64,000 nt of DNA from Pseudovibrio sp. Ad37 (GTDB lineage: Bacteria; Pseudomonadota; Alphaproteobacteria; Rhizobiales; Stappiaceae), in contig NZ_LMCF01000219.1 in assembly GCF_001623075.1 (NCBI RefSeq), forward strand, positions 19,613 to 83,612. Reading direction: 5' to 3'. The notes under the pieces are model-generated. The model did no database searches. It was not told where the DNA came from and saw only the letters and a list, made by a program, of their open reading frames with translations. The position numbers and the translations under genes were made by a program. This document shows, piece by piece, positions 1 to 64,000 of the stretch (its first letter is position 1; every line of letters starts with the position of its first letter).

Positions 1-513
1 GAGCATGTTTTCTGGAGCCGGGCCTTTACGAATACGACCAGCAGTGTCGTAGTGAGAACCGTGGCATGGGCAGAACCAGCCGCCAAAATCACCAGACTCA
101 CCAAGAGGGACACAGCCCAGGTGCGTACAAACACCAACCATAACCAGCCAGGCTTCCTTGCCTGTCGATGCGCGGTTGGCATCAGATGCATCCGCACCCT
201 CTTCTAGGTTAGCATTACGTGCAAACTGGTCTGGCAGATCAGCAATAGGCACTTCGGTCGCTTCAGCGATCTCTTTTTCCGTACGTTGACGGATAAAGAC
301 CGGCTTACCACGCCAAACCACAGTAATCGATTGCCCGACTTCAACCGCAGAAACATCAACTTCGATAGAAGCCAAAGCCAGTGCAGATGCATCGGGGTTC
401 ATCTGATGGATAAAGGGCCAAGCCAGAGCTCCCGCACCGACCGCGCCCACGGCACCGGTCGCGATGTAAAGAAAATCGCGGCGTGACGGTTCAGCCGTGT
501 CCGTGTGTTCCAA
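1..513 (-). CDS. petA: Ubiquinol-cytochrome c reductase Rieske iron-sulfur subunit (3' end beyond window)
   Basis: This is the Rieske subunit of the cytochrome bc1 complex, which passes electrons from ubiquinol to cytochrome c1 on the periplasmic side of the inner membrane. The translation has a twin-arginine signal ([20 protein letters not shown]) followed by a membrane anchor, then the cluster-binding motifs CTHLGC and CPCHGSHYD. The reading frame runs off the window after the GPAPEN motif, so only about the last 20 residues are missing. No ATG is in a suitable place. The start is read as TTG at 513, which has a GAGAGG ribosome site 8 bases upstream; this start is inferred. petB and petC would be expected next, outside the window. 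Confidence 0.93.
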
Positions 514-879
514 GGTCGCGTCCTCTCGAAACAAAATTGAAAGAGAACACCTACGATTTCTTCTGTGAGGACAGGCCCGCAACCAGTCAAAACCGGTCAC
601 TGTCTATACACCGCAAAGAAGACATAGGTGAAAATGCGCTAAATACGCACTTATATTGACGGATGCTATCTGCCACCAATGGCCGCACTTGTCTAGACTG
701 GTTAAAAATTTGCGGACTTATTGTCGCAGACAACTTGGGCATAAGAGGAAAAAAACGGGATCAATTGAGATTTTGACACGCAAATATGAGTCAAAAGTCG
801 AGTGGTTCGGGGACCCTAGGACGCAAACTCGCCCCGAACCACTTTTAGTTTAAACCGCTTGATTCCCTGTCAGGAATCC
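514..879. other. Intergenic region upstream of petA
   Basis: This 366-base stretch separates petA from the 3' end of the ABC exporter gene, and both genes lie on the minus strand. It should hold the petA promoter, but I cannot pick out a convincing -35/-10 pair. The only clear element is the hairpin at 802-842. Short open frames here show no family resemblance. Confidence 0.5.
802..842 (-). terminator. Rho-independent terminator after the ABC exporter gene
   Basis: A perfect 11-base inverted repeat (GTGGTTCGGGG at 802-812, CCCCGAACCAC at 832-842) lies just past the stop codon of the ABC exporter. It is followed by a short T-tract on both strands, so it may work in both directions. Confidence 0.75.
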
Positions 880-2718
880 TTATTCGGCGGCAACTTGCGC
901 AAGGAAACCGCCAGATTGGTGGTTCCAGAGGTTTCCATAGATACCTTCGGATTTCAGAAGTTCCTCATGGGTACCCATCTCGACAATTTTGCCTTGATCC
1001 ATGACAATGAGGCGATCCATTGCCGCAATTGTGGAAAGTCGGTGGGCAATTGCAATAACCGTCTTACCTTCCATCAATTCAAACAGGCTTTCCTGGATCG
1101 CAGCCTCTACTTCTGAGTCCAAAGCAGACGTTGCTTCGTCCAAAACAAGGATCGGAGCATCCTTCAGCAAGACACGTGCGATAGCGACGCGCTGACGCTG
1201 CCCGCCAGAGAGTTTTACACCGCGCTCACCCACCAGAGTATCAAAGCCAGTCCGTCCTTCTGGATCTTTCAGGCCGTCAATAAACTCCAGGGCATGAGCC
1301 CGTCTCGCCGCTTCGGTCGCCTCTTCCAGAGTTGCCCCGTCTTTGCCATAGGTGATGTTCTCCAAAATCGTCCGATGCAGCAAAGAAGTATCCTGAGAAA
1401 CCACACCAACATTCTGGCGCAGGCTCTCCTGCGTCACGCCGCGAATATCCTGACCATCAATGGCAATGTGTCCGCCTTCCAGATCATGGAAGCGCAGCAG
1501 CAAGTTCATCAGGGTCGACTTACCTGCACCCGAGCGACCAACAATCCCGATTTTCTCACCCGGCTTAATGTTGAGCGTCAGGTTTTCCAGAACGCCGCTG
1601 CCTTTGCCATAGTGGAACTTCACATCTTCAAAGCGAATTTCCGCGTCAGAAACAACAAGCGCTTTCGCATCTTGCTTATCAGTGACCTCAGTATGCCGGG
1701 ACAACATGCCCAATCCGTCCTGAACCGTACCGATATTCTCAAACAGACCAGCAACTTCCCAAAGAATCCACTGAGACATGCCCTGCAAACGCAAGGCCAG
1801 ACCAATCGCAATCGCGATATCACCAGTCGTCACCAAAGCCCTCTGCCAAAGCCAGATGGACAGAGCGCCAAGAGACAACAAGAGCAGATTATTGATCAGC
1901 GTCAGGCAGATGTTCAGCTTTGTCACATTCCGCATCTGCTTATGCACGGTATCCATGAAAGTGCTCATGGAACCTTTGGCATAGTCTTCTTCACGCGATG
2001 CATGTGAAAACAGCTTTACGGTCGAGATATTCGTATAGGCATCAACGATATGACCAGTCATCACAGACCGGGCATCTGCTTGCTTCTTGGAAATACGCTT
2101 AAGCTTGGGAACAAAGACGTACATGACGAGGAAGTAGGAGAGCAACCAACCGATCATCGGCAATGCAAGACGCCAATCTGCGCTCACAAGCACAACAAGC
2201 GCAGCCAGAAAGTAAACAATTACATAGACAAATATATCGACAATACGCGTAATAACTTCCCGCACAGCAAGAGAGGTCTGCATCAGCTTGTTAGCAATGC
2301 GACCTGCAAAGTCATTATGAAAGAAAGTCAAACTCTGTCGAAGTAACTGCCGGTGCCCCTTCCACCTGATCAGCATTGGATAGTTACCAACCAATCCCTG
2401 ATGGAAGAACATTTCCCACACTGCTGACATGATCGGCGAAATCACAAGAAGAACAACACCCATCCAGATCAGGTGGCCCCAGTTGTCGGCAAAGAACGTT
2501 TCCGGGTCTTCGGTGCCTAACCAGTTCACCAAATCACCCATAAACGTAAAGATGACCACTTCAATTACAGCAATAGATGCAGCGAAAAAGGCGATCACAA
2601 CAAGTAGTATTGAAACAGGCTTGGTATAATACCAGATAAACCCCCAAAACTTACTTGGAGGAGTCTCGATCTCTTCCATTTTGAATGGGTCAATAAGCTT
2701 CTCAAAATAAGAGAACAT
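880..2718 (-). CDS. ABC exporter, fused permease and ATPase (MsbA/MdlB-like)
   Basis: This is a half-size ABC exporter of 612 residues that should act as a homodimer in the inner membrane. The N-terminal half holds the transmembrane helices (for example SILLVVIAFFAASIAVIEVV). The C-terminal half is the nucleotide-binding domain with Walker A GRSGAGKST, signature LSGGQRQRVAIARVLL and Walker B ILVLDEATSALDS. The frame is open up to a TTG at 2730, but the ATG at 2718 has a GGGA ribosome site and is preferred. The substrate cannot be told from sequence; lipid, peptide and drug exporters share this architecture. A terminator follows directly. Confidence 0.9.
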   Translation of the reverse strand: MFSYFEKLIDPFKMEEIETPPSKFWGFIWYYTKPVSILLVVIAFFAASIAVIEVVIFTFMGDLVNWLGTEDPETFFADNWGHLIWMGVVLLVISPIMSAVWEMFFHQGLVGNYPMLIRWKGHRQLLRQSLTFFHNDFAGRIANKLMQTSLAVREVITRIVDIFVYVIVYFLAALVVLVSADWRLALPMIGWLLSYFLVMYVFVPKLKRISKKQADARSVMTGHIVDAYTNISTVKLFSHASREEDYAKGSMSTFMDTVHKQMRNVTKLNICLTLINNLLLLSLGALSIWLWQRALVTTGDIAIAIGLALRLQGMSQWILWEVAGLFENIGTVQDGLGMLSRHTEVTDKQDAKALVVSDAEIRFEDVKFHYGKGSGVLENLTLNIKPGEKIGIVGRSGAGKSTLMNLLLRFHDLEGGHIAIDGQDIRGVTQESLRQNVGVVSQDTSLLHRTILENITYGKDGATLEEATEAARRAHALEFIDGLKDPEGRTGFDTLVGERGVKLSGGQRQRVAIARVLLKDAPILVLDEATSALDSEVEAAIQESLFELMEGKTVIAIAHRLSTIAAMDRLIVMDQGKIVEMGTHEELLKSEGIYGNLWNHQSGGFLAQVAAE

Positions 2719-2791
2719 GACAAATCCCAATTAAGATATTTGGTTTGCGAGGTGCTCTACCACGTCAACATGGTAAGAGGATGACGGCTGC

Positions 2792-3181
2792 TTACTGCAG
2801 CCGCTCATCTCGATCGTAAGGATCCCGGTTATCTTTCGGAGAGCCGGAAAAAGTCCAGATAACACTGGCAATTCCAACCCCAACCGCAAAAGCGCCAACC
2901 AGGGTATCCACCAGACGTCCCTGAAACAGAGAGCCAGCTTCATCGATTCCGTTTGCTCTTACAATTTCAACCGACGCCAACTCAGCGTAAAGCGTTGGAA
3001 TAATTGTAAAAAATGCGACTCCGGCACTAATCATCAAGAACCAGAACGCGTGCCCAAGGCTTTGAGAAAACGTTCCTTTTTCAGAACCAGCCGAGCGCAC
3101 ATACCGGCCACCATCGACCGGAATTTGAGATGCAGAATCGTCACGGGACGCGATCTGCGCCCAGATAAATGACGTAATCAT
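2792..3181 (-). CDS. Hypothetical two-helix membrane protein
   Basis: I do not recognise this 129-residue protein. It has a polar N-terminal half and two predicted membrane helices in the C-terminal half (FWFLMISAGVAFFTIIPTLY and LVGAFAVGVGIASVIWTF), ending in a charged tail. The frame is open to 3334, but the ATG at 3181 has a GGAG site 8 bases upstream, and the upstream extension looks like decayed coding sequence. It lies 73 bases upstream of the ABC exporter on the same strand and may be cotranscribed with it. Confidence 0.6.
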   Translation of the reverse strand: MITSFIWAQIASRDDSASQIPVDGGRYVRSAGSEKGTFSQSLGHAFWFLMISAGVAFFTIIPTLYAELASVEIVRANGIDEAGSLFQGRLVDTLVGAFAVGVGIASVIWTFSGSPKDNRDPYDRDERLQ

Positions 3182-3285
3182 TGGAGATACTCCGACAACA
3201 TATGCATGCAACCGCAGACGTAATACGTCCGTGAAGAGGGCTGCATTAAGAAAATACGAGCTAGAAAGTGTTGGAAATCCGCCTT

Positions 3286-3387
3286 CTAAGCGGAAACGGC
3301 GTAACCTGCGTTTTTGGCGGGATGCATAGCGCATGCGCCAGTCGCTGGGAGAACATTTACGTTCACGAGCACAAATTCAGTAATCAT
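3286..3387 (-). pseudogene. Short ORF, possibly the 5' remnant of a decayed gene
   Basis: This 33-codon frame starts with ATG at 3387 behind a very good ribosome site (GGGAG, 6 bases). The first residues, MITEFVLVNV, resemble the start of small YdhR/ABM-type monooxygenases. The frame then ends early, while a neighbouring frame stays open into the membrane-protein gene. The strong start site on a truncated product suggests either a degenerated gene or a translated leader peptide. I cannot choose between these without homologues. Confidence 0.3.
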
Positions 3388-3748
3388 GTATGTCTCCCTA
3401 GTTCCAACGTTAAAAAATAGCTGATCGGGCGATCAGCAACTCGGAGAGTCTCGTCAAGTAAGATGAGGGCTCTCGGCCGGTGCGAGATGCTTATACTCAT
3501 AAAGGCGGAGATATGCCTAGCCCCAAAAAATACGGAAAACCACTTTAGGATGTGGTGTATCTTTTTCGCAACATATATCACGAATTCAGATAGAACCTCT
3601 TGATTTCCATTAGGTTTCACCTACCGGAATGCCCCACCTATCAACAAACTCTATGATTTTTCTGGAGATTTTCCCCGGGTTCCTCTAGATGCCCAAGAGA
3701 TGCTTCCATAAGCCATTCTTTTAGGAAACAACGCGAGCACCCGACAAC
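3388..3748. other. Intergenic region with a terminator-bearing leader
   Basis: This 361-base region lies between the divergent minus-strand membrane-protein locus and trmL. On the minus strand it contains a strong hairpin followed by TATTTTTT (3420-3437), about 35 bases before the SD-led ATG at 3387. Upstream of that are several short self-complementary segments. It may encode a small RNA or an attenuator leader. The 78-codon frame at 3384-3620 overlaps these structures and has no family resemblance. Confidence 0.4.
3413..3437 (-). terminator. Rho-independent terminator or attenuator on the minus strand
   Basis: The repeat GCTGATCG-gg-CGATCAGC (3420-3437) is a perfect 8-base palindromic stem. 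Read on the minus strand it is followed at once by TATTTTTT. No annotated gene ends here. It therefore terminates either an unannotated RNA from the 3440-3740 interval or a regulated leader of the downstream genes. Confidence 0.65.
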
Positions 3749-4204
3749 ATGCCAGATATTGCCCTTTACCAGCCAGACATTCCGCAGAACACCGGGACCC
3801 TATTACGGCTGGCCGCTTGCATGGATGTGACGGTACACCTGATCGAACCGGCAGGCTTCCCCCTGTCTGATCATGCACTTAAACGGGCTGGCATGGATTA
3901 CATCGAACGCGCCAAACTCCAACGCCATATGGATTGGGAGAGTTTTCGTGAATGGCAGTTAGCCGAAAAACGCCGACTTATCCTCATGACCACCAAAGGA
4001 TCACGCCCCTATACGCAGTTCGCTTTCAAGAAAGACGACCTGATCCTGATGGGTCGCGAAAGTTCTGGCGTGCCGGAAGATATCCATCAAGTTGCAGATG
4101 CAAGGCTGCTGATTCCAATGAAGAACGGCATGCGATCTCTCAACATGGCTGTTTCCACTGGCATGGTCCTGGGTGAAGCTCTTCGTCAAACAGATTGTTT
4201 TTGA
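3749..4204 (+). CDS. trmL: tRNA (cytidine(34)-2'-O)-methyltransferase
   Basis: TrmL is a SPOUT-class methyltransferase that 2'-O-methylates the wobble base of leucine tRNAs. The 151-residue length is normal for the family. Family features seen are the N-terminal ALYQPDIPQNTGTLLRLAA segment, the GRESSGVP loop near residue 98 and the C-terminal knot segment MRSLNMAVSTGMVLGEALRQ. Its place between the pet genes and hemF is common in related alphaproteobacteria. Confidence 0.95.
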   Translation: MPDIALYQPDIPQNTGTLLRLAACMDVTVHLIEPAGFPLSDHALKRAGMDYIERAKLQRHMDWESFREWQLAEKRRLILMTTKGSRPYTQFAFKKDDLILMGRESSGVPEDIHQVADARLLIPMKNGMRSLNMAVSTGMVLGEALRQTDCF

Positions 4205-4272
4205 ATAAAACACAACCTAAACTAGTTGCGTTATTGAATGCGTTGCTTTGCGCGATTTAGGTTTTTATTGCG

Positions 4273-4851
4273 ATGTTTGAGAGTCTTTCGAGAAAATTCG
4301 CTCATCTGTTTTGCTTTGCATTTTTGCTGTCAGTTCCACAGCCTACTTTCGCAGGAGCACCGCTCGAACCCGTCCTCCATGCCAACCTGCATGACGAAGC
4401 CGTCTTGAATCAATATCTCCACCTGCTGGACGAGATATACCCTTGTGATTGGCATGATGCACACACACGAAGCGGGTATAACCTCTACGACTTCGGCAAC
4501 GGCATCGAGGTGCTCGAGTTCTCCTGCACCGTTGGCATGAACAATCTGGCGAACCTCTATATCCGTCGCACCCAAAACTCAAACCAGCCTGCAAAACTCG
4601 TCTCCCTCGATCATCCTGAGGACCAGCCAGTCACCAGCCGGTACATTCTGTTCAACAGCTTTTGGGATCACAATCGCAGCGCTCTCACCAGCTTCACAGT
4701 GGATCGCGGCCTCTCTGACTGTGGCTCTTTTGAAATCCACCGCTTCACACCCAAAGGGTATCTGGAACTCGTGGAGTATCGCACCAAGCGGCAGTGTGAC
4801 GGCAAATTCCGTGAGCCAACGGATTACCCGTTGATCTACCCGCCAAGGTAA
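4273..4851 (+). CDS. Secreted DUF1176-like protein, copy 1
   Basis: This is a 192-residue exported protein of unknown function. A signal peptide (about residues 1-28, ending PQPTFAGA) precedes a soluble domain. The C-terminal part, LTSFTVDRGLSDCG followed by CDG and a final YPL motif, matches the DUF1176 pattern; assignment is by motif only. Cysteines in YPCDW, SC, DCG and CDG are shared with the next gene and could form disulfides. It is a tandem paralogue of the gene at 5094. The ribosome site is weak. Confidence 0.75.
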   Translation: MFESLSRKFAHLFCFAFLLSVPQPTFAGAPLEPVLHANLHDEAVLNQYLHLLDEIYPCDWHDAHTRSGYNLYDFGNGIEVLEFSCTVGMNNLANLYIRRTQNSNQPAKLVSLDHPEDQPVTSRYILFNSFWDHNRSALTSFTVDRGLSDCGSFEIHRFTPKGYLELVEYRTKRQCDGKFREPTDYPLIYPPR

Positions 4852-4969
4852 AAGCGACCAGCAAGTCCATTAAAGCCCGAGGCTTCTTGGTAAGCGCGAT
4901 GAAACCAAGAGTTTTAGCGCAAGAGTAAGGCTGGCAAGGCATCTTCAGGGACACAGTAAGAAGACTACA

Positions 4970-5068
4970 GCGTATCTCCGAAAAGTGGAAATCGGTTTTC
5001 GGATAAAGATACGCAAAAACAAAGACTAAAGCAGTTCATATGTTTCAACTTAAATGCGAACTGCTTTT
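4970..5068. repeat. Intergenic palindromic repeat, copy 1
   Basis: Two adjacent imperfect palindromes are visible. The first (4970-5014) has outer arms GCGTATCT/AGATACGC and a core CCGAAAA...TTTTCGG. The second (5028-5067) has arms AAAGCAGTTC/GAACTGCTTT. The same pair recurs at 14006-14105, the first half at 15311-15353, and a degenerate first half at 28784-28820. The form is like the RIME/Bru-RS-type intergenic elements of Rhizobiales. Confidence 0.85.
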
Positions 5069-5093
5069 GGGTTGTCCAAAGAGGAAGATCGCC

Positions 5094-5669
5094 GTGTTCC
5101 AAACCTTGCCCCGAACATTCGCAACCTGTTTTGCAGCAACCGTTCTCTTCGAAGCTCTACTGGCAAGCTCGTTACACGCCGAACCTGTTAAACCCGTCAC
5201 ACAGCACGATCCATCAATCCTGAACCGCTACATAAACATGCTGAATGCAGCCTACCCCTGTGATTGGGAAGACGCCTACGACTTAACCGGCAACCACGTC
5301 TTGCAGTTCAGCAAGGACGTAAAGGTGCTGGAGTTCATGTGCGCCAACAACCTTTACAACATGGCCCACCTCTACATCCGTATAAATTCCCGCCAGCCCA
5401 ACAACGCCAAGCTGCTGACCTTTGAACGCCCAAAACACGAAGGCAACGACAACCCTGACGTGGTCTTCAACGGTGTCTGGGATATCAAGACCGGAGATCT
5501 GACCAGCTTCACGGAAGGCCGCGGGCTTGGAGACTGTGGCACTTACGAGGTCCACAAGTTCACCTCAAACGGCTACCCCAAGCTGATAGAGTTCCGTGCC
5601 AAGCCCCAATGTGACGGCAATTATGTCCAGCCGGAAAAGTATCCGGTCATCCTCGACAGATCCAAATAG
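5094..5669 (+). CDS. Secreted DUF1176-like protein, copy 2
   Basis: This exported protein of about 191 residues is a paralogue of the preceding gene. Matching blocks are [34 protein letters not shown] and YPVI. The longest frame begins with ATG at 5040, but that codon lies inside the palindromic repeat. The GTG at 5094 has a GAGGAAG ribosome site 6 bases upstream, and the product then begins [13 protein letters not shown], aligning with MFESLSRKFAHLF of copy 1, so GTG is chosen. A signal peptide ends near SSLHA. Function is unknown. Confidence 0.78.
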
Positions 5670-5758
5670 CTCCGTGCACCGCTCTGCCTCACCTGTACTT
5701 CTCAGTTGCGCTCCCTTACATAGAACAGCAAAGAACGCTTTGCGCTCAAGGAGGGACT

Positions 5759-6670
5759 ATGAGCGAGACACAAAACACGCTTCCAGCAGATCTGGAAGAC
5801 AAAAAACAAGAGGCATCCGCGTGGTTCAGTCAGCTGCGTGACAACATTTGCAATGCCTTTGAGCAGCTGGAAGTAGAAGTCGGGGAACTGGACGGCCCCC
5901 TCTCCGACCAGCCAGCGGGACGTTTCGAGCGGACCCCATGGGAACGTACAGACCACAGCGGCGGCCACGGCGGCGGCGGTGTCATGTCCCTGATGCATGG
6001 ACGTGTGTTCGAGAAGGTTGGCGTACACGTCTCCAGCGTACACGGTGAGTTCTCGCCAGAGTTCCGCGACCAGATCCCCGGAGCCAGCGAAGATCCGCGT
6101 TTCTGGGCCTCCGGCATCTCCCTGATCGCCCACATGCACAATCCAAATGTACCAGCAGTGCATATGAACACCCGCATGGTCGTCACCACCAGGCAGTGGT
6201 TTGGTGGTGGAGCAGACCTGACACCTGTGCTCAGCGCACGCCGCACGCAGGAAGATCCGGATACTGTCGAATTTCATGAGGCTATGAAAGCAGCCTGCGC
6301 AGACCATCCGGGGGCTGATTACGAGCACTTCAAGAAGTGGTGCGACGAGTACTTCTATCTGCCTCACCGCAACGAAGCACGCGGCATCGGTGGCATTTTC
6401 TACGATCGCCACAACACCGGCGACTGGAATGCAGACCTTGCCCTCACCAAATCCGTCGGCAACGCCTTCCTCGACATCTATCCAAAGCTGATCCGCAAAA
6501 ACTTCCTGACCCCATGGACGCTCGAACAACGCGAAGAACAGCTGGTCCGTCGTGGCCGTTACGTGGAGTTCAACCTCCTTTACGACCGCGGCACAATCTT
6601 CGGCCTCAAGACAGGCGGAAACGTCTCCTCCATCCTGTCCTCCATGCCGCCAGTGGTAAAGTGGCCATAA
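5759..6670 (+). CDS. hemF: Oxygen-dependent coproporphyrinogen III oxidase
   Basis: HemF carries out the aerobic oxidative decarboxylation of coproporphyrinogen III to protoporphyrinogen IX in haem synthesis. The 303-residue length is normal. Diagnostic segments are the HMNTR motif, [10 protein letters not shown] near residue 145, [15 protein letters not shown] and [20 protein letters not shown]. The ATG has a strong GGAGG site. A frame of 333 codons on the opposite strand is a shadow of this gene. A terminator follows. Confidence 0.97.
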
Positions 6671-6687
6671 GCCACAACAGAATAAAG

Positions 6688-6718
6688 AAGCTCCCCAACC
6701 CACGTGTTGGGGAGCTTT
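6688..6718 (+). terminator. Terminator after hemF, probably bidirectional
   Basis: The arms AAGCTCCCCAAC (6688-6699) and GTTGGGGAGCTT (6706-6717) form a 12-base perfect stem followed by a short T-rich tract. It separates hemF from the convergent DUF2087 gene. Confidence 0.85.
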
Positions 6719-6744
6719 CTGTCTCTTTGGAAGTGAAAACCAGC

Positions 6745-7335
6745 TTAAGCGCTCGGTCGCACGATAAACGACATGGCAGAACTGCCAGTCTCACGTTTCA
6801 AACTTCTCCCCTTCAAACGCTTGATCAGATCACGCGCTTCCAGCGGTGGTTGCTGCTCCTGCCGTCTGTAATCAGAGCAATCCCGATTACGATGTAAAAG
6901 CCCGAGACTAAACAGCTCACGCCTTAACAAAGCAGGGTCAGCAAAACAGTGCCCTTCCTTGAGCAGCATGTTGATCTCTTTCTCCCGAAGCGATGCACCA
7001 GCCGGAATAAGGGACCACAACTGCCAAAGACAAAGCACCTGAACCTGCCGCCGTGACGGCCAGCTCACCAATCGCCCCAAATCATCAAACTGATTGAGGG
7101 CGCGCTCAACAAGCCGATGGTCTACCGTCTCGACAACCGGCTCGGTATCGAGGCGACGACCCGCAGAATGCGAAGCTTTTAGATGCTGGAAGTTCTGGAA
7201 ACCCGCCGCTTTGGCGAGCATGTTCATCAACTCCACATGCGAGGGAGCATCACCGCGAGATTTCATCTGGCGGGCAACACTACGCGCAAACGTGGAGATA
7301 TCAGGCGAACGAAGAGGGACTGGGACTCTCGACAT
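6745..7335 (-). CDS. DUF2087 domain protein
   Basis: The C-terminal half (about residues 80-165) carries the DUF2087 pattern: FDDLGRLVSWPSRRQVQVLCLW, EKEINMLL and FADPALLRRELFSLGLLHR. This is a winged-helix-like fold often found next to regulators, so a role in transcription control is possible but not shown. The N-terminal 60 residues resemble a small helical domain preceding DUF2087 in relatives. The ATG at 7335 has a GAGGAT site about 7 bases upstream. Confidence 0.75.
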   Translation of the reverse strand: MSRVPVPLRSPDISTFARSVARQMKSRGDAPSHVELMNMLAKAAGFQNFQHLKASHSAGRRLDTEPVVETVDHRLVERALNQFDDLGRLVSWPSRRQVQVLCLWQLWSLIPAGASLREKEINMLLKEGHCFADPALLRRELFSLGLLHRNRDCSDYRRQEQQPPLEARDLIKRLKGRSLKRETGSSAMSFIVRPSA

Positions 7336-7550
7336 TGAAAAATCCTCTCGAGCCGCATTACATTTTCGTGGTCGCTGGCTTGCGAAGCGGCATCGGACAA
7401 GAATGTCGATTGCTGTCGAAGTGAATGGCAGGTTTAGCTCCCCTTACGGGGCAGCGACGCCTTGGGAACTGCCGACCGGTGATGACAATAAAAGCGCAAA
7501 CCGCGAAATGTCAACACGTAGCAGTTTTGGGCGTTACCCATTTCAACCAC

Positions 7551-7958
7551 TCAGGCTACAGAACTCCGCAATGCATTTGCACGCCCGGCCTTCCGCAATC
7601 CCATCACCACACAGCCAGCGATGATAGCGAAGGAAATCCACTGTGGCATATCCATCAGGTTACCCAACTGGGTGAGGCCATAGTAGATGAACAGCAGCGT
7701 GAACCCGCCATATTGCCCAATCACCACCCAGGCAACACCAGCGGCCAGTTCCTCTCTAAAGGCAGCTGCCAGCAACAACACACCGTTGACCAACATCACC
7801 ACCGTAATCCCATGCCAAACCACCGACAGCACCGCGATCACCACAGGATGAAGATCACTGCCCAATACAGCACCGTGGATCTCTGGCCCACCCAGAAACA
7901 CATGTACCAGCATCAACAACAACGACAGGATACCAGAAGCCAAAAGCCACTTATTCAT
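7551..7958 (-). CDS. Small four-helix integral membrane protein under TetR control
   Basis: This 135-residue protein is mostly hydrophobic. Four membrane segments can be seen, starting with WLLASGILSLLLMLVHVFLG and ending with WISFAIIAGCVVMGL. I do not recognise a named family. It is transcribed divergently from a TetR gene, and two copies of a palindromic operator lie between the two starts, so it is probably the repressor's target. A role in export or in response to a small molecule is inference from that context. Confidence 0.7.
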   Translation of the reverse strand: MNKWLLASGILSLLLMLVHVFLGGPEIHGAVLGSDLHPVVIAVLSVVWHGITVVMLVNGVLLLAAAFREELAAGVAWVVIGQYGGFTLLFIYYGLTQLGNLMDMPQWISFAIIAGCVVMGLRKAGRANALRSSVA

Positions 7959-7980
7959 TGGAATTCCCTCATCTTTGATT

Positions 7981-8037
7981 CCATACGGTAGCGTATGGTA
8001 GCTTAATGCTGGACCCTGTCAATACGGCAGCGTATGG
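7981..8037. promoter_or_regulatory. Two TetR-type operators in the divergent promoter region
   Basis: CCATACG-gtag-CGTATGG (7981-7998) is a perfect inverted repeat, and CAATACG-gcag-CGTATGG (8020-8037) is a near-identical second copy 39 bases away. They lie between the start codons of the membrane protein and the TetR regulator. The second reaches to within 7 bases of the regulator's ATG, which suggests autorepression. Confidence 0.85.
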
Positions 8038-8044
8038 TGAAAGA

Positions 8045-8617
8045 ATGACAGAGAAAACTAAACTCACAGCAGTGGACTGGATCAAAGGCGGCTTCCGCTC
8101 GCTAGCGACGAATGGACCTCAGAGCCTGAAGGCCGAAGCGCTTGCCAGAACACTGAAGGTGAGCAAGGGCTCGTTCTATTGGCACTTCAAGGATGTCGCT
8201 GCTTTGAAAAAAGCAATGCTGGACCATTGGGAGCAACTGGCCACACAACAAATTATCGCGCAAGTGGATGCAGGCAGCCCCGACCCCAAACAGCGTCTCT
8301 TTGATCTGATTGAGATCGCAGCACAGGAAGTCTCATTGGAGTATGGCGCAAACGGCGTTTCTGCCGCGATCCGCAACTGGGCGCAGTTTGATGATCTCGC
8401 CAGCACCTATATGAGCAAGATAGATCAGCGGCGTCTGGAGTACGTCGAGAATCTGTTCTCACAAATCCCGCAGACCAAGAAGCATGCAAAGACCAACAGC
8501 CAGATCCTTTACGCAACGCTCATTGGGGCTCAGCAGTTAGAGGAGGCAGACGCAAAAGCCTGCCTGAAACACGTTTTGGACATCATGATAGGTGGCAATC
8601 ACCCTACCCAGGCCTGA
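8045..8617 (+). CDS. TetR/AcrR-family transcriptional repressor
   Basis: This is a 190-residue repressor. The N-terminal helix-turn-helix ([20 protein letters not shown], about residues 25-45) is typical of TetR proteins, and the C-terminal ligand domain is not diagnostic. The frame is open from 8006, but an ATG there would fall upstream of the second operator. The ATG at 8045 (MTEKTKL) gives the normal TetR N-terminus. The gene overlaps the end of fumC tail-to-tail by 14 bases. Confidence 0.88.
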
Positions 8618-10010
8618 CCATCTTTTCTGGCCGGACAACACGGTCAAACTCCTCCGCAGACACATAGCCAAGACGAAGAGCCTCTTCCTTCAACGTCGTG
8701 CCGTTCTTATGTGCTGACTTGGCAATCTCGGTTGCTTTGTCATAGCCAATGGTGGGCGCAAGTGCTGTCACCAGCATCAAGGACCGTTCCAGCAACTCTT
8801 CAATACGCTCAATGTTTGGCTCAATGCCAACAACGCAGCGGTCCGCAAAGCTCACCATGCAATCGGCCAGAAGCTCAATGGATTGCAGCAGGCTGTTGGC
8901 AATCACAGGTTTGAACACGTTCAGCTCAAAGTGCCCTGTCGATCCACCCACACTCACCGCAGTCTGATTGCCCATCACCTGAGCACAAACCATGGTCACC
9001 GCTTCACACTGGGTCGGGTTCACCTTACCCGGCATGATAGAAGAGCCCGGCTCGTTGGCTGGCAGGCTGATCTCACCAAGACCGGAACGCGGACCGGAGG
9101 CAAGGAAACGAATGTCATTGGCAATCTTCATCAGCGAACAAGCCAGCGTGTTCAGCGCACCATGTGCAAACACAGCCGCATCATGCGTGGCCAGTGCCTC
9201 AAATTTATTGACCGCCGTCACGAATGGCAGACCTGTCACCTCACTCACGTGAGTAGCAAACGCACTGGCAAACTCTGGCGTTGAATTAAGCCCGGTTCCG
9301 ACAGCTGTGCCGCCCTGCGCAAGGCGATAAAGCCCCACAAGGCTCTGCTCAATACGCTCCTTGGAATACTCCAGCTGCGCCACATAACCAGAAAACTCCT
9401 GCCCCAACGTCAAAGGCGTCGCATCCTGCGTGTGCGTCCGGCCAATTTTCACGATATCCGCAAAGGCCGCCACCTTGGCTTCCATGGTGTCGTGTAGATG
9501 TGTCAGGGCCGGCAGCAGCACTTTGTTGATCTCACAAGCAGCCGCAATATGCATGGCCGTCGGGAAGGTGTCGTTGGAGGACTGCCCCATATTCACGTGA
9601 TCGTTGGGGTGTACAGGAGACTTGGTGCCGATCTGTCCGCCAAGCAACTCAATGGCGCGGTTGGCAATCACCTCGTTGGTGTTCATGTTGGACTGTGTGC
9701 CAGACCCCGTCTGCCAGATCACCAGCGGGAAATGCGCATCCAGTTTGCCGGAAATCACCTCGGTCGCTGCCTGACAAATGGCCTTGCCCAGATCTTCTGA
9801 CAAACGCCCCTCTTCCATATTCACCCTGGCAGCAGCCAGCTTCACCGCGCCCAATGCATGGATCAGCGCAGGTGGCAGATGCTCCCGGCCAATGGGAAAA
9901 TTGATCAGAGACCGTGCGGTTTGCGCGCCCCAATATTTGCCAATCGGGACATCCAGCACACCAAAACTATCGGATTCCTGCCGCATACCATCAGAATTTT
10001 GATCAGACAT
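8604..10010 (-). CDS. fumC: Class II fumarate hydratase
   Basis: FumC interconverts fumarate and malate in the TCA cycle as an iron-free tetramer. The protein has the family signature [11 protein letters not shown] and the active-site segments [23 protein letters not shown] and [17 protein letters not shown]. Length (about 468) is normal. A GTG at 10016 is possible, but the ATG at 10010 sits 9 bases after GAGAGG and is preferred. No partner genes are adjacent. Confidence 0.97.
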
Positions 10011-10252
10011 TGACACTTACCTCTCAAGCGCAGTCCCGAAAAAGGAATGATCCCTCTCAGGCGAGAACACACGACAACGAAACCATAAAGCAGTTTAGAC
10101 AACCCTGCCATGAAGCACAGGGCTTCATCAACCACAGGCGAACAAAACGTGAATTTCCGGTGCATGAATGCCGCGGTTCAATTTACATTCGTGAGCCAAC
10201 CTGCTTATTCTCAACCATACCTACCGAAGATATATCAAAAAAGTTTCACCAG

Positions 10253-11377
10253 ATGTCTATGCCCCCTCTTTCGGCGATCGGTATTAAGAATTACCGTTCC
10301 GTACATAAGCTGTTCATGCGAGTTGGTGCCGTCAACGTGTTTGTCGGCAACAATGGCGTCGGTAAAACCAACCTCTACAAGTCGCTTGAACTTCTGCAGC
10401 AAGCCGCACTGGGCCGTATCACCCGCGCCGTTTCAGAGGAAGGCGGCGTAGACAGCGTCATGTGGGCAGGGGACCTGAAAACCCACGAAAAGAAGCGCAT
10501 CATCCTGCGTGCCGATCTGGGAGATCTCTCCTACCGCATCCAGCTGGGCCTGCCCAACCCGATCTCTGATCCCGCCCTGCCCTATGAGACCATGGTGAGA
10601 GAAGAAGAACTAAACCTTCTGACAGACTCCAAGTCTGTCGTGCTGATGAACCGCAAAGGCTCAAGTGCCTTTCTGCGCGCCAGCAACGGCAGCAAAGTAA
10701 CCTACGACAACGAACTTCTGCCTTCCGAGACGGCGCTCGCCAGCATTCGCGATGGCAGTCAGTTTCCAGAGTTGGATCTGGTCCGCCGTGCAATCGCAGA
10801 CTGGCGTTTCTACCACACCTTCCGCAGTGACCGGGACAGCCTGTTACGTCGTCCAAGCCCCAATGTCACCACCCCAACGCTCTCATCAGACGGCAACGAT
10901 CTCGCAGCGGTTTTCGCAACGCTGAAGGAAATCCGCAAGGACACCTTCTATCTCCAGGAAGCGGTCGATGATGCCTTCCCCAACAGCAAGCTGATCATCG
11001 AAGCCAATGGGCAGGATTGCCGCTTCGCATTACAGACACCGGAAATCCGCCGCCCGTTCCCCTCTCAGGAACTGTCGGACGGCACATTGCAATATCTCGC
11101 CCTGCTTGGCGCTATGTTATCCTATCGCCTGCCCTCCTTCATTGCCCTCAACGAACCCGAAGCCAGCCTGCACCCTGACTTGCTGGAACCATTCGCCAAA
11201 GTCATTGCCAAAGCCTCAGAGCGCAGCCAGATCTGGCTCGTCACACATTCTGAGCAACTTGCTGATCATATTGCCAATCATGCAGGGGCATACCCAAGGC
11301 GCATTTATAAAGAAAACGGCCAGACCGGAATTGATGGCCTGAAAATCACCGGCGAATTCGTCGGAGAGGAGTACTAA
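10253..11377 (+). CDS. Predicted AAA/ABC-type ATPase (COG4637-like)
   Basis: This soluble ATPase of about 374 residues resembles the SMC/RecF-like predicted ATPases. It has Walker A GNNGVGKTN near residue 32, an ABC-type signature LSDGTLQYLALL, and a Walker B/D-loop region ALNEPEASLHPDLL followed by an H-loop VTHSEQLADH. The frame is open from 9914, which would run antisense through the fumC start. The ATG at 10253 places Walker A as in the family; no good ribosome site is seen. The TTG of the EamA gene follows after 2 bases, so the two are cotranscribed. Cellular role unknown. Confidence 0.8.
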   Translation: MSMPPLSAIGIKNYRSVHKLFMRVGAVNVFVGNNGVGKTNLYKSLELLQQAALGRITRAVSEEGGVDSVMWAGDLKTHEKKRIILRADLGDLSYRIQLGLPNPISDPALPYETMVREEELNLLTDSKSVVLMNRKGSSAFLRASNGSKVTYDNELLPSETALASIRDGSQFPELDLVRRAIADWRFYHTFRSDRDSLLRRPSPNVTTPTLSSDGNDLAAVFATLKEIRKDTFYLQEAVDDAFPNSKLIIEANGQDCRFALQTPEIRRPFPSQELSDGTLQYLALLGAMLSYRLPSFIALNEPEASLHPDLLEPFAKVIAKASERSQIWLVTHSEQLADHIANHAGAYPRRIYKENGQTGIDGLKITGEFVGEEY

Positions 11378-11379
11378 GT

Positions 11380-12363
11380 TTGACCTCCAAGGGCTTGATT
11401 GTCTGCCTTGCCACCATGGTAAGCTGGGCGTTTCTGATTGTCATAAGCAAAGGCTTGCTGCTTACTTACAATCTTGATCCATGGATCTTCACTATCATTC
11501 AGCTGATGTTTGGCGGCCTGTTCCTCATCGCCGTCAGCCGAAAGCTGGGCGCAACAATGGATGCGCTCAAGAGCCCTTACACCTGGGCCTACGGGGTTGC
11601 CCGTGTCCTCTCCGCAGCCTGTTTCACAGCCTCACTGCTGTACATAAGTGCGGCGAACGCAGGCTTTTTCGGCCTTGTCTCCGTTCCGTTTTCAGCGCTC
11701 GCCTTTGCTCTCTTGTTTTTCCGGCTCCCCACCGCTCTGGAACTGCCCGGTCATCTGATCATTATTCTTGGCGTTGTTCTGCTGATCTCCTCGCTGGAAG
11801 GCACCTACTCCAACCCCGCCGTCTATCTGATGATCTTCTCAGAATTCGCAGTGGTTGCCTCCGTTATTATCGCTGAGTTCCACCCGCAAAATCAGGGAGA
11901 TGATCTGAAGGAACGTGCCTCGCTCAGCGGTATCATGCTGGTGGCTAGCGCGTTGATCATGCTCATCGCCCTCGCCGCCCTCTCTCTCATCACCGATGGC
12001 CCTGCAGCAACACAGCAAGCAACGGACTGGACCAGCAACCTGCCGCTCATCGACCTGACACAGGTCTGGAGCCCAACCATGTGGCTCGCGGCCATTTGTG
12101 TCGGCATAACCCTGCGCGGTGTGTCCATGTTCCTGTCCATGCAGGCGATTAATCTGGTTGGCAGTCAGAACTACGTTGCCACAATCGCCGCTCTGCCGTT
12201 CACCTCATTGCTGTTTGAGCTCATCGCCGACAAAACTGGCTATCTGCCTCAGACACTACTAGATCCAATCGCCATTCTGGCAGGCGTCATCATGACGGCG
12301 GGTTCACTGGGCATTCTCTGGGCACGCCAGCGCAAGTTCAAAACAGCCGCCGCATTCTCATAG
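11380..12363 (+). CDS. EamA/DMT-family membrane transporter
   Basis: This 327-residue protein has about ten hydrophobic helices in two repeated halves, as in the drug/metabolite transporter superfamily (opening LIVCLATMVSWAFLIVISKG). It starts with TTG at 11380, with GAGAGGAG 8 bases upstream inside the end of the preceding ATPase gene. The substrate cannot be predicted. Confidence 0.82.
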   Translation: MTSKGLIVCLATMVSWAFLIVISKGLLLTYNLDPWIFTIIQLMFGGLFLIAVSRKLGATMDALKSPYTWAYGVARVLSAACFTASLLYISAANAGFFGLVSVPFSALAFALLFFRLPTALELPGHLIIILGVVLLISSLEGTYSNPAVYLMIFSEFAVVASVIIAEFHPQNQGDDLKERASLSGIMLVASALIMLIALAALSLITDGPAATQQATDWTSNLPLIDLTQVWSPTMWLAAICVGITLRGVSMFLSMQAINLVGSQNYVATIAALPFTSLLFELIADKTGYLPQTLLDPIAILAGVIMTAGSLGILWARQRKFKTAAAFS

Positions 12364-12395
12364 CTTTAGAAAACCCGAGTATTTCTGAAAGCAAT

Positions 12396-12440
12396 TGCTT
12401 ACTCGCCTTCGCTAAGGTTTGGGCGAACAGCGAGTAAGCA
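12396..12440 (+). promoter_or_regulatory. Hairpin directly upstream of the PAS gene start codon
   Basis: TGCTTACTCGC (12396-12406) and GCGAGTAAGCA (12430-12440) are perfect 11-base complements, with further pairing (TTCGC/GCGAA) inside. The stem ends 3 bases before the ATG at 12444. There is no T-tract, so it is not a standard terminator. It could occlude the ribosome site or be a protein-binding element. Confidence 0.55.
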
Positions 12441-12443
12441 GAC

Positions 12444-12917
12444 ATGACTGACAACAAGAGCGAACTGCCGGAAGTCACTGAACAACGCATTCTGGAAGCG
12501 TGGAGACTGTCAGGCTGGGCTGACCGCCTGCTGGAAGAAGCAGGCATCGGTGTCACCATCATCGATAAAGACGGCAAGCTGCTCTACTACAACAAATGGG
12601 CTTCAGAAAATCTGGATCGCCAGCCCCGCCACATCGGGCACAACGAAAAAGAAAACCACCGCCGCGCCATCACCAACTCGCGGTTTGATGCCATGCTGCA
12701 GCTGTTCAAAGATGGCCGCAAAGACCCGGTGCGGTATGTGGCCAATCCATACGGAACCACCACCATACTCGTCACCGTCTCCCCAATCCACATTGACGGA
12801 GAGCTCGTCGGCTTTTCTCTGTTTGTCTTGTTAAAAGAAGAAGTGCAGGACCTGTGCTGCTTATATGATCAGCATGGCCGCGATCCCTTTGAAAAAGCGA
12901 TGCTGCCCGACAGCTGA
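12444..12917 (+). CDS. Stand-alone PAS-domain protein
   Basis: This 157-residue protein has a PAS-like core (about residues 30-130): GVTIIDKDGKLLYYNKWASE near the start and SPIHIDGELVGFSLFVLLKE at the end. No output domain is attached. It may bind a small ligand or redox cofactor and signal through a partner. The start codon lies directly after a strong hairpin and has no obvious ribosome site. It converges with ohrR with a gap of 3 bases. Confidence 0.65.
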   Translation: MTDNKSELPEVTEQRILEAWRLSGWADRLLEEAGIGVTIIDKDGKLLYYNKWASENLDRQPRHIGHNEKENHRRAITNSRFDAMLQLFKDGRKDPVRYVANPYGTTTILVTVSPIHIDGELVGFSLFVLLKEEVQDLCCLYDQHGRDPFEKAMLPDS

Positions 12918-12920
12918 TCT

Positions 12921-13391
12921 TTAGCTGGAAACCTTCTCTTTGGCTTCCGTCAACATCTCCTGAATGTCATTAAGCTGCTCAACCAGCTGGCCAATGATTT
13001 CTACCGGCACATCCAGATTCGAAAAGGCGCAGTGCTGTACGTAAATCACGCCCTCACTCAAATCACGCCCTTCTTTCGTCAGGCTAACAATAACCTGCCG
13101 CTCATCTTCTTTGGAGCGCGCACGAGCAAGAAAGCCCATTTCTTCAAGGCGCTTAAGCAACGGTGTCAGAGTGTTCGACTCAAGGAACAGGCGCTCCCCC
13201 AACTCGGAGACGCGCTGATGGTCTTTTTCCAAAAGAGCAAGCAAAGTGATGTACTGCGGATACGTGACCCCAAGCTTCTTCATCACCGGTTTATAAAACC
13301 GATTAAAGGCGTGGTTGGCCTTATAGATGGCAAAGCACAAATGCTGATCTAAACCAAAGCCTTGAAATTCTTCAGATTTCTTCTCGGCCAT
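12921..13391 (-). CDS. ohrR: Organic-hydroperoxide sensing MarR-family repressor
   Basis: OhrR represses ohr and is inactivated when a conserved N-terminal cysteine is oxidised by organic hydroperoxides. That cysteine is visible in [16 protein letters not shown], followed by the YKP...[13 protein letters not shown] segment and the winged helix with the [10 protein letters not shown] wing. The frame is open to 13469, but the ATG at 13391 (MAEKKSEEF) gives the usual length of 156 residues; ATG 13439 is an alternative. It is divergent from ohr, with palindromic operators between. Confidence 0.88.
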
Positions 13392-13462
13392 CACCGTATT
13401 CCAGTCCTGAGTAACATCCTCTTTCCTCGTTCTACCCATCAATATAAAAGCCGTCAAACTAA

Positions 13463-13547
13463 ATCGCACACGATTAATTCACGTTTTGATTGACAGCACC
13501 CCACATTTCTTCTTAACTATATCGCATAGGATTTAATCGTGCACGAT
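13463..13547. promoter_or_regulatory. ohrR-ohr divergent promoter and operators
   Basis: ATCGTGCACGAT (13536-13547) is a perfect 12-base palindrome. ATCGCACACGAT (13463-13474) is a one-mismatch copy, and ATCGCATAGGAT (13521-13532) is a weaker third one. A -35-like TTGACA (13490-13495) faces ohr, with a TAACTA/TATAT stretch at 13514-13521. The spacing puts the palindromes over and around the likely ohr start site. Operator function is inferred. Confidence 0.75.
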
Positions 13548-13572
13548 ACATAACAACAACGAGGAATACCAA

Positions 13573-14004
13573 ATGCCAGTTAACGTTCTTTATGAAACAA
13601 GCGCAGTTGCTACCGGTGGCCGTGACGGCACTGCAAAAACAAAGGACGGTGCTCTGGAACTGACACTTGCAACCCCAAAAGAACTGGGTGGCGCAGGTGG
13701 TGAAGGCAACAATCCAGAGCAGCTCTTCGCTGCTGGATACGCCGCATGTTTCATCGGAGCTATGAAGTTTGTAGCGTCTCAGCAGTCTGACATCGCTCTG
13801 CCTGCTGACGTAAATGTAGAATCAACCGTTGGCATTGGCCCACGCTCCGAAGGTGGTTTCGGTCTGGAAATTGCTCTGGCAGTTACCGTACCGGGCATGG
13901 ACAAAGCAAAAGCAGAAGAACTCGTCGCTGCAGCGCATGAGGTCTGCCCATATTCCAACGCAACCCGCAACAACATCGATGTAAAGCTTTCTGTCACAAC
14001 CTAA
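13573..14004 (+). CDS. ohr: Organic hydroperoxide resistance protein (Ohr/OsmC family)
   Basis: Ohr is a thiol peroxidase that reduces organic hydroperoxides, fatty-acid peroxides above all. The 143-residue protein has both catalytic cysteines in their usual contexts: GYAACF near residue 59 and [12 protein letters not shown] near residue 124. It begins with ATG after a GAGGAA ribosome site. The stop codon is the first part of a palindromic repeat. Confidence 0.95.
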
Positions 14005-14105
14005 AGCGTATCTCCCAAAAGTGCCTATCGGTTTTCGGAGGTAGATACGCAAAAGCAAAAGCTAAAGCAGATCAAGCGTTTCAGCTAAAACGCGAACTGC
14101 TTTAG
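14003..14105. repeat. Intergenic palindromic repeat, copy 2
   Basis: This is the most complete second copy. The first palindrome (14006-14050) has GCGTATCT/AGATACGC outer arms and a CCAAAA...TTTTCGG core. The second (14062-14105) has CTAAAGCAG/CTGCTTTAG arms. The stop codon of ohr overlaps its first bases, showing insertion or spread right up to the gene end. Confidence 0.85.
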
Positions 14106-14134
14106 CAGCACAAGACCCATCGAACCATTAAAGA

Positions 14135-14159
14135 GAAAGGGGCCCATGAGGCCCCTTTC
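14135..14159. terminator. Bidirectional terminator between ohr and the Tim44-like gene
   Basis: GAAAGGGGCC (14135-14144) and GGCCCCTTTC (14150-14159) form a perfect 10-base stem with a 5-base loop. T-rich sequence follows on both strands, and the genes are convergent. Confidence 0.85.
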
Positions 14160-14181
14160 CAATTTCTATTATCTGCTCTGA

Positions 14182-15234
14182 TTAATCAGCTTGTTGAATA
14201 GCTGAGAGCTTCCAGCTCTCACCGGCATCACGAACAAACGACCAGATCTCTGTCCGCTCTTCCGGTACATCCGGATTGCCTTCAACCACTTTGTTGTTGG
14301 CCCGCTCACGCATCACATCAATAGCCTCATAACGCATTGCGACAGACGCATAGTCCTTGTCACCTTCACGCCAGGCTTCACTCAGATCACCCTGAAGCAG
14401 CTTGATGCCGCGCACTTCATTGACAAGACCGTTGGACGCAGCCTTGCCCAGTTCCTCAGCAAAGTAGCCCATGATTTCAGGCGTCGCGATTTCGCGGATC
14501 TTACCGTAATCCTCAAAGCCGTAAGCAGTCCAGACGGTTGTCAGCAGCGCTTCAAAGGCATCAAAGTCATCCGCAGTCAGGCCGATTTCATCATCCGCTT
14601 CGGTAGAAAAGACAGGCTTTTCCTCAAACTGAGGCACCTGACCACCACCAAAACCAGTGTTCGGAATGCCAGAAGATCCTGAACGGCGCGGCGCATCCTG
14701 CGCACCCGCATCATTAAAGCTGAACGACTGGTTCTGCTGTGGCTCCTGCTGGTATCCATGAGCAGCACCAGCGGCCTGTGGCTGTTGGCGTCCCCGCAAG
14801 AACCGCATCAACAACATGATACCACCGCCGATCAGCAGCACCTGCATGATCAGGCCGAAGAACCCGGCCATACCGCCGAACCCGGAACCGAACAACATGC
14901 CCAGCAATCCGCCTAGCGCCAGACCGCTCAGCATGGAGCCGAGGAAACCACCGCCAAACAAACCACGGCGCTGACCAGCAGCTGCCTTGGAGGCTGCAGC
15001 CGCATTTTGCTGCTGCGCACCTGTGTTGGTGCCGTTGTTAGGTGTCATGGTTCGCTGAACCGGAGCTGTCTTTGGCGCAGTCTTAGTCGCTTTTGGAGCT
15101 GAATAGCTACGTGAACCACGGCTACCGAAGCTAAACCCGCGCTTTGCTTCAGCAAAGTCAGCTGTCACAAAGATCAGACCGATCGAGAACACCAATAAGG
15201 TGAGAAACTTTGGAAACTTATTCAATGCAAGCAT
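14182..15234 (-). CDS. Tim44-like domain protein with N-terminal membrane segments
   Basis: The protein of about 350 residues has a signal or anchor (FLTLLVFSIGLIFVTADFAEA), a Ser/Ala/Gln-rich linker, a glycine-rich hydrophobic hairpin (LSGLALGGLLGMLFGSGFGG), a Gln-rich linker and a C-terminal Tim44-like domain (about the last 140 residues). In mitochondria Tim44 tethers the import motor; in alphaproteobacteria the role is unclear. The open frame reaches 15345, but its first residues translate a palindromic repeat. The ATG at 15234 after AAGGG is chosen. Confidence 0.83.
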   Translation of the reverse strand: MLALNKFPKFLTLLVFSIGLIFVTADFAEAKRGFSFGSRGSRSYSAPKATKTAPKTAPVQRTMTPNNGTNTGAQQQNAAAASKAAAGQRRGLFGGGFLGSMLSGLALGGLLGMLFGSGFGGMAGFFGLIMQVLLIGGGIMLLMRFLRGRQQPQAAGAAHGYQQEPQQNQSFSFNDAGAQDAPRRSGSSGIPNTGFGGGQVPQFEEKPVFSTEADDEIGLTADDFDAFEALLTTVWTAYGFEDYGKIREIATPEIMGYFAEELGKAASNGLVNEVRGIKLLQGDLSEAWREGDKDYASVAMRYEAIDVMRERANNKVVEGNPDVPEERTEIWSFVRDAGESWKLSAIQQAD

Positions 15235-15310
15235 GTAACCCTTAAACCTGCCCGTAAACTCATGTTGCCCTCCATATGGGGGCATTCTGTTAAAATTTGA
15301 AGACCAAACT

Positions 15311-15353
15311 GCATTCCCGAAAAGTGGAAGCTGGTTTTCGGACAAGAATACGC
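15311..15353. repeat. Intergenic palindromic repeat, copy 3 (first half)
   Basis: This copy has GCATTC and GAATACGC outer arms around CCGAAAAGTGGAAGCTGG and TTTTCGG. The second palindrome of the element is only vestigial downstream. It lies just upstream of the Tim44-like gene and creates a false TTG-led N-terminal extension of that frame. Confidence 0.8.
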
Positions 15354-15407
15354 ACCAATGAAAATTTCAGAAGCAGCTTAAGCCCCTCAAAACAAAGGCA
15401 AACGACT

Positions 15408-15845
15408 TCAGGGCTTCATTGGATTGTGAAGATGGACTTTTTGAAAGCCAGATGAGGAGATTTCATCACAAAACTCCACCCACTCGCAGTTTTGGCAGGC
15501 TGTCTTAAAAACACCCTCAGCATATGCCTTCCGCATCTTGGTGACCAAATGCGAACTCAGCACAAGCTCATCACCAACACGCAGCTCAGTCCCAAGCAGA
15601 CGAGAGATCAACGTCACAGCCGCTTTATCACGCTCCACCACACTGCAATTAAAACAATGCGGCTGCTCTTCTTCGTTGATCAGAACCGCACAAATCTCAT
15701 CCGGCCCCTCAACCAGTAGGGCAGCCTCTCCCGCATTCAGGCGCTTCACCACAGCCTCATAGTTTTTGGAGAACGCAGGAGAATAGCCGTGCCCAATAAA
15801 TGTAAGCACGCATAGCGAGTGATGACCACGCAGCTTAACACTCAT
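15408..15845 (-). CDS. DUF1284 domain protein
   Basis: This 145-residue protein has the DUF1284 pattern: LRGHHSLCVLTFIGHGYSPAFSKNY at the start and several cysteines, including HCFNC and a C-terminal TACQNCEWVEFC. The histidines and cysteines suggest metal or iron-sulfur binding, which is inference. A GTG at 15851 overlaps the cca stop, but the ATG at 15845 has GAGGTG at good spacing and is preferred. It ends the DUF1285-to-cca chain. Confidence 0.75.
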   Translation of the reverse strand: MSVKLRGHHSLCVLTFIGHGYSPAFSKNYEAVVKRLNAGEAALLVEGPDEICAVLINEEEQPHCFNCSVVERDKAAVTLISRLLGTELRVGDELVLSSHLVTKMRKAYAEGVFKTACQNCEWVEFCDEISSSGFQKVHLHNPMKP

Positions 15846-15847
15846 GA

Positions 15848-17068
15848 TCACTTCACCTCATCAGCCAGCAGCACTTTCACCTGCTCCAGCAAACTCTCAG
15901 CAGATTGCTGATAATCCGCATCAGCCCAGATCTGCTGTGCCAGCCGCATTGCCTTGCCCATATCAGGTCCGGCAGGAATACCGCCAGCAATCATCATTTT
16001 ACCAGTCAACGGAAAATTCGGTATCACCCAGTTCTGCGCAAAGGCCAGCAGCTCTTTCAGCTCCGCCTCACCCTGCACGATATCGCTCATCCAGGCAGTC
16101 AAAACACCATCAACAACAGCATCTGTACCGTGAGCAACCAACAACGCTTTCAACTGCTGCTTGCTCTGCCCGTGTAAACGCAAAGCCTCAGCAATATCAG
16201 CAGCAATCTCAATCTGCTTCTTCTGCGCATTAGAAAGGCGCAGGCGCTCAGCAACCTGCGGCCCAGCAACACCACCAAGCCGTAACACTGGCTGGAGAGC
16301 AACTTCTGGCAAATCCTCAAGGTCCAAAAGGCGCGCCAAACGAGAGCTCGCAGCCTCTCCACCTAAAATGAGCTGCAAGATTCCGCCCTGCTCCATCAGT
16401 AGCAAAGAATCGAGAGCACGCGGTGCAGACAACATTCTCAGAACTTCCTTGGTGATACGCTCCTTGGAAAGGTGAGAAAGGCCATCTTTCAATTCAATAC
16501 AGGCAGCATAACCATCCGCATTGATCTCCCCTTGCCCGTAGGTTGCGAAGAACCGGAAGAACCGTAGGATGCGCAGATAATCTTCGCGAATACGCGCACG
16601 CGCATCTCCAATGAACCGCAGATGCCGGTTGAGGCAGTCATCCAGACCGCCCAGCGGGTCAAACAGTTCACCATGACGGTCCACATAGAGCGCATTCATT
16701 GTGAAATCGCGGCGCTGCGCGTCTTTTGTCCAGTCCCGCCCAAACTTAACCGTCGCATGGCGTCCGTGCGTTTCAATATCCTCACGCAGACAGGTCACTT
16801 CAATCGGTTGGCGATCAATAACCAGCGTCACCGTTCCATGGTCAACACCAGTTGGGATGGCTTTGACACCAGCAGCTTCCGCTCTGGCAAGCACCACATC
16901 CGGCAAGGCAGTGCAGGCGATATCAACATCATCCACCACTTCACCAAGTAGGGAATTGCGCACAGTTCCACCAACTGCACGCGCAACATCACCGTCTTGT
17001 TCCAGAACGTCAAAAGCCCGCTGAACAGCAGCACTGTCCAGCCAGCCGCTCTGTTGTAATCTGGTCAT
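15848..17068 (-). CDS. cca: CCA tRNA nucleotidyltransferase / poly(A) polymerase family
   Basis: This enzyme adds or repairs the CCA end of tRNAs. The head domain shows the class II nucleotidyltransferase motif GGTVRNSLLGEVVDDVDIA, with the two aspartates binding magnesium. It is followed by RRDFTMNALYVDRHGELFDPLGG and the RILRFFRF segment. The 406-residue length fits. Its start overlaps the end of the DUF6111 gene by 4 bases (ATGA), so translation is coupled. Confidence 0.94.
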   Translation of the reverse strand: MTRLQQSGWLDSAAVQRAFDVLEQDGDVARAVGGTVRNSLLGEVVDDVDIACTALPDVVLARAEAAGVKAIPTGVDHGTVTLVIDRQPIEVTCLREDIETHGRHATVKFGRDWTKDAQRRDFTMNALYVDRHGELFDPLGGLDDCLNRHLRFIGDARARIREDYLRILRFFRFFATYGQGEINADGYAACIELKDGLSHLSKERITKEVLRMLSAPRALDSLLLMEQGGILQLILGGEAASSRLARLLDLEDLPEVALQPVLRLGGVAGPQVAERLRLSNAQKKQIEIAADIAEALRLHGQSKQQLKALLVAHGTDAVVDGVLTAWMSDIVQGEAELKELLAFAQNWVIPNFPLTGKMMIAGGIPAGPDMGKAMRLAQQIWADADYQQSAESLLEQVKVLLADEVK

Positions 17069-17337
17069 TTTTGAGGAGTCTCGTATCCACCTGGAACGAA
17101 CTCACCATCCACCACTTGCGCTGGTCTGTATTGCGAGCCAAGAGGTGCGCGGCTTGTCTCTGCAAGCAGCATCAGGCTGGCGATGACAAGAGCTATTCCG
17201 CTGATGCTCAACCACAACATCGGGCCATCGCGAAATCGCTTGTCTTTCTTTGCCTTGCGCACAACCATCACCCACACTGCATAGGCGATAAAAGGAACAA
17301 AGAACAACAACCCATGTGTCAGGAGCATTCGTATCAT
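17065..17337 (-). CDS. DUF6111-type small membrane protein
   Basis: This 90-residue protein has two membrane segments (GLLFFVPFIAYAVWVMVV and MLWLSISGIALVIASLMLLA) and a polar tail. Proteins of this type lie between the Nudix and cca genes in related alphaproteobacteria. The family name is assigned from size and context. It overlaps the Nudix stop by 1 base and the cca start by 4 bases. Confidence 0.7.
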   Translation of the reverse strand: MIRMLLTHGLLFFVPFIAYAVWVMVVRKAKKDKRFRDGPMLWLSISGIALVIASLMLLAETSRAPLGSQYRPAQVVDGEFVPGGYETPQK

Positions 17338-17957
17338 CAGGCATAAACCCTATTGTAAAGCACGCGCAGGATGCCAGCGGTGACACCCCATATGTAACGC
17401 TGCTCAAACGGCATGGCATAATAGTAGCGCGTTTTGCCTCTGAATTCTCCGCTTTTTTTCTGGTGGTTCTCAGGGTTCATCAGAAAAGACAAAGGCACTT
17501 CAAATACTTCATCCACCTCTGCCGGATTGGGAGAGAGGATCAGCGGCGGTTTGACCGTCGCAAGAACCGGCACGACCCGATACCCGGAGCCCGTGTAGTA
17601 ATCACCAAGATCACCTAAAATCTCTACTAAGTCAGAGTCCAGGCCAACTTCTTCATGCGCCTCTCGCAAGGCTGCACCCACAGGCCCGTCATCATCCTCA
17701 TCAATTTTGCCACCAGGAAACGCAATCTGCCCTGCATGAGAACGCAGGTGCGCGGTACGCTGGGTTAAAAGAATGGACGCCTCTGTCCCCCGGTCAACAA
17801 TACCGATCAGAACAGCAGCATCCCGTACCTGCTCCAGATCCTCACCATAATCAGGAATATCCGGATTGAGGATGTGATCTCCTGCAGGTTCATAGGCTTG
17901 GTCGGTCAGCCGGTCCATCACCCGAGATCTGAAATTCTCTGCTGTAAACTCAGACAA
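17337..17957 (-). CDS. Nudix hydrolase, CoA pyrophosphatase type
   Basis: This 206-residue Nudix enzyme has the box GKIDEDDDGPVGAALREAHEEVGL (residues about 88-111), preceded by a hydrophobic TQRTAHLRSHAGQIAFPGG segment. That segment is typical of the NudL/CoA pyrophosphatase group, which cleaves CoA to phosphopantetheine and ADP. It starts 27 bases after the DUF1285 stop and is coupled to the following gene. Confidence 0.87.
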   Translation of the reverse strand: MSEFTAENFRSRVMDRLTDQAYEPAGDHILNPDIPDYGEDLEQVRDAAVLIGIVDRGTEASILLTQRTAHLRSHAGQIAFPGGKIDEDDDGPVGAALREAHEEVGLDSDLVEILGDLGDYYTGSGYRVVPVLATVKPPLILSPNPAEVDEVFEVPLSFLMNPENHQKKSGEFRGKTRYYYAMPFEQRYIWGVTAGILRVLYNRVYA

Positions 17958-17984
17958 GATAATACGCCGTCCTAATGTCTCTTC

Positions 17985-18605
17985 CTAAAATCCAAGGTTC
18001 TGGACCGTATCCACCACGAAGAATGCACCATGGCTTTCAATGCCAACAACCCGTCCACCCTCGCCTTCACGCTCTTGCAAATGCGGCGCGAGCTCATGAA
18101 CCAGTGTCCGCGCAAACAATGCTTCCAATCGGTCACGCACAAGGATGTAAGGCTTCAGCCCGCCATCTTCTTCCTGCTGCACAAACCGGATCGGGTTATC
18201 AGGCCCAGCTTCAACAACGTCACCGCAATTGGTCCGGATCGTAATCACCTGCTCTCCGTCCTGCTGGTGAATGTCCATCTCCACGGCCACAAACGGTGCA
18301 TCCTCAACAGTCAGGCCAATCTTCTCAACGGGCGTGACAAGATAATACTTCCCGTCGTCTTCCTGTTTTAAAACAGTCGCGAACAGGTGCACCAGAGCCT
18401 CACGCTGAATAGGCGTGCCCATGTAATACCAGGACCCATCCCGCTTGATCTGCATATCCAGATCACCGCAGAACTCCGGGTTCCAAAGATGGATAGGAGG
18501 CAGGCTTTTGGATTTTCCCGCACGCGAAATCAAAGCCTGAAGACCTTTCGGCATCTCCTTGATTTCCGGAATGCTCTTTTCTTTAAGTTCGCTCACCACG
18601 GTCAT
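17985..18605 (-). CDS. DUF1285 domain protein
   Basis: This is a 206-residue member of DUF1285, recognised from PPIHLWNPEFCGDLDMQIKRDGSWYYMGTPIQREALVHLFATVL and VEKIGLTVEDAPF. The function is unknown. The open frame reaches 18740, but the ATG at 18605 (MTVVSELKEKS) gives the usual family length. It heads the chain DUF1285-Nudix-DUF6111-cca-DUF1284, conserved in alphaproteobacteria. Confidence 0.85.
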   Translation of the reverse strand: MTVVSELKEKSIPEIKEMPKGLQALISRAGKSKSLPPIHLWNPEFCGDLDMQIKRDGSWYYMGTPIQREALVHLFATVLKQEDDGKYYLVTPVEKIGLTVEDAPFVAVEMDIHQQDGEQVITIRTNCGDVVEAGPDNPIRFVQQEEDGGLKPYILVRDRLEALFARTLVHELAPHLQEREGEGGRVVGIESHGAFFVVDTVQNLGF

Positions 18606-19060
18606 TCTACCAATACATCGGAACACACCACTATTGGGGTAATATGGTGTCACGCAAGCTCTAACGCTACCCTCCCTCAAAGCCCGCGCCAAGTTATACC
18701 TTTGCGATAAGCATCGACGCAGCAAAATAAGAGACGTCATTGGTGGGCTCTATTACCTGCGCAATGCTCTCAATTCTCAGGGGCAAACGGAATCTCAGCC
18801 CTCAGACTCACTATCTGTTCACAGAAATGCCGTTAGGGTAGAGCAAACCAAACTATAACCCAGGGATGCTCTGACCCCGATCATATCAAAACATTTTGAA
18901 ACTGGCTTTCGCGCCTTGCATTGCACTTCTGCCTGCATAGTCAGCCTATTGCTGAAAAGTACAGGCCTATAAATTTGCTAGGGATCGCCTTTTTTAAAAC
19001 CGAGTATGATGCAAAGGTGAGCTAGGCAGGGTTGCAACGCGCGACGAAAAGAGAGCAGCG
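18606..19060. other. Divergent intergenic region between DUF1285 and moxR
   Basis: This 455-base region should hold promoters in both directions. I see no strong palindrome or repeat in it, and no -35/-10 pair with correct spacing that I would defend. No coding frame of interest is present apart from the 5' extension of the DUF1285 frame. Confidence 0.5.
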
Positions 19061-20074
19061 ATGAACACCAATATGACAGGCATGCCCCCCAAACCAGAGG
19101 ATATAGTCACACGCACAGAGGCGGCTTGTGAGAAAATCCGACAGGCAAAAGAGGAAATCGCCCGTTCCATATTTGGTCAGGAAAGCGTTGTCGAACGCAC
19201 ATTGGTGACGATTCTCTCTGGCGGGCACGGCCTGCTGGTCGGCGTTCCCGGTCTTGCAAAAACCAAACTGGTGGAAACTCTGGGAACAGTGCTCGGCCTC
19301 GATTCCAGCCGTATCCAGTTCACACCAGACCTGATGCCCTCTGATATTCTGGGTTCAGAAGTGATGGAGGAAGCCCCGGACGGCAAGCGTTCCTTCCGCT
19401 TCATTCCCGGCCCGGTCTTCGCCCAGCTACTAATGGCAGACGAGATCAACCGCGCCAGCCCGCGAACCCAGTCCGCTCTCCTGCAATCCATGCAGGAATA
19501 CCACGTCACAATCGCAGGCCATCATCACGACCTGCCTGCCCCCTTCCACGTACTGGCCACTCAGAACCCGCTTGAACACGAAGGCACTTACCCACTTCCG
19601 GAAGCACAGCTCGACCGCTTCCTCATGCAGATTGATGTCCATTATCCGGACATAGATGCAGAGCGCCGTATTCTGCTGGAAACCACAGGGGCGACAGAAG
19701 CCAAATCCAAACAGGTCCTGCAACTTGAAGAGCTGCGGGAGATGCAACAACTGGTACGCCACATTCCCGTGGGCGAAACCGTCATGGACGCTATCCTGAA
19801 ACTGGTCAGAGCAGCCCGCCCCGGCGAAGCAGATGGCTTTGACGATCTCGCCCAATACATCGCCTGGGGTCCAGGACCGCGCGCCAGTCAGGCACTCATG
19901 TTGACCGTTCGTGCCCGTGCTTTGGCAGACGGACGCCTGTCTCCAAGCGTTGACGATGTCATGTCTCTGGCCGAACCTGTACTGCAACACCGCATGGCTC
20001 TCACCTTTGCCGCCAGAGCCGACGGAAAAACCATTCCGCAACTGCTCAAAGACATAAAAGAACGCATCGCCTAA
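19061..20074 (+). CDS. moxR: MoxR-family AAA+ ATPase
   Basis: This 337-residue AAA+ ATPase has Walker A GVPGLAKT, Walker B LLMADEINRASPRTQSALLQSMQE and sensor-1 FHVLATQNPLEHEGTYPLPEAQLDRF. MoxR proteins act as chaperones for maturation of complexes containing von Willebrand-type domains. The gene heads a four-gene operon with DUF58, BatA/DUF4159 and a large membrane protein, a standard grouping. Confidence 0.94.
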   Translation: MNTNMTGMPPKPEDIVTRTEAACEKIRQAKEEIARSIFGQESVVERTLVTILSGGHGLLVGVPGLAKTKLVETLGTVLGLDSSRIQFTPDLMPSDILGSEVMEEAPDGKRSFRFIPGPVFAQLLMADEINRASPRTQSALLQSMQEYHVTIAGHHHDLPAPFHVLATQNPLEHEGTYPLPEAQLDRFLMQIDVHYPDIDAERRILLETTGATEAKSKQVLQLEELREMQQLVRHIPVGETVMDAILKLVRAARPGEADGFDDLAQYIAWGPGPRASQALMLTVRARALADGRLSPSVDDVMSLAEPVLQHRMALTFAARADGKTIPQLLKDIKERIA

Positions 20075-20096
20075 CAACAAGCCGACAGGATCGCAT

Positions 20097-21023
20097 ATGT
20101 TATCTTCGAGGACCGCTCCTCAAGACAGACAGGAAAACATCTTCGGCTTAACGGGCGAAGCGCAATCCATTGCTGATACCTTGCCAGAGCTGCTGGTTGA
20201 GGCAAGACGCATTGCAGCCAATGTCACCTCTGGCTGGCATGGTCGCCGCCGAGCAGGTCCCGGCGAAACCTTCTGGCAGTTCCGCCCTTTCCTCTCTGGT
20301 GAGGCAGCCCAGCAAGTTGACTGGCGCCGCTCCGCTCGCGACGACAATCTGTATGTACGTGAGCGCGAGTGGGAAGCCGCCCAAACCATTTGGGTTTGGG
20401 CAGACCTCTCCGCTTCCATGCGCTTCCAAAGCAGACAAGCCACCGCCTCCAAACGTGACCGCGCTTTGCTGCTCATGCTGGCTCTGACTTATGCCTTGAA
20501 TGAAGCTGGCGAACGTGTCGGTCTGGCTGGCCTGACAAGGCCACTGGCCAGTAGAAATTCAATGCAGACCATCGCAGAAACTCTGGTGCACGAGAACCCT
20601 GAGGCAACGCTACCCAACCCTGAAGGAATCCGCCGTTTTTCTGAGATTGTACTCTTCTCAGACCTGCTCGACCCACCAGAAAAGCTGGAAGCGTGGATGG
20701 CCAACATCGCCAGCACTGGTGCCAAAGGTCATCTCATTCAACTGCTGGACCCGATTGAAGAAACCTTTCCCTTCACTGGCCCTACCCAGTTCGAAGACCC
20801 AGAGAATGGAGAGCAGCTTAAGGCAGGCCGCGCGCAAACTTGGCAACAAGAATACCTGCACCGCCTCGCTGCACATAAAGACCAGATCAACTCACTCGCC
20901 CGTAAATTCGGCTGGAGCTATACGTTACACCACACAGACCGCCCTGCGGTCGAGCCGGTAATGTTACTTCATTCCCGTCTGGCAGACGCACCACAACACA
21001 AAATGAGGGGAGACCTGCGATGA
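20097..21023 (+). CDS. DUF58 domain protein (MoxR partner)
   Basis: This 308-residue protein carries the DUF58 signature RRAGPGETFWQFRPFLSGEAAQQVDWRRSARDDNLYVREREWE, followed by a von Willebrand-A-like fold (ANIWVWADLSASM-like region at about residues 98-110). It follows moxR by 22 bases, with AGGA 6 bases before its ATG. DUF58 proteins are probable clients or partners of MoxR. Confidence 0.9.
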   Translation: MLSSRTAPQDRQENIFGLTGEAQSIADTLPELLVEARRIAANVTSGWHGRRRAGPGETFWQFRPFLSGEAAQQVDWRRSARDDNLYVREREWEAAQTIWVWADLSASMRFQSRQATASKRDRALLLMLALTYALNEAGERVGLAGLTRPLASRNSMQTIAETLVHENPEATLPNPEGIRRFSEIVLFSDLLDPPEKLEAWMANIASTGAKGHLIQLLDPIEETFPFTGPTQFEDPENGEQLKAGRAQTWQQEYLHRLAAHKDQINSLARKFGWSYTLHHTDRPAVEPVMLLHSRLADAPQHKMRGDLR

Positions 21024-23830
21024 TCAGCTCTCTTCTCCCAATTGGGTTTGCAGCACCGTGGGTACTCACCGCACTCGCAGCTCTTCCCGTTCTGTGGTGG
21101 CTACTCCGCACCACGCCACCTCAACCTGCCCACGTTAAGTTTCCGCCTCTGCGCCTCCTGCTTTCTCTTCGCAACAAAGAGGAAACCCCGCAACACACCC
21201 CATGGTGGCTGATCCTGCTGCGCCTTATGCTGGCTGCGGTCCTGATCATCGCTATGGCTGGCCCCGTCTGGAAACCTCTGGATATCGCAGAGCCAAAAAC
21301 AGGCCCACTCTGGATCATCGTCGACAATGGATGGGATGCCTCAGCAGATTGGGACCGCCAAATCCGTATGGCGGAACTCATGGTAGACGGCGCAGCGCAG
21401 AACAACAGAACCGTCATGCTGGTGACAACAGCAGATGGTCCTGCCCAACCCATGCGTCTTTCCAGTGCGCAGGAAGTTGCCGACCAGCTTCGTGCACTGA
21501 CACCTCAAGGCTGGCAAGCTGCCCGGTCAGAACTCATTCCTGCCCTGCAAAAGCAAGCAGAGCAAAACGCGCCCGGTGCAATCCTTTGGTTTTCATCACC
21601 GCTTGAGGAACCATCCACCACAAGCTTTGCAAAGGGATTAGCCAGCATTGCCAGAGCCTCAGACGTGCGCGAAAGTTCTTTCCTTATCTACCGCTCTGAC
21701 ACCCTGGTCTACGCACTCAAACAGTTGCAAAACAGCGCTGGCGCCATGACAATCACAGTCCTCCGCCACCCAGCACCACTGGCAGAAACATTGACAGTCC
21801 GCGCCTTCGATCGCAAGCAACGCACTATTGCAGAACAAACCATCGAGATGAAAGCAGGCCAAAGCGCCGCCGAAATTTCATTGGAGCTGCCGTCAGAACT
21901 GCGCAATGACATCACTAAACTCGCAATTCTTGGCAAGTCCAGCGCTGGCAGCACGGTGCTCGTGGATGAACAATGGCGCCGCCGAAAAGTCGGCCTGTTC
22001 GCTGGCGGTTTTGCCGACCGCTCTCAGCCTCTGCTTTCACCGCTTTACTATCTGGAACGTGCACTTGCCCCTTTCGCAGACCTTCCACCAGCAAAAAGCA
22101 CAGACATCACCACAGCCATCTCCGACTACTTTGACAAAGGCATCTCCGTTCTCGTCCTCGCTGAAGTCGGCACTCTGCCCAAGACCACAGAAGCTGACAT
22201 TGCCAGCTGGGTCTCCAAAGGCGGCACACTGATACGCTTCGCAGGTCCGCAACTCCCGGAAAAACAAGACTCGCTCATCCCTGTTGCTCTCCGTCTAGGC
22301 GACCGTAAATTGGGCGGCTCTCTCTCCTGGAAGGAGCCACAGGCACTCAAGTCGTTTTCAGAGAATAGCCCGTTCCGTTCTATCGTTCTTCCTAAGGACG
22401 TCACCGTAAACCGTCAGGTGCTCGCAGAACCAACCGCAGACCTGCCTGACAGAACATGGGCCTCACTGGAAGACGGTACACCTCTCGTCACGGCCAAGAA
22501 ACATGGCAACGGAACCATTGTCCTGTTCCATGTCACCCCTGATACCAAGTGGTCCAACCTGCCTCTTTCCGGTGGGTTTGTGGATATGTTGCGAGCCATC
22601 ACAAGCATCTCCTCAACGGCTGTCTTCAATCCGGATGATGAAGCTGACGGCACAACATCAGCCTCCGCCCTGCCTCTGCTCAAAATGCTGGATGGCTATG
22701 GCAAACTCACACCGCCTTCTGCCAGTCACAAACCTATTCTGGAGCGCGATTTTGCAACCACTCATCCAGGCCGCGATACCCCCCCAGGTCTGTACGGGAC
22801 CGACGATGCAGCACGCGCACTCAACCTCATGGAAGATGAGGACAATCTGATCCCGTTAGATCTCAAACCACTGTCCGTGGCAAAAATACTCGACTACCCC
22901 TCAGAAAAACCGCTGGACCTTCGTGGCTGGTTCTTCTCTATCGCAATCCTGCTGGCTTTGCTGGATACGCTCGCCTTGCTCTGGCTCTCCGGTAAACTAC
23001 GCCGCAGCCAGTTCACACACGCCGCTATTCTCTTGCTCATCGCCTCCAGCCTGAGCCTGACAGGTGCTGATAAAACGCAGGCACAAGACAACGCAGAACA
23101 GTTCGCCCTCGACGCTTCATTAGACACCCGCCTCGCCTATGTAATGACAGGCGTGCCAGAGGTGGACGAAATCAGCCGAGCCGGACTGTTCGGCCTCACC
23201 AGATTACTAACCGACAGAACAGCATTGGAGCCTGAAGCTCCGGTGGGTCTGGATCTGCAAAGCCATGAACTGGCCTTCTTCCCAATCATCTACTGGCCCA
23301 TAGATGCAGGCATGCAGATGCCAAACCCTGAGGCCATGTCGCGGATCAGTGCCTATATGCGCAACGGCGGCACAATCCTGTTCGACACCAGAGATGCGTT
23401 TGGAACAGGCTCAAACTCTCCAAACAAACTAAAGCTTCAGCAACTCTTACGCGGATTGGACATTCCTAGTCTGGAACCTGTTCCGCAAGACCACGTGCTG
23501 ACCAAAACCTTCTACATTCTGGATAACTTCCCCGGCCGCTACAATCAAAGCCCCATGTGGGTACAAGCCAGTGCGACCACCTCAGATGGCCGCCGCCCGG
23601 TCCGCGCAGGCGATGGCGTGTCCCCCATCATGATCAGCGGCAACGATTTCGCTGCAGCATGGGCCATTGATACGCAAGGAAACTACCTTTACCCAACCAT
23701 TCCTGCTGATGGCAACCAGCGCGAGATGGCGGCGCGGGTGGGCATCAACATCCTCATTTACACCATGACAGGCAACTACAAGGCAGATCAGGTTCACATC
23801 CCTGCTCTACTGGAACGTATCGGCCAATAA
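21020..23830 (+). CDS. BatA/DUF4159 membrane protein
   Basis: This is a large envelope protein of 936 residues. The N-terminus holds the BatA-type region with two membrane segments (PWVLTALAALPVLWWLL and LILLRLMLAAVLIIAMAGPV). A long periplasmic region follows, then another membrane segment near residue 640. The C-terminal 210 residues are DUF4159 (LAFFPIIYWPIDAGM, GGTILFDTRD). The start overlaps the DUF58 stop (ATGA), with GAGGGGAG upstream. It is thought to act with MoxR in the envelope; substrate unknown. Confidence 0.9.
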   Translation: MISSLLPIGFAAPWVLTALAALPVLWWLLRTTPPQPAHVKFPPLRLLLSLRNKEETPQHTPWWLILLRLMLAAVLIIAMAGPVWKPLDIAEPKTGPLWIIVDNGWDASADWDRQIRMAELMVDGAAQNNRTVMLVTTADGPAQPMRLSSAQEVADQLRALTPQGWQAARSELIPALQKQAEQNAPGAILWFSSPLEEPSTTSFAKGLASIARASDVRESSFLIYRSDTLVYALKQLQNSAGAMTITVLRHPAPLAETLTVRAFDRKQRTIAEQTIEMKAGQSAAEISLELPSELRNDITKLAILGKSSAGSTVLVDEQWRRRKVGLFAGGFADRSQPLLSPLYYLERALAPFADLPPAKSTDITTAISDYFDKGISVLVLAEVGTLPKTTEADIASWVSKGGTLIRFAGPQLPEKQDSLIPVALRLGDRKLGGSLSWKEPQALKSFSENSPFRSIVLPKDVTVNRQVLAEPTADLPDRTWASLEDGTPLVTAKKHGNGTIVLFHVTPDTKWSNLPLSGGFVDMLRAITSISSTAVFNPDDEADGTTSASALPLLKMLDGYGKLTPPSASHKPILERDFATTHPGRDTPPGLYGTDDAARALNLMEDEDNLIPLDLKPLSVAKILDYPSEKPLDLRGWFFSIAILLALLDTLALLWLSGKLRRSQFTHAAILLLIASSLSLTGADKTQAQDNAEQFALDASLDTRLAYVMTGVPEVDEISRAGLFGLTRLLTDRTALEPEAPVGLDLQSHELAFFPIIYWPIDAGMQMPNPEAMSRISAYMRNGGTILFDTRDAFGTGSNSPNKLKLQQLLRGLDIPSLEPVPQDHVLTKTFYILDNFPGRYNQSPMWVQASATTSDGRRPVRAGDGVSPIMISGNDFAAAWAIDTQGNYLYPTIPADGNQREMAARVGINILIYTMTGNYKADQVHIPALLERIGQ

Positions 23831-23867
23831 TAAGTCAGCAAACAAGACGCGGAGCACAGCTACACAC

Positions 23868-25952
23868 ATGACATGGTCTCTTTCCATCGACCCGCTTTTG
23901 CCCCTTCCGGCAATAATCGCGCTTGGAGTGATCATAGCTCTGGTCTGTGCCTACCTCCTCTTCGTCGGTATGCGCGGCGCGCTGATCCGCTCCGCCGCCT
24001 TGGCTCTGCTGGTTCTGGCCCTGCTCAATCCGGCGGTCTTACGAGAGGATCGGGAATACCTGCCAAGTACCGTCGTTGTCGTTTCAGACAACAGCCAAAG
24101 CCAGCAATTGGAAAACCGTGCAGAGCTGACTGAGGCGGTGCGAGAGGGTATCGTCAATCAACTTAAAGCCCTTGACGGCATCGATCTGCGGCAAGTCTCT
24201 CTCAATGATACTTCCATGGAAAGCGGCGATGGCACCCGCGCCTTCACCGCAATCTCCAATGAAATGGCTGATGTCCCGCCAGAGAGAATAGCTGGAGCCA
24301 TCGTGATCACCGATGGTCAGATACATGATGTACCAGCCACTACAGAAAAGCTCGGCTTCTCAGCTCCGGTCCATGCGCTCATCACAGGCCGTGAAGGCGA
24401 ATTTGATCGCCGTTTAAAAGTTGCCAAAGCCCCGCGCTTTGGTCTGGTTGGCTCAACACAGGTTGTCCAGCTGGAATTAATCGAGGAAGGCACCCCGCAG
24501 CCCTTCGGCAATCGCGCTGAAATCATAGTCCGCCGCAACGGCGATATCCTGTCCAAGCAGTTTATCTCTTCAGGCTATCCGGCAGAAATCGCAGTTGAGA
24601 TCGAACATGGTGGCCAGAACATCTATGAGTTTGAGGTGGAAGCACTCAATGGCGAGCTGACACCACTGAACAACCGCGCCCTCGTCACCATTGATGGCGT
24701 TCGCGAAAATCTCCGCGTCCTGCTGGTGTCCGGCTCTCCTCATGCAGGCGAGCGCACATGGCGCAATCTGCTCAAATCAGATGCCTCAGTCGATCTCGTC
24801 CACTTCACCATTTTGAGGCCACCAGAAAAACAGGACGGAACGCCAATCAACCAGCTGTCTCTGATAGCCTTCCCAACCCGTGAGCTTTTTTCCGTCAAGA
24901 TCGACGAATTCGACCTCATCATCTTCGACCGCTACGAACGCCGCGGCGTCCTCCCCCTGCTCTACTTCGACAACATTGCCCGATACGTCAGTGACGGCGG
25001 CGCGGTCCTCATTGCAGGTGGTCCTGACTATGCAGAAGCCAACAGCATCTTCCGAACACCGCTGGGCCGCGTGCTTCCAGCCGCACCAACTGGTGAAGTC
25101 TTTGAAGAACCCTTCTTTGCCAACGTCTCAGAACTCGGCCTGCGCCATCCGGTAACACGCGACCTGCCCGGTGCTGGTGAAAGCCCACCACAGTGGAGCA
25201 AATGGTTCCGTCTCGTCGGTGCAAATGTGCAAGAAGGCCAACCCATCATGACTGCGTTGGGCGACAAGCCGCTGCTGGTTCTTAGCCGCGTTGGCAAAGG
25301 CCGCGTTGCCGCCCTGCTGTCTGATCATGTCTGGCTCTGGGCAAGAGGCTATGAGGGCGGAGGACCACACGTCCCGCTTCTGCGCAGGCTGGCCCATTGG
25401 CTCATGAAGGAACCTGATCTGGAAGAGGAAGCCCTGCGATTGTCTTTACGCGGTTCCAACCTGCTGACAGAGCGACAAACCCTTGCAAATCTGGTTGATC
25501 CGGTTACGCTTACAACGCCCTCTGGCAAAACAGAGCAGCTGGAGCTGATAAAAGACACATCAGGACATTGGACCGCTTCCGTCAAAGTGGAAGAACTCGG
25601 CCTTTATTCAGCAACCGGTGGCGCACATACAGCACTGATTAATGTCGGCCCGCCAAATCCGAGAGAGTTTCTGGAAGTGGTTTCAACGGCAGACAAACTC
25701 TCTGGCATCACAGAACAGACAGGTGGTACAGCTTTGCGGATCGGCGGTGACGACGGCGCATCCTTGTCCCTGCCCAATGTCATCGCACAGCGTTCATCCG
25801 CTCAATATCATGGAAACGGCTGGATCGGCATCAAACGAACAGACGCCAGCATCTTGAATGGCATAGACCGCTATCCGCTTCTCATCGGCTTTCTCGGCCT
25901 TGCCTTGCTGTTAGGGCTGTTGTCCTTCACTTGGTACCGCGAAGGACGATAG
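23868..25952 (+). CDS. Large membrane protein of the MoxR operon
   Basis: This 694-residue protein has two N-terminal membrane segments (IIALGVIIALVCAYLLFVG and LALLVLALLNPAVL), a large periplasmic part with a glutamine-amidotransferase-like or VWA-like fold (VVVVSDNSQS; GGAVLIAGGPDYAE), and a C-terminal anchor (LLIGFLGLALLLGLLSFTW). It is the usual fourth gene of the operon. The start ATG at 23868 has GGAG about 13 bases away, which is long. Function is unknown beyond the operon context. Confidence 0.82.
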   Translation: MTWSLSIDPLLPLPAIIALGVIIALVCAYLLFVGMRGALIRSAALALLVLALLNPAVLREDREYLPSTVVVVSDNSQSQQLENRAELTEAVREGIVNQLKALDGIDLRQVSLNDTSMESGDGTRAFTAISNEMADVPPERIAGAIVITDGQIHDVPATTEKLGFSAPVHALITGREGEFDRRLKVAKAPRFGLVGSTQVVQLELIEEGTPQPFGNRAEIIVRRNGDILSKQFISSGYPAEIAVEIEHGGQNIYEFEVEALNGELTPLNNRALVTIDGVRENLRVLLVSGSPHAGERTWRNLLKSDASVDLVHFTILRPPEKQDGTPINQLSLIAFPTRELFSVKIDEFDLIIFDRYERRGVLPLLYFDNIARYVSDGGAVLIAGGPDYAEANSIFRTPLGRVLPAAPTGEVFEEPFFANVSELGLRHPVTRDLPGAGESPPQWSKWFRLVGANVQEGQPIMTALGDKPLLVLSRVGKGRVAALLSDHVWLWARGYEGGGPHVPLLRRLAHWLMKEPDLEEEALRLSLRGSNLLTERQTLANLVDPVTLTTPSGKTEQLELIKDTSGHWTASVKVEELGLYSATGGAHTALINVGPPNPREFLEVVSTADKLSGITEQTGGTALRIGGDDGASLSLPNVIAQRSSAQYHGNGWIGIKRTDASILNGIDRYPLLIGFLGLALLLGLLSFTWYREGR

Positions 25953-26011
25953 AAAAACATCTTAGATGGAAAAGGGATCTACAGGATGAATTAGTTCTCC
26001 TGCTCAGTATT

Positions 26012-26587
26012 TCAAGTCGCCATTGCCAGCGAGCCCTGCATCACGTCCACCAGTTGGCTGTCACTCTGCTTTGTGGCAACCAACGCAGGCTTCACGTAGC
26101 CACCAACCACAGCACCAGTCGGCATTTGCCCACCCTGCAGTTTCAAAACAAGCAACCGATCCAAATCAACAGGACCCGGCAACGTGATCTGGCCATGAGG
26201 CACCTGCTCATATCCGTGCGGCCCATAGTAAGGATGATCCCCAACAAGCAAAATGGACTGAACGCCCTGCGTTTTGGCCTCAGCTGCAACAGTCGTCAGC
26301 AAAAGGCGACCCAGCCCCTGCCCTTTATAGGCGGCCTTTACGGTCAATGGTCCCAGCAACATGCTCTGGCTATTGCCAATCATGATGGGAGTGAGTTTCA
26401 CAGACCCGGCAATCTCGCCGTTGAGTTCTCCAACAAAACATAACTGAGAAGCTTGTTGAACGCCTTCACGGATCTTGAACGCCGTCCGCTCAAACCGCGC
26501 AGGGCCAAACGCCTCTGCTTGCATCTGCTCAATCTCGGAGAAATCTGCTGGGGTTTCCTGCCGCACCAGCCATTTTGAAACTATCAT
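26012..26587 (-). CDS. GNAT-family N-acetyltransferase
   Basis: This 191-residue protein has the GNAT fold. The acetyl-CoA loop is KAAYKGQGLGRLLLTTVAAEA, and YYGPHGYEQV resembles predicted acetyltransferases of the YhbS group. The acceptor is unknown. The frame is open to a GTG at 26599; the ATG at 26587 is chosen. Confidence 0.85.
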   Translation of the reverse strand: MIVSKWLVRQETPADFSEIEQMQAEAFGPARFERTAFKIREGVQQASQLCFVGELNGEIAGSVKLTPIMIGNSQSMLLGPLTVKAAYKGQGLGRLLLTTVAAEAKTQGVQSILLVGDHPYYGPHGYEQVPHGQITLPGPVDLDRLLVLKLQGGQMPTGAVVGGYVKPALVATKQSDSQLVDVMQGSLAMAT

Positions 26588-26910
26588 GTCACATACCACA
26601 AATCGAAGGAGGAAGACCGTCGATCCGTGTGGCTCGGGCAGTTAGACCGATGTTGGGAGCACACTGGGAGAAGGACGGCACGATGCACCACGCGAGAGCA
26701 AGTCCCGCGCGTTCATTCGTCGTCGCTGTTCCCAGCAAATAGCCATAAGGCTCACACCCCAGTTTCTCGGTCTATCGCATGCCAGAGCACACGAAATATA
26801 ATTTCACCTGACTAACTAACACGCAAATTTTCTGTCGTAAAGCACAAAACTAAGTGCAGATGCGTATTCGTTAGTTGTAGGCCACCGGCACGTAGGCCCT
26901 TGAAAAACAA
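26588..26910. other. Intergenic region with a long imperfect stem
   Basis: No convincing gene lies in this 323-base stretch. Its left half contains a set of nested complementary segments, described separately at 26643-26774. The right half is AT-rich with no clear signal. Confidence 0.4.
26643..26774. ncRNA. Candidate structured RNA (strand unknown)
   Basis: TAGACCGA (26643-26650) pairs perfectly with TCGGTCTA (26767-26774). Inside, CTGGGA (26664-26669) pairs with TCCCAG (26730-26735), and ACGA with TCGT further in, so the 132-base segment could fold as a long rod. No match to 6S, SRP or tmRNA consensus was recognised. It could also be a relic of a lost gene. The call rests on base-pairing only. 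Confidence 0.25.
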
Positions 26911-27381
26911 CTACCAATAGGGATCAGGCTCAGCTTCACCCGCAATTTCCTGCAGACGACGCAGCGTCGCCGGGCTCACATCATCAGGCAAAGCATCCAA
27001 CGCAAATAGTTGTAGATCTGAGATTTCCAGAGCCGGTCTTTTCCAGTTCTGATCTTGCTCAGTCAAGCTCACCTTAAAGAGGCCTACATGGTCCCGGCCT
27101 GTTCCACCACGGTTAAGATGCATGGAAAGCAATGCCACATCTGGTCCGCATCCATACCCCGTTTCTTCTGCCAGCTCCCTGCGAGCGGCCTCCGCCATCG
27201 TCTCCCCGGAATCAACACCGCCACCAGGAAAGTACCAGCCCGGCAGATATTGATGACGCACGAGAAGGACTCGGTTTTCAGCATCAAATGCCGCAACGCG
27301 CGCGCCCATCGTCATTCCACGACTCAAAAGAGCCCCGGATTGCACCAGTATATTGATAATTCGCGTCTTTAAGCTTGCCAC
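26911..27381 (-). CDS. Nudix hydrolase
   Basis: This 156-residue protein has the Nudix box GGGVDSGETMAEAARRELAEETGY, preceded by LLVRHQYLPGWYFPGG. The substrate is unknown. The longest frame starts at 27441, but the GTG at 27381 has a TGAGG site 6 bases upstream and gives the short helical N-terminus usual in relatives (MASLKTRIINILVQSGALLS). ATG at 27315 is a less likely start because it removes that helix. Confidence 0.8.
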   Translation of the reverse strand: MASLKTRIINILVQSGALLSRGMTMGARVAAFDAENRVLLVRHQYLPGWYFPGGGVDSGETMAEAARRELAEETGYGCGPDVALLSMHLNRGGTGRDHVGLFKVSLTEQDQNWKRPALEISDLQLFALDALPDDVSPATLRRLQEIAGEAEPDPYW

Positions 27382-27614
27382 GTCTGGCCTCACAATCAAT
27401 ATAAAACATTGATATAACAGCACTATATTCTGAAATATCATTCATGCAAAAAGTGCATACCACCCTTGCAAAACTAACACTACACAACCCACAGGATAGG
27501 CGTAGAAAGAGATCAAAGAATAAGCATACGCCCAAAAATTAATCAGGGCGGCCCCATCACCTACTTATAATAGACACCCAATCCGCGTTTCCCAGATCGC
27601 AGGAGTAACACGTC

Positions 27615-27731
27615 ATGCTTACTAAAGTTCTCGCTCGTTTCCGTCGTACAAAGCGCTTCCATTGGGCACCTGCAGTCAACTCTGCAAACACCCACGACAC
27701 TGCTGTTTTGCGTCCGTCTTCTTGCCTTTAA
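27615..27731 (+). CDS. Small basic protein of 38 residues
   Basis: The frame has an ATG at 27615 with AGGAG 9 bases upstream. Its arginine-rich start (MLTKVLARFRRTKRFHWAP) is followed by a polar tail. It ends in a small hairpin (TTGCCT-TTA-AGGCAA). I know no family for it. It could be a real small protein or a leader peptide of the phosphoesterase gene 110 bases downstream. Confidence 0.4.
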   Translation: MLTKVLARFRRTKRFHWAPAVNSANTHDTAVLRPSSCL

Positions 27732-27841
27732 GGCAAATTGGAAGTCAGCGTTGCCGATCTGTTAAAGGCGCTTGAGGGTAATTCCCAGAATTAAGGAAAA
27801 CTCCTTGACCTCAGGCGCAATGCAGCGATGATGCGCAGGTT

Positions 27842-28777
27842 ATGTTTAAGCTTGTACACATATCTGACCCACATCTGGGTCCATTGCCGGACGTTCAGCC
27901 AGTCCAGTTGGTCTCGAAGCGTATTCTTGGCTACATAAATTGGCGGCGCAACCGCGCCCATGCAATGACCAACTCTTATCTTGATGCACTGATACGCGAT
28001 ATTCACGCGCAGCAGCCGGATCATATCGCGCTTTGCGGAGACCTGGTCAACATTGCACTGCCCAAAGAAGTTGCTGGAGCCAAAGACTGGCTCGCAACCG
28101 TTGGCTCTCCCGAGACTTTATCCCTGACACCAGGCAATCATGATGCCTATGTCCCAGGCGCTTTAAAGCAAGCCTACGGCGCTTGGCGTCCGTATATGCA
28201 AAGCGACGCGGGTTTGGGACTGACACCGCCTCTGGGAACTGATCCCCACTTCCCGTTTGCGCGCAGACGAGGCAACGTCACGATTATTGGCCTCTCTACT
28301 GCCAAAGCAACTGGCCCTTTCATGGCCACAGGCCACATCAGCAGCAACCAGCTGCGCGAGCTGGCAGACCATTTGCGACGCGCAAAAGAGCGCGGTGATT
28401 TCCGCGTTGTCATGCTGCATCACCCGCCTGTACGCAACGCGACAGCCTGGTACAAGCGTCTGGTAGGCTCCAGCCGCTTCCGCAATGTCATTGCAGAACA
28501 TGGCGCAGAGTTGGTTCTCCATGGCCATACCCACAGGGCAACCCGCATGGAAATCAACGGACCAGAAGGTCCGGTGCCGGTGATTTGCGTTCCATCCGCA
28601 TCAAATGGTCTGAGTGGCCATAAGCCACCTGCTCGCTACAACCTCTTCACCATTGAAAAAGATGGCGATGGCTGGTCATGCATTATGGAAGAACGCGGTT
28701 TTACAACGGCAGGAGAAGGCGTGCATCACATCGCACAGCATGATCTGTCCATACCCAGCTTAAGGCAAGCAGCGTAA
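27842..28777 (+). CDS. Calcineurin-like metallophosphoesterase
   Basis: This 311-residue enzyme shows all the metallophosphoesterase metal motifs in order: HISDPHLG, ALCGDLVN, TPGNHDAY, MLHHPPV and LHGHTH. Such proteins in alphaproteobacteria are often annotated as 3',5'-cyclic-nucleotide phosphodiesterase CpdA-like, but the substrate cannot be fixed from sequence. It converges with the next gene across a terminator. Confidence 0.9.
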   Translation: MFKLVHISDPHLGPLPDVQPVQLVSKRILGYINWRRNRAHAMTNSYLDALIRDIHAQQPDHIALCGDLVNIALPKEVAGAKDWLATVGSPETLSLTPGNHDAYVPGALKQAYGAWRPYMQSDAGLGLTPPLGTDPHFPFARRRGNVTIIGLSTAKATGPFMATGHISSNQLRELADHLRRAKERGDFRVVMLHHPPVRNATAWYKRLVGSSRFRNVIAEHGAELVLHGHTHRATRMEINGPEGPVPVICVPSASNGLSGHKPPARYNLFTIEKDGDGWSCIMEERGFTTAGEGVHHIAQHDLSIPSLRQAA

Positions 28778-28783
28778 ATCCTG

Positions 28784-28820
28784 AGCCTAAAACGTGGGGC
28801 TCGTTTTCAGATTAAAAGAC
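28784..28820. repeat. Degenerate copy of the palindromic repeat
   Basis: CCTAAAACGTGGGGCTCG followed by TTTTCAGATT matches the core CCGAAAAGTGG...TCGGTTTTCGGAT of the other copies with several changes. The outer arms are not kept. I treat it as a decayed fourth member. Confidence 0.5.
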
Positions 28821-28821
28821 A

Positions 28822-28843
28822 GAGAGGCATACTGATGCCTCTC
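28822..28843. terminator. Bidirectional terminator between convergent genes
   Basis: GAGAGGCAT (28822-28830) and ATGCCTCTC (28835-28843) form a perfect 9-base stem with a 4-base loop between the ends of the metallophosphoesterase gene and the next minus-strand gene. The T-tracts are weak. Confidence 0.65.
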
Positions 28844-28856
28844 ACAAAGACAGCGC

Positions 28857-29486
28857 TTAGCCCGCAAAAGGGTTCGCATATAAAGCCAGCGCCACAAGAC
28901 CCGCCGCCCCGATAACAGTTCCCAGCAAAAGCCCGCAGATCAGAATAAAGAAGTCACGCGCCTTATTGCGTTTGACCGCAACAGCTCTGCCTGCATTTTC
29001 CTGTTTAAGCTGATCCAGCCTCTTACCAGTTGGAACATCCTGCTGGCGAATGCGATTGAGCATCCAGTCTGCTTCCAGCGCACGTTCCTTCTCGATAATT
29101 CGCTCTGCAATGTATTCGGTGATGCAGTCCGCCATATCATCAATATCGGCAGTCTCAAGCAAAACCATCCGCCCCAGACGGGTCTCCTTGACAAAGCGAT
29201 AGGAATGGCGGTCACGACCCATCAACACATGACTGGTCATGTCGATCCATAGGCGTGGCTGGGTACCGGGAACGATCTGGAAGGCAAACTGGTCGTCGTC
29301 TTCAGGAACTTCCTTGAACACATCAATCAGCTCTTCGCTGAGCAATTCAAGGCGTGCTTTCTCGCTCTCCTGAAGGCTCACAACAACGTCTGTCCGTTCC
29401 ATCTCCGCAACACGCACTTTGCGAATACTATCTCTCAGCGACCGCACCTTCTCATGAGGCACAACGTTGTCATGTAGCTCTGACAT
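28857..29486 (-). CDS. Hypothetical protein with C-terminal membrane anchor
   Basis: This 209-residue protein has a long soluble N-terminal part rich in charged helices (LRDSIRKVRVAEMERTDVVV...) and a C-terminal membrane segment (FFILICGLLLGTVIGAAGLVALAL). The segment PRLWIDMTSHVLMGRDRHSYRF looks conserved, but I cannot name the family. The start at 29486 has GGGAG 5 bases upstream and is preferred over 29516. Confidence 0.65.
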   Translation of the reverse strand: MSELHDNVVPHEKVRSLRDSIRKVRVAEMERTDVVVSLQESEKARLELLSEELIDVFKEVPEDDDQFAFQIVPGTQPRLWIDMTSHVLMGRDRHSYRFVKETRLGRMVLLETADIDDMADCITEYIAERIIEKERALEADWMLNRIRQQDVPTGKRLDQLKQENAGRAVAVKRNKARDFFILICGLLLGTVIGAAGLVALALYANPFAG

Positions 29487-29796
29487 GGCAGCTCCCGAAT
29501 ATTCGGTTGAACTCACCCCGTTTCAACCGCCCCCAACCTACGTACAACCAATCGATTTGCGTGCAGCCCTCACACATCGTCCACGATTAATCCAAGGTAC
29601 ATGGTAAAAGGAAACTAACACATCCTAGATAAAACTCTAATGAAACCTCATTAACTGTCCCGTTTTGGGCCACTTTTCCAACACCGACCCTGAGGGGTTT
29701 CCGCTGCACAATTTAGGATTGTAAAAGACAAGCAGTACGCGCGAGCGCAAGTGTGTCAGGCTTACCGGATACTCCTAGCCTTCAACCTGCTCTGCC
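29487..29796. other. Intergenic region without recognised features
   Basis: This 310-base region lies upstream of the hypothetical membrane-anchored gene and downstream of a GNAT gene, both on the minus strand. I see no repeat, strong hairpin or coding frame in it. The promoter of the 28857-29486 gene must lie here, but I cannot place it. Confidence 0.5.
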
Positions 29797-30405
29797 CTAT
29801 GGCAAAAAAGGAATGTGAGGAGCGCAGGATCGATCAAGAATCTCATTCAGACGCGGATCATCAGCAACCTCAATGGACCGCTTGAAGGGCTTAAAGCCAC
29901 TACGCAGATAAAATTGCAGCGCCTGTGGGCTATCCCCTGTGCATGTGTGTAACCAGAAGCGCTTTACCTCAGGACGAGAGAAAGCCTTGTTGATCGCGTG
30001 GTTCATCAGCCAGCGGCCAGCACCACCACCAACAGCTTCTGGCACTAGCCCGAAATAGCTCAGTGTGACTTCATCTTCCTTGGCAACATTCAACTCAAGC
30101 ATTCCCACAGGCTCACCGTTCTTCATAGCCCAGTAAAACTCATTGGTCGGCTTGCTCAGTGTCGCCTCCAGTTCAGCGTCATTCATCACCAAACGACCAA
30201 ACCAAAGCCACGGCTCACCCACACGTTTAAAGAGGGCTCTATACTCGGTAATGTCGATCTCGCCGGCCCGTTCCAGCGTAAGGTCAGGCCGCTCAATCGG
30301 CTTGAGAGCGGGCTTCTCCAACATCTCCAGATACGTCACCACAGTCGCGACTTTGCCTTCTGGCAAGTCTGTGTATCCATCAAGATCCAGTTGAATATGC
30401 GCCAT
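29797..30405 (-). CDS. GNAT-family N-acetyltransferase
   Basis: This 202-residue protein has a C-terminal GNAT domain. The acetyl-CoA binding segment is VPEAVGGGAGRWLMNHAINKAF, followed by LHTCTGDSPQALQFYLRSGFKPF. The N-terminal half (about 60 residues) is not recognised. It stands between the upstream hypothetical gene and flhA and is probably independent of the flagellar genes. Confidence 0.83.
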   Translation of the reverse strand: MAHIQLDLDGYTDLPEGKVATVVTYLEMLEKPALKPIERPDLTLERAGEIDITEYRALFKRVGEPWLWFGRLVMNDAELEATLSKPTNEFYWAMKNGEPVGMLELNVAKEDEVTLSYFGLVPEAVGGGAGRWLMNHAINKAFSRPEVKRFWLHTCTGDSPQALQFYLRSGFKPFKRSIEVADDPRLNEILDRSCAPHIPFLP

Positions 30406-30499
30406 CTCGCTCTCTCAAATTCGGAAGAAACAATTCACTCTGGGTAACTGGAAGCAAGAAAGGCCGCAAGTGTCCCAATCTCACGAAACACTTGAGATC

Positions 30500-32674
30500 C
30501 TATATGCTTGCCACTGTTTTCAGGCGTGCACGCGGGTGAACTTCGTTCTGGCTCATAACAAACGTATGCGCTCTAAACCGCTCAACAATAGACCGCACGA
30601 ATGGACGTGATTGAGCTGAGCATAACAGCACAGGGACTTCCCCCTGATTGGCCGCCGCATCATAAGCATCACGAACCAAACCAACGAACTCCTGCAGCTT
30701 GGAAGGTGCCATAGCTAACTGCCGATCATCTCCATCCCCAATGATGCTTTCAAGAAATGCAGACTCCCATACAGGGCTCAGGCTGATCAAAGGCAAATAA
30801 CCACCGGGCGCCTGATTGGCAGAGCAGATTTGGCGTGCCAGACGAGTACGAACATGCTCCGCAATGGCATTCGGGTTCCGCGTTGAACCAATCGCCTCCG
30901 CAATCCCTTCCAGAATTGTTCCCAGATCACGAATGGAAATGCGCTCTTCCAGCAGAGCCTGCAGCACACGCTGAATACCAGAGATGGAAATCTGGGTCGG
31001 AACGATATCTTCCACCAGCTTGGATTGCTCTTCATCCAGCTTTTTCAACAGAACCTGAACATCTGCGTATGTGAGCAGCTCAGAGATGTGAGACTTGATG
31101 GTCTCCGTCAGGTGCGTAGAAATAACCGTTGCAGGATCAACCACCGTATACCCAAGCAGATTGGCTTCTTCGCGATACTGCGCTTCCACCCAGGTCGCAG
31201 GCAAACCAAAGGTCGGCTCAGTGGTATGTGTCCCCGGCAGGCGAACCTGCCCACCAGCAGGATCCATCACCATAAACTGGTTCGGGAACAGGGACCCACC
31301 ACCTGCGTCCACTTCCTTCACCTTGATCATGTAATCATTCGCGCCAAGCTGAATGTTATCAAGGATGCGCACAGACGGCATGATCACGCCCATATCAGAG
31401 GCAATCTGACGACGCAGCGCTTTGATCTGCTCGGTAACCTGATCCGTTTCCTGCTTATTACGCCCATTAATGATTGGCAGCAGTGCATAACCAAGCTCAA
31501 TCCGCAGCACATCCATTTTCAGGCTGTCGGAAATTGGCGCTTCCTGCGGCTCCTCAGGCACTTCAGCTTCTACTTTTGCAGCGACTTCCACCGCTTTTTC
31601 GACAGCATGCTTCTTACTTGCTTGGCGCGCCAGATAACCAGCAGCACCCGCCAATGCCAGGAACGGCAACATCGGCATACCCGGCAAAAACGACAGCACA
31701 ACCATCACAAACGCAGACATGCCAAGCGCTTTAGGATAGCCGGTAAACTGTCGGACAAGCGCCTTATCAGCAGCACCCTCAACACCCGCTTTGGAAACAA
31801 GAATACCAGCAGCAGTGGAAACGATCAGTGCCGGGATCTGAGAGACCAGACCATCACCAATCGTCAGCAGCGTATAGTTTTCGGCAGCTTGAGCGAACGT
31901 CAGGTTCTGCTGCATCACACCGATAACGATACCGCCAATCACGTTGATGAACGTGATCATCAGACCGGCAACGGCATCACCGCGCACAAACTTAGAGGCA
32001 CCATCCATGGAGCCGAAGAAGGTGGATTCAGATTCCAGCTCTTTACGACGGGTCCGTGCAGTCTCTTCATCAATTAGGCCAGCACCCAAATCCGCATCAA
32101 TCGCCATCTGCTTACCGGGCATAGCATCCAGCGTAAAGCGGGCAGAAACTTCTGCGATACGGCCAGAACCTTTTGTAATAACGATGAAGTTCACAATCAC
32201 AAGGATTGCAAAGACGATAATCCCGATCACGAAATTACCGCCCATCACAAAGCTACCGAAGGCCGCAATCACATTGCCTGCAGCATCAGACCCTTCATGT
32301 CCGTGCGCCAAAATCAGTCGCGTTGAGGCCATATTCAACGACAATCGCAACATGGTCGCAATCAACAACACAGTCGGGAATGCGGAAAATTCCAGCGGTT
32401 TCTGAATGAATAGCCCCACCATCAGAATCATCACGGAAAAGATGATCGAAATCGCAAGGAACATATCCAGAAGCATCGCAGGCATCGGAACAATGAGCAT
32501 CACAAGGATGACCATCACACCTGCAGCAAGCCCAAGGTCGCCTTGTTTTATGGCGCCCCAAAGGTCTTGGAAAAAGGCTGAACCACCAGCAGCACCTAAT
32601 CCGGGCACGCGAGCAGCAGAAGGAACGCTGTCGCTTCCTCCTTGAGCCGCTTTTGTATTTGTCTCTTCAGACAT
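30500..32674 (-). CDS. flhA: Flagellar type III export gate protein FlhA
   Basis: FlhA is the large export-gate subunit of the flagellar secretion apparatus. The 724-residue protein has about eight membrane helices in the first 350 residues. Between them lies the conserved FHIPEP-region equivalent ARFTLDAMPGKQMAIDADLGAGLIDEETARTRR, and a cytoplasmic domain follows. It is the last gene of the fliF-fliG-fliH-fliN-flbD-flhA series, 19 bases after flbD. Confidence 0.97.
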   Translation of the reverse strand: MSEETNTKAAQGGSDSVPSAARVPGLGAAGGSAFFQDLWGAIKQGDLGLAAGVMVILVMLIVPMPAMLLDMFLAISIIFSVMILMVGLFIQKPLEFSAFPTVLLIATMLRLSLNMASTRLILAHGHEGSDAAGNVIAAFGSFVMGGNFVIGIIVFAILVIVNFIVITKGSGRIAEVSARFTLDAMPGKQMAIDADLGAGLIDEETARTRRKELESESTFFGSMDGASKFVRGDAVAGLMITFINVIGGIVIGVMQQNLTFAQAAENYTLLTIGDGLVSQIPALIVSTAAGILVSKAGVEGAADKALVRQFTGYPKALGMSAFVMVVLSFLPGMPMLPFLALAGAAGYLARQASKKHAVEKAVEVAAKVEAEVPEEPQEAPISDSLKMDVLRIELGYALLPIINGRNKQETDQVTEQIKALRRQIASDMGVIMPSVRILDNIQLGANDYMIKVKEVDAGGGSLFPNQFMVMDPAGGQVRLPGTHTTEPTFGLPATWVEAQYREEANLLGYTVVDPATVISTHLTETIKSHISELLTYADVQVLLKKLDEEQSKLVEDIVPTQISISGIQRVLQALLEERISIRDLGTILEGIAEAIGSTRNPNAIAEHVRTRLARQICSANQAPGGYLPLISLSPVWESAFLESIIGDGDDRQLAMAPSKLQEFVGLVRDAYDAAANQGEVPVLLCSAQSRPFVRSIVERFRAHTFVMSQNEVHPRARLKTVASI

Positions 32675-32693
32675 CGCCGCGCCCTATCCGTTC

Positions 32694-34067
32694 TTATGCG
32701 TCTGCAGTGCCCGCGCGTGCTTCGCCTGGACCCGGAACTTCAACACCCTCTTTGGTGTAAAGGTTCAACTTGTTGCGAAGCGTGCGGATCGAAATACCAA
32801 GGATCTTTGCAGCGTGGGTACGGTTCCCCAAACAATGATCCAGCGTATCCAAAATGAGATCACGCTCCACATCAGCAACGGTACGCCCGACCATATCGCG
32901 CGAGACAGCTTCAGCTGCATGGGCTGCCCGCGCAGCCGTTTGCTGACCAGCCCCCATGGCGATTGGGGACCCATCCGGCATGCGAATAGCGTCTGCATCA
33001 ATCTCGCTACCAGAGGAAAGAAGAACAGCGCGGTGCATGGTATTTTCCAGCTCGCGTACATTTCCTTTCCATTGGTTAGCCAACAGAAGTTGACGGCCTT
33101 CCTGAGAAACTGGCAGTGCCTTGGTACCATTCGCCTTGGCATAAATTTCGATGAAGTGGCTTGCCAGCTCCAGAATATCTGCTGGCCGCTCTCGCAGCGC
33201 TGGCAGCTTCAGGTTCACCACGTTCAAGCGGTACAGCAAATCTTCACGGAAGCCGCCATTACGCACTTCCTCAGCCAAATCGCGGTTGGATGTCGCGATG
33301 ATGCGAATATCAACGGGAACTGGACGGCTACCGCCAACACGGTCAATCACCCGCTCCTGAATAGCGCGTAGCAGCTTGGCTTGCAGACGAACATCCATTT
33401 CAGAAATTTCGTCAAGCATCAAGGTGCCGCCATTGGCTTCCTCAAACTTACCAACACGGCGCGCAACAGCACCGGTAAAGGCACCCTTTTCATGACCAAA
33501 AAGCTCGGATTCAAGAAGATGCTCAGGAATGGCAGCACAGTTGATGGAGATAAAGGCCTTATCAGCACGACTGGACTTGCTGTGCAGGAAGCGGGAAATC
33601 ACTTCCTTACCAGACCCGGACTCACCCGTAATCAGAACCGATGCATCAGATGGAGCCACCTGCTCCGCCAACTTGATCACACTCGCCATGGCCGCGTCGC
33701 GATAGATTAGGTCTTCGCGCTCTTCCGTAACAGCAGCCAGCACAGCAGCAATCAACTCCGGATCAGGAGGCAGCGGAATGTATTCCTTTGCTCCAGCCCG
33801 AATGGCAGACACAGCCGCGCGCGCATCCGTTCCCAACCCGCACGCAACGAGTGGCACATGGATACGCTCGCGTTCTGTCAGCTCCACTAGCTGACCGATA
33901 TCTTCATTGACATCCACCATCAGAAGATCCGCACCCTGACCAGAGCGCAAGACTTTCATGGCCTCAGGAACGCCAGGCGCATGGGTAACAGAGGCCCCCC
34001 GCTCCATCGCGATCTTGGTTGCGGTCGTCAGCTGACCGCCAAGGGTCCCAACGATCAAGAGTCGCAT
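32694..34067 (-). CDS. flbD: Sigma-54-dependent flagellar regulator FlbD
   Basis: This 457-residue enhancer-binding protein has a receiver-like N-terminal domain, a central AAA+ domain with Walker A GESGSGKE and the sigma-54 contact loop GAFTGA, and a Fis-type C-terminal helix-turn-helix (THAAKILGISIRTLRNKL). In Caulobacter FlbD switches late flagellar genes on. The receiver is short and lacks an obvious acidic pocket, as in FlbD. Its place among fliN and flhA supports the name. Confidence 0.93.
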   Translation of the reverse strand: MRLLIVGTLGGQLTTATKIAMERGASVTHAPGVPEAMKVLRSGQGADLLMVDVNEDIGQLVELTERERIHVPLVACGLGTDARAAVSAIRAGAKEYIPLPPDPELIAAVLAAVTEEREDLIYRDAAMASVIKLAEQVAPSDASVLITGESGSGKEVISRFLHSKSSRADKAFISINCAAIPEHLLESELFGHEKGAFTGAVARRVGKFEEANGGTLMLDEISEMDVRLQAKLLRAIQERVIDRVGGSRPVPVDIRIIATSNRDLAEEVRNGGFREDLLYRLNVVNLKLPALRERPADILELASHFIEIYAKANGTKALPVSQEGRQLLLANQWKGNVRELENTMHRAVLLSSGSEIDADAIRMPDGSPIAMGAGQQTAARAAHAAEAVSRDMVGRTVADVERDLILDTLDHCLGNRTHAAKILGISIRTLRNKLNLYTKEGVEVPGPGEARAGTADA

Positions 34068-34098
34068 GTCAGTTCCTTTCCATTACGCCCCATGACAA

Positions 34099-34437
34099 TC
34101 ACTTATCCGCTTTGATGATTTCAGTCATGGTGACACCAAGCTTATCTTCCACGAGCACAACTTCTCCGCGCGCAATTAGCCTGTTATTCACGTAAACGTC
34201 GATGGCCTCACCCACTTTCCGGTCGAGCTCCATAACCATCCCGGTATCCAAATGCAAAAGGTCGGAAACCTTCATCTTTGTATGTCCAAGCACAGCAGCC
34301 AGTTGGACCGGAACATCAAAGACAGCTTCCAAATCCTCAGCTGCTTTAATGCCACCTGCACCTTCTTCATCCAGGCCACCAGCGCGCTGGGTACTCTGGT
34401 GTTGGTCCAGCACCATTCCCTGTTCATCACTGCTCAT
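34099..34437 (-). CDS. fliN: Flagellar motor switch protein FliN
   Basis: This is a C-ring protein of 112 residues with the SpoA domain (VFDVPVQLAAVLGHTKMKVSDLL, LDRKVGEAIDVYVNNRLIARGEVVLVEDKLGVTMTEII). The frame is open to 34488, but the ATG at 34437 has AAAGG 6 bases upstream and is preferred. Confidence 0.93.
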   Translation of the reverse strand: MSSDEQGMVLDQHQSTQRAGGLDEEGAGGIKAAEDLEAVFDVPVQLAAVLGHTKMKVSDLLHLDTGMVMELDRKVGEAIDVYVNNRLIARGEVVLVEDKLGVTMTEIIKADK

Positions 34438-34497
34438 AATCAACCTTTCTGATCCCGCACCGACCATAGCCAGCCCGGTCATAGGCAAAAACTAAAA

Positions 34498-35178
34498 TCA
34501 CGCTGCTCGACTCGCCCGCTCACGGGCGTCGAAATGAGATTTTATGACTTGTTCAATATGCTCAACCGTTTTGCGACGATCACGAATAATTCCGCCATCC
34601 GGCCATTCGATCCGGCAATCACCGCGCGACATGCTCTCTGACTTCACAACATGCACCTTGCCTTCAAAGCTGCTGTTCAGAACCAGACCATCAACCATGT
34701 CTTCCAGCGCATGCGTATCTTCTGTCGGCACCTCAATCAAAATCTGAGGGATCTTGCGCAGAGGAGCCAGACATTCGGCAAGCAATGCCACAACTTCAGC
34801 AAGCGGCTCACGCGCAATAAGGTGACTGCAAAGACGGCGCGCAATCAGAAAACACATAGAAACCAGGTTCTGCTCTTGAGCGCGGATCTGGCTTTCAAGA
34901 TCACCAAGAGCAACTTCAAGTCGGTCCCGCAACACTACCAGTTCTTCCTGTGCACTCAGCTTCTGCTGCTCGGCAATGGCCTGCCGGGCCTGCATCTCAC
35001 CACGAACAAACGCAGCCTCTTCAGCAGCTTTTAAAAGCTGCTTGTGCTCAGCAACTGTAATAGTAGGCTCCAGCGGAGGGAGGTCTTCGACTATTGCTGC
35101 GGCCTCAGCCTCATCGATCGATTTAGTATCAAACAAAAAGCGTCGCCGCACGGCACCTTGAGGCATCACAGTAACCAT
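34498..35178 (-). CDS. fliH: Flagellar assembly protein FliH
   Basis: This 226-residue protein is the FliH-type stator of the export ATPase FliI. It has a proline-rich N-terminal part, a long helical central region with alanine/glutamine heptads, and a C-terminal domain ending WPDGGIIRDRRKTVEHIEQVI. Sequence similarity in FliH is low; the call depends on position between fliG and fliN and on the helical pattern. GGAGG precedes the ATG at 7 bases. Confidence 0.85.
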   Translation of the reverse strand: MVTVMPQGAVRRRFLFDTKSIDEAEAAAIVEDLPPLEPTITVAEHKQLLKAAEEAAFVRGEMQARQAIAEQQKLSAQEELVVLRDRLEVALGDLESQIRAQEQNLVSMCFLIARRLCSHLIAREPLAEVVALLAECLAPLRKIPQILIEVPTEDTHALEDMVDGLVLNSSFEGKVHVVKSESMSRGDCRIEWPDGGIIRDRRKTVEHIEQVIKSHFDARERASRAA

Positions 35179-35214
35179 CAGCGGGCCTCCAGTGATCGCG
35201 AAGAAAAGGAACGA

Positions 35215-36279
35215 TTAGTAGACAAACTCTTCCTCTCCTTTCTTCTTGTTAATGCTGATTTCACCAGTGGCTGCCAAATCTTTCGCCTTCAGGACAAGTG
35301 AGCTTTGCGCCTCATCTACATCGTGCAATCGAACTGGTCCCATACCTTCCATGTCTTCCTGAAGCATCTTTGCTGCACGCGATGACATGTTGGCCGTAAA
35401 GAACACAACAGCAGTTTCAGAAGCTCCTTTGAGAGCCATGGCCAGCTGATCCTTCTCAACATTGCGAAGCAAGGTCTGACAGGCAGCGGAATCTAGTTTC
35501 AACAAGTCCTCGAAGGTGAACATCAAATTGCGGATACGCTCTGCAGACTCGCGACTATCTTCTTCCAGTGCTGCCAAAAAGCGGCCTTCGGTCTGCCTGT
35601 CGAAATTATTGAAGATGTCTGCCATCATTTCGTGGCTATCACGACGACTGGTCTGGGACAGGTTCGACATGAACTCGACCCGCAGTGTCTGCTCAACCTT
35701 CTCCAGAATATCCTTCTGAATAGACTCCATACGCAACATGCGGTTCACCACATCCAGCGCCAGCTCTTCATTCAGCAGAGCCAGAACGCGAGCCGCATGG
35801 TCGCTCTGAATTTTGGAAAGAACCACTGCAATGGTCTGCGGATACTCATTCTTCAGGTAGTTCGCCAGAACGTTTTCAGGAACGTTTGAAAGCTTCTCCC
35901 ACATGTTCCGACCTGCAGGACCTCGAATTTCCTCCATAATGATCGCAACACGATCAGTTGGCAGGAAAGAGTTCAGCAGGCGCTCCGTAACATCTACGTT
36001 GCCATTCAACGCACCCCGGGTGGAAAGTCGCTTCAGGAAGTCAACAAACAGCTCTTCAAGCATGGTCGGCGTAACAGGACCAAGGCTCGCCATCGCGCTG
36101 GAAACCTGACGCACTTCTATTTCATCCAGCCCGGCCCAAATGGCCTTCCCATACTTCTGCCCAAGCGCCAAGAGCAGAACGGCTGCGCGCTCTGCTCCCC
36201 CAAGCTCTCGTTCAGCTATTCCGGATGAGACTGATAAGGCTTGCGCTGTCGATTCCTGCGGCTGTATCTCCTCACTCAT
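35215..36279 (-). CDS. fliG: Flagellar motor switch protein FliG
   Basis: FliG is the C-ring protein that contacts the stators and makes torque. The 354-residue protein shows the EHPQ-like region [19 protein letters not shown] and the C-terminal charged helix [33 protein letters not shown] with torque residues. Its ATG follows the fliF stop by one base, so translation is coupled. Confidence 0.97.
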
Positions 36280-36280
36280 C

Positions 36281-37927
36281 CTACGCTGCCTCGTTCAACC
36301 AACCGCGAACGATATTGACCGCTTCGCTCGGAGAATCTTCAATCAACTCACTTATTTGCTGAATTGAGCTTTGATGGAGAGCTGCCTGCATTTTGGCATC
36401 TTCAATCCATTCTGCTGTTGGCATTTCAGAAGGAACCTCCTCCATTTCACCAACGACACCTCCAATTTGCGCAGGGCCCTCAGCGACCAATGTGCCATCT
36501 GGCAGCATCTGAACACCGCGTTCTGCCGCCGCAGCTCTCTCTTCTTCTTTAGCAAGAATACGCTTCATCAGCGGAGAGACTGCGAAGATCAACAGCAAGA
36601 TGGTGATCACAAACAGAACACCCAGCTCAGCAAATTTCATGATGTCAGCACGTGTAAAGTCGAACAGCCCGCCTTCGCTATCACCAAAGTCCTGAAGAGG
36701 AGCTTCGACAAAGCGCATGTTGACCACTTCAACATTGTCACCGCGATGTTTGTTAAAACCAACTGCAGTTCGAACCAGAGTAGCAATTTGCTCCAGCTCA
36801 TCTTTACTGCGTGGCTGATAGGTCTGCGTGCCATCCTCACTGGTTGTATAGGTACCATCAACCAGAACCGCTACAGATAACCGTTCCAGACCACCAGCTT
36901 CATAGATCTCAGTCACTGTACTCTTGGAAATCTCATAATTCAGGATTTCCTCGGAAACATTCGAAGCATCTTTGGACCCGGTTGCACTGCCAGCTGCGTC
37001 TGCGTTCGGCAGCTGGTTGCCGACAGAAACCGTCTCCTCACCATTGGAGGAAGATGCGTTCTCTTCTTTACTCTGAGAAGAACGCAGCACCTGCCCATCA
37101 GGATCAAACAGCTCCTGTGTCTCGGTTTTGCGGTTATAGTTGATTTCTGCTGCAACCCGAACACGAGCACGCCCGGTTCCAACGACGTTATTGAGGATCT
37201 CTTCAACCTGTTGCCGCAGGCGAGCCTCCATTGTCGAACGTCGTTCATCCAGCGAAGAGCCGCCAGCAAGTCCCTCTTTATCGCCGGTTCCGCTGGCAAG
37301 CAAAGTGCCGCGCTCATCAACGATAGAGACGTAAGAAGGTTCCAGTCCTTCAACTGCCGTCGCAACAAGATGCTGAATGGCACGGATCTGCCCACCAGAC
37401 AAAGAACCCTGCACCTTAATTGCAATCGAAGCTGTTGGCGGTTCCCGGTCACGCTGGAACAACTGCTTTTCAGGGATTACCAGATGAACACGCGCAGAAG
37501 AAATCCGGCTAATGCTGCGAATGGTTCTGGAAAGTTCCCCTTCAAGAGCTCTGAGGCGGTTCAGGTTCTGCACAAAACTGGTTGCACCAAGCGTATCTGT
37601 CTTGTCGAAGATTTCATAACCAACACCACCGCCTGATGGCAGGCCAGCTTCCGCCATTGTCATGCGCAGGCGATGAACGTTCTCCTGAGGGACAAGAACA
37701 CTACGTCCGTTGACACCCAACTCATAAGAAACACCTTGAGATTCAACCTGACTAACAATCGCTGCAGCATCTTCAAGAGTAAGGTCCGTGAAGAGTGGCA
37801 CCATCTGCGGTGCTGTCGCGCGAACAATGATGAAACCGAACAGGCCGATCAACGTAACAGCCATCGCCCCCATCGCTGCCAGTCGCGCGGGCCCAAGTCC
37901 TTTCAAGAAGTCAAGGATTCCACTCAC
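36281..37927 (-). CDS. fliF: Flagellar MS-ring protein FliF
   Basis: This 548-residue protein forms the membrane MS-ring on which the basal body is built. It has an N-terminal membrane helix ([22 protein letters not shown]), ring-building motifs in the periplasmic part ([28 protein letters not shown]), a second helix near residue 435, and a C-terminal FliG-binding tail. It is the first gene of the operon. The promoter region upstream contains a CtrA-type box. Confidence 0.97.
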
Positions 37928-38048
37928 AGTTGCCGCCCCGTACGTTCAAATCGCTCATTCAAAATGTACCAGCAATACTCTCAACACCTTGGAAATCGGC
38001 GTGAATTGCCCCTGATTTGCTGGTAGGTAAAAATTGCCCGCCTTAGAG

Positions 38049-38063
38049 TTAACAAAAGGTTAA
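38049..38063. promoter_or_regulatory. CtrA-type binding box upstream of fliF
   Basis: TTAA-CAAAAGG-TTAA fits the CtrA consensus TTAA-N7-TTAA exactly and lies about 120 bases upstream of the fliF start codon. In Caulobacter CtrA activates early flagellar operons headed by fliF. The neighbouring sciP gene encodes a CtrA inhibitor, which strengthens the inference. Confidence 0.65.
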
Positions 38064-38255
38064 TAAAACCCTAATAATCGGTAAACGGGAAATCTACCCA
38101 CAAAGAAGCATTGTGGAATATCGCAGGAAAGGCCTTTGACTAGGCTTTTGAAGAGTCGAATGAATCTTGTGCGGCCTGTTCGGCAGATTTTGCCGAAGCA
38201 GTTAAGACATCATGGTTAATCTGTAAAATTGTACAAAATGTGGCTTCCACATACA

Positions 38256-38284
38256 AAAAGGCCGGCTGAGACAGCCGGCCTTTT
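38256..38284 (-). terminator. Rho-independent terminator after sciP
   Basis: AAAAGGCCGGCTG (38256-38268) and CAGCCGGCCTTTT (38272-38284) form a 13-base perfect stem with a 3-base loop and a U-tract on the minus strand. It isolates sciP from fliF. Confidence 0.92.
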
Positions 38285-38330
38285 CAGAACCTCAAACCTG
38301 TTTGGGTATTACACCCTTTTTGCCTGAAGC

Positions 38331-38609
38331 CTACTGGTCACGATAGTCCTGAACGCGTGTAGCTCGCAAGCCAGCTAAACCGTGTCGGTCAATCGAATTC
38401 TGCCAAGACAGAAATTCTTCAACCGTCAAAGTATACCGATTACATGCTTCATCCAGAGACAACAAGCCTCCGCGCACAGCCGCAACCACTTCAGCTTTTC
38501 TTCTGATAACCCATCTCTTTGTAGAGGTAGGAGGAAGATCCGCTATCGTCAGAGGGCTCCCATCGGGGCCGATGACGTATTTTACTCGTGAACGTATATG
38601 TTCGGTCAT
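38331..38609 (-). CDS. sciP: CtrA inhibitor SciP (DUF1153)
   Basis: This 92-residue protein matches SciP/DUF1153 almost throughout: RVKYVIGPDGSPLTIADLPP, TKRWVIRRKAEVVAAVRGGL and RYTLTVEEFLSWQ. In Caulobacter SciP binds CtrA and blocks its activation of target promoters in the G1 phase. The frame is open to 38657, but the ATG at 38609 (MTEHIRSRVKYV) gives the family N-terminus. Its place among flagellar genes fits CtrA control of motility. Confidence 0.95.
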   Translation of the reverse strand: MTEHIRSRVKYVIGPDGSPLTIADLPPTSTKRWVIRRKAEVVAAVRGGLLSLDEACNRYTLTVEEFLSWQNSIDRHGLAGLRATRVQDYRDQ

Positions 38610-38734
38610 TCTACTCTCACACAAACCATGACCAAGCTGAGGACGAGAATAGAACAAGGCACTTAAAATTTGGCTAAGCCCCCATCAATGTTTTGGTAAG
38701 ATTCATAACCGGGGATCTTAGTGGATATTAACTA

Positions 38735-39391
38735 CTACAGAATTCCATTGACTCCAGTGACCTCACCCACAGGAATTTTGAGATCCCCCATGTGTAGAAT
38801 AATGTCGCCAGTGCTGAAGTCCACGGCGTCCACTTTCCCTTTCACTTCGGTCTGAACAGCGAAAGGCTCGCCATTGGCATCCTGGGTAATAATATCAATG
38901 GAATAGGCGCCATCATCAGCTTTTGTGCCGTTTGTCGCCACGCCATCCCATTCAAAAGTATTGTCACCTTCCTTCAGATCAATCTCTTCCTGATAGACCT
39001 CAGCACCCTCACTATTTTTAACAGTAATGGTTGCCTTACCTGCAGAAACGGCATCAAGATTCCAAGAAGCTTTGTCATCCTTGAGCTGCGCTGTCGCACT
39101 CTGAGCAGTCACTTCCTTACCGATATAGTTTACAAACTGACTCGCACTTTGCGTTTTGAGCTGAGTCAGCTGTTCCTCTAATTTCTCAGTAGTTGCAACC
39201 TGTTGCTCAACCATCGTGTATTGAACCAGCTGATTCGTATATTCAGCCGAATCAAGAGGCTCCAACGGATCCTGATTTTGCACCTGCGTGGTCAGCAACG
39301 AGATAAACAGATCAAAGTTTGCATTGATGCTGTTCTGGGTACTTACGCCAGAGGTGTCCGCATTCGGTGTCAGAGCATTAATTGTAGTCAT
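38735..39391 (-). CDS. flgD: Flagellar hook capping protein FlgD
   Basis: FlgD caps the growing hook and is discarded when the hook is complete. The 218-residue protein has the N-terminal LFISLLTTQVQNQDPLEPLD motif, the EYTNQLVQYTMVEQQ helix and a C-terminal Ig-like domain (FEWDGVATNGTKADDGAYSI). It follows fliK by 23 bases on the same strand. Confidence 0.95.
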   Translation of the reverse strand: MTTINALTPNADTSGVSTQNSINANFDLFISLLTTQVQNQDPLEPLDSAEYTNQLVQYTMVEQQVATTEKLEEQLTQLKTQSASQFVNYIGKEVTAQSATAQLKDDKASWNLDAVSAGKATITVKNSEGAEVYQEEIDLKEGDNTFEWDGVATNGTKADDGAYSIDIITQDANGEPFAVQTEVKGKVDAVDFSTGDIILHMGDLKIPVGEVTGVNGIL

Positions 39392-39414
39392 TGTCTATTT
39401 CCTCGTGCGCGGCA

Positions 39415-41742
39415 TCAAACCGAGATATCCAGTCCACCAGCGCGGGCAGCACTATTTAAATTATTCTGTGCGAGATAGTTTTCTTCTGGCAACTCAGCGC
39501 CTTCTGACGCTCGATCCAGCTGCCCAACATTTGCCTGTCGGTTCTCTTGCTGATCCGAAGTCTGCGAGCCACGCCCTCCAAGTGAGAACTGAAGAGAGCT
39601 CTTATCGCTTTCGATCCCAGCTTCCTGAAGAGCCTTCTCCAACCCGCGTTGATCTCGCTGCAAAAGTTCAAGAGTTTCAGGTCTCTCAACAATCAGATGC
39701 GCCCGTACGCGGCCATCCTTACTAAATTCCAGAGAAACATCGACCCCACCCAACTCTTTTGGGTCAAGCCGGATTTCAAAACGATCAACGCCGCCACTTG
39801 CCTGACGGGCAATCTCAGGCCACACAGCATTCGCAACATTCCTCAGCGTAGAGGTTGGCAGAGAGCCCATTGAACGGAATGCAGAGTCAGAATGTGCAGC
39901 AGTGCTGGAGGTTGCTTCAGAACTTTCCCAATCAAGCTCAGCTTCGGGTCCATCCAACGGACCAGCTGCAAGCCCCCAACCGATTGCCGTTGTTGAAGCA
40001 ACCTGCTCATTTGCCTGTGGCACCTTCACCTGAATACTGACAGAGGGCGCAGTATTTTTCTTGTCAGCGGATACTGCCTGATCAGCAGGCTTGGTCAGTG
40101 CATTCGTAAGGTCATCGGCCTCCGGAGCATCACTAACCTCCGTGACTGCTTCAGTACTCGCTGTCACTTGCACAGCTCCACCAGCAGTTTTGTCTTTTCC
40201 AGCCAACGGGGTCGCAGCAGTCGTCACAGCAGCATTCCGGCTCACCTGTTCCGCAGAACGGACACCCGCTTCACTCCCTTGAACAGAGGCGACATCAACA
40301 GCCTTCTGTACCTGCGAAGCTTGGCCATTCTTTTCTAAAGGCACATCAGGCTTGGAAGTCACATTCGGGAAAATGATGTCACCATCACCTTCAACAGATG
40401 CGGCCTGCGCCGCACGCTGTTGATTGCCGACAAAGCTTGAACCAGCACGATCAGTCTGCCGGACAAGCACAGGCTTTTCTAAGGAAGCGTCTGTATCACC
40501 CTCAATGGCATCAACAAGAACATCGCCCCGAGAAGACTGAACAGCTCCCTTAACCTCTACAGATTGCGGCTGAACAGGTTCGGATTGAGCTTTGACACTC
40601 TTCACGTCTTGCGCTGTTGCTAGCTCACTGACCTGACGACCAACAACAGGTTGCGATGACTGAACATCCGCTTCACGAGCCGGCGCAGCGGTCTTTTCGA
40701 CAGGAGCGCTGACGGAGTTAGCGGTTGTGCCAACGCTACCGCTCTCTGAAGACGTGACAATACGATTATCAACTGCATTTGCGACTTGCTCTGCCTTAAC
40801 CGCATTGTTCGCTGGCTGAACTTGCGGTGAAGCAGCAGAATTCTGGGACTGCTCAGAGACCTCTGAAGAACGTGCAATCAGCTCAGGAGAAACCTTAGCC
40901 ACTTGATCTGAAGCCGGGAGTTCCAGCGCATTTAACTGAGGCCCAGATGAACCACCTTGTTTGACAGTGGTATCCTGCCGCTCGGACGTCACGCCCGGTT
41001 GCAAATCTGAGGCATTCCGAGTGTTGTCTTTAGATTCCTGCGCAGCACTGACAACGCCTGCCTCTTGAGCAGCAGCGCCTGCCTGAGCCGTTATCGGTCT
41101 GTCATCCGCCTGCGGCAAGATCTGCCCACCACTCTCGGTCTGCTGTAAGGTACCAAGATTTGCAACAGCACTCTCACCTGTCTTGGAAGAGATAGCCTCT
41201 CCCTCACCTACAACAGGAGCAGCGTTTTGGACATTAGCGACCGGTTGATCGACTTCCGCTCCGCCTGCTTTCTCCGCTAAGGCTGGCTGGCTGCCTACTT
41301 CCTGGACCTTTTGTGGCAAAGCAACAAAAGGTGTTTTCGCTTTCTCTTCGCCACCATTGAAAAGAAGCGCTTCATCATTAGTCGTCGCAACTGCCCCCAA
41401 TCCCGGAACCGCGCCTGACAATGGCACCTGAGAAACAGTGGGAAGCGGCAGTTCACCAGCCAAACCAGCAACTGCACTCTCACCATTTTCATCCTTGATG
41501 AGATTTGGGCTTAAAACCGAAAGATCGCCGCCAGTAGTTAACGCACCAGAGAAGAGATCCACTGCAGTTGCCGCTGCACCATCTCCCTCAGAAGCTTTGG
41601 CGAGAAGACCGGAGAAAGTATCGGCATTTTGGCCGAGCACACTCTCACCAAGCAGCGCATTACCACCTTGCCCCACAACGGGGCCTAAAGGCGTTTGTGG
41701 CTGAACAGGACCGGTTAAACTCAGCAAAGCAGATTGCGACAT
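39415..41742 (-). CDS. fliK: Flagellar hook-length control protein FliK
   Basis: The 775-residue protein has a very long low-complexity N-terminal region rich in Ala, Val, Ser and Gln. The C-terminal domain is conserved (about 110 residues; FEIRLDPKELGGVDVSLEF, LELLQRDQRGLEKALQEAGI). It is a secreted molecular ruler that also switches export specificity. The great length of the disordered part is unusual but consistent with a ruler. GAGGA lies just before the ATG. Confidence 0.9.
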   Translation of the reverse strand: MSQSALLSLTGPVQPQTPLGPVVGQGGNALLGESVLGQNADTFSGLLAKASEGDGAAATAVDLFSGALTTGGDLSVLSPNLIKDENGESAVAGLAGELPLPTVSQVPLSGAVPGLGAVATTNDEALLFNGGEEKAKTPFVALPQKVQEVGSQPALAEKAGGAEVDQPVANVQNAAPVVGEGEAISSKTGESAVANLGTLQQTESGGQILPQADDRPITAQAGAAAQEAGVVSAAQESKDNTRNASDLQPGVTSERQDTTVKQGGSSGPQLNALELPASDQVAKVSPELIARSSEVSEQSQNSAASPQVQPANNAVKAEQVANAVDNRIVTSSESGSVGTTANSVSAPVEKTAAPAREADVQSSQPVVGRQVSELATAQDVKSVKAQSEPVQPQSVEVKGAVQSSRGDVLVDAIEGDTDASLEKPVLVRQTDRAGSSFVGNQQRAAQAASVEGDGDIIFPNVTSKPDVPLEKNGQASQVQKAVDVASVQGSEAGVRSAEQVSRNAAVTTAATPLAGKDKTAGGAVQVTASTEAVTEVSDAPEADDLTNALTKPADQAVSADKKNTAPSVSIQVKVPQANEQVASTTAIGWGLAAGPLDGPEAELDWESSEATSSTAAHSDSAFRSMGSLPTSTLRNVANAVWPEIARQASGGVDRFEIRLDPKELGGVDVSLEFSKDGRVRAHLIVERPETLELLQRDQRGLEKALQEAGIESDKSSLQFSLGGRGSQTSDQQENRQANVGQLDRASEGAELPEENYLAQNNLNSAARAGGLDISV

Positions 41743-42197
41743 ATATTCCTCAAACTACGCAGCACACACCATCAGCAACGATGGTCAAGACATCTTGCGC
41801 GCAGATATGCAATTAGTGGGCCAATCACAAAATCAAGAAAATATAAACAATTTCAAATAGATAAATTAAATTCAATATTTCAAGGAACAGACAACAAGAT
41901 CATTTATTGCCCCTGCCTCGGCAACAAATGCCCAGCAAGTAAAAACATCAATCAAAAAGATTGGCCTTCCGTCGAGTTTTAGGTATATTCCCGCCAACTA
42001 GCACGCTCGAAGCGTACGCATGCGAAGCGTTTAAAAGAGAGCCCGCGTTTAGCCATCGCCAGAGCGCAGCAAGCACTAAGCAAGCAAAAGAAACTAATCT
42101 GCGCTTCAGACTTCAATGTCTCCCAGGATTGAAATCTGCTCGTGATGTTATAGATACGGCTCTCACTTAAACGCGCCTACAGGATGAGGTAATTGGA
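41743..42197. other. Divergent intergenic region between fliK and mnmA
   Basis: This 455-base region separates fliK (minus) from mnmA (plus). It is AT-rich on the fliK side. A short repeated CGAAGCGT motif occurs twice near 42007-42030 (ctCGAAGCGTacgcatgCGAAGCGT), with no known meaning. I see no gene and no promoter I can defend. Confidence 0.5.
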
Positions 42198-43400
42198 ATG
42201 CTAAACAGTCTTGGCCTGCCCGGCCGCCCAGAAGACACACGGGTGGTTGTTGCCATGTCAGGCGGCGTTGATTCATCGGTTGTTGCCGGAATGATGAAAC
42301 GCGAAGGCTATGATGTGGTCGGCGTCACTCTACAGCTCTACGATCATGGCGAAGCAATCCAACGCAAGGGCGCTTGCTGCGCCGGGCAAGACATCCACGA
42401 TGCCCGCCGTGTTGCAGAAAAACTCGACATTCCGCATTACGTTCTGGATTATGAATCCCGCTTTAAAGAGCAGGTCATCGAACGCTTCGCGGACAGCTAT
42501 ATCAATGGCGAAACGCCGATTCCATGCGTAACATGTAACCAGACCGTCAAGTTCAAAGACCTTCTGGAAACTGCCAAGGACTTGGGCGCTGATGTGCTGG
42601 TCACAGGTCACTATGTCCGTACAGGCGTGGAAGGCAATCAGCTTGCCATGTTCCGTCCTGTCGATCTGGACCGTGATCAAAGCTACTTCCTGTTCGCAAC
42701 AACACAGGAACAGCTCGATTTTCTGCGCTTCCCATTAGGTGGCATGACCAAACCAGAAGTTCGCGAACTTGCGCATGAGTTTGGACTGGCAATTGCTGAC
42801 AAGCATGACAGTCAGGACATCTGCTTTGTGCCAGAAGGCCGCTACACAGACGTTATTGCCAAGCTTCGCCCGCACGCAGCAGAACCTGGTGATATCGTGC
42901 ATGTGGATGGCCGCATTCTTGGCCGACACAACGGCATCATCCATTACACCATCGGTCAACGCCGCGGTATCGGAGTTGCAACTGGTGACCCTCTCTATGT
43001 TGTTCATCTGGACGCAGATGGACGACGCGTGATTGTTGGTCCGCAAGAAGCGTTAGCAACCCACAACCTGCTGCTGCGCGAAGTAAACTGGATTGGCTCA
43101 GGTACACTGGATGATCTGCCGGAAGACGGCATCACAGTTTATGCAAAGGTCCGTTCTACCCGCCCACCAACAGAAGCCATTCTGCGCAAGAGCGGCGAAA
43201 ACATTTTTGTCGAGCTGGTAGCAGGCGAATTCGGCGTGGCCCCAGGACAGGCTTGCGTTTTCTTCGACAAAGACGGCCAGGAAGCACGCGTTCTCGGCGG
43301 CGGTTGGATCCAGCGCGCTGAGAAGCAAGAAGGCGCAGAAGCAGCCCTCAAAGCACTGCTCGGAAAAGGCTGGGAAGCAGCAGGCTTTCCTGCAGGCTAA
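42198..43400 (+). CDS. mnmA: tRNA-specific 2-thiouridylase
   Basis: MnmA puts sulfur on U34 of Lys, Glu and Gln tRNAs. The 400-residue protein has the PP-loop motif [13 protein letters not shown] at residues 19-31, the catalytic cysteine in [12 protein letters not shown] and the second cysteine in [12 protein letters not shown]. The C-terminal beta-barrel domain is complete. GATGAGGTA precedes the ATG. A strong terminator follows. Confidence 0.97.
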
Positions 43401-43427
43401 AGCATTGCCAAACTGACCGAATTATTC

Positions 43428-43466
43428 AAAACGCCCCGCCTGACCTGATCGTCACCGGGGCGTTTT
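43428..43466 (+). terminator. Terminator after mnmA
   Basis: AAAACGCCCCG (43428-43438) and CGGGGCGTTTT (43456-43466) form an 11-base perfect stem followed by ATTTT. Confidence 0.9.
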
Positions 43467-43764
43467 ATTTTGATCTGTCCAGCTTATGCCTTGCGCAGCC
43501 CCAATACGACATCACTCCACAAATCCCAGAAAAGCCACTCCGAAATTTCCAACTTGGCAAAAAATGAGATTTTCTTGTTCCTGACAACTGCAACTGGCAG
43601 TTATTGCTCTACGAAATTGGCATTAACCCTAGGTTTTCATGGAGTTTTTCACAAGAGATCATATTTCCACAAAACTTACCCAAGAACGCTTGACGCCACC
43701 CCTCTTGGGCCTTATACACCCCTTCACAGCGCGGCGGTCAACACCGCAACATAGCGCACCGGAT

Positions 43765-43841
43765 GGCGGGGTAGCTCAGTTGGTTAGAGCAGCGGAATCA
43801 TAATCCGCGTGTCGGGGGTTCAAGTCCCTCCCTCGCTACCA
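43765..43841 (+). tRNA. tRNA-Met (CAT), elongator type
   Basis: The 77-base gene folds as a normal cloverleaf. The acceptor stem GGCGGGG pairs with CCTCGCT (two G-U pairs), the D-arm begins TAGCTCAGTTGG, the anticodon stem is GCGGA/TCCGC with loop ATCATAA, the T-arm holds GGTTCAAGTCC, and CCA is encoded. The anticodon stem lacks the three G-C pairs of the initiator tRNA. The first and last acceptor pair is G-U. A CAT anticodon can also belong to tRNA-Ile(k2C), but the body matches alphaproteobacterial elongator Met. Its 3' 48 bases are repeated at 47758. Confidence 0.95.
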
Positions 43842-44132
43842 CCATTTTCCCAAATGCAAATACAAAATCCAAGGTAGCCTGATTAGCATTTCCGCGGTTA
43901 CTACTCTAAGAAAGCACAATTCGGCATACGGCTAGCCGTAGAAACAAAAAAGCCGACTGTATAAGTAATATAGAGCTGACGGTGTTTCCACTTTTGACAG
44001 ACGACCCGCAGAGAAACACGAGCAATGAGGCAGTCTTCTAAATATATATTTTTATAAATACTTTTCTCTTGATCGCTAAAATACCATTAACTAAAACAAC
44101 CAAAGATTGTTATCATTTTTTGGATTCTTAGT
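43842..44132. other. Region between the tRNA and the autotransporter
   Basis: This 291-base AT-rich region lies directly after the tRNA 3' end. It has no terminator hairpin close to the tRNA, unlike the sequence after the partial tRNA copy at 47758. A TTGACA occurs near 43993 and TTGATC near 44067, but no -10 at proper spacing is convincing. No integrase or other gene is present. Confidence 0.5.
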
Positions 44133-47100
44133 ATGTATTTCCAGCAATTCACCAAATTGGGAAAGAGCAAAAATCTGCATCTCTCCCTCCTTTCTAAAAC
44201 TGCACTTGTGAGCGCCTTGCTCAGTCTTTCGGCCGCCTCTGTTCCGGTAGCACATGCTGAAGAACTAATAGACACCGATCAAACCGTTAGTGGCTCAACT
44301 GGTGGCACATTAGAAAACCCACTCTCATCAGACCTCATTATCGTAAGTTCTTCCAATGGTAACACCTTAACAATCTCAGAAGGTGGATCAGTCCTGTCAT
44401 TTCTAACATTGATTGGTGATCAGGCTGGCAGTTCCGGATCTGTAGTTATTGATGGAACCAACGATGCCGATGGTGTCACATCACAACTCATGTCAGGTGG
44501 TATTGCAGTTGGAGCTGAAGGTGGGACTGGAACGCTGACCATCTCCAATGGTGCTCTGGCATATAGCTATACAGGCATCATTGGCGCAGCGGAAAAGTCG
44601 GTTGGTTCCGCCGTCGTCTCTGACGACTCTATTTGGGTCATCGGAGATCCAGTGGGACTTCTGTCTGAGGAAGAAGCCGCACAATATGACCTATTTAAGC
44701 TTCTTTATGTTGGAAGGAAAGGGGAAGGCTCGCTATCCATTGAAAATGGCGGTCACGTTAACACTCCTCAACTGATTATCGGTCAGTATGATGGCTCCAC
44801 TGGCACCGTCTCCGTCACCAGAGAAGGCTCTCAACTAGATTCAACCTTTCTGGCCGTTGGCGGTGAAGCAGGCCAAGGTGAGCTAAAGATATCTGACGGT
44901 GCATCGGTCTTTGGCTATCACGCTCGGATTGGTGAAATGGAAGGCGCTGATGGCAGGGTATCAGTCTCTGGCGCAGGGTCTCAATGGATTGTAGCTGAAT
45001 CCGATCTGTTACAGCGTAATGACGACCTGGCTGGCTTGCCTGAAGGAATATGGGTGGGGCGCGAAGGCAATGGCTCATTAATCGTTGAAGATGGCGGCTA
45101 TGTAGAGACGCAGCAGCTTATAATAGGTGAACATGCGACATCAACTGGAAGTGCTGCAATTTCCGGCGCGAGCTCTAAGTTAGATGTGTCAGAAAACCTA
45201 TATGTAGGTCTGAATGGCTCTGGTTCACTCACCGTTGAAAATGGGGCGGCCTTTTCGACTTATGAGGGCCTAATCGGAGGGGATTATGACAATAACTCCA
45301 CCGTAGGTACAGGTTCTGTTATCATCACTGGCAAGGGCTCCTCGTGGTCCAATACTGGCTTTATTGACGTAGGCTCCAATGGCGAAGGCTCCTTGGTTAT
45401 CTCAGATAGCGGCTCAGTAGCGAGCGAGGACATGTATGTTGGCTATAACCAAGAATCCAACGGCGATATTCAAATAACAGGTGAAGGCTCACGCTTGGAC
45501 GTTCATGATGGCTTGGAGATTGGGTGGGCTGGAACAGGCTCAGTCACAATTAGCGACAACGGCGTTCTTTCAGTAGGCGACGGTGAAGCAACTGTTCGCT
45601 TAGCTGTTCAACAAGGCTCCTTTGGTACCCTTAATATTGGCGCAGCCGCAGACGCGGAAGCCGCTGCTGCTGGCTACTTGGAAGCCGCTGAAATCAATTT
45701 TGGTGCTGGCGAAGGTTTATTGGTCTTCAATCACACCGATGAAGCCTATGAGTTCGGCACCTCATTAACAGGTAATGTCGATCTTGCCTTTATCTCTGGT
45801 AATACGAATCTTGCTGGTGATTACAGCAACATCGGGGAGATTACCGTTAGCGGTGGTGGCACTCTTTCCGTTAATAAAAAAGCTGGTGACATCGTTGTTG
45901 GAGATAGAGGCACACTCGGCGGCGTAGGTACGGCTGTCTCTGTTACGGTAAATAGCGGTGGTACGCTCGCTCCAGGTAACTCTATCGGCACACTCACAGT
46001 GAGTGACTTGGTCTTTAATGCAGACAGTGCCTACAACGTGGAAGTACATAGAGATGGTGATAGCGATCTGACAATTGCGTCAAATACACTTGGCTCAGGC
46101 ACCGTTGATATTATTGATGGAGCCTCCGTAAATGTCACTCCAGAAAATGGGGCAGACAACGGCTTCTCTTACAATCCAGCAACGACTTATACGATCATTA
46201 CTGCTGATGGTGGCTTGACAGGAGAGTTCAGCAATATCTCCGATAGCTTCCTGTTCTTGGATTCTGCGTTAAGTTATGACGCAAACAATGCATTCTTGAC
46301 ACTCACCCGTAACGCCAATGCAATCGCAAGCTTGGTAGAGACTGAGAACCAGAAAGCCACTGCAGGCGCACTAAAAACTCTCACATCTGGCAGTGTTTTT
46401 ACTGGTTTCATGAACCTGACGAATACGCGCGATGTATCAACTGCTCTGGACGCCCTCTCTGGTGAGATACATGCCTCTGTAAACGGTGTATTAATCGAAG
46501 ACAGTCGCTTTGTTCGCGAAGCAGCACTGGCCCGTACCATCCAAGGTGCTCCGCAAGTCTGGGGCGAAGCTTACGGTGCTTGGGGCAACTGGGACGGAGA
46601 TAAAAACACAGCATCTGTTGACCGTCGCGTCGGTGGTTTCCTGATGGGTATTGACGCTCCAATAAATGAAACATTGAGTGCTGGCTTTACCGCTGGATAC
46701 GGTAACAGTTCTATCGATGTTGACGAGCACCAGTCTTCTGCATCAATCGGTTCCTACCATCTGGGTGCATATGGCGTTGCAAACTTCGGCGCAACATTGC
46801 TTAAGTCCGGCATTTCCTATTCGTTGAACCAGATTGACATCGACCGTACAGCTACCTTCTCTGAGGACCTGACAGCGGATTACAATAGCAATACCTTCCA
46901 GCTGTTCACCGAAGCTGGTTACCGTGTTGAGACTAGTCTGGTAAACCTCACACCAATTGCAGGTCTGGCCTACATCAAACAGCATACTGAGGGTTTTGAA
47001 GAAAAAGGTGGCGATGCAGCACTCTCTGTCGACTCATCTTCAACCAACACTGCAATCAGCAACCTTGGCTTGAGAATTGAGAGAACGTTTGCTGTTGCTT

Positions 47101-47357
47101 CCATGAGAGGCTCCTTTACAGGCTCCGCAGCATGGCAGCATGTCTACGGTGACAATGTTGCTACCTCAACTAATAAACTTGGAGGCGAAAGCTTCACAAT
47201 AACAGGCGCATCCTTCGGTCGCGACACAGCCATCGTTGATGCAGGGCTTCAACTGCAGTTGACAGAAAACGCAATCTTGAGTGTCAATTATGATGGCCGA
47301 TTTGCAGAAGATGTGCGAGACCATGGTGTACGAGCTTCATTTGCAGCGAAATTCTAA
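44133..47357 (+). CDS. Type V autotransporter with beta-helix passenger
   Basis: This is an outer-membrane autotransporter of 1074 residues. The signal peptide ends near ASVPVAHA (residue 42). The passenger (about 45-740) consists of repeated beta-helix units such as GSLTVENGA and GSLIVEDGG with IGE/VGR turns. A glycine-rich segment and a C-terminal barrel (about 800-1074) follow, ending in ASFAAKF with the terminal phenylalanine needed for insertion. It may mediate adhesion. It is the only large gene between the tRNA-Met gene and its partial copy, and its base composition is more AT-rich than its neighbours. Confidence 0.93.
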   Translation: MYFQQFTKLGKSKNLHLSLLSKTALVSALLSLSAASVPVAHAEELIDTDQTVSGSTGGTLENPLSSDLIIVSSSNGNTLTISEGGSVLSFLTLIGDQAGSSGSVVIDGTNDADGVTSQLMSGGIAVGAEGGTGTLTISNGALAYSYTGIIGAAEKSVGSAVVSDDSIWVIGDPVGLLSEEEAAQYDLFKLLYVGRKGEGSLSIENGGHVNTPQLIIGQYDGSTGTVSVTREGSQLDSTFLAVGGEAGQGELKISDGASVFGYHARIGEMEGADGRVSVSGAGSQWIVAESDLLQRNDDLAGLPEGIWVGREGNGSLIVEDGGYVETQQLIIGEHATSTGSAAISGASSKLDVSENLYVGLNGSGSLTVENGAAFSTYEGLIGGDYDNNSTVGTGSVIITGKGSSWSNTGFIDVGSNGEGSLVISDSGSVASEDMYVGYNQESNGDIQITGEGSRLDVHDGLEIGWAGTGSVTISDNGVLSVGDGEATVRLAVQQGSFGTLNIGAAADAEAAAAGYLEAAEINFGAGEGLLVFNHTDEAYEFGTSLTGNVDLAFISGNTNLAGDYSNIGEITVSGGGTLSVNKKAGDIVVGDRGTLGGVGTAVSVTVNSGGTLAPGNSIGTLTVSDLVFNADSAYNVEVHRDGDSDLTIASNTLGSGTVDIIDGASVNVTPENGADNGFSYNPATTYTIITADGGLTGEFSNISDSFLFLDSALSYDANNAFLTLTRNANAIASLVETENQKATAGALKTLTSGSVFTGFMNLTNTRDVSTALDALSGEIHASVNGVLIEDSRFVREAALARTIQGAPQVWGEAYGAWGNWDGDKNTASVDRRVGGFLMGIDAPINETLSAGFTAGYGNSSIDVDEHQSSASIGSYHLGAYGVANFGATLLKSGISYSLNQIDIDRTATFSEDLTADYNSNTFQLFTEAGYRVETSLVNLTPIAGLAYIKQHTEGFEEKGGDAALSVDSSSTNTAISNLGLRIERTFAVASMRGSFTGSAAWQHVYGDNVATSTNKLGGESFTITGASFGRDTAIVDAGLQLQLTENAILSVNYDGRFAEDVRDHGVRASFAAKF

Positions 47358-47385
47358 GCAACACCAAATTCATCTTTAAAAATCG

Positions 47386-47420
47386 TGTGGGATGCTGCTT
47401 ATGTATCCCACACTTTTAGT
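47386..47420 (+). terminator. Terminator after the autotransporter
   Basis: GTGTGGGAT (47386-47394) and ATCCCACAC (47406-47414) pair perfectly and are followed by TTTTAG. Confidence 0.85.
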
Positions 47421-47757
47421 ATGTTGCCGAAACTGAAATAATCTTCACGTTCAGCTCAACACACATGACAAACAGCTTGGATAAAGCGGAAACATGAAGC
47501 ACAAAAGACGGGTTATTCTTGACCTGTCCACTTCGTCATCTTGTGAAGATACATATTTCATTTGTTCTTCCTATCCAGCCATATCTGAATTGCAAACTTC
47601 TATCTAATCTCAGTTTTTCCAGATACATTTGTGGTCTTTGAGCTCTGTCTCCGTCTTTACAAATCTCAAATTTTCTCCTTTTTCCGGCCAACAATGACCA
47701 CTCCGACTATTCATTTCGAAGGTCACAACAAAGCTCTTGAGAAAGGTACTTTCCATA

Positions 47758-47804
47758 GGAATCATAATCCGCGTGTCGGGGGGCAAGTCCCTCCCTCGCT
47801 ATCA
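47758..47804 (+). repeat. Partial duplicate of the tRNA-Met 3' part (candidate att site)
   Basis: The segment matches tRNA positions 43794-43841 from the anticodon arm to the 3' end. There is a 25-base perfect block and an 18-base perfect block, separated by one substitution and one deletion in the T-arm, and the final CCA reads TCA. The D-arm and the 5' acceptor strand are absent, so it is not functional. The direct orientation and the location of the missing half fit an integration product at the tRNA 3' end. Confidence 0.9.
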
Positions 47805-47832
47805 TCTCTCTTCAAACGAAGATTGAGACGAC

Positions 47833-47856
47833 AAGGCACCGCAAGGTGTCTTTTTT
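47833..47856 (+). terminator. Terminator after the tRNA remnant
   Basis: AAGGCACC-gcaa-GGTGTCTT forms an 8-base stem (one G-U pair) with a GCAA loop and then TTTTTT. It lies 29 bases after the tRNA fragment, where a tRNA terminator would be, while the intact tRNA has none nearby. Confidence 0.75.
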
Positions 47857-47950
47857 GTTTTCAAATAACTTGCGATCAATCATATGTTGTCATCTTCAAC
47901 TAACGTAAATCATCAACTGTCTTCCAAGCAGCTACAGCCACAACATCAGA

Positions 47951-48607
47951 TCAGATCCCGAAGAGTGGCTGCAAAAGCTTGGGAAAGAAGCCTTTGAAGT
48001 CGAGTGGAGCGTCGGTCACAGCAAGGCAGATGCAGTCTTCTTCTGTATCTGCAATTGGCTGATGATGCACATGCTCGTCTGCTTCCTGGACATCGCCGAT
48101 CTTATAGCGTCCGGTCTCATCACTGAACGACCCTTGCAGCACCAGTGTCATTTCTGATCCGTGGTGCGAATGCTCAGGCGTGACAAACCCCGGAGACAGT
48201 TTCAACAAACGTGCACTTTCACCTTCGCTCGACTTAATCGGCAAAATGAACTGTCGGATCCCCGGACCAACCATCTTCCATTTGATGCCGCTGTATCCAT
48301 GCCCCAGCACATCCCACAGCGCCGATGGCACGCCTTTCTCAGGCTTGGGTTCAGCCAGATAGGCACCCATCGAAAGTGTTGGTTCATTTTCAACTCGGGC
48401 CATCAGAAGATCGAACATGTCGTCAGAAGGTTTTTGTTGCTCGCCCGTTTGAAGCATAGCACCTGCAAGAGCTTCCGCTTCAGCTACGCGGGCCTTACAC
48501 CCTTGGCAAAGCTCCAGATGACAGGAGACAAGCAACGCATGCCCTGCCGGCAAAGAGCCAGTCGCATAGGCCCATACAATTTCATCGCTGAGGTGATGGT
48601 TGATCAT
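47951..48607 (-). CDS. chrR: ChrR-type zinc anti-sigma factor with cupin domain
   Basis: ChrR holds RpoE inactive and releases it on singlet-oxygen stress. The 218-residue protein has the zinc-binding anti-sigma domain (early His pair, then HLELCQGC with one His and two Cys) and a C-terminal cupin domain (GFVTPEHSHHGSEMTLVLQG; H-rich EHVHHQPI). It overlaps the sigma gene by 4 bases (ATGA), the usual coupled arrangement. Confidence 0.93.
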   Translation of the reverse strand: MINHHLSDEIVWAYATGSLPAGHALLVSCHLELCQGCKARVAEAEALAGAMLQTGEQQKPSDDMFDLLMARVENEPTLSMGAYLAEPKPEKGVPSALWDVLGHGYSGIKWKMVGPGIRQFILPIKSSEGESARLLKLSPGFVTPEHSHHGSEMTLVLQGSFSDETGRYKIGDVQEADEHVHHQPIADTEEDCICLAVTDAPLDFKGFFPKLLQPLFGI

Positions 48608-49206
48608 AGGTCCACCCCTTCCAAAAGTTTCCGTAAACGCGCCAGAGCCAGCCTCATCCGAGATTTGACAGTTCCCAGCGGCAATTCCAAGTACTGAGCA
48701 ATTTTTGAGTGGCTGGCGTCTTCATAAAACGCCAATTTGATAATGGCCGATTGCTCCGCCGGCAAAAGGGGAAGAGCTTTCTTCACCCGTTCGCTGAGCT
48801 GTGATTGGTGATGGTCATCAATCTGGGTCTCTTCTCCAACCAACTCATTGGCAAAAAACTGATCATCTTTGTAAAGATACCGCCGCTCTTTACGAAAACG
48901 ATCAATCCGAAGGTTACGGGCAATCGTGTAAATCCAGGTCGATGCGGAAGCCTTACGACTGTCAAACATCTCTGCCTTTCGCCAAACGATGACAAAAGTT
49001 TCCTGAACCAGCTCCTCCGAAAGCTCCGAGGTTGCTCCACCTTTCAGAAAGTAAGTCTTAAGACGCGGAGCGAAAAACTCGAAGAGCTGTCGGAAGATCT
49101 CCCGCGAACGCTCTTGACCGAGAGATAAAAGCAAAGCGCTTAAATCTGCGGAGGTCAGGCTGTTCTCGCTCTCACCATCATTGTTTTGAAGCTGCATCGT
49201 AATCAT
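48604..49206 (-). CDS. rpoE: ECF sigma factor RpoE (ChrR-controlled, ECF11-like)
   Basis: This sigma-70 family ECF factor of about 200 residues has region 2 (ELVQETFVIVWRKAEMFDSRKASASTWIYTIARN) and region 4 (LPAEQSAIIKLAFYEDASHSKIAQYLELPLGTVKSRMRLAL). In Rhodobacter the RpoE-ChrR pair drives the singlet-oxygen response. The open frame begins at 49224; ATG 49206 is chosen and 49197 is possible. Its own promoter upstream matches the expected RpoE consensus, implying autoregulation. Confidence 0.92.
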   Translation of the reverse strand: MITMQLQNNDGESENSLTSADLSALLLSLGQERSREIFRQLFEFFAPRLKTYFLKGGATSELSEELVQETFVIVWRKAEMFDSRKASASTWIYTIARNLRIDRFRKERRYLYKDDQFFANELVGEETQIDDHHQSQLSERVKKALPLLPAEQSAIIKLAFYEDASHSKIAQYLELPLGTVKSRMRLALARLRKLLEGVDL

Positions 49207-49240
49207 CGCTCTGCAAACCGCCAAATTGTCTCACATAGTC

Positions 49241-49270
49241 TTTTTACCAAACAGTTTGTCAATTGGATCA
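49241..49270 (-). promoter_or_regulatory. RpoE-type promoter of rpoE-chrR
   Basis: On the minus strand TGATCC (49270-49265) is followed after exactly 18 bases by TAAAAA (49246-49241), 35 bases before the rpoE ATG at 49206. The -35 element equals that of known RpoE/ChrR-dependent promoters (TGATCC-N18-TAAGA type). Confidence 0.82.
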
Positions 49271-49287
49271 TTTTTTCCTGCCTAAGG

Positions 49288-49317
49288 TGATCCATTTCCA
49301 ATCAACGCTCCTAAAAA
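49288..49317 (+). promoter_or_regulatory. RpoE-type promoter of the oxidoreductase-DUF1365-cfa operon
   Basis: TGATCC (49288-49293) and TAAAAA (49312-49317) are separated by exactly 18 bases, as in the divergent rpoE promoter. The start codon of the first gene lies 26 bases downstream. The two -35 elements are only 17 bases apart, back to back. Confidence 0.82.
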
Positions 49318-49343
49318 GAGAAACTTTAGATTGGATGTGAGCT

Positions 49344-50684
49344 ATGAAAATCGCAGTCATTGGGAGTGGAATTGCCGGCCTTTCCGCAGCTTGGCTTCTC
49401 TCGAAAAGCCACAATGTAGATGTCTATGAAAAGGACGATCGCCTTGGCGGGCATGCCAACACACAGAATGTGAAAATTGCCGGCGAAGACGTCGCCGTCG
49501 ATACCGGCTTCATCGTCTACAACGAGAAAACCTATCCCAATCTGACTGCACTTTTCAATCATTTGGATGTTCAGACAGACCCAACCGAAATGTCCTTCGC
49601 AGTTTCTTTGGAACAAGGATCACGAGAGTATTCTGGCTCAGGTTTGAAAGGCCTGTTCGCCCAGAAATCTAACCTCTTCCGCCCCAGCTTCCTGCGCATG
49701 ATTTCGCAGACGCTCCGCTTTTACAAAGAAGCACCTCAAGACGCTGGTGATCCAAAACTCCAGTCAACATCACTGGGCAGCTATCTCAGCCAAAACAACT
49801 ATTCAGCCACTTTCATCAATGAGCATCTGCTTCCCATGGGAGCAGCCATCTGGTCCATGCCCCCACAGCAGCTTCTGCAGTTTCCATTCCGCGCGTTCAT
49901 CGGCTTTTGCAACAATCATGGACTCTTACAAGTGCGTGACAGACCACAATGGCGCACCGTTTCAGGCGGGTCGCGCAACTACGTTCAAAAATTCGGCTCA
50001 GAGATTTCCGGCAAAGTCATTTTGAATGCCGGTATTTCAGATATCCAGCGCAAACCCGGATCAATCAAGGTTTACTCGAGAAACGGTCACGCAACCTCCT
50101 ACGATCATGTCGTGTTTGCCTGTCACTCTGATCAAGCACTTGCACTGCTCAATGCGGAAGGCAATGCCTCTCGCGCTGAACGTCAGATCCTCGGATCAAT
50201 CCGGTATCAGCGAAACATCGCCATTCTGCATCGCGACATTTCTCTCATGCCGAAACTCAAAACAACCTGGTCCGCATGGAACTTCATTGGCAATCAGATG
50301 GGAAACAATGCTCTGTGCGTGACGTATTGGATGAATGCCCTTCAAAGACTGAACACCTCTGAGGATGTGTTTGTCACCCTCAACCCAAGCCATCAGCCTG
50401 CTGAAGGTTCCGTACTGCGAACCTTCCAATATTCCCACCCGGTTTTTGATCAAACTGCATTATCCGCTCAAAGGCAGCTTTGGCAAATTCAGGGAGAAAG
50501 GCGGACTTGGTTCTGCGGGGCTTACTTGGGTTATGGCTTCCATGAGGACGGATTGCAGTCTGGTTTGGCCGTGGCCGAAGCACTTGGTGACGTCCAGCGA
50601 CCATGGACATGCGATAATCCCAACGGACGCATTGGCCTGCCTGAAGACTGGCCCTACGGAAGTTATCAGGAGGCTGCGGAATGA
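49344..50684 (+). CDS. FAD-dependent amine-oxidase-like oxidoreductase (COG2907 type)
   Basis: This 446-residue flavoprotein has the N-terminal dinucleotide motif IAVIGSGIAGLSAAW (residues 3-17), the flavin-binding VYEKDDRLGGHANT region and a C-terminal FAD segment WFCGAYLGYGFHEDGLQSG. It resembles predicted NAD/FAD proteins that accompany DUF1365 and Cfa enzymes in RpoE regulons. A role in fatty-acid modification, such as the oxidase or desaturase step towards furan or methylated lipids, is inference. Coupled to the next gene by ATGA. Confidence 0.86.
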   Translation: MKIAVIGSGIAGLSAAWLLSKSHNVDVYEKDDRLGGHANTQNVKIAGEDVAVDTGFIVYNEKTYPNLTALFNHLDVQTDPTEMSFAVSLEQGSREYSGSGLKGLFAQKSNLFRPSFLRMISQTLRFYKEAPQDAGDPKLQSTSLGSYLSQNNYSATFINEHLLPMGAAIWSMPPQQLLQFPFRAFIGFCNNHGLLQVRDRPQWRTVSGGSRNYVQKFGSEISGKVILNAGISDIQRKPGSIKVYSRNGHATSYDHVVFACHSDQALALLNAEGNASRAERQILGSIRYQRNIAILHRDISLMPKLKTTWSAWNFIGNQMGNNALCVTYWMNALQRLNTSEDVFVTLNPSHQPAEGSVLRTFQYSHPVFDQTALSAQRQLWQIQGERRTWFCGAYLGYGFHEDGLQSGLAVAEALGDVQRPWTCDNPNGRIGLPEDWPYGSYQEAAE

Positions 50685-51541
50685 TCCTGACAGGACGACA
50701 GCAGGAAGCCTCAAATGCACCGCTCAGGATCTACCTGGGCGATGTGGTGCACTGCCGTCATGATCAGATCAAACACAAGCTCAGCTATAAAGCCGTTTCC
50801 TTTTCAATCGACATCGACCGATTGCAAGACGTGAACCAGATATCGCACTTGCTGTCCGTCGACCGGTTCAACCTATTCAGCTTCCATCCATCAGACCACA
50901 TGGAAGAAGGTCATTCATCCCTACGCGATTATGTAGAGGCTGTGTTGAAACAAGCGCACATAACCGCCATTCCCGAACAAATGCGACTCCTCGCCTACCC
51001 TAGATTTTTAGGAAGAGCCTTCAATCCAATCAGTGTGTTCTACTGCTATTCGAAGAGCAGATTGGAAGCCATTCTTTATCAGGTTCGAAACACCTTTGGT
51101 GACATGCACCATTACGCCGTTGAAATAGCGCCATCTGAACATCAAGGCATTGAACAGGCCTACCGCCACTCATGCCCAAAAAACTTCCATGTGTCACCGT
51201 TTCTGGAAGTCTCCGGCCACTATCATTTTGTTGCGCGTCCTCCAACAGATCATGTGTCACTCATCATACGACTGACACAGAACAGCGCGCCTGTATTAAC
51301 CGCTAGTTTTCAGGGAAAGCAAAAGGCAGCAACAACCACGCGCCTTCTGAAGATTGGCCTGCAATACTTCCAAAATTCGGCAAAAATCCTCGGCCTCATT
51401 CATTTTGAAGCTCTAAAGCTCTGGATCAAAGGTGCCCGCTTTTACAAGCGACCATCACCGCCTGCATCCATCGTAACGGGTATGCACAAGCAAGCTCCGG
51501 CACTCAAAAAGACAAAAATTCACTCAGGGAGACAACCATGA
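50681..51541 (+). CDS. DUF1365 protein
   Basis: This 286-residue member of DUF1365 has the motifs IYLGDVVHCRHDQIKHKLSY and YPRFLGRAFNPISVFYCY. The biochemical role is unknown. It overlaps both neighbours by 4 bases (ATGA), so the three genes form a translationally coupled operon under the RpoE-type promoter at 49288. Confidence 0.88.
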   Translation: MILTGRQQEASNAPLRIYLGDVVHCRHDQIKHKLSYKAVSFSIDIDRLQDVNQISHLLSVDRFNLFSFHPSDHMEEGHSSLRDYVEAVLKQAHITAIPEQMRLLAYPRFLGRAFNPISVFYCYSKSRLEAILYQVRNTFGDMHHYAVEIAPSEHQGIEQAYRHSCPKNFHVSPFLEVSGHYHFVARPPTDHVSLIIRLTQNSAPVLTASFQGKQKAATTTRLLKIGLQYFQNSAKILGLIHFEALKLWIKGARFYKRPSPPASIVTGMHKQAPALKKTKIHSGRQP

Positions 51542-52782
51542 CACTCAGAGATCACTCCTCCCTCAGTCCACTAACCCACGCAAAAACGACGGAGCTTAAC
51601 CTCTCCTCAAAACTCTGGAAGACATTGCTGGACCGTGTGCTCCACCGTCTCTCAGAAGGTCATTTGTGGATCATCCTTCCCAATGATCAAATGCTTTCCT
51701 ATGGCAACCCGTCCGGGAAAGGTCCGGTCGTAACCGTAAAGATTTTAAACACTCGCCTTTTATGGAGGCTTCTTTCCGGTAACTCACTCGCACTGGCCGA
51801 AGGATATCTGGAAGAAGATTGGCAATGCAGTGACCTGAGGTCCCTGTTCGATTTGCTGGTGGCCAACAAACAGATCATGCAGTCCGTCACAAAACGCGGC
51901 ATCCTCTCACGCGCTTTCGCCCGCTTGCGCCATTTGGCAAATGCAAATACATTGAACGGCAGCAAGCGCAACATCGCGTTCCACTACGATCTTGGAAATG
52001 ACTTTTACAGCCACTGGCTCGATGAGACGATGACCTACTCATCTGCTTACAAGCTAAAACAGCACGAAACACTCGAAGACGCCCAGCGTAGAAAGTACGA
52101 TCGTGTCTTGCAGATGACCGATACACAACCAGACCAACAAATTCTGGAGATTGGCTGCGGTTGGGGTGGCTTTGCTGAACATGCCTGCACTGCCGGACGT
52201 GATGTGCACGGCATCACACTCTCACAGGAGCAGCTCAGATTTGCCCAATCCCGCCTTCAATCCCAAGAAACTGACGGAAGTGCATCCTTCGAACTGCGCG
52301 ACTATCGCGAAACGCAAGGCCAGTACGACGCCATAGTCTCAATCGAGATGATCGAAGCGGTGGGTGAAGAGAACTGGGCCGGTTATTTTGAAAAGCTCAA
52401 GTCTCGCCTGAAACCGGGGGGCACTGCTGTCATTCAGGCAATTCTCATCTCTGACGAAAAGTTCCATAGTTACCGCAAGAACGTTGATTTCATTCAGCGC
52501 TACATCTTCCCGGGAGGTTTGCTCCCCTCAGCTAAGGAACTTGCAAGGCAGATTGAGCAACAAAAACTGCAACTCGTGACACGTGAGTTCTTCGGTGCAG
52601 ACTACGAGCAGACACTCATACGTTGGAGAAAGTCGTTCTTCCAGAGCTGGCCAGAAATCGCCAAGCTGGGCTACGACAACCGCTTCAAGCGGATGTGGCA
52701 TTACTATCTGGCATATTGTGAGGCTGGCTTTGCTGAGGGAACCATCAATGTTGGCCTGTTTCAGATCAAAAAACCAATTTGA
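51538..52782 (+). CDS. Cyclopropane-fatty-acid synthase-like methyltransferase
   Basis: This 414-residue SAM-dependent enzyme acts on unsaturated acyl chains of phospholipids. It has the Cfa segments NIAFHYDLGNDFYSHWLDETMTYSSAY and QQILEIGCGWGGFAEHAC, and the IFPGGLLPS and IEMIEAVGEENW motifs. In this operon type the product may be a cyclopropane or a methylated (furan-precursor) lipid; sequence alone cannot decide. Confidence 0.92.
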   Translation: MTLRDHSSLSPLTHAKTTELNLSSKLWKTLLDRVLHRLSEGHLWIILPNDQMLSYGNPSGKGPVVTVKILNTRLLWRLLSGNSLALAEGYLEEDWQCSDLRSLFDLLVANKQIMQSVTKRGILSRAFARLRHLANANTLNGSKRNIAFHYDLGNDFYSHWLDETMTYSSAYKLKQHETLEDAQRRKYDRVLQMTDTQPDQQILEIGCGWGGFAEHACTAGRDVHGITLSQEQLRFAQSRLQSQETDGSASFELRDYRETQGQYDAIVSIEMIEAVGEENWAGYFEKLKSRLKPGGTAVIQAILISDEKFHSYRKNVDFIQRYIFPGGLLPSAKELARQIEQQKLQLVTREFFGADYEQTLIRWRKSFFQSWPEIAKLGYDNRFKRMWHYYLAYCEAGFAEGTINVGLFQIKKPI

Positions 52783-52792
52783 CGAAGTTGAA

Positions 52793-52813
52793 GTTGGGCC
52801 AGACAGGCCCAAC
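52793..52813. terminator. Hairpin between convergent cfa-like and SnoaL genes
   Basis: GTTGGGCC (52793-52800) and GGCCCAAC (52806-52813) pair perfectly around a 5-base loop. U-tracts are weak, but the position between two convergent stops fits a shared terminator. Confidence 0.65.
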
Positions 52814-52820
52814 CAATCCT

Positions 52821-53258
52821 TTAGATCGCAGCACGCGAAGCAATCCATCTGATCATCGCACCAACAACCGGCAGCTTGCGATAGAAATGGCGGGAAGCAT
52901 CCCAATAATCATAGTGCGCACAAACTTTGGCATCCTTGTCAAAGTGCACCTCTGTCACCCCCCGCACGCTCCAGTTGCCAAGCAGTTTTTGCTTGCAGGT
53001 AAAATCCCAACGCATGAAACACAGATCACCAGACCAAGCCAGATCAAGAATCTTGAACCGTGGCTCCTGAACATCCTCATACATCTTGTGAAAGACCTTT
53101 TCGAAGTTGGTACGCCCTTTCACATCATTAAACGGATCAATGAAGTGCACATCATCACTGATGAGTTCTTGAACGTCTTCAATACGGTCCGGCGTAACTT
53201 CTTCAAAGAAAAGCGCATACTGCCTTGCAGCAGCCTCCAGATCAGCTCTCTCAGTCAT
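52821..53258 (-). CDS. SnoaL/NTF2-like protein
   Basis: This 145-residue protein has a SnoaL-type fold (DVQELISDDVHFIDPFNDVKGRTNFEKVFHKMYEDV, VTEVHFDKDAKVCAHYDYWDAS). It is common next to the RpoE-linked SDR and photolyase genes; the reaction is unknown. Its ATG overlaps the SDR stop by 4 bases. Confidence 0.85.
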   Translation of the reverse strand: MTERADLEAAARQYALFFEEVTPDRIEDVQELISDDVHFIDPFNDVKGRTNFEKVFHKMYEDVQEPRFKILDLAWSGDLCFMRWDFTCKQKLLGNWSVRGVTEVHFDKDAKVCAHYDYWDASRHFYRKLPVVGAMIRWIASRAAI

Positions 53259-54007
53259 CGTTTACTCATCCTTCTCGTAACCGGAAAGTAGAGAGCGTAT
53301 GGCAACAAGCGCAGGATCTTCATGATAGCGGCAAGGCGGAATGGAAAGTAAATCTCAAACTTGCGCTTCTCAAGTCCCCTATAGATATCATTGGCAGCCT
53401 GCTCTGGTCCCAGAAGAAACGGCATCTCAAAGGTGTTCTTGTCAGTCATGGGGGTCTTTACGAAGCCCGGATTCACAAGTGACAGGTCAATCCCAGCCTT
53501 GTCAAAGTCAGGCTTCAGACTCTCACACAGGTTGATCAGCGCCGCTTTGGTTGGCCCATAACAGGCAGCATTGGGAAGACCGCAATACCCGCTTAATGAA
53601 CTAACAATCGCGATATGCCCTGCACCTTGCTGTTTCAGCAACGGAAAGAGCCCCGCAATCACACGTACAGCACCAAAGTAATTCGTATCCATGGAAGCCA
53701 CAGAATGCTCTTCACTCAACACATCTATGCCGCCGGGAAAGTACACGCCTGAGCAATACACCGTGAGGTCAGGCAGTTTGTCAGTCTGCTGAAAACGCTC
53801 CAATGCCTCAGAGACTTGCACTGCATCGGTCACATCAAGCGGCATCACGTCAACATTGCTGGCATCCTCAGCAACAGCCTGAAGCTTCTGCTCATTTCGC
53901 GCACTGACAACAACCTGCCATCCAGAACGCGCATACAACTGGGCAAGGCTTGCTCCAATGCCGGAACTCGCTCCAATAATCCAAACAAGCTTCTCATGTT
54001 CTGCCAT
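53255..54007 (-). CDS. Short-chain dehydrogenase/reductase
   Basis: This 250-residue classical SDR has the nucleotide motif GASSGIGAS at residues 12-20, the catalytic serine in IVSSLSGYCG and the YGPTK catalytic motif near residue 153. A C-terminal hydrophobic stretch (AAIMKILRLLPYALYFPV) suggests membrane association. The substrate is unknown. It lies between the photolyase and SnoaL genes on the same strand. Confidence 0.9.
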   Translation of the reverse strand: MAEHEKLVWIIGASSGIGASLAQLYARSGWQVVVSARNEQKLQAVAEDASNVDVMPLDVTDAVQVSEALERFQQTDKLPDLTVYCSGVYFPGGIDVLSEEHSVASMDTNYFGAVRVIAGLFPLLKQQGAGHIAIVSSLSGYCGLPNAACYGPTKAALINLCESLKPDFDKAGIDLSLVNPGFVKTPMTDKNTFEMPFLLGPEQAANDIYRGLEKRKFEIYFPFRLAAIMKILRLLPYALYFPVTRRMSKR

Positions 54008-54051
54008 AACGCCCTCTCTGTTTGCTCTTACGCAGCGAGGTAACTTTCAGA

Positions 54052-55584
54052 TCACGCTTGCGTCTCATCCAACAGCCCAAGAAAACGGCGGCTATCACTT
54101 CTGATCTCGCTCTTCTTGCTGTCACTCATCTTGTCCCAGCTGCGGTAGATCATCGAGACTCTGGGATTGCCTCGGAGCTTCTCTTCATTCTGATCCAGAA
54201 AATTCCAATAAAGGTAGTTGAAGGGACAGGCTTTCTCACCCGTCTTCGTTGCGTGAGAATAAGAGCAATGCTCACAGTAGTTCGACATTCTGTTGATGTA
54301 AGCACCACTGGCTGCATATGGTTTTGAAGCGAACAGCCCACCATCCGCAAACAGGATCATTCCATTCACATTGGGCAACTCCACCCACTCATAAGCATCC
54401 GCGTAAACTGCGAGATACCACTCACTCACTTGTTTGGGAGCAAGCCCGGCAAGCAACGAGAAATTCCCGATCACCATGAGCCGCTGAATGTGATGCGCGT
54501 AAGCATTCGCTTTTGTCTCCACAATACACTGGTGAAGACAATTCATCTGCGTCTCTCCAGTCCAGTAAAACTCAGGCAAGTTTCGAGAGGCCTCAAAATA
54601 ATTTAGTCCTGCGTAGTCAGGCATGGAAAGCCAATAGATCCCACGAATGAACTCTCGCCACCCCACAATCTGGCGGATGAACCCCTCAACAGAGTTCAAC
54701 GGTGCAGTCCCGTCAAAATACGCCCGCTCCGCCGCACGAACACATTCGAGAGGAAGCAATAATCCACAATTGAGGTAGAAGCTGATGTGACTATGAAACA
54801 TCCAGGGTTCGCCCTGAACCATAGCATCCTGATAATCACCAAACCTGCCGAGACGCTCAGCAACAAACTGATCCAGCGCCTTAAGCGCATCCTCACGGGT
54901 CACAGCAAGAGAAAACGGCTGCAAGTCACCAAAGTGCTCAGGAAACTGCTCCGCAACAAGTGCCAGAACGTCCTCTGTGATCCCGTCTGGCTCTACAGAA
55001 AAAGGAGCTGGAACATCCAACTCCTTTGGTGCGCTCTTGCGGTTGTCATGATCATAATTCCACTGTCCGCCCAGAGGTTTGTCACCCTCCATCAAGATGG
55101 CATGATCACGTCGCATCTCTCGATAAAAGTACTCCAGCCGTAAGCTCTTGCGCCCGGACGCCCACTTTTGAAAACCTTCAGCAGAGCAGAGAAAGCGGTC
55201 ATCATCACGCAGCTCAACCGGCAAACCTAGTCGCTCCTGCCAGCTCTCCATGTCATGCAATAAGCGATATTCACCGGGCTTCGTTACAATGAGTTCGGTA
55301 ACAGTTCCAGCCTCCCTCAATCGAAGGACTTCCCCAAACAAACAACCGGTATTCTCAGCGCTATCGTAGTTCACGTAAACAACGCGATGTCCCAGAGACC
55401 TCAACGCCTCAGCAAAGTGGCGCATCACCGAAAACAGAAACGCAATCTTCTTTTTGTGATGGCGAACATAAGTCGCTTCCTCGCGCACCTCCGCCATCAC
55501 AATGACATCTTCACCCGGCTTTGCATCGCGCAGGCTGGAAAGAGACAAACTTAACTGATCCCCAAGTACCAGGCGCAAACGCAT
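54052..55584 (-). CDS. Iron-sulfur bacterial cryptochrome/(6-4) photolyase
   Basis: This 510-residue protein of the FeS-BCP family (CryB of Rhodobacter, PhrB of Agrobacterium) uses blue light and FAD to repair (6-4) photoproducts or to signal. The conserved cluster cysteines are present: one in QMNCLHQCIV, and YCEHC plus KACPF in the C-terminal part. The FAD region GWREFIRGIYWL and MNCLHQ...HHIQRLM is intact. The frame starts at 55602, but the ATG at 55584 has GGGGAG 9 bases upstream. It fits the photo-oxidative module. Confidence 0.92.
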   Translation of the reverse strand: MRLRLVLGDQLSLSLSSLRDAKPGEDVIVMAEVREEATYVRHHKKKIAFLFSVMRHFAEALRSLGHRVVYVNYDSAENTGCLFGEVLRLREAGTVTELIVTKPGEYRLLHDMESWQERLGLPVELRDDDRFLCSAEGFQKWASGRKSLRLEYFYREMRRDHAILMEGDKPLGGQWNYDHDNRKSAPKELDVPAPFSVEPDGITEDVLALVAEQFPEHFGDLQPFSLAVTREDALKALDQFVAERLGRFGDYQDAMVQGEPWMFHSHISFYLNCGLLLPLECVRAAERAYFDGTAPLNSVEGFIRQIVGWREFIRGIYWLSMPDYAGLNYFEASRNLPEFYWTGETQMNCLHQCIVETKANAYAHHIQRLMVIGNFSLLAGLAPKQVSEWYLAVYADAYEWVELPNVNGMILFADGGLFASKPYAASGAYINRMSNYCEHCSYSHATKTGEKACPFNYLYWNFLDQNEEKLRGNPRVSMIYRSWDKMSDSKKSEIRSDSRRFLGLLDETQA

Positions 55585-56951
55585 CTGCAGTTCTCCCCTC
55601 ATGGCAGCCCATCAAACTCCCCAAAAGGTAGAGCGCAAGCAACAACGAAGCCATACCCAACAATTAGGTCAAACCTCCACCTGAGGCACCTCGTCTTCTA
55701 ACATCCTATAGAGTTGCAGTTATGCCCTCACTATCCCCCATCAAAATCCTTGATCCGCCAGCAACTCCGTCTCCTCTCACAAACTCAGTCAAGCATTCAG
55801 GACAAGAGCATCCATCTCACTCAACACGAAGCATTGGTGCCATAGCTCCACCATGTCCATACTGCAGCAAATACGTCGCTCCATGTGACCATGCAGCAAG
55901 ACGCGTGAATGGATGAAAGAGAGCGTGTTTTTCGCATTTCAACGCAGCTTTTACAAAAGCGCTCACCGTTTCTGACCGATGAACGCAAACGGTCTCAAAC
56001 ACATATCTCATCGACATCGCAAAGTTGGTAGGAGAAGCTCAAATCATCACAACAATGACGCTCAAGTCCGTTCTTTGTTGCTCTCAAAACGACCATTTTT
56101 TTAGCTAATCCAGACAAGTGATTTGCTGTCTAACACCTCAAAATCAGCGCAATTCGGCAGTTTTCCACGTTTTGTGCAAAAAAATCGATGCTTATGATGA
56201 TAAAAGTTCATCAGGCGTATAAGTGCCATTTTTTTAGGCAAAACACTTTAGGAAGACGAGTTAAACCCGAAAATTGCAACTGCAAATCGCGATAGCAATA
56301 CTCAACGGGAGCATTCCCGGAGCTCGCCCAAAAGTAACGCATAAACTATTGTATTTATTGAATTTTATATGGAGTTAGGATTTCTCACAAAGTCCATATA
56401 ACGATCTTATGGTTTAAGATCACATGATAAAATACGCTGTCTCAATCAGATAAAATCACCCGCCTAACCTACAAAACAAGCAACAAGAACACTTTGGCTA
56501 GTTTTCGCAATGTATGAATTGCTAATATTTTAAATATTATACTTTGATTTAAGTAACAATTTGAGAGATCTAAAACTGATGATTATTTTTGCTTGTATAG
56601 GCGTGATCCATTTCCACTTATAACTGAATTGTTTACTACAAGCTTTAGCTTAGTTTCATATTACCTATTGGGAATCCACACTCCAACTCTTAAGTAATCA
56701 TATCTATAAGCTTTAAGAGTCCAGCAGTTAATATTCATGGTTAACAATAAAGCTAAAATTTTAGTCACAATGACGCCGGGTAACTACTTCAGTCACACAG
56801 TGCAAAAACTTTTTTACTCGACATACATATTGGTATTAATATATTATTTACCATGTTTGATTGCACATAATACAGTCGAAAGCAAAAAATAGACTGATCT
56901 GGGGTGTGCCAAAACCACTGTAACGCATAGGCAAATTTTGTAGGGGCTGTG
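55585..56951. other. Long non-coding AT-rich region with several inverted repeats
   Basis: This is 1.37 kb without a credible gene; frames at 55722-55916 and 55817-56017 have no family likeness and oppose each other. Three perfect inverted repeats are present: TTATATGGA/TCCATATAA (56365-56401), GATCTTA/TAAGATC (56403-56421) and ACTCTTAA/TTAAGAGT (56686-56720). GTGATCCATTTCCA at 56603-56616 is identical to the -35 region of the RpoE-type promoter at 49287-49300, but no TAAAAA follows at N18. The promoter of the rpfF homologue must lie near the right end. Confidence 0.55.
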
Positions 56952-57932
56952 ATGTCTGATCTAACGGGGCATAGATCCAACTTTCCTTCCTTAATTGGAA
57001 CAACAAAGCCATCCTTAAAGTCTGGCACGCATCCAGTTGTGGATGTCGCCGCTGTTTCAATTGCACAGCAATTTGCGTCTGTTCAGTTGAATTGGGTTGA
57101 TCTGGAATTCGACGAAACAACAAAAGCTCTCTGGCTTTATATGAAAAGCGAAGGGCGTCCTTGCTTTACACCTGAGTTGCTGAGTGAACTCGCACAGTCA
57201 CAGGCCGTGATGAAGCGTCTTTTTGAGACTTATCAGCCAGCAGATCCGTGCCCGATCAACTTCAAGGTCGTCGCCTCTCGTATTCCAGGCGTTTACAATC
57301 TCGGCGGTGATCTTAACCTGTTCATCCAACTTATCCGCGAAAAAGACCGTGAGAAGCTTCACCAGTATGCCGTTGATTGCATTGACGTTGTTTACCGCAA
57401 CGCCATCTCTTCAAACCTGCCAATCGTCACGATCGGCATGATCCAGGGTGATGCATTAGGTGGTGGATTCGAAACTGCCATCTCTTGCGATGTGATCATC
57501 GCAGAACGCCAAGCCAAATTCGGCCTGCCGGAGGTTCTGTTCAACTTGTTCCCTGGCATGGGAGCTTACAGCTTCCTGTCACGCATGGTCGATGGCCGTG
57601 TTGCAGAAAAAATGCTTATGAGTGGACGCCTCTACTCAGCTGAAGAACTTCATGAAATGGGAATTGTTCATGAAGTTGTTGAAGAAGGTGAAGCACCGTT
57701 TGCGGTTCAGCAGTACATCACCAAGAACGCACGCAAACACACCGCTCACTCTGCCATTTACCGCGCAGGCCGTACCGTTCAGCCCGTTGCTTATGAAGAA
57801 CTGATTGACGTCGTCGAGATTTGGGTCGACGCCGCTCTGTCTTTGTCCGACCAGGACTTGAAAAAAATGGAGCGCCTGACAAAAGCTCAGGATCGTCTCG
57901 GTGCTCCATCTGTACGTAAACAAGCTTTCTAG
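56952..57932 (+). CDS. rpfF: RpfF-like crotonase, probable DSF-family signal synthase
   Basis: This 326-residue crotonase closely follows RpfF of Xanthomonas. Landmark segments are YNLGGDLNLFIQLIREKDRE, QGDALGGGFETAISCDVIIAE and GLPEVLFNLFPGMGAYSF. The two catalytic glutamates of RpfF (E141 and E161) correspond to E174 and E194 here, with identical spacing. RpfF has both thioesterase and dehydratase action and makes cis-2-unsaturated fatty acid signals. About 40 extra N-terminal residues precede the domain. The ATG at 56952 (AGGGG 5 bases upstream) is chosen over the GTG at 56949. It converges on the RpfC-like kinase with a 13-base gap. Confidence 0.88.
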   Translation: MSDLTGHRSNFPSLIGTTKPSLKSGTHPVVDVAAVSIAQQFASVQLNWVDLEFDETTKALWLYMKSEGRPCFTPELLSELAQSQAVMKRLFETYQPADPCPINFKVVASRIPGVYNLGGDLNLFIQLIREKDREKLHQYAVDCIDVVYRNAISSNLPIVTIGMIQGDALGGGFETAISCDVIIAERQAKFGLPEVLFNLFPGMGAYSFLSRMVDGRVAEKMLMSGRLYSAEELHEMGIVHEVVEEGEAPFAVQQYITKNARKHTAHSAIYRAGRTVQPVAYEELIDVVEIWVDAALSLSDQDLKKMERLTKAQDRLGAPSVRKQAF

Positions 57933-57945
57933 AGTTGTACTGGCT

Positions 57946-60549
57946 CTAAGAAAATTCCAGTGTGCTCAAGCGGTTGATAGGATTACTTCCTTCCTGCTTG
58001 AGCTGCTGTAGATACCTGGTCAGGTTTTCATGATCACGCTTTACCTTGCCTGACAGCTTACGAAGCATGTCTTCACCCAGGATCGGCATTTGCGGCGCAG
58101 GCAAGTTCTCCATGTCATCACTCAGTTTCGCAACTTCCGTCGCCCCAAGGTTGACTGAAGCAGAACGAAGCGCATGCGCACTTGCCCGAAATAGCTCTGC
58201 ATCCCGAGCATCAAATGCAGCTTTAATATCGCGATGCAGCTGTGTGGTGTCTTTCAGATAATCTTCAATCACAGCAATAACGAAATCCAGACCACCAAGT
58301 GTTCTCAGTTGCGACAGGCTTGCATAATCGATCCCAGAGGAAACTTCAGAGGAAAACCGAGGATGCTCGGAAATTGACGTTACCTGACTATTAGCAATTT
58401 TCTTGCGTGTGATATTTTCGTAAACACCACTTTCTGCAATCACATCATCAGCCAATGTCAGAAGCTTTTGCGGCTCGATAGGTTTGGTCGCACATGCATC
58501 AGCCCCAGCTTCCTGCGCATTTCGCGCAGCCGCGCGACTTGCATCTGCTGTGAGCGCTATGATCGGAAGGCGATCCTGTCCAAGTTCCGTAATACGATGC
58601 AACTTGATAGTTTCAATACCGTTCAGCACCGGCATATTAATATCCATGATCGCCAGATCGTAAGAGTTATCTTCCAACTCATCTAAGGCCAGTTCGCCAT
58701 TGCTGACGAGCTTGCAGGTATGACCGCCCTTTTGCAGAATTTTTTCAATAACACGCTGGTTGGTCTTGTTGTCTTCAGCAACAAGAATGTTCAGCCCAAT
58801 ATAGCGACTGAAATAAGCCTGCAGTTCTTCCTTAAGCTCCATGCCAGATTTCGCATCTTCCGCACCTGCGGCCCTTAGAGCCCAGGCAACCGCTTGCGTG
58901 GAAACCGGAACTTTGATCGAAGAAACAATACTTGGCTGGAAAACGTCCTCGCACTCTTTTTCCGATGCAGCTGAGTAAACTGGAATCAGATTGACGTTGT
59001 GATGGTGACCAGTCGATTTGAGCGCATAGTGCAGGCTATCCGACGTCGCTGCCAGAACATCTTCCCCAACGAAGAGAACAATCTTGCTGCCATCACTGGA
59101 TGTTTGCTGACGCAAAGCACTGAAGGCACTGCCAACTGTCTCAAAACACTCATGCTCGATGCCACAATCCCGCAAAGAAGCAGCGCAAACATCCCGCAGA
59201 TCCTTGCGTTTGGAGACAATAGCAACAGCCCCATCTTCCACTTCAAGCCGAATTGTCTCATCACTAACAGCACGGCCAACCTTCAGCTCAATGATAAAGG
59301 TGCTGCCCTGCCCCGGCTGGCTGGTGACAAACACCTCACCGCCCATCGCACGGACAACTTCGCGCACAATGGAAAGACCAAGACCTGTCCCGCCAAATCG
59401 ATCCACGATGCTGTCATCAGCCTGCGTGAAACGGTCAAAAATGCGCGACTGAGCATCTTCAGAAATGCCAATACCGGTATCTTTAACTTCCAGCTGCAAT
59501 CGAATTTCGCCACCATCTGCTTCCTTGCAAACTGCGCGAATGGAAACGGAGCCTTCTTCGGTAAACTTGACAGCATTGCCGGCAATATTCAGCAAAACTT
59601 CGCGGATATGACGTGCATCGCCCACGAGGAGCGGAGGTAAGTTGCTGTCCACGTAGCGCGAAATAATCAACCCTTTACCGCGCGCTTGGCCTTGCACAAT
59701 CTGTGTCACCTCACGCAGGATCGAGTTCATATCAAAGACCGTCCGACTGACGATCATTCGACCACTTTCAATCCGGCTAAAATCAAGAATGCCGTTGATC
59801 ATGGAAAGGAGCGAGCTACCGGAATACTTGATGGTCTTCGCCATATCCCGCTGCTCAGCATCCAACTGCGTATCCTGGATCAGATCACCCATGCCAATGA
59901 TCGCATTCAATGGTGTCCGCAACTCATGGCTGACAGCGGTGAGGAACTGGGTCTTCGCTCTATTAGCGGTTTCAGCAGCATGCTGTGCTGCGGTCATCGA
60001 TCTGATGAGCTTGCTTGCATAGAGCGGCACAACAACAAGACACCCAAGCAAACCCAGACCGAGAATGAATTCACCTTGCCAGTATGGGGTCGTCAACACC
60101 ACAGCGAACCCACTCACAGAGGCAATTGTCGCCAACGCCAGATAATCCAACCCAAACCGGAAACCGTTTCCGAAAATCACCCAAAGATAGATAGGGAACA
60201 GGATTGAAAGGTATTCCCCTCCCACATACAGGCCGGCAGAGACCGCCCCTACATCTAGAAAAATCGCGAGAACGCGACGAAGCGAACTGATGTTCTGCGA
60301 GTAAAGCAAATGAGCGAGCAGTGCCAGGGAGCCAAGCCCAAACGTGGTCATGATGACATTTGTCTGGAAATTCTCATGGGAACCAAAAGTGATATTGGAA
60401 GCGAGGTAAGGCGTGATCAGCAAGGTGAACATAAAACGGTTCAGAGACATCTCGCCTTCACCGCCACCCAACTGAATAATACGCTTATATAGATCCTTTA
60501 ATCCGCTCAACGGGAGCAGCTGCAGCTTCGTTTTTCTGTTGTCGTTCAT
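57946..60549 (-). CDS. rpfC: RpfC-like hybrid sensor histidine kinase
   Basis: The 867-residue protein has RpfC architecture. A short cytoplasmic N-terminus and about five membrane helices (residues 38-183) include YLWVIFGNGFRFGLDYL and a TTPYWQ segment that match RpfC. The HisKA domain with H208 (SHELRTPLNAIIG) follows, then HATPase (DTGIGIS, GGTGLGLS), a degenerate receiver (about 435-560) lacking the acidic pocket, a full receiver (586-705) with D636, and an Hpt domain with H792 (HALRSASVNLG). RpfC senses DSF. Its start overlaps the upstream regulator's stop (ATGA). Confidence 0.87.
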   Translation of the reverse strand: MNDNRKTKLQLLPLSGLKDLYKRIIQLGGGEGEMSLNRFMFTLLITPYLASNITFGSHENFQTNVIMTTFGLGSLALLAHLLYSQNISSLRRVLAIFLDVGAVSAGLYVGGEYLSILFPIYLWVIFGNGFRFGLDYLALATIASVSGFAVVLTTPYWQGEFILGLGLLGCLVVVPLYASKLIRSMTAAQHAAETANRAKTQFLTAVSHELRTPLNAIIGMGDLIQDTQLDAEQRDMAKTIKYSGSSLLSMINGILDFSRIESGRMIVSRTVFDMNSILREVTQIVQGQARGKGLIISRYVDSNLPPLLVGDARHIREVLLNIAGNAVKFTEEGSVSIRAVCKEADGGEIRLQLEVKDTGIGISEDAQSRIFDRFTQADDSIVDRFGGTGLGLSIVREVVRAMGGEVFVTSQPGQGSTFIIELKVGRAVSDETIRLEVEDGAVAIVSKRKDLRDVCAASLRDCGIEHECFETVGSAFSALRQQTSSDGSKIVLFVGEDVLAATSDSLHYALKSTGHHHNVNLIPVYSAASEKECEDVFQPSIVSSIKVPVSTQAVAWALRAAGAEDAKSGMELKEELQAYFSRYIGLNILVAEDNKTNQRVIEKILQKGGHTCKLVSNGELALDELEDNSYDLAIMDINMPVLNGIETIKLHRITELGQDRLPIIALTADASRAAARNAQEAGADACATKPIEPQKLLTLADDVIAESGVYENITRKKIANSQVTSISEHPRFSSEVSSGIDYASLSQLRTLGGLDFVIAVIEDYLKDTTQLHRDIKAAFDARDAELFRASAHALRSASVNLGATEVAKLSDDMENLPAPQMPILGEDMLRKLSGKVKRDHENLTRYLQQLKQEGSNPINRLSTLEFS

Positions 60550-62732
60550 AGTTCAAACTCCGCCCCAGCCAACGCTCTTTGCTGCCCGTTTCCTTGCAAG
60601 TTCGCCGCTTGCTCTTCCAGGAGACGTAAAAAATCCTCAGCAGGTACAGGCTTGCCAAACAGATAACCCTGCGCCATTTCACAGCCGGCATCTGTGAGAT
60701 ATTCAGCCTGTTCCCGGGTCTCGACACCTTCTGCAATGATGGAGAGATCGAGGCTCTTACCCAAACCAACAATAGCCTTAATGATGACCGTGTTGTTCGG
60801 ATCCGTCATCATATCGCGCGTGAAGCACCGATCAATTTTCAGGCAATCAACGGAGTATCTGCTCAGATATGCGAGGGAGGAATAACCCGTCCCAAAGTCA
60901 TCAATCGAAATCGCAATTCCCATCTCGCGGATTTCGCGCAAGTCGCGGACGGTTGCTTCTGAGCCATGCAAAACGATGTTCTCTGTGATCTCAATCTCAA
61001 GTTTATCAGGCGGCAAACTGCAGGAAACCAAAGCATCTTTCAAAAGCTGTGGCACGTTCTGCTTACGGAATTGTGTTGGTGAAATGTTCACGGCAATCCG
61101 AGGCGTTGCCACCCCTAAGTCGAGCCACTTCTTTGCCTGCTGACAAGCAGCAAAAATCACCCACTCGCCGATTGGCAGAATAAGCCCAACCTCTTCAGCT
61201 GTTCCCAAAAAGACGTTGGGAGCAACCACACCATAATCTGGTCGGTTCCATCTCAGTAGAGCTTCAGCGCCAACAATCTCTTGGGTCCGCAAATCAATCT
61301 GAGGCTGATAAAACAGTTCCAGCTGGTTATGTTCAATAGCGTTTCGCAGCTCAGCTTCCAACGCGACTGTTTCTTTGACATGGTGATCCATCTTCGTCGA
61401 AAACAGATGGAACGTATTTCCGCCATCAGCCTTGGATTGGTACATGGCCATATCAGCACAGCGCAGCAACTCTTCGCTGTTAAGGCCATCCTCCGGGTAT
61501 TTGGTAATCCCAACGCTGGCACTCGTCTGAAGTTCCCGCCCACTGATATGGAACGGCTCTTCAACCACGCTCACCAAATGTTGGGCAAAACTCAAAGCCT
61601 CTTCTGAGCTCTTCAAATCCGTTTGAAGAATAGCAAACTCATCACCACCCAATCGCGCAACCAGGTCTGAACCATCTACACAGCGCAATAAACGCTCTGC
61701 GAGCACCTCCAGGAGGCGATCACCAGTACGATGACCCAAGGCATCATTGATAGATTTAAAGCGATCCAGATCGATGAAATGCAGCGCAAAGCTACGACCG
61801 CTGTTTCGGCACTGGAAAATCTCTTCATCAATGCGCTCACCAAGCATGGTTCTGTTTGGCAAACCCGTCAACGCATCATGGTGCGCAATATGAAGCAAAT
61901 GCGCTTCTGCACGTTTGCGATCAGAGATATTGGTCGCGGTCGTCACAACATGCGTTGTGTTCCCATCAACGTCCAGCAGAGGGCTTTTTGTAACGATGAA
62001 GTGAAAAATATCACCAGCATGGTTTCGCTGTTCAATTTCATAGGGCGGCAAGGCTCTGCCCGTAATGAAAACCTTACGGTCCAAACGACGATTTCTCTCA
62101 CGGGTAAACTTATCAAACTTGCCGTAGGTATCTTCACCAACAAGATCTGCCGTGGTCGAGTCCAAAAAGCGCGCCCAAGCCGCATTCGAGAACGCACATA
62201 GCCCATCTCGTGTGCTGGTCGTGATCATAGCCGGAACACTATCGATCACCTGCGCCAGCTGTTCACGAGAATCTCGGAGAGCTTCCTTGCTCTGCTGCTC
62301 TACGTTGACCAGTTCCTGTTCAAGAAAGCGAGCATGACGTTTAACCGCATTTTGCTCTTCTCGCAGAGCAAGTAGGTTTCTGGCTCGACTAACGAACTCA
62401 TTGTGGTCAACCGGACTTTGCAGGAAATCAGTTGCGCCCGCCTCCAGCGCACGAATTCTAAATGAGCGATCCGTAAAGACGGTGATGACAACAATCGGCA
62501 CATCGCTGCAATGCTCAAGCGCACGCACCTTTTGCGTTAGATCTGCACCATCCATTTCCGGCATGCTGTAGTCGGTAATAATCAAGTCGGGGACGCTGCT
62601 CTCCATATATTCGAGAGCATCAACCGGCGAAGCAAAACAGTGTACTTTGACAGATGCATCTACAGCGAGAGCAAGCTTTTCAAAAATGCTTCTATTAATT
62701 GCCCTGTCATCGACAATAACGATTGTTGTCAT
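60546..62732 (-). CDS. Response regulator with PAS, GGDEF and EAL domains
   Basis: The 728-residue protein has a receiver (1-128) like that of RpfG, including VDDRAINRSI, D54 in TDYSMPEMDG and a RNLLALR linker. A coiled coil (130-160), a PAS domain (about 160-270), a GGDEF domain (motif 362-366) and an EAL domain (EAL at 490-492; DDFGTGYSSLAYL) follow. Both output motifs are intact, so it could make or degrade cyclic-di-GMP. No RxxD inhibition site precedes GGDEF (DGSD instead). The conserved receiver lysine is replaced by serine (S106 in FLQSPV). It is cotranscribed with the RpfC-like kinase. Confidence 0.92.
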   Translation of the reverse strand: MTTIVIVDDRAINRSIFEKLALAVDASVKVHCFASPVDALEYMESSVPDLIITDYSMPEMDGADLTQKVRALEHCSDVPIVVITVFTDRSFRIRALEAGATDFLQSPVDHNEFVSRARNLLALREEQNAVKRHARFLEQELVNVEQQSKEALRDSREQLAQVIDSVPAMITTSTRDGLCAFSNAAWARFLDSTTADLVGEDTYGKFDKFTRERNRRLDRKVFITGRALPPYEIEQRNHAGDIFHFIVTKSPLLDVDGNTTHVVTTATNISDRKRAEAHLLHIAHHDALTGLPNRTMLGERIDEEIFQCRNSGRSFALHFIDLDRFKSINDALGHRTGDRLLEVLAERLLRCVDGSDLVARLGGDEFAILQTDLKSSEEALSFAQHLVSVVEEPFHISGRELQTSASVGITKYPEDGLNSEELLRCADMAMYQSKADGGNTFHLFSTKMDHHVKETVALEAELRNAIEHNQLELFYQPQIDLRTQEIVGAEALLRWNRPDYGVVAPNVFLGTAEEVGLILPIGEWVIFAACQQAKKWLDLGVATPRIAVNISPTQFRKQNVPQLLKDALVSCSLPPDKLEIEITENIVLHGSEATVRDLREIREMGIAISIDDFGTGYSSLAYLSRYSVDCLKIDRCFTRDMMTDPNNTVIIKAIVGLGKSLDLSIIAEGVETREQAEYLTDAGCEMAQGYLFGKPVPAEDFLRLLEEQAANLQGNGQQRALAGAEFEL

Positions 62733-63311
62733 GCAGCTACCACCACGAGCCTAACTGCCGAAGGCAACAAACACCCGCAGCAGTTGAACAAATTCACCCC
62801 ATGGTTATCTTCGCTTAAGGAGACAGTGTTAAGAAATGCCAAATAGTTATCATTAAATGCCTAGTATCAAACTTGTGGTTCTATATACCTATCGACATAC
62901 ATCAGTCGTCCACTGCCAGTGCACAGACGCTTTAGTTTCCTTCATCAACAAAATAAAGCTAACGTAAGCGGCAGTTTGCGGGGATTTCGAAGATAAATCA
63001 AAGGGCTTCTCAATTAGTTACTGAAACATTGAGAACACAATAAAAAATTTTATTCAAATTGCACTAAACAATTGTGAATATAGATCTATATACACTCACA
63101 TTAAGCTAGTGCATCTGACAATTAAACAAATAAGAGTGCAGTAACAAAAGTGAGTCTCATGAAGAAAGCAGGTATCGCCCCACTATTCTCCTTTGAACCA
63201 TTCTTAGTCGAGACAGTTCAGTATTGAACTTTCTACCAAGAAGTATAGCACTGCACAAAGCCCATATCATTGAACCATCTTAACGCAACAAGCCATTAAG
63301 AACGGCTGGTA
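62733..63311. other. Non-coding region upstream of the regulator operon
   Basis: This 579-base AT-rich region lies between the GGDEF-EAL regulator start and the hlyD fragment. It should contain the promoter of the regulator-kinase operon. A 22-codon frame at 63159-63227 has only a weak ribosome site and is not called. No repeat or hairpin stands out. Confidence 0.5.
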
Positions 63312-63888
63312 TCAAGGCTCCCTGAAGGCCCTCGACATGCTGTCACGAACAGGCTCCATGAGATAATCGAAGAAGGTTCTGTCTCTCGTTGTGATGTACA
63401 CCTCCGCAGGCATACCTGGAGTTGCTTTGAAGTTTAGATATGCAGGAATTTTCTCACGATCCAACTTCACACGCGCCTTATATACATCAGCAGAAACGCT
63501 CATCGGATCCTCGCTTCGCAACGCATCCGCTGAAACATAAACAACCTTGGCATCCAACATAGGTGTAATACGCTGGTTCAAAGCCGTCAGGCGAACCATT
63601 GCCTTCTGCCCTTCTTTCACGTTGTCAATCTCAGTGGTCTGGATTGATGCTTCAATAATAAGCTCATCCTGAAGAGGTAGGATTTCCATTAGATCCTTAC
63701 CACTCTCAACCACACCACCTGCCGTGTGATAACGCATCCGAACCACAATCCCACGCACAGGCGCCACGATCTCAACGCGTTGCAAAACATCTTGCGCTGC
63801 ACGTATTTGCTCACTCACATCATCCAGGTCAGCATTAACAACTTGGAGCTCCCCGACAGCGGTTTGCGAGGCTTTGAGCCTCCCCCTT
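63312..63888 (-). pseudogene. 3' part of an HlyD-family type I secretion adaptor gene
   Basis: The frame encodes the C-terminal 190 or so residues of a type I secretion membrane-fusion protein: the end of the coiled coil, the lipoyl/barrel segment VEIVAPVRGIVVRMRYHTAGGVVESGKDLMEILP, and the final FFDYLMEPVRDSMSRAFREP. The upstream coding part is cut where insertion-sequence DNA begins near 63889. The ABC partner gene would be expected beyond the window. Confidence 0.85.
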
Positions 63889-64000
63889 TGAAGTGGTCCA
63901 CGCCTATAGTTAGGAAACCGGAGGACCATAGATGGCTATCAAGCGCCCCAAACCTGAAGATATTGTTGTGAAGTTACGGCAGGTTGAAGTTCTGATGGGG
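63889..64000 (+). mobile_element. Left end of an IS3-like insertion sequence (continues beyond window)
   Basis: The boundary is placed at TGAAGTGGTCC (63889 onward), where homology to HlyD ends. It is followed by a short leader and a transposase start. The exact terminal repeat cannot be confirmed because the other end is outside the window. Confidence 0.7.
63932..64000 (+). CDS. IS3-family transposase OrfA (partial, 3' end beyond window)
   Basis: The first 23 codons encode MAIKRPKPEDIVVKLRQVEV and a few more residues, the usual start of IS3-family OrfA proteins (KRxxPEEIVxKLRQxEVL). GGAGG lies 7 bases before the ATG. The gene runs off the window. Confidence 0.75.
   Translation, partial: MAIKRPKPEDIVVKLRQVEVLMG

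What the first reader, a model, noticed from the sequence alone, without database searches (positions are those of the whole stretch)
56952..62732. Complete DSF-type quorum-sensing locus in an alphaproteobacterium, with a GGDEF-EAL output instead of HD-GYP
Three adjacent genes encode an RpfF-like signal synthase with both catalytic glutamates (E174, E194), an RpfC-like hybrid kinase whose membrane sensor keeps the GNGFRFG and TTPYWQ segments of RpfC, and a response regulator whose receiver resembles RpfG but whose output is PAS-GGDEF-EAL. Xanthomonas uses RpfC/RpfG (HD-GYP), and Burkholderia uses the one-piece PAS-GGDEF-EAL receptor RpfR. This locus looks like a hybrid of the two plans. Signal synthesis, sensing and second-messenger change would then be encoded side by side. 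Function as a system is inference from domain content and adjacency.
Basis: partly seen in the sequence, partly recalled or inferred. Interest (0 to 1): 0.9.

Follow-up and report, generated by a model that had tools for sequence, protein, structure and literature searches.

The report
DSF quorum-sensing locus, swapped output
A marine Pseudovibrio-type bacterium carries side by side three genes predicted to make a fatty-acid crowding signal, sense it, and pass it to an enzyme that would likely lower the messenger c-di-GMP; the gene set resembles the Xanthomonas signalling locus with a different output enzyme, and the same set sits in many other alphaproteobacteria.

Summary
rpfF (56952-57932 +) has both catalytic glutamates and faces, 13 nt away, an RpfC-type hybrid kinase (57946-60549 -), which overlaps a REC-PAS-GGDEF-EAL regulator (60546-62732 -) by 4 nt. 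An HMM of six xanthomonad-type RpfC sensors finds the kinase sensor at 98.7 bits (shuffles at most 5.8). rpfF and sensor track each other: both in 19 of 20 rpfF-bearing genomes among 61 relatives, and in 17 of 19 in a 289-genome class sample.

The 'RpfC plus RpfR hybrid' reading is half right. The regulator's receiver scores higher against all 10 HD-GYP (RpfG-type) regulators (76-118 bits) than against any other receiver found in its genome (at most 51). No RpfR RpfF-binding domain was found, and its PAS matches that of a third regulator type, REC-PAS-histidine kinase. So one receiver lineage carries HD-GYP, PAS-kinase or PAS-GGDEF-EAL outputs beside the same rpfF/rpfC pair; the window's type makes up 60 of 147 distinct rpfF loci examined (a set biased to its relatives).

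Of five sensor residues needed for DSF in Xanthomonas only Glu19 is kept, so the signal may differ. No paper I searched describes this layout. Signal, phosphotransfer and c-di-GMP turnover are untested.

The parts
56952..57932 (+). rpfF-type DSF-family signal synthase gene, 326 aa; catalytic E174 (57471-57473) and E194 (57531-57533)
57946..60549 (-). RpfC-type hybrid histidine kinase gene, 867 aa, convergent with rpfF (13 nt between stop codons)
59989..60549 (-). membrane sensor (residues 1-187), predicted six long helices; E31 corresponds to Xanthomonas RpfC Glu19
59278..59958 (-). HisKA and HATPase_c domains (residues 198-424), phospho-acceptor His208
58453..58788 (-). kinase receiver domain (residues 588-699), Asp636; counterpart of the RpfC receiver that binds RpfF in 3m6m (E 3e-20)
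58000..58272 (-). Hpt domain (residues 760-850), His792
60546..62732 (-). response regulator gene, REC-PAS-GGDEF-EAL, 728 aa; first gene of the probable operon, overlapping the kinase gene by 4 nt (60546-60549)
62382..62723 (-). regulator receiver domain (residues 4-117), Asp54, RpfG lineage
61911..62243 (-). regulator PAS domain (residues 164-274), shared with REC-PAS-kinase regulators of other rpf loci
61416..61886 (-). GGDEF domain (residues 283-439); GGDEF motif intact at 362-366, inhibitory-site Arg absent (DGSD in place of RxxD)
60648..61355 (-). EAL domain (residues 460-695) with the tested catalytic positions intact (E490, N549, E581, D611, D612, K632, E668, Q688)

Best explanation
The three genes encode an RpfF-type synthase, an RpfC-type hybrid kinase and a receiver-PAS-GGDEF-EAL regulator that are predicted to work as one DSF-type quorum-sensing circuit in which a c-di-GMP phosphodiesterase of the EAL kind likely takes the place of RpfG's HD-GYP enzyme. 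Shown by sequence: gene content and order, intact catalytic and phosphorelay residues, co-occurrence of synthase and sensor across genomes, and kinship of the regulator's receiver with RpfG receivers. Inferred: RpfF makes a cis-2-unsaturated fatty acid; at low density the kinase receiver holds RpfF back; at high density the acid binds the membrane sensor, phosphate runs His208 - Asp636 - His792 - Asp54, and the EAL domain lowers c-di-GMP (motility and dispersal up, attachment down). The PAS could add a second input. The GGDEF domain may be a weak cyclase or a GTP-sensing regulator of the EAL domain.
For: RpfF: NCBIfam PRK08788 375 bits (cut-off 177), RpfF model 241, best ordinary hydratase model 80; tree puts it with RpfFs apart from the 2 own-genome hydratases that entered it. 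E174 and E194 in 68 of 68 loci of this type (60 after removing repeat fetches). Sensor to xanthomonad-type RpfC sensor HMM 98.7 bits; that reference kinase matches the solved RpfC receiver at 230 bits and its RpfF matches 3m6m at 488 bits. Regulator receiver: 10 of 10 HD-GYP regulators 76-118 bits, best of 31 own-genome loci 50.6, RpfC receivers at most 35; regulator receivers group at bootstrap 91 / SH-aLRT 89. Co-occurrence: (Fisher p 7e-15 and 3e-24, not corrected for relatedness). Layout rpfF> <kinase <regulator equals that of the HD-GYP loci and of Xanthomonas (PMC4504480, passages). EAL positions E, N, E, D, D, K, D, E, Q invariant in 71 of 71 regulators. No PF13487 HD-GYP match in the genome; 12 EAL domains.
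Against: The narrow NCBIfam RpfF model is not met (241 of 550 bits). Four of five residues that Xanthomonas RpfC needs for DSF are changed in the window, so the ligand may not be DSF or may not be a DSF at all. The receiver clade is only moderately supported (91/89, not starred). In the class sample most adjacent regulators are PAS-kinases, not GGDEF-EAL (11 of 19 regions against 1), and in 3 of 16 non-own genomes with both genes they lie on different contigs (two of these are drafts, G293 has 8 contigs). 20 of 158 loci had rpfF without a recognised partner nearby. Direction (breakdown rather than synthesis of c-di-GMP) is not shown. Nothing biochemical was measured.
Confidence: 0.72

Rival explanations
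1. Same circuit, opposite sign: phosphorylation drives the GGDEF domain, and the signal raises c-di-GMP and promotes attachment to the animal host.
For: GGDEF motif intact in the window and nearly all 71 regulators; the window lacks the inhibitory-site Arg, which would leave a cyclase unrestrained.
Against: All tested EAL catalytic positions are invariant in 71 of 71, whereas GGDEF positions vary in a few (G362 67 of 71, E365 69 of 71); known DSF outputs RpfG and RpfR lower c-di-GMP (PMC4504480 and PMC13220807, passages).
Confidence: 0.2
2. Not quorum sensing: the crotonase makes or trims another acyl compound and the kinase senses membrane lipid or a different fatty acid; the pair is a lipid-sensing system.
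For: Only Glu19 of the five DSF-binding residues is kept in the window; in this regulator type Gln22 is Met/Ile/Leu in 58 of 60 distinct kinases. Below the NCBIfam RpfF cut-off. Sensor fold resembles lipid-sensing adenylyl cyclase membrane domains (abstract of 10.7554/eLife.101483).
Against: Both RpfF glutamates kept, RpfF tree placement, and tight rpfF-sensor co-occurrence.
Confidence: 0.17
3. True hybrid by descent: an RpfC-type kinase joined to a regulator made by adding a receiver to an RpfR.
For: Same domain string PAS-GGDEF-EAL; in the output tree the 20 regulators and 10 RpfR-type proteins fall in one set of 30 (SH-aLRT 91, unstarred), apart from own-genome GGDEF-EAL proteins.
Against: By score the window's GGDEF-EAL is no closer to RpfR than to others (own-genome L217 394 bits, membrane GGDEF-EAL of Hyphomicrobiales up to 401, and none of the ten RpfR-type loci among the best four). 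PAS unlike RpfR's, no RpfF-binding domain found. REC-PAS is shared with PAS-kinase regulators.
Confidence: 0.1

Closest known systems
RpfF/RpfC/RpfG of Xanthomonas and relatives
   Same: synthase, six-helix-type sensor kinase with REC and Hpt, receiver lineage of the regulator, convergent gene order, likely c-di-GMP breakdown
   Different: output is PAS-GGDEF-EAL instead of HD-GYP; sensor residues R15, D17, S18, Q22 replaced; no rpfB found beside it
RpfF/RpfR of Burkholderia and Enterobacteriaceae
   Same: PAS-GGDEF-EAL domain string next to a convergent rpfF
   Different: window protein has a receiver and needs a kinase; no RpfF-binding domain found; PAS only distantly alike; RpfF is 34-39% identical in the plasmid-collection Burkholderia hits
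RpfF/RpfC with REC-PAS-histidine kinase regulator (other alphaproteobacteria, found here)
   Same: rpfF, RpfC-type kinase, REC-PAS half of the regulator, gene order
   Different: output is a second histidine kinase; sensor keeps the Xanthomonas-like RPDSEHEQ
Pseudomonas PA1396 (sensor kinase with RpfC-like input) and DspI
   Same: RpfC-like input domain, DSF-family signal (PMC4504480, passages)
   Different: no adjacent synthase-kinase-regulator locus of this kind described there; not compared by sequence here

Membership tests
DSF synthase RpfF | two catalytic glutamates (E141/E161 in Xanthomonas; residues from PMC9040811 passages) | tested here: met
   E174 and E194; 68 of 68 loci of this type
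DSF synthase RpfF | groups with RpfF rather than ordinary enoyl-CoA hydratases | tested here: met
   (outgroup of only 2 own hydratases); scores
DSF synthase RpfF | passes the NCBIfam equivalog NF053515 | tested here: not met
   241 bits against a cut-off of 550; passes the wider PRK08788, 375 of 177
DSF synthase RpfF | makes cis-2-unsaturated fatty acids | not testable with these tools
   needs chemistry
RpfC | membrane sensor homologous to RpfC, then HisKA-HATPase-REC-Hpt | tested here: met
RpfC | DSF-binding residues R15, D17, S18, E19, Q22 (PMC5391125) | tested here: not met
   window L27, G29, G30, E31, M34: one of five kept
RpfC | receiver binds and inhibits RpfF | not tested
   receiver matches 3m6m_D (E 3e-20) but the interface was not examined
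RpfG | receiver of RpfG lineage | tested here: met
   76-118 bits to 10 HD-GYP regulators against at most 50.6 in own genome; clade support 91/89
RpfG | HD-GYP output | tested here: not met
   GGDEF-EAL instead; no PF13487 match in the genome
RpfR | N-terminal RpfF-interaction domain | tested here: not met
   reference L165 matches 6dga at 79.8 bits; window lists no such match though its 60 shown reach down to 65.5 bits; profile comparison of the PAS-linker part negative
RpfR | one-piece receptor without receiver or kinase | tested here: not met
   receiver at residues 4-117, kinase gene adjacent
RpfR | PAS homologous to RpfR's signal-binding PAS | tested here: inconclusive
   hhalign score 55, 13% identity: distant PAS kinship only

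The most novel reading that the evidence does not exclude
DSF signalling has a third and fourth standard layout that current reviews do not list: one receiver lineage beside the same rpfF-rpfC pair has been refitted with HD-GYP, PAS-kinase or PAS-GGDEF-EAL effectors, and in the GGDEF-EAL lineage the sensor changed with it (Gln22 to Met/Ile/Leu, residue 25 to Asn), so that these alphaproteobacteria speak their own acyl dialect. In addition, the RpfC sensor is a six-helix membrane receptor with the fold of the membrane domains of ImcA and adenylyl cyclase 8, with both ends in the cytoplasm, so that its signal-binding N-terminus faces inward rather than the periplasm.
Probability: 0.4. Interest if true: 0.82.

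Novelty: new variant of a known kind. Interest (0 to 1): 0.7.

Why it matters
Reviews (PMC4504480; PMC13220807, passages seen) give two ways of reading DSF signals: RpfC/RpfG and RpfR. This locus type is a third, carried by sponge and coral associates, acetic acid bacteria, rhizobia, Roseomonas and Microvirga relatives in which fatty-acid quorum sensing is, as far as my searches reach, undescribed. It shows that the receiver, not the effector, is the conserved joint of the system, and offers natural chimeras for testing how kinases are coupled to c-di-GMP. The changed sensor residues make signal specificity testable. The sensor's predicted fold links a known bacterial fatty-acid receptor with the adenylyl cyclase membrane domains reported to be lipid receptors.

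Tried and rejected

Literature: ten searches found no paper on Pseudovibrio RpfF (0 hits) or on an alphaproteobacterial RpfF/RpfC/GGDEF-EAL locus among the listings; the library is open-licence only. Passages, not whole papers, were seen of PMC8357829, PMC4504480, PMC5391125, PMC13220807, PMC9040811, PMC4821796 and PMC11606603 (abstracts of PMC4504480, PMC4821796 and PMC11606603 as well).

Limits of counts: one search keeps the best 80 of 587 or more relatives, so it favours near ones; 40 of the 60 places not already held were fetched; partners were sought within 8.5 kb with HMMs grown from the window's own domains, so remote partners can be missed, and short or edge contigs (for example L026, L058, L073, L121, L125) count as lacking them. 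158 loci are 147 after removing repeats. L017/L145 hold the kinase farther off and L144 has its genes in broken frames; all three are counted outside the full set.
Full report
What is there. The window lies in a 5.88 Mb genome whose nearest named rpfF relatives are Pseudovibrio (P. denitrificans 94%, P. axinellae 87%). rpfF at 56952-57932 (+) ends 13 nt before the stop codon of a converging 867-aa hybrid kinase (57946-60549, -), which overlaps by 4 nt a 728-aa regulator (60546-62732, -). Pfam gives ECH_1; HisKA-HATPase-REC-Hpt; REC-PAS-GGDEF-EAL.

Synthase. The best PDB matches are RpfF of 3m6m (194 bits), 7zq7 (193), 6dgn RpfF and 5fus (175), then an ordinary hydratase at 64.5. NCBIfam: PRK08788 375 bits (cut-off 177), RpfF equivalog 241 (cut-off 550, not met), best ordinary hydratase model 80. 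E174 is Glu in 157 of 158 loci (one Asp) and E194 in 151 of 158 (seven Asp, all in loci with a kinase and no recognised regulator); both are Glu in 68 of 68 of the window's type.

Kinase sensor. A profile from six sensors of HD-GYP loci in families f205 and f226 finds the window's at 98.7 bits, E 2e-28; all ten HD-GYP loci together 136.7 bits; shuffles reach 5.8. That these references are RpfC-type was checked: the L162 kinase matches the solved RpfC receiver at 230 bits and its RpfF matches 7zq7 at 591 and 3m6m at 488 bits. Invariant over 56 sensors: R91, D99, W123, G127, G129, R131, G133, Y177, L181. The five residues needed for DSF in Xanthomonas (PMC5391125, passages) are R15, D17, S18, E19, Q22; the window has L, G, G, E, M. 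Over distinct kinases, position 22 is Gln in 10 of 10 HD-GYP, 17 of 18 PAS-kinase and 14 of 15 kinase-only loci, but Met, Ile or Leu in 58 of 60 GGDEF-EAL loci; position 25 is Asn in 57 of 60 of these and in 2 of 43 of the other three kinds (the two further loci with a REC-PAS regulator lacking a recognised output also have Met and Asn). Shared ancestry may explain this as well as a change of ligand.

Neighbourhood survey. Four sets of loci were examined. Best 80 genome-contig loci: 49 with kinase and REC-PAS-GGDEF-EAL, 8 with kinase and REC-PAS-kinase, 5 kinase only, 2 kinase and REC-PAS only, 1 regulator only, 1 GGDEF-EAL without kinase, 1 HD-GYP, 13 none. Class sample (19 regions from 18 genomes): 11 PAS-kinase, 1 GGDEF-EAL, 1 kinase only (its neighbour L115 is REC-PAS-HisKA by Pfam), 1 GGDEF-EAL without kinase, 5 none. 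Genus, family and order (19): 16 full, 1 regulator only, 1 in broken frames, 1 GGDEF-EAL without kinase. Phylum sample (40 of 60 places not already held): 14 GGDEF-EAL without kinase (including RpfR-type), 13 kinase only, 9 HD-GYP, 2 GGDEF-EAL with kinase, 2 none. Named carriers of the window's type include Stappia, Roseomonas, Plastoroseomonas, Gluconacetobacter, Acetobacter, Acidocella, Rhizobium, Aureimonas, Microvirga, Methylopila, Inquilinus and Pinisolibacter.

Co-occurrence. Among 61 relatives rpfF is in 20 and the sensor in 19, all 19 with rpfF; the exception G049 has rpfF beside a membrane GGDEF-EAL protein. Four Pseudovibrio genomes lack both. In the class sample of 289, rpfF is in 19, the sensor in 18, both in 17; G343 and G205 have rpfF alone, G105 the sensor alone. 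Of 16 non-own genomes with both, 13 have them within 4 kb; in G293, G207 and G277 they are on different contigs.

Regulator. The window receiver scores 76-118 bits against 10 of 10 HD-GYP regulators and 111-147 against 19 PAS-kinase regulators, but at most 50.6 against the own-genome loci that held its other receivers and EAL proteins (31 matched) and 35 against RpfC receivers. In a careful tree the 43 regulator receivers are one side of a branch (bootstrap 91, SH-aLRT 89, just unstarred), those with PAS outputs likewise (94/97). The PAS profiles of the GGDEF-EAL and PAS-kinase regulators align at score 352, E 2.5e-59; to RpfR's PAS the score is 55. RpfR from L165 matches the solved RpfR interaction domain and PAS (79.8 and 138 bits); the window regulator shows neither among its best 60. 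The GGDEF-EAL tree is unresolved: regulators form one group (support 72), and ten RpfR-type proteins join them (91), while pairwise scores do not favour RpfR. EAL positions are invariant in 71 of 71 and the GGDEF motif in nearly all; 61 of the regulators are distinct.

What is known. Databases already call such kinases RpfC: several hits carry that name, the P. denitrificans orthologue among them. Reviews describe RpfC/RpfG and RpfR (PMC4504480, PMC13220807, passages). I found no description of this locus type in ten full-text searches of an open-licence library. Verdict: a conserved, widespread new variant of DSF signalling by sequence; its chemistry is still to be shown.

Noticed in passing
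L019, L042, L062, L068, L079, L081, L109, L111, L112, L116-L119, L123 and others: rpfF and an RpfC-type kinase beside a REC-PAS-histidine kinase regulator: a further output type, the commonest in the class sample (11 of 19 regions).
   Followed up: partly
[not shown]
   Followed up: partly
L080, L128, L147: Hyphomicrobiales loci with rpfF beside a GGDEF-EAL protein with a hydrophobic N-terminal part and PAS_7, without receiver or RpfC: possibly a one-piece membrane receptor.
   Followed up: partly
L023, L039, L046 (Inquilinus and a record titled Mycobacterium sp. KBS0706): One or two extra kinases with the RpfC-type sensor but no receiver or Hpt lie between the RpfC gene and the regulator, recalling rpfH; the Mycobacterium title looks like a mislabelled alphaproteobacterium.
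   Followed up: no
L154, L155, L171-L178 (family f197): rpfF with RpfC-type kinase but no adjacent regulator in a whole family of small genomes; in seven kinase-only loci the second catalytic Glu of RpfF is Asp.
   Followed up: no
L024, L057: rpfF followed by a second crotonase gene and no kinase nearby.
   Followed up: no
window 55603-56951: About 1.35 kb without a recognised gene upstream of rpfF; no Rfam match.
   Followed up: partly
window 49344-55602: Run of FAD-dependent oxidoreductase-, cyclopropane-fatty-acid-synthase-, SDR- and photolyase/cryptochrome-like genes (by eye) near a sigma/anti-sigma-like pair at 47951-49224, resembling a photo-oxidative stress locus; named from recall, not searched.
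   Followed up: no
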